A stretch of DNA of 25,659 nt. Source: an uncultured bacterium. GTDB lineage: Bacteria > CALINM01. The stretch's first letter is position 1, and each line of letters opens with the position of its first letter. Below are positions 1 through 25,659 of the stretch, piece after piece. The stretch lies in assembly GCA_938045315.1 (NCBI GenBank), contig CALINM010000104.1:1-25659 (forward strand), given 5' to 3'. The notes under the pieces are model-generated. The model did not search any database and was not told where the DNA came from. It worked only from the letters and a program-made list of their open reading frames with translations. Both the position numbers and the translations under genes were made by a program.

Positions 1-1
1 G

Positions 2-1846
2 GAAAGAGAATCCTTCAATGATGACGAAGTTGCTGAAATTTTAAATAAGATCTTTATATGTATTAAGGTTGATAGAGAAGAGAGGCCAGATATCGATGCC
101 TTTTATATGGATATTTGTAATATTTTTAATGGTCATGGTGGCTGGCCTCTCAATGTTTTTATGACTCCTGATAAAGAACCCTTTTATGTGGCCACATATA
201 TTCCTAAAGAAACTTCAGGCAATAATATTGGTATCAAGGATCTAGCAAAAGCAATCGATTATTACTGGAATAATAAAAGACAGGATCTTTTAAGGTCTTC
301 TAAGAATGTTATTAACATAATCAAGTCTTTTAGTTATAAAAAAGGGGATATATTTGAAAAGGAAATTTTTAAGGTAAATTTTGATATGTTAGCAGATGAT
401 TTTGATGAGTTATATGGTGGATTCGGACAGTCACTTAAATTCCCACCGTATAACAACTTATTTTTTTTAATTAAATATTATCAGATGACAAATGATAAGA
501 AAGCTTTTTTTATGATTGAAAAAACTCTGGATGCAATAAGATGTGGTGGAATTTATGACTTTATATCTGGTGGTATTCATAGATATGCTACAGATAGATT
601 CTGGAAGGTACCACACTTTGAAAAAATGCTGTATGATCAAGCATTAATAAGTATTTTGTATTCTAAGGCTTATTTAATTTCAAAGAAGAAAATATATCTT
701 GAAACATCAAAGGAAGTTATAAATTATTGTTTTCAATGCCTTAAAAATGATGAAGGTGGCTTTTTCTGTGGTGAAGATGCTGATAGTGAAGGATCCGAGG
801 GAAAATTTTATTTATGGGAAGAAGAAGAGCTTAAAAGGATTTTCACTGGTGATGAATACTCGGAGTTTAGTCATATTTTCAATATTTATGGGAATGGCAA
901 CTTTAGAGAAGAAATAAGCGGTAAATTAAAGGGAAAAAATGTTCTTTATATGGGGGATAATTACAAATATAGATATTTAAATGATGAAAGCTTTAGGGAA
1001 TCAATTAATAAAATGTTATATAAATTAAAATTAATTCGGGATAAAAGAGTTAGACCAAACAGAGATGAGAAGATATTGTTTGATTGGAACTGCCTGATAA
1101 TATTGGCGATATTATATCTCTTTAGAATTACTAAAGATGACTGTTACAAAGAACAAGCTTTTAAAAGCATAAGTTTTTTAGAGAAAAACCTTATAGACCA
1201 TGATTTTAATATTTACCATGTTTACTTTAAGGGAAAGAAAAAAAATTATGGCTTTTTAGAAGATTATTCATATCTTGTATGGTGTTATTTAGATTTTTAT
1301 CAGACATTTTACGATAAAATTTGGTTAGAAAAGGCAGAATTAGTTATGAACAAAATAATAATAAGATTCTATGATGAAATAGGTGGTGGCTTCTTCCATA
1401 CCCCAGATTATATTAAAGAGATACCTGTAAGGCAGAAAATTCTGGTAGATAGCGTTTTACCATCTGGAAATTCTGTTTCTCTTTTAAACTTATCCAGGCT
1501 ATATAAAATAACCGATAATAAAAGATATTTAGATTACACAACAAAGATTTTAGAAACTTTTTCAGAGTCAATAAAAGCTACACCTCTTGCATACAGTTTC
1601 TTTATCAATGCTTCATCAACATATTTTAATTTCCCAGGTAAAATTAATGTTTCTATTAAACATTTATCACAAGCAGAGAAAATAATTACAATTCTTAGAA
1701 AATTAGCATCTTTAGATTGGGTAGTTGAATTTAAAGAGGATGAAAATATGGATTCCGAAGTTATCGTAGATATATGTTCTATGGATAGGTGTGAAGAGAG
1801 CTTTAAATGTATAGATAGTTTTTTGAGAAGATTTGACAATATTTAA
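2..1846 (+). CDS. DUF255 thioredoxin-fold / glycan-epimerase-like protein (YyaL/SPATA20 family), 5' truncated
   Basis: The reading frame is open from base 2, upstream of the first internal ATG at 107, so the gene enters from outside the window. The first residues read ERESF, which matches the family's H-W-C-H-V-M-E-R-E-S-F motif, so the CxxC-like part of the thioredoxin domain is just off the edge. About 614 residues are visible. IKVDREERPDID and GGWPLNVFMTP belong to the thioredoxin-like domain. GGIHRYATDRFWKVPHFEKM, GEDADSEGSEGKFYLWEEEE and PSGNSVSLLNLSRLY belong to the alpha/alpha barrel that resembles N-acylglucosamine 2-epimerases. The biochemical role of the family is not established, and a redox or glycan-related role is only a guess. 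The 3' end overlaps the convergent membrane-protein gene by 4 bases. Confidence 0.93.
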   Translation, partial: ERESFNDDEVAEILNKIFICIKVDREERPDIDAFYMDICNIFNGHGGWPLNVFMTPDKEPFYVATYIPKETSGNNIGIKDLAKAIDYYWNNKRQDLLRSSKNVINIIKSFSYKKGDIFEKEIFKVNFDMLADDFDELYGGFGQSLKFPPYNNLFFLIKYYQMTNDKKAFFMIEKTLDAIRCGGIYDFISGGIHRYATDRFWKVPHFEKMLYDQALISILYSKAYLISKKKIYLETSKEVINYCFQCLKNDEGGFFCGEDADSEGSEGKFYLWEEEELKRIFTGDEYSEFSHIFNIYGNGNFREEISGKLKGKNVLYMGDNYKYRYLNDESFRESINKMLYKLKLIRDKRVRPNRDEKILFDWNCLIILAILYLFRITKDDCYKEQAFKSISFLEKNLIDHDFNIYHVYFKGKKKNYGFLEDYSYLVWCYLDFYQTFYDKIWLEKAELVMNKIIIRFYDEIGGGFFHTPDYIKEIPVRQKILVDSVLPSGNSVSLLNLSRLYKITDNKRYLDYTTKILETFSESIKATPLAYSFFINASSTYFNFPGKINVSIKHLSQAEKIITILRKLASLDWVVEFKEDENMDSEVIVDICSMDRCEESFKCIDSFLRRFDNI

Positions 1847-2271
1847 TTAATCTCATCTTTCATATATAAATCAAACAAAGCTTTCCCAACAAAAAAATCA
1901 GCCCATGCAATCCCAATGTCTGGAAGGGTTGATTTTAAAAGCATCTCGTTAAAAGGAATATTTTTTATTATCATCTGGTTTATACTAAAATGCCCCATTA
2001 AAATTGTACCGTAAATTACAATCAATCCATTTAGAAGGTAACCATAAACAAAGGTTTTTCTAAAAGAAAATAGAATTGTTACAAAAATCATATCAATTAA
2101 GGGAAGTATGGTAGAAAGAGAATTAGTGAAATCAATATACGTTTCTCCAGGTACTAATGGATTTGGTAATAAAAAGGGGTGAATTCTTAAATGTAATAAA
2201 AGTCCTGAGGCAGATAATAGAAATAATGATAATAAATATGGTAACTTTTTTATTCCTTTATCTCTATCCAT
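1843..2271 (-). CDS. Small polytopic membrane protein, unknown function
   Basis: This 142-aa protein is not recognised. Hydrophobic stretches near residues 11-30, 48-68, 74-95 and possibly 110-130 suggest three or four membrane helices. The first helix holds L-L-L-H-L-R-I-H and a later segment holds GHFSINQ, so two or three histidines lie in or near the membrane. The ATG overlaps the TAA of the preceding 32-aa peptide gene (TAATG), so it is the last gene of a three-gene operon with two tiny WW-x-x-H peptides. Its own 3' end overlaps the convergent DUF255 gene by 4 bases. A membrane complex with the two peptides is an inference from coupling alone. Confidence 0.8.
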   Translation of the reverse strand: MDRDKGIKKLPYLLSLFLLSASGLLLHLRIHPFLLPNPLVPGETYIDFTNSLSTILPLIDMIFVTILFSFRKTFVYGYLLNGLIVIYGTILMGHFSINQMIIKNIPFNEMLLKSTLPDIGIAWADFFVGKALFDLYMKDEIN

Positions 2272-2369
2272 TAGAATTTAACTTTGCCACCCAATATTAA
2301 AGTTAATATCACTGCTAAAATATGAAGTACCCACCATCCCAATTTATACCTTAAAAAATATTTAATCAT
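2271..2369 (-). CDS. 32-aa single-helix membrane peptide with WWxxH motif
   Basis: This short gene was read by hand from the complementary strand. The 32-residue product starts MIKYFLRYKLGWWVLH, continues as one hydrophobic helix and ends GGKVKF. It aligns with the upstream 36-aa peptide: W-W-[LV]-[IL]-H-[FI]-[ML]-[GA], then L-x-x-I-L-G. The two look like tandem paralogues or two related subunits. The start lies 3 bases after the stop of the 36-aa gene. The stop TAA overlaps the ATG of the 142-aa gene, so coupling is likely on both sides. The basic N-terminus suggests the N-terminus faces the cytoplasm. Function is unknown. Confidence 0.66.
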   Translation of the reverse strand: MIKYFLRYKLGWWVLHILAVILTLILGGKVKF

Positions 2370-2372
2370 ATG

Positions 2373-2483
2373 CTATCTCAGTAAAATGTTACCTAAAATA
2401 TAAATTAATGTAATTCCCATGAAGTGTATTAGCCACCAGAGGGGTTTTAAAAAGGAAGTCTTGGTTTTGAAATCCTCTTTCAT
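2373..2483 (-). CDS. 36-aa single-helix membrane peptide with WWxxH motif
   Basis: The 36-residue product begins MKEDFKTKTSFLKPLWWLIH and then forms one hydrophobic segment that ends ILGNILLR. A GGAG Shine-Dalgarno sits 7 bases before the ATG, and a good sigma-70-type promoter (2511-2539) lies about 20 bases further up. This supports a translated gene rather than a chance frame. It heads the operon with the 32-aa and 142-aa membrane proteins. The conserved W-W-x-x-H at the membrane entry is typical of residues selected for function, such as interface Trp or a metal or heme ligand His, but no family is recognised. Confidence 0.7.
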   Translation of the reverse strand: MKEDFKTKTSFLKPLWWLIHFMGITLIYILGNILLR

Positions 2484-2510
2484 AATATAACTCCTTAAAA
2501 CTTTAATTAA

Positions 2511-2539
2511 AATTTATCATGGTTTTTTTTAATTGTCAA
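2511..2539 (-). promoter_or_regulatory. Sigma-70-type promoter for the small membrane-peptide operon
   Basis: On the minus strand TTGACA (2539-2534) is followed by a 17-base spacer and TAAATT (2516-2511). The predicted start is near 2504, giving a leader of about 20 bases that contains the GGAG ribosome site of the 36-aa gene. It is called by consensus match only. AT-rich DNA produces chance -10 boxes, but the perfect -35, exact spacing and position are persuasive. Confidence 0.6.
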
Positions 2540-2569
2540 ATTTTGTGGAATATTATTAATGGAATTGCC

Positions 2570-3108
2570 ATGTTTACAAAAAATTGGAAAAAATGGGTTT
2601 TATTGTTATTACATGATATGGGAAAGGAAAGACAACAGGCATAGCCCTTGCTCTAAGAGCAATCGGAAAGGGATTTCAAGTATACATAATTCAGTTTATA
2701 AAAGGAGACTTGTGTACAGGTGAAATAGATGAGTTAAAAAGGTCGGAGTCCCATGTAGAACTTATTAGAAGTGATAAAGGATTTTTGGTATACAGGGAAA
2801 TCCGTATCCCTTAAAAGAACAGAGATTAAATGATTAGAAGGCTATAAGATTAGCAAAAGAAAAGATTTTATTTTGTAAATACCAGTTGATCAAACTTGAT
2901 GTGATAAACAATTGCCCTTCACCTAAATTAATTGATTAAAATCAGGTAATAAACCTAATCGAATGTAAACTGGAAAAATTACTTTTAGTTCTTTCGGGGG
3001 GATGCACATTCAGAAATAATTAAAAGAGCTCATATGGTAACAGAAATAGTGGAGGTAAAACATGCATACAAATTTGGGATTTAACACCAACAAGGCATTG
3101 ACTATTAA
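2570..3108 (+). pseudogene. Decayed cob(I)alamin adenosyltransferase (BtuR/CobO type)
   Basis: Translating the plus strand gives pieces of the CobO family in the right order but broken. Near 2593 reads MGFIVIT, then TGA, then YGKGKTTGIALALRAIGKG with the P-loop, then QVYIIQFIKG and CTGEIDELK. The frame shifts near 2800 to LKEQRLND, stop, KAIRLAKEKILF, then KLDVINNC and a second stop. In a G-run at 2996-3001 the frame shifts again to GDAHSEIIKRAHMVTEIVEV and KHAYKFGI, a third stop, and HQQGIDY. The family C-terminus has a very similar E-I-I-x-x-A-x-x-V-T-E-M-x-x-x-K-H. At least three stops and two frameshifts argue for decay rather than sequencing error. An intact gene would adenosylate corrinoids, the step after CbiA. 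The remnant overlaps the 3' end of the cupin gene by 4 bases. Confidence 0.87.
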
Positions 3109-3434
3109 TCTTCTGATCTAATCATTATAAGAAGCATCTTGAATTTTTCTATAGCATTAATAGCATGGGGAATATTTGCTGGCATTATAATAATTTGTCC
3201 TTTTTCCACAATATGAACTACCTCACCAATTCTAATTTCTGCTTTACCATCTATGACGAATACTGTCGCATCAAATGGGGCTGTATGTTCGCTCAAGCCC
3301 TGATCCCTGTCAAAGGCAAATATAGTTAGCGTTCCGGTTTTTTTCCTCAAGAGTTCTCTACTTACTATAGAGGCCTCTTGATAGTTAATTAAATCGTTTA
3401 ATTGTAATGGTATCCCCTTAATGTTATTACCCAT
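3105..3434 (-). CDS. Small single-domain cupin
   Basis: The 109-aa protein is one cupin barrel. SEHTAPFDATVFVIDGKAEI matches cupin motif 1 (H-x-x-x-[FY]-D-x-x-x-x-V-x-x-G), and MPANIPHAINA matches motif 2 with its proline and metal-type histidine. I use the ATG at 3434 because GAGG lies 6 bases upstream; an in-frame GTG at 3446 would add four residues and overlap the patatin gene. It is co-directional with the patatin-like lipoprotein gene upstream, 11 bases away, and likely co-transcribed. The substrate cannot be told from sequence. Such small cupins are often metal-binding sensors or isomerase-like enzymes. Confidence 0.85.
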   Translation of the reverse strand: MGNNIKGIPLQLNDLINYQEASIVSRELLRKKTGTLTIFAFDRDQGLSEHTAPFDATVFVIDGKAEIRIGEVVHIVEKGQIIIMPANIPHAINAIEKFKMLLIMIRSED

Positions 3435-3445
3435 AATTAACCTCA

Positions 3446-4321
3446 CTACTTTGTTTGGTATTTTAATTTGTTAATAATATCATTTATCTTTGGTAATGCT
3501 TCAAGAGCAGCTTTTTCACCTTCCATTATAGCTTCATGCCGTTTGTCAAAATCATATGAAGCTATATGTCCAACTCTTGGTTTTATAACAATATCAGCTT
3601 TATTAAGTTGAGATATGGCTAATTTTGAATACATGATGTTTATAGATTGTAACATTGTTTCTATTGTACTTTTAGGTGGAGGGCTCTGATTATTAGATGA
3701 AATATCGACAGCTATTACAATGTCAGCACCTAATTTTTTTGCAGCCTCAACAGCTACGGGACTTACTACACCGCCATCTACATAAAATTTATTCCCAATT
3801 TTTACGGGGGTGAATACACCGGGGATAGAACAACTTGCTCTTACAGCAGTGCCCGTATTCCCTCTACCGAAAATAATTTCTTCACCGCTTTGTATATCTG
3901 TTGCTACAGCGAAAAATGGGATTTTAAGTTTTTCTATAGTAGTATTATTTAACATTTTGTTTACAAAGGATTCTAATTTTTGCCCCTGAATGAATCCATT
4001 ATCGGGAAATATAAAATCTACAATATCAGATTTTTTAATTTCAAGAGCAATTTTTTGCAGTTGAAAAGCATTATACCCATATGCATAAAAACTTCCTACA
4101 AAACTACCAGCAGAGGTGCCAACTATCATATGTATGGGTATATTGTTACTTTCAAGAACCTTTATCACACCAATATGAGCAAATCCCTTTGAAGCCCCTG
4201 CGCCAAGAACCAGTGCAATTTTTGCAGGCCTGGTAGGAACTTCTATAGATTCAGGTGTTAGAGTTTTTGTAGAGCATGCTAAGAACATAAGGAAAAGAAG
4301 ATAAAGTATAAACCTTTTCAC
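3446..4321 (-). CDS. Patatin-like phospholipase lipoprotein (RssA/NTE family)
   Basis: The 291-aa protein starts with a lipoprotein signal (MKRFILYLLFLMFLACSTKT; lipobox L-A-C), so it should be membrane anchored. The patatin fold follows: an oxyanion loop in LVLGAGASKGFAHIG, the nucleophile elbow GTSAGS (Gly-x-Ser-x-Gly) and the DGG of the Ser-Asp dyad in YVDGGVVSPVAV. This makes it a probable lipid acyl hydrolase acting in the envelope. The start is GTG at 4321, with AAGGAGG about 7 bases upstream. That GTG overlaps the TGA of the preceding 47-aa cysteine-rich gene (GTGA), suggesting translational coupling. The exact lipid substrate is unknown. Confidence 0.92.
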   Translation of the reverse strand: MKRFILYLLFLMFLACSTKTLTPESIEVPTRPAKIALVLGAGASKGFAHIGVIKVLESNNIPIHMIVGTSAGSFVGSFYAYGYNAFQLQKIALEIKKSDIVDFIFPDNGFIQGQKLESFVNKMLNNTTIEKLKIPFFAVATDIQSGEEIIFGRGNTGTAVRASCSIPGVFTPVKIGNKFYVDGGVVSPVAVEAAKKLGADIVIAVDISSNNQSPPPKSTIETMLQSINIMYSKLAISQLNKADIVIKPRVGHIASYDFDKRHEAIMEGEKAALEALPKINDIINKLKYQTK

Positions 4322-4461
4322 GATGTATCCTCCTTATTACTCTTAAATCCAGGACAGCTTTGTGAACCTTTACACCCTGCCTTTCTTATTTTACAGTCAA
4401 CATTAACACAGTAGATTATTTTTATTTTATTAACATTTTTAATAGATTTCTTTTTTCCCAT
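4318..4461 (-). CDS. 47-aa cysteine-rich protein (C-x4-C-x6-C-x5-C)
   Basis: This short gene was found by reading the gap between the patatin and SprT-like genes on the minus strand. The 47-residue product has a lysine-rich N-terminus (MGKKKSIKNVNKIKIIY) and then C18, C23, C30 and C36, within C-V-N-V-D-C, A-G-C-K-G and S-C-P-G-F. The even cysteine set with Gly and Pro suggests a small metal-binding knuckle, such as zinc or Fe-S. The ATG lies within the last codons of the SprT-like gene (40-base overlap), and the TGA overlaps the patatin GTG. That packing suggests a real coupled gene. No family is named with confidence. Confidence 0.6.
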   Translation of the reverse strand: MGKKKSIKNVNKIKIIYCVNVDCKIRKAGCKGSQSCPGFKSNKEDTS

Positions 4462-5063
4462 ATTAGTGCTTTATCATAAAATTCAAAATTTTTTTCTCTG
4501 GTTTTAAATTCTTTACTGTGCCACTTATTCCCATTTTTTCTTAAAAAAGCATGCAGCATTTCATGATGTACTACAAAGGATATATAAAAATCGGGAATGT
4601 GTGTGCTATCAAGGATAGGGTTGATTCTTATTATATCGTTTATTGGATCAAAACTACCAAGGATCCTTTTATTTACAAAACCTTTTTTAATTTTACTCCA
4701 TGTGATGCTGGATTTTATAGAGTTCTCAAAATATTTATTATTCAAGAAATTGAAGATTTCTTGTAAATTATAAATTTTACCCCTTGTAATTTGTTTAAAT
4801 TTATATGCTCTTTTTTTGAACAAATCTGTATTTGCCTTTATAAAGTTTTTGAGATTGGGAAGTTTTTTCTCACCTGTCTTAATAAAAGATAAAATATCTT
4901 TGAAAACATTTTCATCAGCAAAAGCAATATTTCTATTTATTTTTATAATCATTTTGTCTATTTTATTTACAATTTTTATGAGTATAGAGGTGTTTTCTGT
5001 AAGTTTGATTTCCACACAAGTCCCTAAGAGGGATTCAAATTTTTTTTCCAAAATTTGAAGCAT
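4422..5063 (-). CDS. SprT-like zinc metalloprotease-like protein
   Basis: The 213-aa protein carries a C-terminal SprT-like signature. V-V-H-H-E-M-L-H-A-F gives the HExxH zinc and catalytic motif, and about eleven residues later W-H-S-K-E-F supplies the third histidine. The first half (to about residue 105) is charged and lacks recognisable motifs. SprT-like proteins are zinc peptidases or zinc-binding proteins, some acting in DNA-protein crosslink repair; the role here is unproven. The ATG at 5063 has no convincing Shine-Dalgarno, and a near-consensus -10 box ends only 5 bases before it, so leaderless translation is possible. It is divergent from hydG. Confidence 0.82.
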   Translation of the reverse strand: MLQILEKKFESLLGTCVEIKLTENTSILIKIVNKIDKMIIKINRNIAFADENVFKDILSFIKTGEKKLPNLKNFIKANTDLFKKRAYKFKQITRGKIYNLQEIFNFLNNKYFENSIKSSITWSKIKKGFVNKRILGSFDPINDIIRINPILDSTHIPDFYISFVVHHEMLHAFLRKNGNKWHSKEFKTREKNFEFYDKALIWEKRNLLKMLIK

Positions 5064-5068
5064 AAAAT

Positions 5069-5097
5069 ATTATATCCCTATTTGATGTATGTAACAA
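5069..5097 (-). promoter_or_regulatory. Sigma-70-type promoter for the SprT-like gene
   Basis: On the minus strand TTGTTA (5097-5092), a 17-base spacer and a perfect TATAAT (5074-5069) precede the SprT-like ATG at 5063. Normal promoter geometry puts the start at about 5062, at the start codon itself, which implies a leaderless transcript. It lies back-to-back with the sigma-54 promoter of hydG. It is called by consensus only. Confidence 0.5.
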
Positions 5098-5170
5098 TTA
5101 TTTTAAAAAAACCTGTTTGTAAAAAAATTGAGAAAAAAAACACTTGTTGTATATTTAAGTTAACAATTTT

Positions 5171-5186
5171 TGGCATATAAATTGCT
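5171..5186 (+). promoter_or_regulatory. Sigma-54 (RpoN) -24/-12 promoter of the hydG-E-F-regulator operon
   Basis: The 16 bases read TGGCAT-ATAAA-TTGCT, against a consensus of TGGCAC-N5-TTGC[AT]. The invariant GG (5172-5173) and GC (5184-5185) are exactly ten bases apart. Transcription would start near 5197, leaving a leader of about 109 nt before hydG. The fourth gene of the operon encodes a sigma-54 activator, which suggests autoactivation. I saw no clear copy of the palindromic enhancer found upstream of the [NiFe] operon, only an imperfect TGTAACAATTA at 5090-5100. Confidence 0.82.
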
Positions 5187-5221
5187 TATACTATATTGCA
5201 TACTTTCTCCCTCCCCAGAGT

Positions 5222-5255
5222 AAGGGGGTCCCCTCCCCCCTTCTCCCCCTTTTTT
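5222..5255 (+). terminator. GC-rich hairpin with T-run in the hydG leader (possible attenuator)
   Basis: AAGGGGG (5222-5228) can pair with CCCCCTT (5245-5251) across a C-rich 16-base loop, and a further T-run follows. This sits between the sigma-54 start (about 5197) and hydG. The shape resembles an intrinsic terminator, but the loop is large and alternative G-C pairings exist, so it may instead be an attenuator or simply an unusual C-rich leader. Confidence 0.35.
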
Positions 5256-5305
5256 AAGCTTTTAAAACAAAAGAAGTTGATTTTTTTTCTTCTGATGTGT
5301 AATCT

Positions 5306-6631
5306 ATGGTTTACACTATTATGATTGATAGAACTAAAATAGATGAGATATTATCAAGAGCAGAAAAGCTCGAAGGGCTGTGTAAAGAAGATGTTACATA
5401 TCTTCTTAATTCTTACAGTAATAAATTAAAAGAAAGAATTTTTTATTTAGCGAAGGAAATTAAAGAAAGGATATACGGTAAAAGGATAGTTTTATTTGCA
5501 CCATTATATGTTTCCAATTATTGTCAAAATGAGTGCTTATATTGTGGTTTTCACAAAAATAATAAATCACTAAAAAGAAGTAGATTAACTATAGAATCCT
5601 TAAAAAAAGAAGTAGAGATTTTGATTAATGAAGGTGTTAAAAGAATTTTGCTGGTCTCTTCTGAGGATCCATCAATCAATGTTGATAAATTATGTGAGTT
5701 TATAGAGTCTATTTATTCATTAAAAAATTTGAAAGGTTCTATAAGAAGAGTTAATATTAACGTGGCACCTCTTAGTGTTGAAGAATTTAGAAAACTTAAA
5801 TTAGCTAATATAGGTACATATCAGGTTTTTCAGGAAACTTATAATCAAAGCAAATATAAAATTTATCACCTTTCGGGGCCCAAGAGTGATTTCAGGTATA
5901 GGTATGAAGCTCCTTTTAGAGCATTAGAAGCAGGAATTGATGATATAGGCCTGGGTGTTCTATTCGGGTTAGATGATCCAGTAATGGAGATTAGAGGGCT
6001 ATTAACACATATAGATGAAATGAAAAAAATATATGGTGTGGGACCTCATACAATTTCTATTCCCAGGTTAAAATATGCTAAAGGGGCTGATTTATCTTAT
6101 AACCCTCCTTACCCTATTGATGATGAGTTTTTTTGTTATATTGTAGCTATTTTAAGAATTGCAGTGCCCTATACGGGTATTATACTCTCAACAAGAGAAG
6201 ATAGGTATTTACGAGATAAATTAATAGAATTAGGTGTATCACAGATAAGTGCAGGATCTTCTACAACTCCTGGTGGTTATTTGAATAAAGCTAATGAGGG
6301 TGAGCAGTTTTCTACTTCTGATCATCGTTCTTTAAAAGAAATTGTTTTAAACTTAGTTGAAAGAGGTTATATCCCCAGTTTTTGTACAGCATGTTACAGG
6401 AAGGGTAGAACTGGCGAAGTATTCATGGAACTTGCTTCAGATGGAAGGATTAGAAGTTTTTGTGACAAAAACGCTATTCTTAGTTTTGCTGAATACATGG
6501 CTAATTTTGGAGAAGATAGAAAAGGGGAATTAAAAATAAAACTTGAAGAAATATTGGTTAATTTTTCAAATGACTTTCTTAAAGAAAAAATAGACAAAAT
6601 TTTCTCTGGCGAAAAGGATATCTATATATAA
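5306..6631 (+). CDS. hydG: [FeFe]-hydrogenase maturase HydG (radical SAM tyrosine lyase)
   Basis: HydG cleaves tyrosine to p-cresol and dehydroglycine, which yields the CO and cyanide ligands of the [FeFe] H-cluster. The 441-aa protein has the radical-SAM motif C73-x3-C77-x2-C80 (CQNECLYC). It also has the second-cluster motif C360-x2-C363-x22-C386, which separates HydG from its ThiH relatives. Internal family sequence includes GVGPHTISIPRLKYA. The ATG at 5306 gives a family-like N-terminus; ATG 5321 is equally possible, and neither has a good ribosome site. It is the first gene after the sigma-54 promoter, and its TAA directly abuts the ATG of hydE. Confidence 0.97.
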   Translation: MVYTIMIDRTKIDEILSRAEKLEGLCKEDVTYLLNSYSNKLKERIFYLAKEIKERIYGKRIVLFAPLYVSNYCQNECLYCGFHKNNKSLKRSRLTIESLKKEVEILINEGVKRILLVSSEDPSINVDKLCEFIESIYSLKNLKGSIRRVNINVAPLSVEEFRKLKLANIGTYQVFQETYNQSKYKIYHLSGPKSDFRYRYEAPFRALEAGIDDIGLGVLFGLDDPVMEIRGLLTHIDEMKKIYGVGPHTISIPRLKYAKGADLSYNPPYPIDDEFFCYIVAILRIAVPYTGIILSTREDRYLRDKLIELGVSQISAGSSTTPGGYLNKANEGEQFSTSDHRSLKEIVLNLVERGYIPSFCTACYRKGRTGEVFMELASDGRIRSFCDKNAILSFAEYMANFGEDRKGELKIKLEEILVNFSNDFLKEKIDKIFSGEKDIYI

Positions 6632-7660
6632 ATGGATAAAAGGGAATGCATAAAATATTTAAATAGTGGAACGTACGATATTGAAATTAATAATAGGGCT
6701 CTATCTCAGAAAGAGGCTATTTATGGGAAAGAGATTTTTTTAAGGGGAATTATTGAATTTTCAAACTTTTGTAGGAAAAATTGTTTGTATTGTGGAATCA
6801 GAAAAGATAATAAATTATTAAAAAGATATAGAATGAGTATTGATGATATTCTTAACAGAGTGGAACAAATTATTAGAAGTGGAATTAAAACCGTTGTTCT
6901 TCAATCTGGTGAAGATACATTTTATTCTCGAGATTTAATATGTGAGATTATAAAGAAAATAAAAAAGAGATTTGATGTTGCGATAACTCTTTGTATTGGT
7001 GAGAGGGGGGTCGATGAGTATAAAGCATTTTATGATGCAGGTGCCAGTAGATTTTTAATAAAACATGAAACGTCTAACGAAAAAGTCTATGAAAAACTTC
7101 ATCCCGGTGAAACCCTTAAAGGGAGACTAAAGTTAATTGAAAATTTAAAAACAATAGGCTTCCAAGTGGGGTCTGGGAATATAGTGGGGCTGCCCTTTAC
7201 AACAACTATTGATTATATAAATGATATTTTTTTGATAAAAAGTTTAGATTTAGACATGGCTGGAATTGGTCCATTTATGCCCGCAGAAAATACTCCATTG
7301 AAAAATTTTATGAGCCCCAGTGTAATAACAGTAATAAAGTTACTTGCGCTTGCAAGAATAGTGTTAAAAGATGTGAATATCCCAGCTACTACCGCTCTAT
7401 TTTCCTTAGGAGGAGCTGATGCACTTAAAAGTGCTATTGATGTGGGCGCAAATGTTTTGATGCCTAATTTTACTGGTGATAATTTTAGAAAAAATTATAG
7501 GATTTATGACAGTAAAAAACCACTGGATATGACAATTATCAGTGAGCTAATTGAGAAAAAAGGGCTAGTATTTTCAAACTCTAAAGGTGAAAGGAGAAAA
7601 ATTTATGTTAGAAACAATGAAATCGGAGAGAAAAAGAGTCACTTTTGTTGGGAGAACTAA
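6632..7660 (+). CDS. hydE: [FeFe]-hydrogenase maturase HydE (radical SAM)
   Basis: HydE is a radical-SAM enzyme involved in forming the dithiolate-bridged diiron precursor of the H-cluster. The 342-aa protein has C47-x3-C51-x2-C54 (CRKNCLYC), followed by family segments such as VVLQSGEDTFY, GLPFTTTIDYI and NVLMPNFTGDN. The optional C-terminal [2Fe-2S] cysteines found in some HydE proteins are absent here: the region reads NYRIYDSKKPLDM. The ATG follows the hydG stop without a gap. The 3' end overlaps hydF by 56 bases in another frame, so the last 18 codons are shared. Confidence 0.96.
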   Translation: MDKRECIKYLNSGTYDIEINNRALSQKEAIYGKEIFLRGIIEFSNFCRKNCLYCGIRKDNKLLKRYRMSIDDILNRVEQIIRSGIKTVVLQSGEDTFYSRDLICEIIKKIKKRFDVAITLCIGERGVDEYKAFYDAGASRFLIKHETSNEKVYEKLHPGETLKGRLKLIENLKTIGFQVGSGNIVGLPFTTTIDYINDIFLIKSLDLDMAGIGPFMPAENTPLKNFMSPSVITVIKLLALARIVLKDVNIPATTALFSLGGADALKSAIDVGANVLMPNFTGDNFRKNYRIYDSKKPLDMTIISELIEKKGLVFSNSKGERRKIYVRNNEIGEKKSHFCWEN

Positions 7661-8792
7661 TGTGGGTAAATCAAGTCTTGTTAATGCACTGCTTGAACAG
7701 GATCTATCAATAGTGTCTCCAATCCCCGGTACAACAACAGATCCCACAGAAAAAGCAATAGAAATTCTTCCTGCAGGCCCCCTTCTATTTACTGATACAG
7801 CCGGCATTGATGATTGCTCTCCTCTTGGCATCAAGAGGGTAGAGAGGGTAAAAAAAATTTTAAAAAAAACCGATTTTATGGTGATAGTTATTGCCCCTCC
7901 CTTTGATGATTTCAAGTATGAAATTGAACTTTTGAAAGAAAGTGAAAAAAATAGTATTCCCTCAGTTGTTGTAGTTAATAAGATAGATACATTTAAAGCC
8001 AGGGATTTTGATTATAGCCCATTTGGTAATGTAGATTTATTGTTCGTTTCAGCAAGAACTAAAGAGGGTTTAAATAAACTCAAAGAATATATAGGTAATG
8101 TTCTTGCAGATAGTTGCAATAAAGGTATTCTTGATGGTATTGTAAAGGAAAATGATCACGTCCTCATAATTATACCTGTTCACCATGCCTATCCAAAGGG
8201 CAGAATGAAACCTCTTCAAGTACAAATTTTTAGAGAAATTTTAGATAAAAATGCAAGTTTTACCGTTGTAAAACCGAATTTGCTAAACAGAAATTATATA
8301 GAAAGTTTAAATCCCAGTCTAATAATAATTGATTCTCAGATAATTAAAGAGACTAAAGATGTAATCCCCGAGCGTATTCCCGTTACGAGTTTTTCAATCT
8401 TACTTGCAAAATATAAAGCAAATTTAGAAGCTCTAGTAGAATCGAGCAAAAAAATTGAAAACTTACAGGAGGGTGATAAAGTCGCCATTATTGAAGCCTG
8501 TACACACCATAAGCTTGAAGGTGATATGGGCAGAGAGGTGATTCCAGAATTGATAAAAAAAATAACAAATAAAAAACTAAATTTCGTATTTTTCTCAGGT
8601 GTGCACCAGGATTTTAAAGAAATTGAAGGTGTAAGGTTTGCATTACACTGTGGTGGTTGCATGTTAACAGAGAGGGATATGAAAAGCAGACAAAAATATT
8701 TTGCGAGTAAAAACATTCCATTCACTAATTATGGAGTTTTTTTAGCCAATTACCATGGTGTACTGAGTAAATTTACTGAAAATCTTAAATAA
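7605..8792 (+). CDS. hydF: [FeFe]-hydrogenase maturation GTPase HydF
   Basis: HydF is the GTPase scaffold on which the diiron subcluster is assembled before transfer to the hydrogenase. From the ATG at 7605 the protein is 395 aa. The G1 P-loop GRTNVGKSS (residues 16-24), the G3-like DTAGI and the NKID box give the GTPase domain. C-terminal C299-T-H301 together with H348-C349-G-G-C352 matches the HydF cluster motif C-x-H...H-C-x-x-C. I chose 7605 because GGAG lies 8 bases upstream; an in-frame GTG at 7587 would overlap that ribosome site. The regulator gene follows after 10 bases. Confidence 0.96.
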
Positions 8793-8802
8793 AAGGAATT
8801 GT

Positions 8803-11070
8803 ATGATCGTTCAAACAAAAGAAGGATTATGTAAAAAGTGTTATTCCTGTATTAGAGGATGTCCTGTAAAGGCAATAAAAGTTCAGAATGATCAGGCCTT
8901 TGTGTTGAAAGAAAATTGTATATCCTGTGGAAACTGCATAAAACTATGCTCTCAGGATGCTAAAGAAGTCAAGGAAGGAGTATCTATCCATAAGATTGCT
9001 CAAAATTTTAAAACTAAGATAGCTATATTAGCACCATCGTTTGTTTCATATTATACAGAAGTTCATCCTTTGCAGATTGTTGCTGCTTTAAGAAAATTGG
9101 GATTTAACTATGTTTATGAAACTGCTTATGGTGCTGAGCTTGTAGCTGAAGGTTACAGGAATTTTTTAAACAAGGTCATTGAAGAAAAATCAGAAAGAAC
9201 ATATATTTCTTCAGCATGTCCCGCAATAGTTAATCTTATATGTAAGTATTATCCGGAATTTATTCAAAATTTAGTTGATATAGTATCACCAATGGTTGCG
9301 ATGGGAAGATTTTTAAAGGAGAAATTTAAAGAAGCTCATATTACTTTTATTGGACCCTGCGTTGCGAAGAAATCTGAAATTGAAGATAACTTTAGTCATA
9401 ATTACATAGATAATGTATGGACCTTTAAAGAACTTGATAATTATTTTCTTGAGTTAAATATTGATCCCAAGAGAAAAAATTTTTCAGATTTTGATGGATA
9501 CTTCCCCAGAGTGGGGAGAGCTTTTGCTTTGTCAGGAGGTCTATTAAAAACAGCATCTATAGGCTTTGATATTTTAGAGACCGACATTATTGTTGTAGAT
9601 GGTAAAGATGAAGTGTTAAATTTTTTTGAAGCTTTAAAAAGTGGGAAAATAAATCCAAAATTTGTTGATATGCTATTTTGCAAAGGATGTATTGATGGTC
9701 CAATAATGCAGAACAAGGGCAGTCTACAAGAAAGAGTACAAAAAATTGTCAGTTATGTTAAAAACTATTATTTTCAATCGATTGGAGAGGATTACTCACC
9801 TCCAAAAATAGGATTAACAAGAGAGTTTTCAAGAAAAGATAGGCTAATTTTTTTAGAACCAAGAGAAGAAGAGATAAAAAGTGTTCTTGATGAAATGAAA
9901 ATATATAATGGTGGAGAAAACCTAAATTGTGGGGCCTGTGGATATGAAAATTGTTATGAAAAAGCGAAAGCAGTTGTGATTGGATTAGCAGAAATAGAGA
10001 TGTGTTTACCTTATCTTTTGAATAAAATGTCTGTTAACAACCAGACATTACTTCAAGATTATCAAGTGATACAGAAAGAGTTGTATAAAGATAAAGATTT
10101 CGGTTTTATTTTAGGTAAAACACACAAAATGAGAGAAATCTGGGAACAGATTGAAAAGGTTGCTCCTACAAGTACAACAGTTTTATTAAGAGGTGAAAGT
10201 GGAACGGGGAAAGAGATGCTCGCAATACTTATTCACCAGAGATCAAACAGGAAAAATAAACCAATGATAACTGTCAACTGCACAACCTTAAATGAAAATT
10301 TATTAGAAAGTGAGCTGTTTGGACATGTAAAGGGTGCTTTTACTGGTGCTACAGAAAACAAAAAAGGACTTTTTGAGGCAGCAAATAATGGGACGATATT
10401 TCTCGATGAGATTGGAGACATGCCAATTAATTTGCAAACCAAGCTTCTTAGAGTTTTACAAAATGGTGAAATCAGGGCTATTGGAAGCACTGAAGTTAAA
10501 AAAGTTGATGTTAGAGTTATAGCAGCTACAAATAGAAATTTAGAAGAACTTATTAGAGAAGGGAAATTCAGAGAAGATCTTTATTACAGGTTAAATGTTT
10601 TTACCATAACACTTCCTCCTTTAAGGGAGAGAAAAGATGATATACCATACTTTTTGCACCATCTGATAGAGAATGCGTCTAAAAAAATTGGCAAAAAAGT
10701 TAAAAGTGTAGAGAAAGAAGTGATAAGGTACCTTAAAGCATATCACTGGCCGGGTAATATAAGGGAATTGGCTAATGTGGTTGAAAGGGCAGTGATACTT
10801 GCTCAGGGAGAAGAATTAAAATTAAAAGATTTTCCCCTCTATATTCAAAATACATCACCAGAGGTAGAGATAATACCTCTGAATAAAAACATGTGGGATT
10901 TGAGAGAAGAGCACCTTAACCAGTTTGAAAAAAATCTAATAAAAAAATATCTTAAACAAGCTATGGGCAATGTAAAAAAAGCTGCTGAACTTGCAGGCAT
11001 ACCAAGACCTACATTCCACAATCTTATGAAAAAACACAATATTAAAAGAGCTGACATATTCCGCCAGTAG
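8803..11070 (+). CDS. [FeFe]-hydrogenase-like sensor fused to a sigma-54 activator
   Basis: The 755-aa cytoplasmic protein has, in order: a two-cluster ferredoxin (C10/13/16/20 and C39/42/45/49), an [FeFe]-hydrogenase H domain (about 65-330), a small Fe-S domain (C376-x2-C379-x4-C384-x16-C401), an AAA+ sigma-54 domain (Walker A GESGTGK 464-470, GAFTGA 511-516, Walker B IFLDEIG) and a Fis-type HTH (723-747). H-cluster loops are altered. L1 is SSACP with Ala138 where catalytic enzymes have the proton-relay Cys. L2 is GPCVAKKSE (Gly for Met). L3 is FCKGC, one residue shorter than the usual C-x3-C. All four cluster cysteines remain (139, 186, 293, 296). There is no receiver or PAS domain. I infer an H2- or redox-responsive one-component activator of its own operon and the [NiFe] operon. 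It could instead bind only a [4Fe-4S] cluster and sense redox state. Confidence 0.93.
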
Positions 11071-11092
11071 GATTTAATATTGTGTTATTTTT

Positions 11093-11119
11093 TAATTACA
11101 CTGTAATTAGTGCATTACA
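11093..11119 (+). promoter_or_regulatory. Palindromic enhancer candidate for the sigma-54 activator
   Basis: TAATTACA-C-TGTAATTA (11093-11109) is a perfect 17-base palindrome. Its right half, TGTAAT (11102-11107), also pairs with a third half-site, ATTACA (11114-11119), across a 6-base spacer. The three alternating half-sites lie about 55-80 bases upstream of the -24 element, a normal place for an activator binding site. They begin 23 bases after the stop codon of the sigma-54 activator gene. Binding is inferred. Confidence 0.6.
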
Positions 11120-11171
11120 TATATTTTGAGCCATTGGTTTATAACTTACTGAAATTAAAATACTCTTTTTA

Positions 11172-11187
11172 AGGCACACCCTTTGAT
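11172..11187 (+). promoter_or_regulatory. Sigma-54 (RpoN) promoter of the [NiFe] hydrogenase operon
   Basis: The bases read AGGCAC-ACCCT-TTGAT. The -24 GGCAC is perfect, and the -12 element is TTGA rather than TTGC, with the correct ten-base spacing between GG (11173-11174) and GA (11185-11186). Transcription would start near 11198, with a leader of about 31 nt that contains a strong GGGAGGT ribosome site. The -12 mismatch lowers certainty, but the adjacent enhancer palindrome and activator gene raise it. Confidence 0.7.
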
Positions 11188-11228
11188 ATTGTGAAATTTA
11201 AAAGTTCATACAAGGGAGGTATGTCCAG

Positions 11229-12293
11229 ATGAGATTGACGCGAAGGGATTTTATTAAAGCAGCAGGAGGACTTGGTGCTGCATTATTAACGTCTCCTTTT
11301 CTAAGTAAGGTTGCAGAAGCTATAGAGAGGGAGAAAAAAAATTTTCCTGTTATATGGATACAGGGACAAACAGATGCAGGGTGTTCGGAATCTATCCTTA
11401 ATACAGTTCAACCTACAGTAGTTGATATGGTAACTGACATCATGTCTTTAAGATTCCACCAGACTATTATGGCAGCATCCGGTCATCAATGCATAAGTGT
11501 ATTACATGAAGCATTGAAGAGTGATGAAAAATTTATTCTTGTTGTGGAAGGGTCTGTACCTACAAAGGATGAGGGGGTATATTGTACGATAGGAGAAGAT
11601 GAAAATGGTAGGCCCATTACGTTTCTTAAATGGGTGAAAGAATTGGGTGAGAAAGCGATGTATGTTGTTGCAATTGGTACCTGTGCCACGTGGGGTGGAA
11701 TTCCAGCAGCAGAACCAAATCCAACAGGTGCAAAACCAGTAACGGAAATAATAGATCCTAAAAAAGTAATAAATCTTCCTGGATGCCCTGCAAGACCTCA
11801 TCATTTAGTTGGTGTTCTTGCCCATTTAAAACTTTTTGGCCTGCCAGAATTAGATAGTAAAAGAAGGCCAATGGTATTTTTCTCAAGACTTATTCATGAT
11901 AATTGTGAGATGAGACCATTTTTTGAAAAAGGTGATTTTGCAAAGAGTTTCGGTGAGAAAAAATGTATGTATCTTCTTGGTTGCAAAGGACCAATTACAT
12001 ATAATGACTGTCCAAATTATCAGTGGAATTCTGGTTTGAACTGGCCTATAAGGGGTGGGTCACCATGCATTGGATGTGCAGCGGAAAGCTTTATTGGTTC
12101 TACGGGTAATGGGATTTACATGAGATTACCTGAGGCTAAGGTGCCAGGTATTCCCGGTTTGAAGGTAAAAGCAGATAAGTTTGGGACAATTGTTGGAGCT
12201 GCAACAATTGGAGGTATTATTGCCCATGCGATGGGAAGAGTTCTTGCACATAAAAAGAAAAAAGAAGAAAAAAAAGTTGAGGAGGAAAGATAA
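11229..12293 (+). CDS. hyaA: Group 1 [NiFe] uptake hydrogenase small subunit, Tat-exported
   Basis: The 354-aa subunit relays electrons from the NiFe site through three Fe-S clusters. The N-terminus TRRDFIKAAGG is a twin-arginine signal. GTCATWGG, LPGCPARP, the IHDNC His/Cys pair, CMYLLGCKGP and SPCIGC are cluster ligand motifs. The proximal motif is unusual: T-D49-A-G-C52-S-E-S, where most relatives have C-x-x-C-S-E-S, so Asp49 replaces the first cysteine. The C-terminus has a hydrophobic segment (IVGAATIGGIIAHAMGRVLA) followed by a Lys/Glu tail, consistent with a membrane anchor. The ATG at 11229 follows GGGAGGT by 8 bases. The stop overlaps the large-subunit ATG (TAATG). Confidence 0.96.
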   Translation: MRLTRRDFIKAAGGLGAALLTSPFLSKVAEAIEREKKNFPVIWIQGQTDAGCSESILNTVQPTVVDMVTDIMSLRFHQTIMAASGHQCISVLHEALKSDEKFILVVEGSVPTKDEGVYCTIGEDENGRPITFLKWVKELGEKAMYVVAIGTCATWGGIPAAEPNPTGAKPVTEIIDPKKVINLPGCPARPHHLVGVLAHLKLFGLPELDSKRRPMVFFSRLIHDNCEMRPFFEKGDFAKSFGEKKCMYLLGCKGPITYNDCPNYQWNSGLNWPIRGGSPCIGCAAESFIGSTGNGIYMRLPEAKVPGIPGLKVKADKFGTIVGAATIGGIIAHAMGRVLAHKKKKEEKKVEEER

Positions 12294-13852
12294 TGGCTAA
12301 GAAAGTTGTTATAGATCCAATAACACGTATAGAGGGACATTATTCAATTGAGATTGAAGTTGAAAATGGAAAAATTAAAGATGCCTGGGCAAGGGGTGAT
12401 ATGTTTAGAGGATGGGAGATCATCTTAAAGGAAAGAGATCCTCAGGATGCAATTAATGTAACTCAACGTATTTGTGGTGTTTGTCCCGTTGCCCATGCTA
12501 TGGCATCTGCCAGAGCATTAGATGCTGCTTTTCATATAGTACCACCAGATAATGGAAGAATAATTAGAAACTTAATTGCTGCTGGTAATTTATTACATTC
12601 TCACATACTTCATTTTTATAATCTTGTTGCATTAGACTATGTTGATATTACAGCTATTCTTGATTACAAAGGTAATGATCCAACGATGAATAATATCAAG
12701 GAATGGGTAAAAAATGAAGTAAAGAGTGGACGTAATACTGCGGCAGCTCCATTTTTGCCAAGATATAAAGGTGATTACATTAAAGATAAAGATCTGAATC
12801 TAACTGCCATTAATCATTATGTTAAAGCCTTTGAGATGGCAAGAACAGCACAGGAGATGATTGCTATTTGGGGAGGTAAAATGCCACATGTAACGGGTAT
12901 TGTTCCAGGTGGTGTAGCAGAGAATGTGACAGCTGAAAAAATAGCATCATATTTGTATAGACTGAGAAAAATTAAAGATTTTATCGATACATGTTATATT
13001 CCAGACGTAACTGCTGTTGCTAAAGCTTATCCCCGGTGGTTTAAAATTGGTGCCGGGTATAAAAACCTTCTTGCCTATGGTATTTTTGAATTAAATAATG
13101 AGGGTACACAGACATATCACATACCAGGAGCTTTTATTGATGGTAAATTAGAAAATCTTGACCAAAAAAATATTAAAGAAGAAGTTTTTTATGCTAAGTA
13201 TTCTTCACCAACAGGATTACATCCCTTTGAAGGGGAAACAGTACCTGATCCCAATAAGCCAAATGCCTATACCTGGGTTAAAGCTCCAAGGTATAGTTCA
13301 AAGCCTATGGAAGTTGGACCTTTAGCCAGAATGGTTATAACACATGTATCGGGAAAAAGATCAGAGGTTTCTAATTTAGTAAGAGATACTTTAAAATCCT
13401 TAGGTCTTGATGTGAGTGCTCTTTTCTCAGTTCTTGGTAGGCATGCTTGCAGGGCTTTAGAATTAAAAATTATTGCCGATGAAGCAGAAAAATGGCTTTT
13501 AGAACTAAAACCCGATCAACCGGTTAATACTAAATACGAAGTACCTAAAGAAAGTGAAGGATTTGGTCTTACAGAAGCACAAAGAGGAGCTCTTGGGCAC
13601 TGGATAAAGATAAAAGATCATAAGATTGAGAGGTATCAGTGTGTGGTTCCTTCAACCTGGAACTGCGGGCCAAGAGATGATAAGGGTATAAGGGGTGTTA
13701 TAGAAGAAGCTTTGATAGGAACACCAATAGCTGATCCTGAGAATCCCATAGAAGCTGTTCGTGTTGTTCGTTCCTTTGATCCCTGTCTTGCCTGTGCAAT
13801 ACATGTAATCGATCCCAAAACAAATGAAATTAGAAAGTTTAAAGTTGCATAG
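12293..13852 (+). CDS. hyaB: Group 1 [NiFe] hydrogenase large subunit
   Basis: This is the catalytic subunit, which splits H2 at the Ni-Fe centre on the outer side of the membrane. The 519-aa precursor has N-terminal active-site cysteines in RIC61GVC64PVAHAMAS and C-terminal ligands in DPC498LAC501AIH504. The 15 residues after His504 (VIDPKTNEIRKFKVA) are the expected tail removed by a maturation protease such as the one encoded at 14442. There is no signal peptide, in keeping with co-export on the small subunit's Tat signal. The protein is somewhat shorter than many group 1 large subunits. GGAGG precedes the ATG within the small-subunit gene. The cytochrome b gene begins 9 bases after the stop. 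Confidence 0.97.
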   Translation: MAKKVVIDPITRIEGHYSIEIEVENGKIKDAWARGDMFRGWEIILKERDPQDAINVTQRICGVCPVAHAMASARALDAAFHIVPPDNGRIIRNLIAAGNLLHSHILHFYNLVALDYVDITAILDYKGNDPTMNNIKEWVKNEVKSGRNTAAAPFLPRYKGDYIKDKDLNLTAINHYVKAFEMARTAQEMIAIWGGKMPHVTGIVPGGVAENVTAEKIASYLYRLRKIKDFIDTCYIPDVTAVAKAYPRWFKIGAGYKNLLAYGIFELNNEGTQTYHIPGAFIDGKLENLDQKNIKEEVFYAKYSSPTGLHPFEGETVPDPNKPNAYTWVKAPRYSSKPMEVGPLARMVITHVSGKRSEVSNLVRDTLKSLGLDVSALFSVLGRHACRALELKIIADEAEKWLLELKPDQPVNTKYEVPKESEGFGLTEAQRGALGHWIKIKDHKIERYQCVVPSTWNCGPRDDKGIRGVIEEALIGTPIADPENPIEAVRVVRSFDPCLACAIHVIDPKTNEIRKFKVA

Positions 13853-13861
13853 GGAGGGCAT

Positions 13862-14458
13862 ATGAAGGAGTATAGACATCCCCTATTTCCAAGATTAACT
13901 CACTGGTTACATGCCCTTTGTATGGTCATGCTTGTCCTTACTGGGCTTCATATTCACTGGCCTGAATGGTTGCCAGTGTTTGGAAGTATCTCCATGGCAA
14001 GATATATTCATTTTATATTTGCATGGTTGATTATTTGGTGCTACGTTGCAAGGGGCTATTATTATTTTTCTGTATCCAAAAAATATCGCGATATAATTTT
14101 CAGGTTTTCCGATATACCTGGTTTTTTTAAACTACTTAAATATTATTTATTTGGTATTTTTACGCATGCTCCTAAACCAAAATTTGGCAAGTACAACCCG
14201 GGTCAAAAACTGGCTTATTCAGTCTGGCCTATAGTATTCATCCCCCAATTCCTTACTGGATTTGCATTGTATGAACCTGAAATATTTTCCTTTGTTGTTG
14301 ACTGGTTTTCTGGTTTAGGCTATGTACGTTTCTGGCATTTTATTTTGACTATTTTTTATTCAATTTCTCTTATGGCGCATCTATACTTGGGAACTACAGG
14401 GGCAACAATTTTTGACTATTATATAGGTATGATTACGGGATATGAAGAAGCAAAATAA
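13862..14458 (+). CDS. hyaC: Hydrogenase cytochrome b subunit (HyaC/cytochrome b561-like)
   Basis: The 198-aa integral membrane protein has four likely helices, near residues 16-35, 46-68, 118-138 and 156-178. Candidate heme ligands are H14/H17, H50, H159 and H173, in contexts such as RLTHWLHA and RFWHFILT typical of Ni-hydrogenase cytochrome b proteins. It would anchor the hydrogenase and pass electrons from the small subunit to the quinone pool. A GGAGGG ribosome site lies just before the ATG. Its 3' end overlaps the protease gene by 17 bases. Confidence 0.9.
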   Translation: MKEYRHPLFPRLTHWLHALCMVMLVLTGLHIHWPEWLPVFGSISMARYIHFIFAWLIIWCYVARGYYYFSVSKKYRDIIFRFSDIPGFFKLLKYYLFGIFTHAPKPKFGKYNPGQKLAYSVWPIVFIPQFLTGFALYEPEIFSFVVDWFSGLGYVRFWHFILTIFYSISLMAHLYLGTTGATIFDYYIGMITGYEEAK

Positions 14459-14906
14459 GCTTGCTATTGTTGGAATTGGAAATGAACTTTGTAAGGATGA
14501 TGGGTTTGGAATTTTCGTTATAAAGAAGTTGAGGGAATTAAATTTTAATTTAGGCACACTCATTGAGGGAGGCACACTGGGGCTTTCCCTCATTCCCCTT
14601 TTTTTTGAAAATGAAAAAATTATTTTCTTGGACATTATCAAGAGTAATGATAAACCAGGCTCTATATACGTTGTCCCCTTAGATGAACTAAGTTTTATAA
14701 AGACCCAGTATATATCTTTTCATGATATTGCTCTTGAAGATGTTTATATGAAAGCTAGAATGTTAGGGTCAAAAGCTACTGGATATTTAATTGGTATTGT
14801 GCCACAAGATTATTATGGCTTTGGCGAAATTACTGATGTTTTAAGATCGAAGACAGATATATTCATAAAACAGGTAATCCAGTTATCGGAGAAATTATTA
14901 ATTTAG
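14442..14906 (+). CDS. hyaD: [NiFe] hydrogenase maturation endopeptidase (HyaD/HybD family)
   Basis: The 154-aa protease removes the large-subunit C-terminal tail after nickel insertion. The N-terminal GIGNELCKDDGFG matches the family G-x-G-N-x-L-x-x-D-[ED]-G-x-G. An Asp in IFLDIIKS and a His in ISFHDIALEDV are at the expected places for the other nickel-sensing ligands. The ATG lies within the end of the cytochrome b gene, with only a weak GGGA upstream, so coupling is probable. It is the last gene of the hydrogenase operon; the next promoter begins immediately after its stop. Confidence 0.94.
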   Translation: MKKQNKLAIVGIGNELCKDDGFGIFVIKKLRELNFNLGTLIEGGTLGLSLIPLFFENEKIIFLDIIKSNDKPGSIYVVPLDELSFIKTQYISFHDIALEDVYMKARMLGSKATGYLIGIVPQDYYGFGEITDVLRSKTDIFIKQVIQLSEKLLI

Positions 14907-14936
14907 TTGACAAAGACTATAAATTAAAATTAAGAT
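14907..14936 (+). promoter_or_regulatory. Sigma-70-type promoter of the cobalamin operon
   Basis: TTGACA (14907-14912), an 18-base spacer and TAAGAT (14931-14936) lie directly after the protease stop codon. The predicted start, near 14943, is a few bases before the P1 stem of the riboswitch aptamer. That is where a promoter for a riboswitch-led operon should be. The -10 box is only a 4/6 match. Confidence 0.55.
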
Positions 14937-14949
14937 AAAGTAAATTGAT

Positions 14950-15118
14950 AATCATGGGGTGTTAAGGGAATCCTGTGAAGCCGTAAGGCAAATCAGGAGC
15001 GGCCCCGCCGCTGTGAGTGCAGACGAAAGCTCCATTTTATGCCACTGTCTCGCTAAATGAGATGGGAAGGCGGAGCAAGTAGGATGAAGCACGAGCCAGA
15101 AGACCTACCCCATTGATT
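14950..15118 (+). ncRNA. Cobalamin (B12) riboswitch aptamer
   Basis: Conserved aptamer segments appear in order: GTTAAGGGAATCC, AGGAGCGGCCCCGCCGCTGT, GCCACTGTC, GGGAAGG and the B12-box-like GAGCCAGAAGACCTACC. The closing P1 stem is visible as AATC-ATGGGGT (14950-14960) pairing with ACCCCAT-T-GATT (15107-15118), with one bulged base. The aptamer precedes cobalamin synthesis and cobalt uptake genes, so excess adenosyl- or methylcobalamin is expected to turn the operon off through the terminator at 15174. Confidence 0.95.
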
Positions 15119-15120
15119 TA

Positions 15121-15179
15121 TACCCAGAGCTTTCTCGAGGGAGAAAGAGGGTAAAGTTAGCTATTGTATAACTAAACCC
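15121..15179 (+). promoter_or_regulatory. Riboswitch expression platform: competing hairpin and antiterminator
   Basis: Two exclusive pairings share GGGT at 15149-15152. In hairpin A, TACCC (15121-15125) plus CTTTCTC (15130-15136) pair with GAGAAAG (15141-15147) and GGGTA (15149-15153). In the antiterminator, GGGTAAAGTTA (15149-15159) pairs with TAACTAAACCC (15169-15179), with an AA/AA internal mismatch. The ACCC used here is part of the terminator's left arm. Hairpin A would therefore free the terminator, and the antiterminator would block it. Confidence 0.6.
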
Positions 15180-15216
15180 GACTTCTCTTGAAGAGAAAGT
15201 CGGGTTTATTGTTTTT
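15174..15216 (+). terminator. Intrinsic terminator of the cobalamin riboswitch
   Basis: AAACCCGACTT (15174-15184) pairs perfectly with AAGTCGGGTTT (15197-15207). An inner CTCT/AGAG extension has one bulged A, and ATTGTTTTT follows. The ribosome site GGAG of the next gene begins at 15217, immediately after the T-run. The switch could thus affect both transcription and access to the first ribosome site. Confidence 0.9.
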
Positions 15217-15225
15217 GGAGTTTTG

Positions 15226-15462
15226 ATGAAAATAATAAAAATAGTTGATTTTTTAGCAGATAAGTTATTTTGCAAATGCAATGGTGATGTCTGGGTTCTA
15301 CAATCATTTAGTGATAATGGAACCCTTATTGACATGATGAAAGAGAGATTATCAAAGCTTGAGATGGAAGAAAAAGTAGAAAAAGATTTTAAAAAACTTA
15401 GCAAAGAGCAAGAAAGGGAGTTTATCAAAAATTTAATTTCAAGACTTGAGTTAGAAAAATGA
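15226..15462 (+). CDS. 78-aa protein of unknown function, first gene of the cobalamin operon
   Basis: GGAG at 15217 lies 5 bases before the ATG, and the TGA overlaps the cobD ATG (ATGA), so the gene is very likely translated. The product begins MKIIKIVDFLADKLFCKCNG and includes a C-K-C near residue 17. The second half is highly charged, with alternating Lys and Glu and likely helical (EEKVEKDFKKLSKEQERE). I do not recognise the family. Its place between the riboswitch and cobD suggests a role linked to corrinoid synthesis or cobalt handling; Cys-x-Cys could bind metal. Confidence 0.78.
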   Translation: MKIIKIVDFLADKLFCKCNGDVWVLQSFSDNGTLIDMMKERLSKLEMEEKVEKDFKKLSKEQEREFIKNLISRLELEK

Positions 15463-16490
15463 TTGAAAGATACCATGGTGGCTTATCCGTTAATACTAAT
15501 GATTTTAGTGTTAATTTAAACGCCTTTATAGATAAAGAAACCATAAGGGAAATGGTATGTAAATACCATAGTAGTATTATTAACTACCCCGAACAGAGAG
15601 GTAAATCCCTGATCCAGGTTATTTCAAATAAATATGATTTACCAGAAGAAAACATAATATTAGGCAATGGCTCGATCGAGATTTTTTATTTTTTGCCGAG
15701 AGTACTTAAGGTAGATAAGATATTTACGCTGGAACCAACCTTTTCTGAATACAGGTATGTGGCAAAAATCAACAAGTGTGATTATGTGCCTATTAAGCCA
15801 GAATCTAAATTTGAATGGGATTTGAAAAAGGCCTCTAAAAGATTAAATAAAAAAAGCCTGCTTTTCATATGTAATCCCAATAATCCAACAGGAAGCCTAT
15901 TTAAAAAGGAGAGAATTTTAAAACTTTTAGAAACAGGAGCATTTATTGTTGTAGATGAAGCCTTTATGGATTTTTCTTGGGAAAATGAATCTTTATTGAA
16001 AGAAGTTGTCAAATTTAAAAATCTTATTATAGTTAAATCTTTAACAAAGATTTATTCTATTGCTGGATTAAGGATTGGATTTTGTGTAGCTTCAAAAAAA
16101 ATAATAAAAGAGCTTGATAGAAATCTACCTCCCTGGAATGTAAATGCCCTTGCACTGGCAATATCAAAGGATTTTTTAATTAACGATGAAATTATTAATA
16201 GCACTAAAATTATGGTAAAAAATGAAAAAGAATACATTTTGAAAAGCTTTAATAAAATCGGGTACATAAATTTATTTAATTCTCATGCGAACTTCTTTCT
16301 TGCCTCCAGTGATAGAACCCCAGATCTGATTAAGTTTCTGTCATCGAATAACATTACAGTTAGAGAGCACAGGGGATTTTACGGGCTGGATATGAATTAT
16401 TTCAGGTTTGCTATAAAAAAACATGAAGATAATCAAAAGTTAGTAAGTTTAATTAAAGAATTTTATTCCCTTGAGAGTTTTAATATATGA
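15459..16490 (+). CDS. cobD: Threonine-phosphate decarboxylase CobD (PLP fold type I)
   Basis: CobD makes (R)-1-amino-2-propanol O-2-phosphate from L-threonine phosphate, the linker attached by CbiB. The 343-aa protein has the CobD-like N-terminus YHGGLSVNTNDFSVNLNAF, the CNPNNPTG motif, the DEAFMDF segment and the PLP lysine in SLTKIYSIAGLRIGF. The close relative HisC has a similar fold, but the N-terminal H-G-G and the neighbouring cbiB favour CobD. Start and stop overlap the neighbouring genes by 4 bases each (ATGA). Confidence 0.9.
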   Translation: MIERYHGGLSVNTNDFSVNLNAFIDKETIREMVCKYHSSIINYPEQRGKSLIQVISNKYDLPEENIILGNGSIEIFYFLPRVLKVDKIFTLEPTFSEYRYVAKINKCDYVPIKPESKFEWDLKKASKRLNKKSLLFICNPNNPTGSLFKKERILKLLETGAFIVVDEAFMDFSWENESLLKEVVKFKNLIIVKSLTKIYSIAGLRIGFCVASKKIIKELDRNLPPWNVNALALAISKDFLINDEIINSTKIMVKNEKEYILKSFNKIGYINLFNSHANFFLASSDRTPDLIKFLSSNNITVREHRGFYGLDMNYFRFAIKKHEDNQKLVSLIKEFYSLESFNI

Positions 16491-17461
16491 AATTTCAGGT
16501 TTTATATGATTTAAATTTCCATTTCATTATGATGGGCTTTTTGTTTGAATTCTTTATTGGATATCCAAACAGGTTACCCCACCCCGTTATGTTTATGGGA
16601 AAGCTGGTTTCTCTTTTTGAATGGTTATTTTATGATAGTTCCTATGAACCTGAAAAATTAAAGAGAAATGGTATTTTTGTTACTGTTTCTCTTATTTTAG
16701 TGATTTATGCTTTATTTGGAATTATTGACATACTTTTTGGGAGGGGCTTTATAGGGTGGATTATTAATGCATTTTTTACGATTACTATAGTTGCCACTGG
16801 TTCTTTAATTAATGAATGCACAAAGGTAATTAATTTTCTGAAAAAAGATGATATTAATTCAGCGAGAAAACAGCTCTCCATGCTTGTAACAAGAGATACA
16901 AGTGAAATGGATGAAAGGGAAATAATAAGGACAACCATAGAAACATTGTCAGAAAACCTTTGTGATGGAGTGATTGCACCAATATTTTATTTATTCGTAG
17001 GTGGTGTGCCACTGGCAATGGCTTATAAAATGTTATCTACTTTAGATTCAATGATTGGTTATAAAAATGAAGTATATCAACATTTTGGCTGGTTTGCTGC
17101 AAGGCTAGAAGATTTAGCAACATGGATACCTGCAAGAATAACAGCTTTTTTTATAATTTTTGCATCAACAATATTAGGTTATGACTGGAAAAATGCTATA
17201 TCTACGTGGGAAAGGGACAGGAATAAAACTGAAAGTCCCAATAGTGGACATCCAGAAGCTGCTTTTGCTGGTGCAATAGGCGTTTGGTTTGGTGGCAGAG
17301 TAAAGTATTTTGGTTTATGGCATGATAAACATGTTATTGGTGATGTCAGGGAAACCATAGAATTAAGGGTTTTTGAAAAAGCGATAACCCTGGCAACAGG
17401 TACAGCTTTTCTAGGGTTAGTGTTAATGTCAATTATTGAGGTGTTTATAAGGTTATGGTAA
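16487..17461 (+). CDS. cbiB: Adenosylcobinamide-phosphate synthase CbiB
   Basis: This 324-aa membrane enzyme joins the aminopropanol(-phosphate) arm to adenosylcobyric acid. Family segments include FFIGYPNRLPHPVMFMGKL at the N-terminus, SMLVTRDTSEMD, TIETLSENLCDGVIAPIFY, AYKMLSTLDSMIGYKNE, and NSGHPEAAFAGAIGVWFGG. Several hydrophobic helices are present. The start overlaps cobD by 4 bases, and the stop overlaps cbiA by 7 bases. Confidence 0.96.
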   Translation: MKFQVLYDLNFHFIMMGFLFEFFIGYPNRLPHPVMFMGKLVSLFEWLFYDSSYEPEKLKRNGIFVTVSLILVIYALFGIIDILFGRGFIGWIINAFFTITIVATGSLINECTKVINFLKKDDINSARKQLSMLVTRDTSEMDEREIIRTTIETLSENLCDGVIAPIFYLFVGGVPLAMAYKMLSTLDSMIGYKNEVYQHFGWFAARLEDLATWIPARITAFFIIFASTILGYDWKNAISTWERDRNKTESPNSGHPEAAFAGAIGVWFGGRVKYFGLWHDKHVIGDVRETIELRVFEKAITLATGTAFLGLVLMSIIEVFIRLW

Positions 17462-18828
17462 AGGGAATTATTATTGCTGCTCCTAAAAGTGGAACTGGCA
17501 AGACAATTACTACACTTGCCATTATGAAAATGCTTACTGAAAGAGGTATAAAGGTTGCACCCTTTAAAATTGGTCCAGATTTTATTGATACATCTCATTA
17601 TGAGTATATATGTGGTGTTCCGGGGCGTAATCTTGATAGCTTTATGATGGAAGACATGTTTTTGAAATGGAATATAAAAAGGGGCTTTGAAGGTAGAGAT
17701 TGTATGATTATCGAGGGTGTAATGGGTCTTTTTGATGGGTATGGAGATGAAGCAAGGGGTAGCACCGCAGAAATAGCTAAAAAATTAAAACTTCCTGTGA
17801 TACTTGTTATCGACGCTAAGGGATCCAGTCAATCAATTTTACCATTAATATATGGTTTTATAAGTTGGGATAGAGATGTGTTAGTTCATGGAGTAATTCT
17901 AAATAGGATAAATTCCTTAGATCATTATAACAGTTTGAGAAATAAAATCGAAAACATGGGTATCAAATGTCTGGGGTTTATCCCAAATTTAAATCACTTG
18001 TCAATTGGTGAGAGACATCTGGGGTTGAAAATGGGTTTTGAGAGAAGTGATGAACTTGATAGGGGATTAAAATTGGTTCAAAAACATTTAGATTTTCAAA
18101 AAATAGTTTCACTTATAGAAAGTTCGGGGATCAAATTGATAGAATCAGGTTTACCTAAAGAAAGAGATTATCCTATTGATATTTATATTGCAAAAGATAA
18201 AGCTTTTTCCTTTCTTTATCAGGAACATATTGATTTATTAAAATATTATGGGGCAAAGATACATTTTTTTTCTCCCCTTGAAGATAACGATATAGGTCAA
18301 CCAGATTTATTATACATACCTGGTGGTTATCCTGAACTTTATGCAGAAGAGTTAAGCAACAATAGTGTTTTAATTGAAAGTTTAAATAAACTCTCACAGA
18401 AAGGTACTTACATTCTTGCTGAATGCGGTGGGTTAATATATCTGAGTAGTGATATCATTAAGGATGAAAAGTCTTATAAAATGACTGGAATATTGCCTTT
18501 CACAATAAAAATGGACAATAAACTTCATAACCTTGGTTACGTAGATGTGGTTATAAAAGAAGGTAACCCCCTATTTGAAGAAGGGGATATTTTTAAAGGG
18601 CACAGATTTCACTATAGTTGTATTATAGATGATAATTATTGCGATATTAAGAAGACTTATCTTTTAAAAAGGAAAAATAAGGAATATGAAGAGGGATATA
18701 CAATGAGAAATTGTATTGCGAGCTATGTTCATTTAAGTTTTGGTTCTAATGTAAGTGGTTTTTTAAAAATGATGGATAGGTTAAATGCTTTTAGAGAAAA
18801 GGCAAAGGGTTTGAAAGAACTCTTATAA
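17455..18828 (+). CDS. cbiA: Cobyrinic acid a,c-diamide synthase CbiA
   Basis: CbiA uses ATP and glutamine to amidate the a and c side chains of (cob)yrinic acid. The 457-aa protein has the N-terminal P-loop PKSGTGKT (residues 10-17) and a KIGPDFIDTSHY segment typical of the family. It ends in a type-I-like glutaminase domain with GGYPELYAEEL (290-300) and the nucleophile Cys324 in AECGG. It overlaps cbiB by 7 bases, and cbiX follows after 9 bases. Confidence 0.96.
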   Translation: MVKGIIIAAPKSGTGKTITTLAIMKMLTERGIKVAPFKIGPDFIDTSHYEYICGVPGRNLDSFMMEDMFLKWNIKRGFEGRDCMIIEGVMGLFDGYGDEARGSTAEIAKKLKLPVILVIDAKGSSQSILPLIYGFISWDRDVLVHGVILNRINSLDHYNSLRNKIENMGIKCLGFIPNLNHLSIGERHLGLKMGFERSDELDRGLKLVQKHLDFQKIVSLIESSGIKLIESGLPKERDYPIDIYIAKDKAFSFLYQEHIDLLKYYGAKIHFFSPLEDNDIGQPDLLYIPGGYPELYAEELSNNSVLIESLNKLSQKGTYILAECGGLIYLSSDIIKDEKSYKMTGILPFTIKMDNKLHNLGYVDVVIKEGNPLFEEGDIFKGHRFHYSCIIDDNYCDIKKTYLLKRKNKEYEEGYTMRNCIASYVHLSFGSNVSGFLKMMDRLNAFREKAKGLKELL

Positions 18829-18837
18829 GGAGTCACC

Positions 18838-19197
18838 ATGAAGGTTATAGTGATTTTGAGTCATGGAAGCAAAAATAAAAATAGTAATAATCTGCCTCTA
18901 AGGGTTGCAAAAGATATTGAGAAAAATACAGGGGTTAAAACATTAATAGCAAATCTTCAGTTGAGTTCCCCCTATCTGGATGAGGTTGTAGAAAAGGAGT
19001 ATAAAAAGGGAGCTAGGTGTTTTGTCATCCATCCCTTCTTTTTGCATAGAGCAAACCATGTAATGCATGATATTCCAGAATATATTTCAAAGCTGAAAGA
19101 AAAATTTGATGATATAGAGTTTATTATGACAGACATAACGGGCAATCATCCATTGATTTCTAAAATTGTAGAAGATCAGATAAGGAGTTTTTTATGA
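18838..19197 (+). CDS. cbiX: Short-form sirohydrochlorin cobaltochelatase CbiX
   Basis: CbiX inserts cobalt into sirohydrochlorin, the committed step of the early-cobalt (anaerobic) route. At 119 aa this is the single-domain CbiX-S form, which is thought to act as a homodimer. H9 in ILSHGSK and the cluster H65, H70, H74 and H77 (VIHPFFLHRANHVMHDIPE) supply metal-binding candidates. AAGGAG precedes the ATG. The 3' end overlaps cbiC by 4 bases. Confidence 0.93.
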   Translation: MKVIVILSHGSKNKNSNNLPLRVAKDIEKNTGVKTLIANLQLSSPYLDEVVEKEYKKGARCFVIHPFFLHRANHVMHDIPEYISKLKEKFDDIEFIMTDITGNHPLISKIVEDQIRSFL

Positions 19198-19826
19198 TAA
19201 GACTCACAGGCAAAGAGATAGAAAAAAAGAGCTTTAATATTATTGATAAACACATTCCAGATGGTGTTTATGATGAGAGACAGAGAATAATCGTTAGAAA
19301 AGTTATTCATACCACTGCAGATTTTTCTATAAGAAAGAATTTATGTTTTTCTGAGAAGGCAATTGAGATTGGGGTAGAAAATCTAAAGAAAAATTGTGAT
19401 ATATTCGCAGATGTAATGATGGTATCATCAGGGATTTCTTCTCAATATTTAGATAATTATAAAGGTAAAATAATATGTACAATAAGAGATGAAGAAACAA
19501 GGAAAATATCAGATCAACAAAATATAACAAGGGCATCTGCTTCAGTTCGAGTTGCCTTAGAAAAGAGCGATAATATTGGAATTTTCGCTATTGGAAATTC
19601 ACCCACTGCACTTTTTGAAATACTAAAGATCGCAAAGGAAGGGAAGATTAAAGATAAGGCTCTAATAATAGGTGCTTGTGTTGGTTTTGTGGGAGCAAAA
19701 GAGGCAAAAGAAGCATTAATTAGATCGGGACTAAATTTTATTGTTCTTAAAGGCAGAAGGGGTGGAAGCCCAATAGCAGCAACAATTTTAAATGGTTTAT
19801 TCTATATATTAAGGGAGGAGATATAA
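19194..19826 (+). CDS. cbiC: Precorrin-8X/cobalt-precorrin-8 methylmutase CbiC
   Basis: CbiC moves the C-11 methyl group to C-12, which yields (cobalt-)hydrogenobyrinate/cobyrinic acid. The 210-aa protein has the catalytic-type histidine H39 in VRKVIHTTADFS, RSGLNFIVLKGRRGGSPIAA near the C-terminus, and GNSPTALFEIL and GACVGFVGAKEAKE as family motifs. A GGAG-like site lies just ahead of the ATG, inside cbiX. The cobalt transporter gene cbiM follows one base after the stop. Confidence 0.95.
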   Translation: MIRLTGKEIEKKSFNIIDKHIPDGVYDERQRIIVRKVIHTTADFSIRKNLCFSEKAIEIGVENLKKNCDIFADVMMVSSGISSQYLDNYKGKIICTIRDEETRKISDQQNITRASASVRVALEKSDNIGIFAIGNSPTALFEILKIAKEGKIKDKALIIGACVGFVGAKEAKEALIRSGLNFIVLKGRRGGSPIAATILNGLFYILREEI

Positions 19827-19827
19827 A

Positions 19828-20562
19828 ATGAGAAAGGTAAGTATTTCAGTTTTAGTGTTACTTTTGATTGCATTATCTAAAAATGCTTATGCCATGCACA
19901 TATCTGAAGGGATTTTACCACCTGCTGAAGCAACGGTTACTTTTATTATATCATTACCCTTTGTTTTTTTTGGTTTTTATTACATTTACAGAATAAAAAA
20001 AAGTAATCCCCTTTTTATGCCTTTAATTGGTTTGATTGGTGCCAGCATTTTTGTTTTATCAGCATTTCCTATACCTGTTCCAATTGCTGGAACTTGTTCT
20101 CATCCAGCAGGTACAGGTCTTGGGGCAATAATTTTAGGCCCCTTTGCAAGTATTGTTGTTGCATTTGTCTCGTTATTGATACAGGCTCTTTTTATGGCAC
20201 ATGGTGGAATTACCACATTGGGTGCCAATACGCTCACTATGGGTGTTATAGGTTCATTTCTGGGATTAGCAGGATATAAAATAGCAAGAAAAATGGGTTT
20301 TAACTTCTTTATATCTGGATTTATAGCTGGTTTTATTGCAGATATTGCTACATATGCAGCAACAGCCTTCATACTTGCCATCTCTTTATCTCCCGATTTT
20401 TTCCCTGCTTTTAAAGAGATATCGATTGCTTTTGTTCCCACACAGATACCCTTGGGTATTCTTGAAGGAATTGTTACAGGTTTTGCTGTAAAGTATATTT
20501 ATACTCATAAGCCTGAACTAATAAATATTAATATTTTTAAATTGGAAACTTTAAAAAATTAA
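19828..20562 (+). CDS. cbiM: Cobalt ECF transporter substrate-binding component CbiM
   Basis: This 244-aa membrane protein is the substrate-specific (S) component of the CbiMNQO cobalt importer. It has a cleavable signal (residues 1-22, ending NAYA), which exposes Met23-His24 of MHISEGILPP. The mature N-terminal Met-His is the known metal-binding site in CbiM/NikM. AGTCSHPAGTGLGAIILGP and LGANTLTMGVIGSFLGL are family signatures. GGGAGG is followed by the ATG. Cobalt rather than nickel is favoured by the B12 riboswitch and neighbours. Confidence 0.96.
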   Translation: MRKVSISVLVLLLIALSKNAYAMHISEGILPPAEATVTFIISLPFVFFGFYYIYRIKKSNPLFMPLIGLIGASIFVLSAFPIPVPIAGTCSHPAGTGLGAIILGPFASIVVAFVSLLIQALFMAHGGITTLGANTLTMGVIGSFLGLAGYKIARKMGFNFFISGFIAGFIADIATYAATAFILAISLSPDFFPAFKEISIAFVPTQIPLGILEGIVTGFAVKYIYTHKPELININIFKLETLKN

Positions 20563-20574
20563 TTGGAGGGTTTT

Positions 20575-20880
20575 ATGAAAAAAAATAAATTCTTTAAAGC
20601 ATTATTAGTAATTGCTATTCTTATGATGTTAATTACATTTTTATATGCCAGTGAGGATAATAAAGAAGGTAAGTGGGAAGGCGTAGATGCAAAAGTAGTA
20701 GAAAAGTACGCAAAACTCTATGGCAGAGAACCAGGGGATCCAATAATTAATACTGATCAGGGCGATCTTATTCTTTTTATTTTCACACTTGCAGGAGCAG
20801 TAGGTGGTTTTGTTATTGGATATAACTATAGAACTTTATTTGGCAGGGAGCAGAAAAGTGATAATAGCGCCAGAGCTTGA
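20575..20880 (+). CDS. cbiN: Cobalt transport protein CbiN
   Basis: CbiN is the small auxiliary component that activates metal uptake by CbiM. The 101-aa protein has an N-terminal helix (about 7-26), an extracytoplasmic stretch with EGVDAKVVEKYAKLYGREPG, and a second helix (LILFIFTLAGAVGGFVIGY). I start at the ATG at 20575 because GGAGGG (20565-20570) directly precedes it; the in-frame TTG at 20563 would overlap that site. The 3' end overlaps cbiQ by 23 bases. Confidence 0.93.
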   Translation: MKKNKFFKALLVIAILMMLITFLYASEDNKEGKWEGVDAKVVEKYAKLYGREPGDPIINTDQGDLILFIFTLAGAVGGFVIGYNYRTLFGREQKSDNSARA

Positions 20881-21619
20881 ATACATTGCATATAATAATA
20901 AAAGTTTGTTAAGGGGTTTAAGTCCCTTTACAAAGTTTTTATTGACCATAATATATCTCTCTTTGAATCTATTTTTAAAGGGTCACCATTTTATCTTTTT
21001 CTTTTTTTATACTCTTTTACTTTTGTTAATTAGCAGGATTGAATTCAAATATCTTTCAAAACCCCTTTTTATGGCATCTCTTACATCACTGATTTTGTTT
21101 ATAGCTAAATTACATTTTTTGAAAAAGGGGAAACCTTTTATATTTTTTATGTTAGACTTTTATCCTGAAAGTTTTTTTGATGCGCTGACAACAAGTTTAA
21201 GGATTGTCTCTGGAGTGCTTTTGATAATAATTTTTATGAGCACTACAACAATTAAAGAGTTTCTCTCCCTTTTAAGAAGTTTTAAGGTGCCGATTATTTT
21301 TATAGAAATATTTTTGATAATTTTTAAATATATTTTCATCCTGAATGATGAGGGGGTAAGGATTAAAAATGCTCAGACCGTTAGATTAGGCTATAGTGGT
21401 TTTAGAAGAAAGCTTGAGTCATTGGGTATACTCTTTGGAATGATAGTGTTAAGGGGATTAAATAAAGGCAGTTCTATGTCAGAGGCTCTTATGGTAAGGG
21501 GTTATAATGGGCGTCTTTTTTATCCTGGTAATTTTCCTTTACCAAAAATTTATGAATATTTAATTATACTAATATTTGGGTTATTCCCTGTTTTAGTGAG
21601 TTTATTTATACATGTTTAA
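20858..21619 (+). CDS. cbiQ: Cobalt ECF transporter T component CbiQ
   Basis: CbiQ is the membrane coupling (T) component between CbiM and the ATPase. From the GTG at 20858 the protein is 253 aa. That start has AGGGAG 7 bases upstream and gives the family-like N-terminus IIAPELEYIAYNNKSLLRGL. An earlier in-frame GTG (20804) would lie deep inside cbiN without a ribosome site. Several hydrophobic helices are present. The coupling segments include MSEALMVRGYNGR near residue 210 (A-x-x-x-R-G-type motif). It overlaps cbiO by 8 bases. Confidence 0.93.
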   Translation: MIIAPELEYIAYNNKSLLRGLSPFTKFLLTIIYLSLNLFLKGHHFIFFFFYTLLLLLISRIEFKYLSKPLFMASLTSLILFIAKLHFLKKGKPFIFFMLDFYPESFFDALTTSLRIVSGVLLIIIFMSTTTIKEFLSLLRSFKVPIIFIEIFLIIFKYIFILNDEGVRIKNAQTVRLGYSGFRRKLESLGILFGMIVLRGLNKGSSMSEALMVRGYNGRLFYPGNFPLPKIYEYLIILIFGLFPVLVSLFIHV

Positions 21620-22463
21620 ATCAGCAATAAGTATAGAAAATCTTTGTTTTTGTTACGAAAAAGATAAACCTGTTTTGAATCATATTACCCTTGACATAAA
21701 GGAAGGGGAGTTTTTTGCACTTCTTGGTTCTAATGGTGCTGGCAAAAGTACATTATTGAGGTTAATGAATGGTCTTTTGAAAGACTACAGCGGGGTTATA
21801 AAAATATTTGGAAAAAACATTAGGGAAATAAAAAAAGATAAGCTTTTTACTATTGTTTGTACTGTTTTTCAGGATCCCAATGACCAGCTTTTTGCTCTTA
21901 CTGTTTATGAAGATATTTCATTTGGACCAAGAAATATGGGACTATCAGATAAAGAAGTAGATCAAAGGGTTATTAATTCATTAGAAGCTGTTGGCCTTCA
22001 TGGTTTTGAGAATAGACCTATAAAAACGCTATCTTATGGTCAAAAAAAAAGATTGTGTATCGCAGGTGTTCTTGCCATGCAACCAAGAGTAATTCTTATG
22101 GATGAGCCTCTTTCTGGATTAGACCCTATGGGAGTAAGAGAAATTGCTACACTTTTAAAGAGATTGAATAAAGAAAAGGGATTAACAGTTGTTATGGCAA
22201 CCCATGAAGTTGATCTTATACCTCTTTATGTTGATAGAGTTGCTATTTTGTCAAAGGGATGCATAACAAGACTTGGAGAGCCATCTGCAGTTTTTAGTGG
22301 AAGTGAAGAGCTAAAAAATGCAAAGTTGCGCTTGCCCTATATTGCTAAACTCATGGAACAGCTTAAGTTGGATGGAGCGATTGATTATAATAAACTTCCT
22401 CTAACTGTAGGAGAAGCAAAAAAGGAGCTACTGAAAAAATTAAACAATAACACCATCTTTTAA
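21612..22463 (+). CDS. cbiO: Cobalt ECF transporter ATPase CbiO
   Basis: The 283-aa ABC ATPase powers the CbiMNQ importer. Walker A is GSNGAGKST, the Q-loop is TVFQDPNDQLFA (Q-D-P-x-x-Q is typical of ECF ATPases), the signature is LSYGQKKR and Walker B is VILMDEPLSGLD. It is the last gene of the cobalamin/cobalt operon. Its last 24 bases overlap the 3' end of the convergent LolD-like gene, so the two operons end tail-to-tail with no spacer and no visible terminator between them. Confidence 0.95.
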   Translation: MFKSAISIENLCFCYEKDKPVLNHITLDIKEGEFFALLGSNGAGKSTLLRLMNGLLKDYSGVIKIFGKNIREIKKDKLFTIVCTVFQDPNDQLFALTVYEDISFGPRNMGLSDKEVDQRVINSLEAVGLHGFENRPIKTLSYGQKKRLCIAGVLAMQPRVILMDEPLSGLDPMGVREIATLLKRLNKEKGLTVVMATHEVDLIPLYVDRVAILSKGCITRLGEPSAVFSGSEELKNAKLRLPYIAKLMEQLKLDGAIDYNKLPLTVGEAKKELLKKLNNNTIF

Positions 22464-23105
22464 CACTATCTTTTTTTGAGCCATATTAGCTAATTCGTTA
22501 TTATGGGTTACTACAATGACAGTGATGTTCTTTTCCACAAGTTTTATTAATAATTCAAATATCTTTTTACCATTTTCTGTATCAAGGTTTGCTGTAGGTT
22601 CATCAGCAAGTATAAACTCTGGTTTATTAACAAGGGATCTTGCAATAGCAACCCGTTGCATTTCGCCACCGCTTAATTGATTTGGTTTGTGTTTTTTTCT
22701 ATTTATAATCCCAAGAAAGTTTAGAATCTCATCAATATATTCTTCTTCAACCTTTTTTGGATTACCACTGAAAAGAAGAGGGAGTTTTACATTTTCAATC
22801 ACATTTAATTCTGGTAATAAATAAAATTGCTGAAAAACAAATCCCACTTTAAGTCGTCGTACATTATCCAATTCTTTTTCAGTCATTTTACTGACTGGCT
22901 TATTATCAATATATACTTCACCAGATGTTGGTTTATCAAGGCAGCCAAGTATATGTAATAAAGTTGTTTTTCCAGAGCCTGACGGACCTGTTATAGCAAT
23001 AAATTGTCCCCTGTTTACAGCAAAAGAAACATTATCTAATGCTTTGACTTTTTCTATGCCTCGTTGATAATTTTTTGTAAGATTTTGTGCAATAAGTAGT
23101 GACAT
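22440..23105 (-). CDS. LolD/MacB-type ABC transporter ATPase
   Basis: The 221-aa ATPase has Walker A GPSGSGKTT, the Q-loop FVFQQFYLLPELNVIENV, the signature LSGGEMQRVAIARSLV, Walker B FILADEPTANLD and the switch His in VVTHNNELA. The Q-Q-F-x-L-x-P-x-x-x-x-x-E-N-V pattern is typical of the LolD/MacB/FtsE-like exporters. It pairs with the upstream FtsX-type permease, 3 bases away. Together they could extract lipoproteins or act as a mechanotransmission exporter; the cargo is not evident. Confidence 0.93.
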   Translation of the reverse strand: MSLLIAQNLTKNYQRGIEKVKALDNVSFAVNRGQFIAITGPSGSGKTTLLHILGCLDKPTSGEVYIDNKPVSKMTEKELDNVRRLKVGFVFQQFYLLPELNVIENVKLPLLFSGNPKKVEEEYIDEILNFLGIINRKKHKPNQLSGGEMQRVAIARSLVNKPEFILADEPTANLDTENGKKIFELLIKLVEKNITVIVVTHNNELANMAQKKIVLKDGVIV

Positions 23106-23108
23106 GAG

Positions 23109-24275
23109 TTAACCCTTTATAGCTTGAATTGGGCTTATTTTTGTAGCCCGAAATGCTGGATAAAACCCAGCTATAATACCTAACAGAATAGCAAAAATAA
23201 AGCAAAAAAAGCCCAATAGGGGATCAAATACAACAAGATCCCCCTGTGGTACATAGGGCATAAAACTTTTTATAAATTTTTCAATAACTTTTGATAGTAG
23301 CAGTGCAAATACAATACCCAAAAAACCACCAGTTGTAGTCAAAATGATTGACTCTTCAATTATAATTCTAAATATGTCAGTTTTAGATGCTCCTATTGCT
23401 CTCATCATACCTAATTCCTGAGTTCTTTCGAAGACGGTCATTAAAATTACATTAAGAATTCCAATTGTGCTAATTAAAATTGCAATAGCAACAACAGAAA
23501 GACTTAGTACTCTTGCCCCTGAGGCTAATGTGGATATGGATGTTAAAATCTGATTAATAGTGACTATCTGAATCCCAGGTATTTCTCTTGATAGTATATC
23601 GATAGTTTCATTTAGTGCTTCAGACTTTTTTAATTTAACACCTACAGCTGTTATACCATTTTTTTGACCAGAAATTAACTGAGCTTCACTTAGAGGCACA
23701 TAAATAAAAGCATCATCTTTTGATGATGTTTTCTCTATAATTCCCGTGACAATATAATCTTTTTCGTCTTTAATCCTGTATTTATCACCGATTTTTATTT
23801 TGTCATGATCAGCTATCTCATAGCCCAGAAGAACTTCGTTATTATTTTGTGGAATTTTTCCAGATATTTTCCACCAGGGTTTTAAATGTTTTATATTGTC
23901 CATCTCCAGTCCATAGATAAGGTCTATTCTTTGTTTTTGTATATTTGGAATTTGAAATACAAGCATAGGTGAAAGAATATCATATTTTCCCTCAAGCTTT
24001 TCTTCTAGCTTATTTTTTATTTCTGGTTGTAAAAATTTTGGTATAACAGCGCCGTGTAAAACAAGGGATGCCACTTCATGAGGACAACCAGCAGAAACTA
24101 CCATAAAATGAACACCAGTTTTATTTAATTCATCGTTAAGATTGTTTGTAAAACTTTTATTGAAGGATAGTATTGCATATAGAACGGCAACAGAAGATAA
24201 AATTCCAAGCAATGACAGAAAATTTCTTATTTTATGTCGATAAAGGCTTTTTAATGCCAGTTCTCTAAAGGTCAT
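23109..24275 (-). CDS. MacB/LolC-like FtsX-domain ABC permease
   Basis: The 388-aa permease has one N-terminal helix (about 17-40, after RHKIRNFLSLLGILSS), a large periplasmic MacB-PCD-like domain (about 45-240) and three C-terminal helices. The FtsX motif region includes VFERTQELGMMRAIGASKTDIF, shown here only in part, and the end reads GFYPAFRATKISPIQAIKG, typical of the MacB/LolC family. The start ATG follows the lipoprotein stop by one base. It works with the ATPase encoded next to it. Confidence 0.94.
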   Translation of the reverse strand: MTFRELALKSLYRHKIRNFLSLLGILSSVAVLYAILSFNKSFTNNLNDELNKTGVHFMVVSAGCPHEVASLVLHGAVIPKFLQPEIKNKLEEKLEGKYDILSPMLVFQIPNIQKQRIDLIYGLEMDNIKHLKPWWKISGKIPQNNNEVLLGYEIADHDKIKIGDKYRIKDEKDYIVTGIIEKTSSKDDAFIYVPLSEAQLISGQKNGITAVGVKLKKSEALNETIDILSREIPGIQIVTINQILTSISTLASGARVLSLSVVAIAILISTIGILNVILMTVFERTQELGMMRAIGASKTDIFRIIIEESIILTTTGGFLGIVFALLLSKVIEKFIKSFMPYVPQGDLVVFDPLLGFFCFIFAILLGIIAGFYPAFRATKISPIQAIKG

Positions 24276-24276
24276 G

Positions 24277-24627
24277 TTATTTAATCATCAAGCCTTTTGC
24301 AGAAATAATTATATGTCCTGTATGCTCTTTTATAAGAGTTCCATTTACTATTGCTGTTTTACCAGTCCTCTGAGGAAGACCTAAATTAAGTGGTTTTAAA
24401 TCCACAAGGATTTGTCCTGTATCATCTTTGAGATAAAACCAACACCCCGTTGCAGCACATTGAGTTACAATCTTACCTTTTAAATTTATTTCTTTATTTA
24501 AATATGATTCATTTAATATAGCATCTTTTACGGTAATTTCTGGCACGTTCGAGGGAATATATCCATATTTTTCGGTGGTGCATGCTAAAAAAGTTAAAAA
24601 AAGTAAAAGAATTAGTAGCTTCTTCAT
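24277..24627 (-). CDS. OB-fold-like lipoprotein, first gene of the ABC exporter operon
   Basis: The 116-aa protein has a lipoprotein signal (MKKLLILLLFLTFLACTTEK; lipobox L-A-C), so it is lipid anchored in the envelope. The rest reads as a small beta-barrel of OB type: INLKGKIVTQCAATGCWFYL, DDTGQILVDLKPL and KTAIVNGTLIKEHTGHIIIS. C-x4-C-W is a feature seen in some periplasmic metal- or redox-related OB proteins, but the function is unknown. It may be an accessory protein or cargo of the downstream exporter. No Shine-Dalgarno is visible, and the promoter at 24634-24662 predicts a start at the ATG. Confidence 0.8.
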   Translation of the reverse strand: MKKLLILLLFLTFLACTTEKYGYIPSNVPEITVKDAILNESYLNKEINLKGKIVTQCAATGCWFYLKDDTGQILVDLKPLNLGLPQRTGKTAIVNGTLIKEHTGHIIISAKGLMIK

Positions 24628-24633
24628 ATTTAG

Positions 24634-24662
24634 AATTTAAAATATTTTCTACATTATGTCAA
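24634..24662 (-). promoter_or_regulatory. Sigma-70-type promoter of the lipoprotein/ABC exporter operon
   Basis: On the minus strand TTGACA (24662-24657), a 17-base spacer and TAAATT (24639-24634) repeat the -35, spacing and -10 seen at 2511-2539. The predicted start, near 24627, coincides with the A of the lipoprotein ATG, suggesting a leaderless message. Confidence 0.52.
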
Positions 24663-24683
24663 TTATTTTATAGTTAAAAACTT

Positions 24684-25538
24684 TTAACAGGGAATATTGT
24701 CATATCCAAGTTTTTTCATTATTGGCCAATCTTTTATTTCATGGTAAATACTTACTAAAAAGTTATCTTTTGTAAATGCGTATTTTCTATCAATTCTGAA
24801 AGTATTAATAGCCATACTTATATCTTTATCAACATAAGGTATTTCTATGAAATCGAAAATTTTTTCTAATTGAGATTTTGGGTTATTCAATAAATCTTCA
24901 TACTTTATGTGAAGTATATTTTTAGTAACTTTATCATATGAAAAGGATTTTTCAACATATTCTTTCCACAAAAAGACTCCTTCTCTAATATGACGTACTC
25001 TTATCGAACTTATATAACCAACTTTACCTTTTAAAAGGTACTCTTTAATTTTCTTTATTGAAGTCATTTTAAATATTAAATCTAATTCTTCTTCCCTTTT
25101 TCTAAGACTTTCAGCTACATCGATTGGGTTCCTGTATATATGCAAAATTCTTGCCTCAGGGAATATTTTCAGCCATATGTCTAAGGTAAAAGTAGTTCTT
25201 GGATCTTTCCAGCCCCAGGGTATATCTAACCTTCTTATATCTTTATATTTGAAATAATTTTTTAAACCAAGAAACTCTATGGATCTTATATCTTTGAGTG
25301 AGGGGATAATTGCTTTTTTAATAAGATCTATAGTCTTATTATCAAGAAAATTCATATTATAAGGTTGATCCCATGATGCATTAAATTGTCTCATAATCCA
25401 GTCATTAATTTTTAAAAAGAATACTGATTCATTGTTTACTTCTTTTTTTACTCCCATGAAAACCCCTGAATCTTCAAGTATTTTTGAAAGTAATGTTGTG
25501 CCAGATCTATGCATGCCAATAATGATTAATGGGCTCAT
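24684..25538 (-). CDS. PAPS-dependent sulfotransferase family protein
   Basis: The protein (284 aa from the chosen start) has the 5'-phosphosulfate-binding loop IIIGMHRSGTTLLSKIL at its N-terminus. The 3'-phosphate motif is ARILHIYRNPIDVAESLRKR near the middle. It would transfer a sulfuryl group from PAPS to a glycan, lipid or other acceptor; the acceptor is unknown. I use the ATG at 25538 because the family usually begins just before this loop and because a strong promoter -10 box (25573-25578) overlaps the alternative ATG at 25574. A GTG at 25544 is also possible. None has a clear ribosome site. Confidence 0.86.
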   Translation of the reverse strand: MSPLIIIGMHRSGTTLLSKILEDSGVFMGVKKEVNNESVFFLKINDWIMRQFNASWDQPYNMNFLDNKTIDLIKKAIIPSLKDIRSIEFLGLKNYFKYKDIRRLDIPWGWKDPRTTFTLDIWLKIFPEARILHIYRNPIDVAESLRKREEELDLIFKMTSIKKIKEYLLKGKVGYISSIRVRHIREGVFLWKEYVEKSFSYDKVTKNILHIKYEDLLNNPKSQLEKIFDFIEIPYVDKDISMAINTFRIDRKYAFTKDNFLVSIYHEIKDWPIMKKLGYDNIPC

Positions 25539-25572
25539 TTTCACAGGTTGTATTTTATCATTTTTTTCAATC

Positions 25573-25600
25573 ATTATATACAACAAGTTAATATTGTAAA
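25573..25600 (-). promoter_or_regulatory. Sigma-70-type promoter of the sulfotransferase gene
   Basis: On the minus strand TTTACA (25600-25595), a 16-base spacer and a perfect TATAAT (25578-25573) predict a start near 25566. If it is used, the in-frame ATG at 25574 cannot be the start codon. It is called by consensus only in very AT-rich DNA. Confidence 0.45.
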
Positions 25601-25621
25601 ATTGAAAATTTAATCTAAAAT

Positions 25622-25659
25622 ATGAAGAAAATTTTAATTTTTTATTTCTGTGTTTTAGC
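25622..25659 (+). CDS. Start of an exported protein, truncated by the window end
   Basis: An ATG at 25622 opens a frame that reads MKKILIFYFCVL to the edge of the window. Two lysines followed by an unbroken hydrophobic run look like the beginning of a Sec or lipoprotein signal peptide. It is divergent from the sulfotransferase. Only 12 codons are visible and no ribosome site is seen, so the call is tentative. Confidence 0.42.
   Translation, partial: MKKILIFYFCVL

Follow-up and report, generated by a model that had tools for sequence, protein, structure and literature searches.

An [FeFe] H-domain sigma-54 activator encoded with hydGEF and a [NiFe] uptake hydrogenase: a candidate one-component hydrogen-sensing regulon

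The window, that is, the whole 25.7-kb stretch of DNA analysed here, is contig C104 of a 1.86-Mb MAG (244 contigs, 92% complete). The cluster under study in this window contains the following genes.

5321 to 6631, forward strand: hydG, H-cluster radical SAM maturase (TIGR03955, 475 bits, cut-off 312)
6632 to 7660, forward strand: hydE, H-cluster radical SAM maturase (TIGR03956, 308 bits, cut-off 255)
7605 to 8792, forward strand: hydF, H-cluster maturation GTPase (TIGR03918, 417 bits, cut-off 326)
8803 to 11070, forward strand: regulator of 755 aa, Fer4 - [FeFe] H-domain - FeS - sigma-54 AAA+ - Fis HTH (Pfam, ligand table)
11229 to 12293, forward strand: [NiFe] hydrogenase small subunit with Tat signal (TIGR00391, PF14720, TIGR01409)
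12293 to 13852, forward strand: [NiFe] hydrogenase large subunit (PF00374; NF033181, 708 bits)
13862 to 14458, forward strand: hydrogenase b-type cytochrome (PF01292; TIGR02125 under its cut-off)
14442 to 14906, forward strand: hydrogenase maturation protease (TIGR00072)

The gene order given in the original prediction, hydG-hydE-hydF-regulator followed by a periplasmic [NiFe] uptake-hydrogenase operon, was borne out. HydE, HydF and HydG all scored above the curated cut-offs and retain their cluster-binding cysteines, and the radical SAM CX3CX2C motif is present in HydE and HydG. The hydG ORF opens at 5306, and 5321 is the probable start favoured by the starts in relatives; the end of hydF and the start of the regulator are separated by 10 bp. 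No catalytic [FeFe] hydrogenase is encoded within the 25.7-kb window, which agrees with the earlier claim as far as the window goes, but its own MAG has a canonical HydABC. Just past the [NiFe] operon, a cobalamin riboswitch (RF00174, 96 bits; 14940 to 15126) precedes a cobD-cbiB-cobB-cbiX-cbiC-cbiM operon and is partly conserved in the related genome SKW176; it was the sole match in the Rfam scan.

In the Pfam analysis, the regulator showed two Fer4 motifs, Fe_hyd_lg_C, an FeS domain, Sigma54_activat and HTH_8, and no PAS domain was found in it. The AAA+ domain (PF00158, E 1.7e-73) has Walker A/B and the GAFTGA loop, and together with the Fis HTH (PF02954) these features mark the protein as a sigma-54 enhancer-binding protein. 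In the H-domain, all four H-cluster cysteines (C139, C186, C293 and C296) and the [2Fe] pocket residues K189 and E192 are retained, and the L3 spacing is CxxC rather than CxxxC, as is also found in the kinase-type relatives analysed. The proton-transfer Cys (C299 position) and the Met at 353 are both lost (SSACP and GPC), and changes at these two positions are a sensory-type pattern (PMC10055695). The C-terminal FeS motif Cx2Cx4Cx16C (C376, C379, C384 and C401; PF04060) has likewise been described (PMC8163306). With the cysteines and pocket, the loss of C299 and M353, and the C-terminal motif, the regulator has the sequence features of a sensory [FeFe] hydrogenase (group C/D).

A profile of the regulator H-domain picked up similar sensors in numerous genomes beyond the phylum, and those tested were mostly of the kinase, PAS or chemotaxis type; at L103 (8081 to 10303), the H-domain is joined to the signalling domain of a methyl-accepting chemotaxis protein (HydDB C2 type). 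Of 45 genomes checked for Fe_hyd_lg_C and HydF, 12 encode such sensors while lacking both HydF and catalytic HydA. Scoring of the PCxxKxxE Lys and Glu, which form part of the [2Fe] pocket, in 51 sensors showed both residues intact in 35 of the 37 whose genomes encode HydF or catalytic HydA versus 3 of the 14 whose genomes encode neither (Fisher p 5e-7, an optimistic value since the sequences are non-independent). The regulators of the window, SKW176 and a second related genome, SKW305, all belong to the intact-pocket class. Five further genomes (G080, G351, G081, G146 and G301), two of which share one genus and are 99% complete, have a strong catalytic HydA with HydF not found at E 1e-45; either an assembly gap or divergent maturation may account for this.

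These comparisons also bear on whether the regulator could lack an H-cluster and act as a redox or Fe-S sensor, with hydGEF acting for another protein. Such a role is suggested by the sigma-54- and kinase-fused H-domain proteins whose genomes lack both HydF and catalytic HydA (G310, G110, G187, G274 and others), but we consider it very unlikely here, given that those proteins mostly lack the pocket Lys/Glu, both of which the window regulator has, and that this regulator is apparently co-transcribed with maturases for which the relatives encode no other obvious client. The only other sigma-54-fused H-domain regulators found, those of G310 (L076, 8618 to 10894, adjoining chemotaxis genes) and G110 (L097, 6755 to 9037), have the same domain order as the window regulator, but both have lost the pocket Lys that the latter keeps. 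Since their genomes also lack HydF and catalytic HydA, a sigma-54-fused H-domain alone need not mean H2 sensing. For the window regulator, the intact pocket and the adjoining maturases suggest that H2 is sensed, and we infer that its H-domain carries an H-cluster in vivo with H2 as the signal.

The phylum was sampled with three genomes, the own MAG (G000), SKW176 (G001) and SKW305 (G002), all of which are fragmented MAGs (84-92% complete); a contig scan beyond the own MAG gave matches in SKW176 and SKW305 only. The check for a canonical HydA called for by the original prediction gave a split result, as the enzyme is present in the own MAG and was not found in either relative. In the own MAG, contig C182 (L031, 1 to 5096; 5.1 kb) encodes HydB, HydA, a TM1266-like protein, a second HydG and the start of HydE, and this HydA has the canonical motifs TSCCP, MPCTAKKYE and EVMACPGGC. 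In SKW176 and SKW305, the regulator is the sole Fe_hyd_lg_C protein. HydG and HydE were found in both of these genomes and HydF in SKW176, and a gap between contigs C136 and C106 of SKW305 sits at the expected hydF position. A constant association of catalytic hydA with the cluster, which had been named as evidence against the prediction, was thus seen in 0 of the 2 relatives. The whole gene order is kept in SKW176 (patatin-sprT-hydGEF / regulator-[NiFe]-cob, broken across two contigs within hydF), whereas the [NiFe] operon of SKW305 is on C154 and not behind the regulator. A third 'HydG' per genome (C40, C70 and C44) proved to be ThiH, which in G000 lies beside thiG- and thiD-like genes.

The presence of C182 in the same assembly raises the alternative that the maturases chiefly serve the catalytic HydABC, with the regulator as a co-user. 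The window HydF is the sole HydF found in this assembly, and HydABC could thus be a further client of the window maturases. However, C182 brings its own hydG/hydE, and HydABC is missing in both relatives, where the regulator and the maturases persist. In addition, this 5-kb contig is a composition outlier (tetranucleotide correlation with the rest of the MAG 0.62 versus 0.79-0.93 for 24 of the 25 other pieces) and may be misbinned or recently acquired, a matter that 5 kb of composition cannot decide. We therefore regard this alternative as unlikely. That the maturases serve the regulator's sensor, as originally proposed, is most likely in view of the relatives that have the regulator and maturases but no HydA, although the HydABC of the own MAG weighs on the other side. 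A comparable arrangement was found in G027 (L079, 20 to 7385), where a response regulator, an H-domain kinase, hydE, hydG and hydF are encoded and no Fe_hyd_lg_C protein besides the sensor was detected in a MAG rated 100% complete. Judged by its genes, this locus is an independent kinase-type, two-component parallel to the window cluster.

The regions upstream of the two operons contain the following elements.

5171 to 5186, forward strand: sigma-54 (-24/-12) promoter TGGCATATAAATTGCT upstream of hydG, present in G000, G001 and G002
5195 to 5258, forward strand: 64-bp block from the predicted sigma-54 start site (~5197) to a T-run, identical in SKW176
11172 to 11187, forward strand: weak sigma-54-like element AGGCACACCCTTTGAT before the [NiFe] operon, at the same position in G001 (TGGCACAACCTTTGAT)

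The statement that both operons have sigma-54 promoters held firmly for hydG and poorly for the [NiFe] operon. Using the pattern TGGCAYN5TTGCW, 13, 11 and 13 matches were obtained in the three phylum genomes versus 0 in the reversed control, which shows that this group has genuine sigma-54 promoters; many of the matches sit directly before genes, including the hydG site in 3 of 3 genomes. In contrast, the [NiFe] element reads GG-N10-GA and thus lacks the -12 GC of the GG-N10-GC pattern, and it is one of 18 equal-score sites in the window, a non-significant score; what speaks for it is solely its position, 57 bp from the ATG in both G000 and G001. Sigma-70-like hexamers before hydG (TTGATT-17-TAATCT and its counterparts) were rejected, as they have low scores and overlap with a palindrome described below, and sigma-70-like matches in the region were no commoner than in shuffles.

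No exact match with SKW176 in the compared cluster is longer than the 64-bp block; second comes a 35-bp stretch of coding DNA. The 64-bp block is C-rich, with a hairpin, a T-run and an anti-Shine-Dalgarno-like 5' end, and it had no Rfam match; in SKW305 the layout of the leader is kept with a different hairpin. The block is possibly a small RNA or an attenuator leader. The hyb and cbiM start regions ranked high as predicted pairing partners of the candidate small RNA, but this was discarded as evidence, since the rank came mainly from their strong Shine-Dalgarno sequences. Because a terminator-like block lies between the promoter and hydG, transcripts from the sigma-54 promoter need not simply continue into the gene, which makes the proposed positive feedback uncertain. 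It is conceivable, if rather doubtful, that the one-component [FeFe] sensor relies solely on its own operon for maturation and that, via sigma-54, it also controls a ~60-nt C-rich small RNA (5195 to 5258) in front of that operon. If this is true, H2 would set [NiFe] transcription plus an RNA-level output.

A 20-bp palindrome, GTGTAA-N8-TTACAC, occurs in five copies with at least 10 of 12 matching positions in the 25.7-kb window, all of them inside the cluster.

5297 to 5316, forward strand: palindrome, 12/12, at the hydG start (SKW176 12/12, SKW305 10/12)
5380 to 5399, forward strand: palindrome, 11/12, inside hydG (SKW305 12/12, SKW176 10/12)
8629 to 8648, forward strand: palindrome, 12/12, at the hydF 3' end, 155 bp before the regulator (SKW176 12/12)
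11082 to 11101, forward strand: palindrome, 11/12, UAS-like, upstream of the [NiFe] operon (SKW176 12/12)
11101 to 11120, forward strand: weaker palindrome, 10/12, adjoining the 11082 copy (SKW176 9/12)

Four sites with at least 11/12 were observed in the window versus 0.07 expected, and five with at least 10/12 versus 1.1 expected (at least five being reached in 1 of 100 shuffles); these figures are somewhat overstated, as the hydG and hyb sites had served to define the motif. It is the conservation in relatives that counts as independent support. The 8629 copy opens a 28-bp exact match with SKW176, in a part where the protein is also conserved. Before the [NiFe] operon, the -24/-12-like element follows the palindrome starts at 70-90 bp (90/89 bp for the first copy), and enhancer sites typically lie at such a distance upstream of -24/-12. 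Relative to the sigma-54 promoter of hydG, the palindromes there begin ~125 and ~210 bp downstream, the first of them over the start-codon region, a placement that also makes positive feedback less certain.

An overlap with the start codon is common for repressor sites, and the palindromes might therefore belong to another regulator (e.g. CRP/FNR- or GntR-like), leaving the H-domain regulator with other targets. This seems quite unlikely, considering that every window site falls within the cluster, that the tandem pair is at enhancer distance, and that the H-domain protein is the sole transcription regulator in the cluster. We infer instead that the H-domain regulator binds these palindromes. 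The earlier claim that it controls both operons gains from the palindrome common to both, but the [NiFe] promoter is weak and the [NiFe] operon is non-adjacent in SKW305; taken together, one regulator probably controls both.

On balance, we consider it reasonably probable, from the sequence evidence, that the cluster is a one-component hydrogen-sensing regulon in which a self-matured H-domain regulator acts on its own operon and on the [NiFe] operon. HydG, HydE and HydF would assemble an H-cluster within the regulator's own H-domain, and H2 would shift the redox state of this H-cluster as well as that of the relay clusters and of the C-terminal FeS cluster. The latter would be coupled straight to the sigma-54 AAA+ domain, without PAS or kinase. 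The regulator would bind GTGTAA-N8-TTACAC both at its own operon and ahead of the [NiFe] operon and in this way adjust the two; the effect on the uptake hydrogenase would likely be activation, and autoregulation may be positive or negative.

Sensory [FeFe] hydrogenases of groups C/D (TmHydS, TamHydS) are already known (PMC10055695, PMC8163306; HydDB C1-C3, PMC5037454). Like these sensors, the window regulator has two N-terminal Fer4 clusters, a C-terminal Cx2Cx4Cx16C motif, Ala/Pro at the C299 position, an altered M353, and intact H-cluster cysteines and pocket. Unlike them, its output is a same-chain sigma-54 AAA+ domain rather than PAS, kinase, chemotaxis or phosphatase modules, its L3 is CxxC, and it stands beside its own hydGEF and a [NiFe] operon rather than a group A [FeFe] enzyme. 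A Fer4-Fe_hyd_lg_C-FeS input has also been reported for sigma-54 enhancer-binding proteins of Clostridiales (PMC6615313, Fig. 2a), and the domain list given there is that of the window regulator. The part of that paper dealing with them gives no function, maturases or target, whereas the window cluster unites maturases, a probable target operon and a candidate operator.

In a different design, the HupUV/HoxBC regulatory [NiFe] hydrogenases with HoxJ/HoxA (HydDB group 2b) link an H2 sensor through a sigma-54-type activator to a [NiFe] uptake hydrogenase. The window cluster resembles this system in its hydrogenase-like sensor, sigma-54-type activator and putative [NiFe] uptake-hydrogenase target. 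However, where HupUV/HoxBC employs a [NiFe] sensor, a kinase and a response regulator, the window has one protein with an [FeFe] sensor domain, and a [NiFe] sensor, kinase and response regulator of the HupUV/HoxBC-HoxJ-HoxA type are absent from the cluster. In the open-access literature we found no report of such an activator packed with maturases and a [NiFe] target, which does not prove that none exists.

For the 'sensory' [FeFe] hydrogenases, H2 sensing is still termed putative (PMC8924675, PMC8163306), partly because the sensors often adjoin catalytic enzymes that use common maturases. This cluster brings the maturases together with the sensor, its activator domain and the putative operator and target, in genomes seemingly without a catalytic [FeFe] enzyme, which would make a clean test possible, that is, H-cluster on/off versus target on/off in a single protein and without a kinase cascade. 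The cluster would tie [FeFe] chemistry to the control of a [NiFe] enzyme, and it may offer a compact H2 biosensor.
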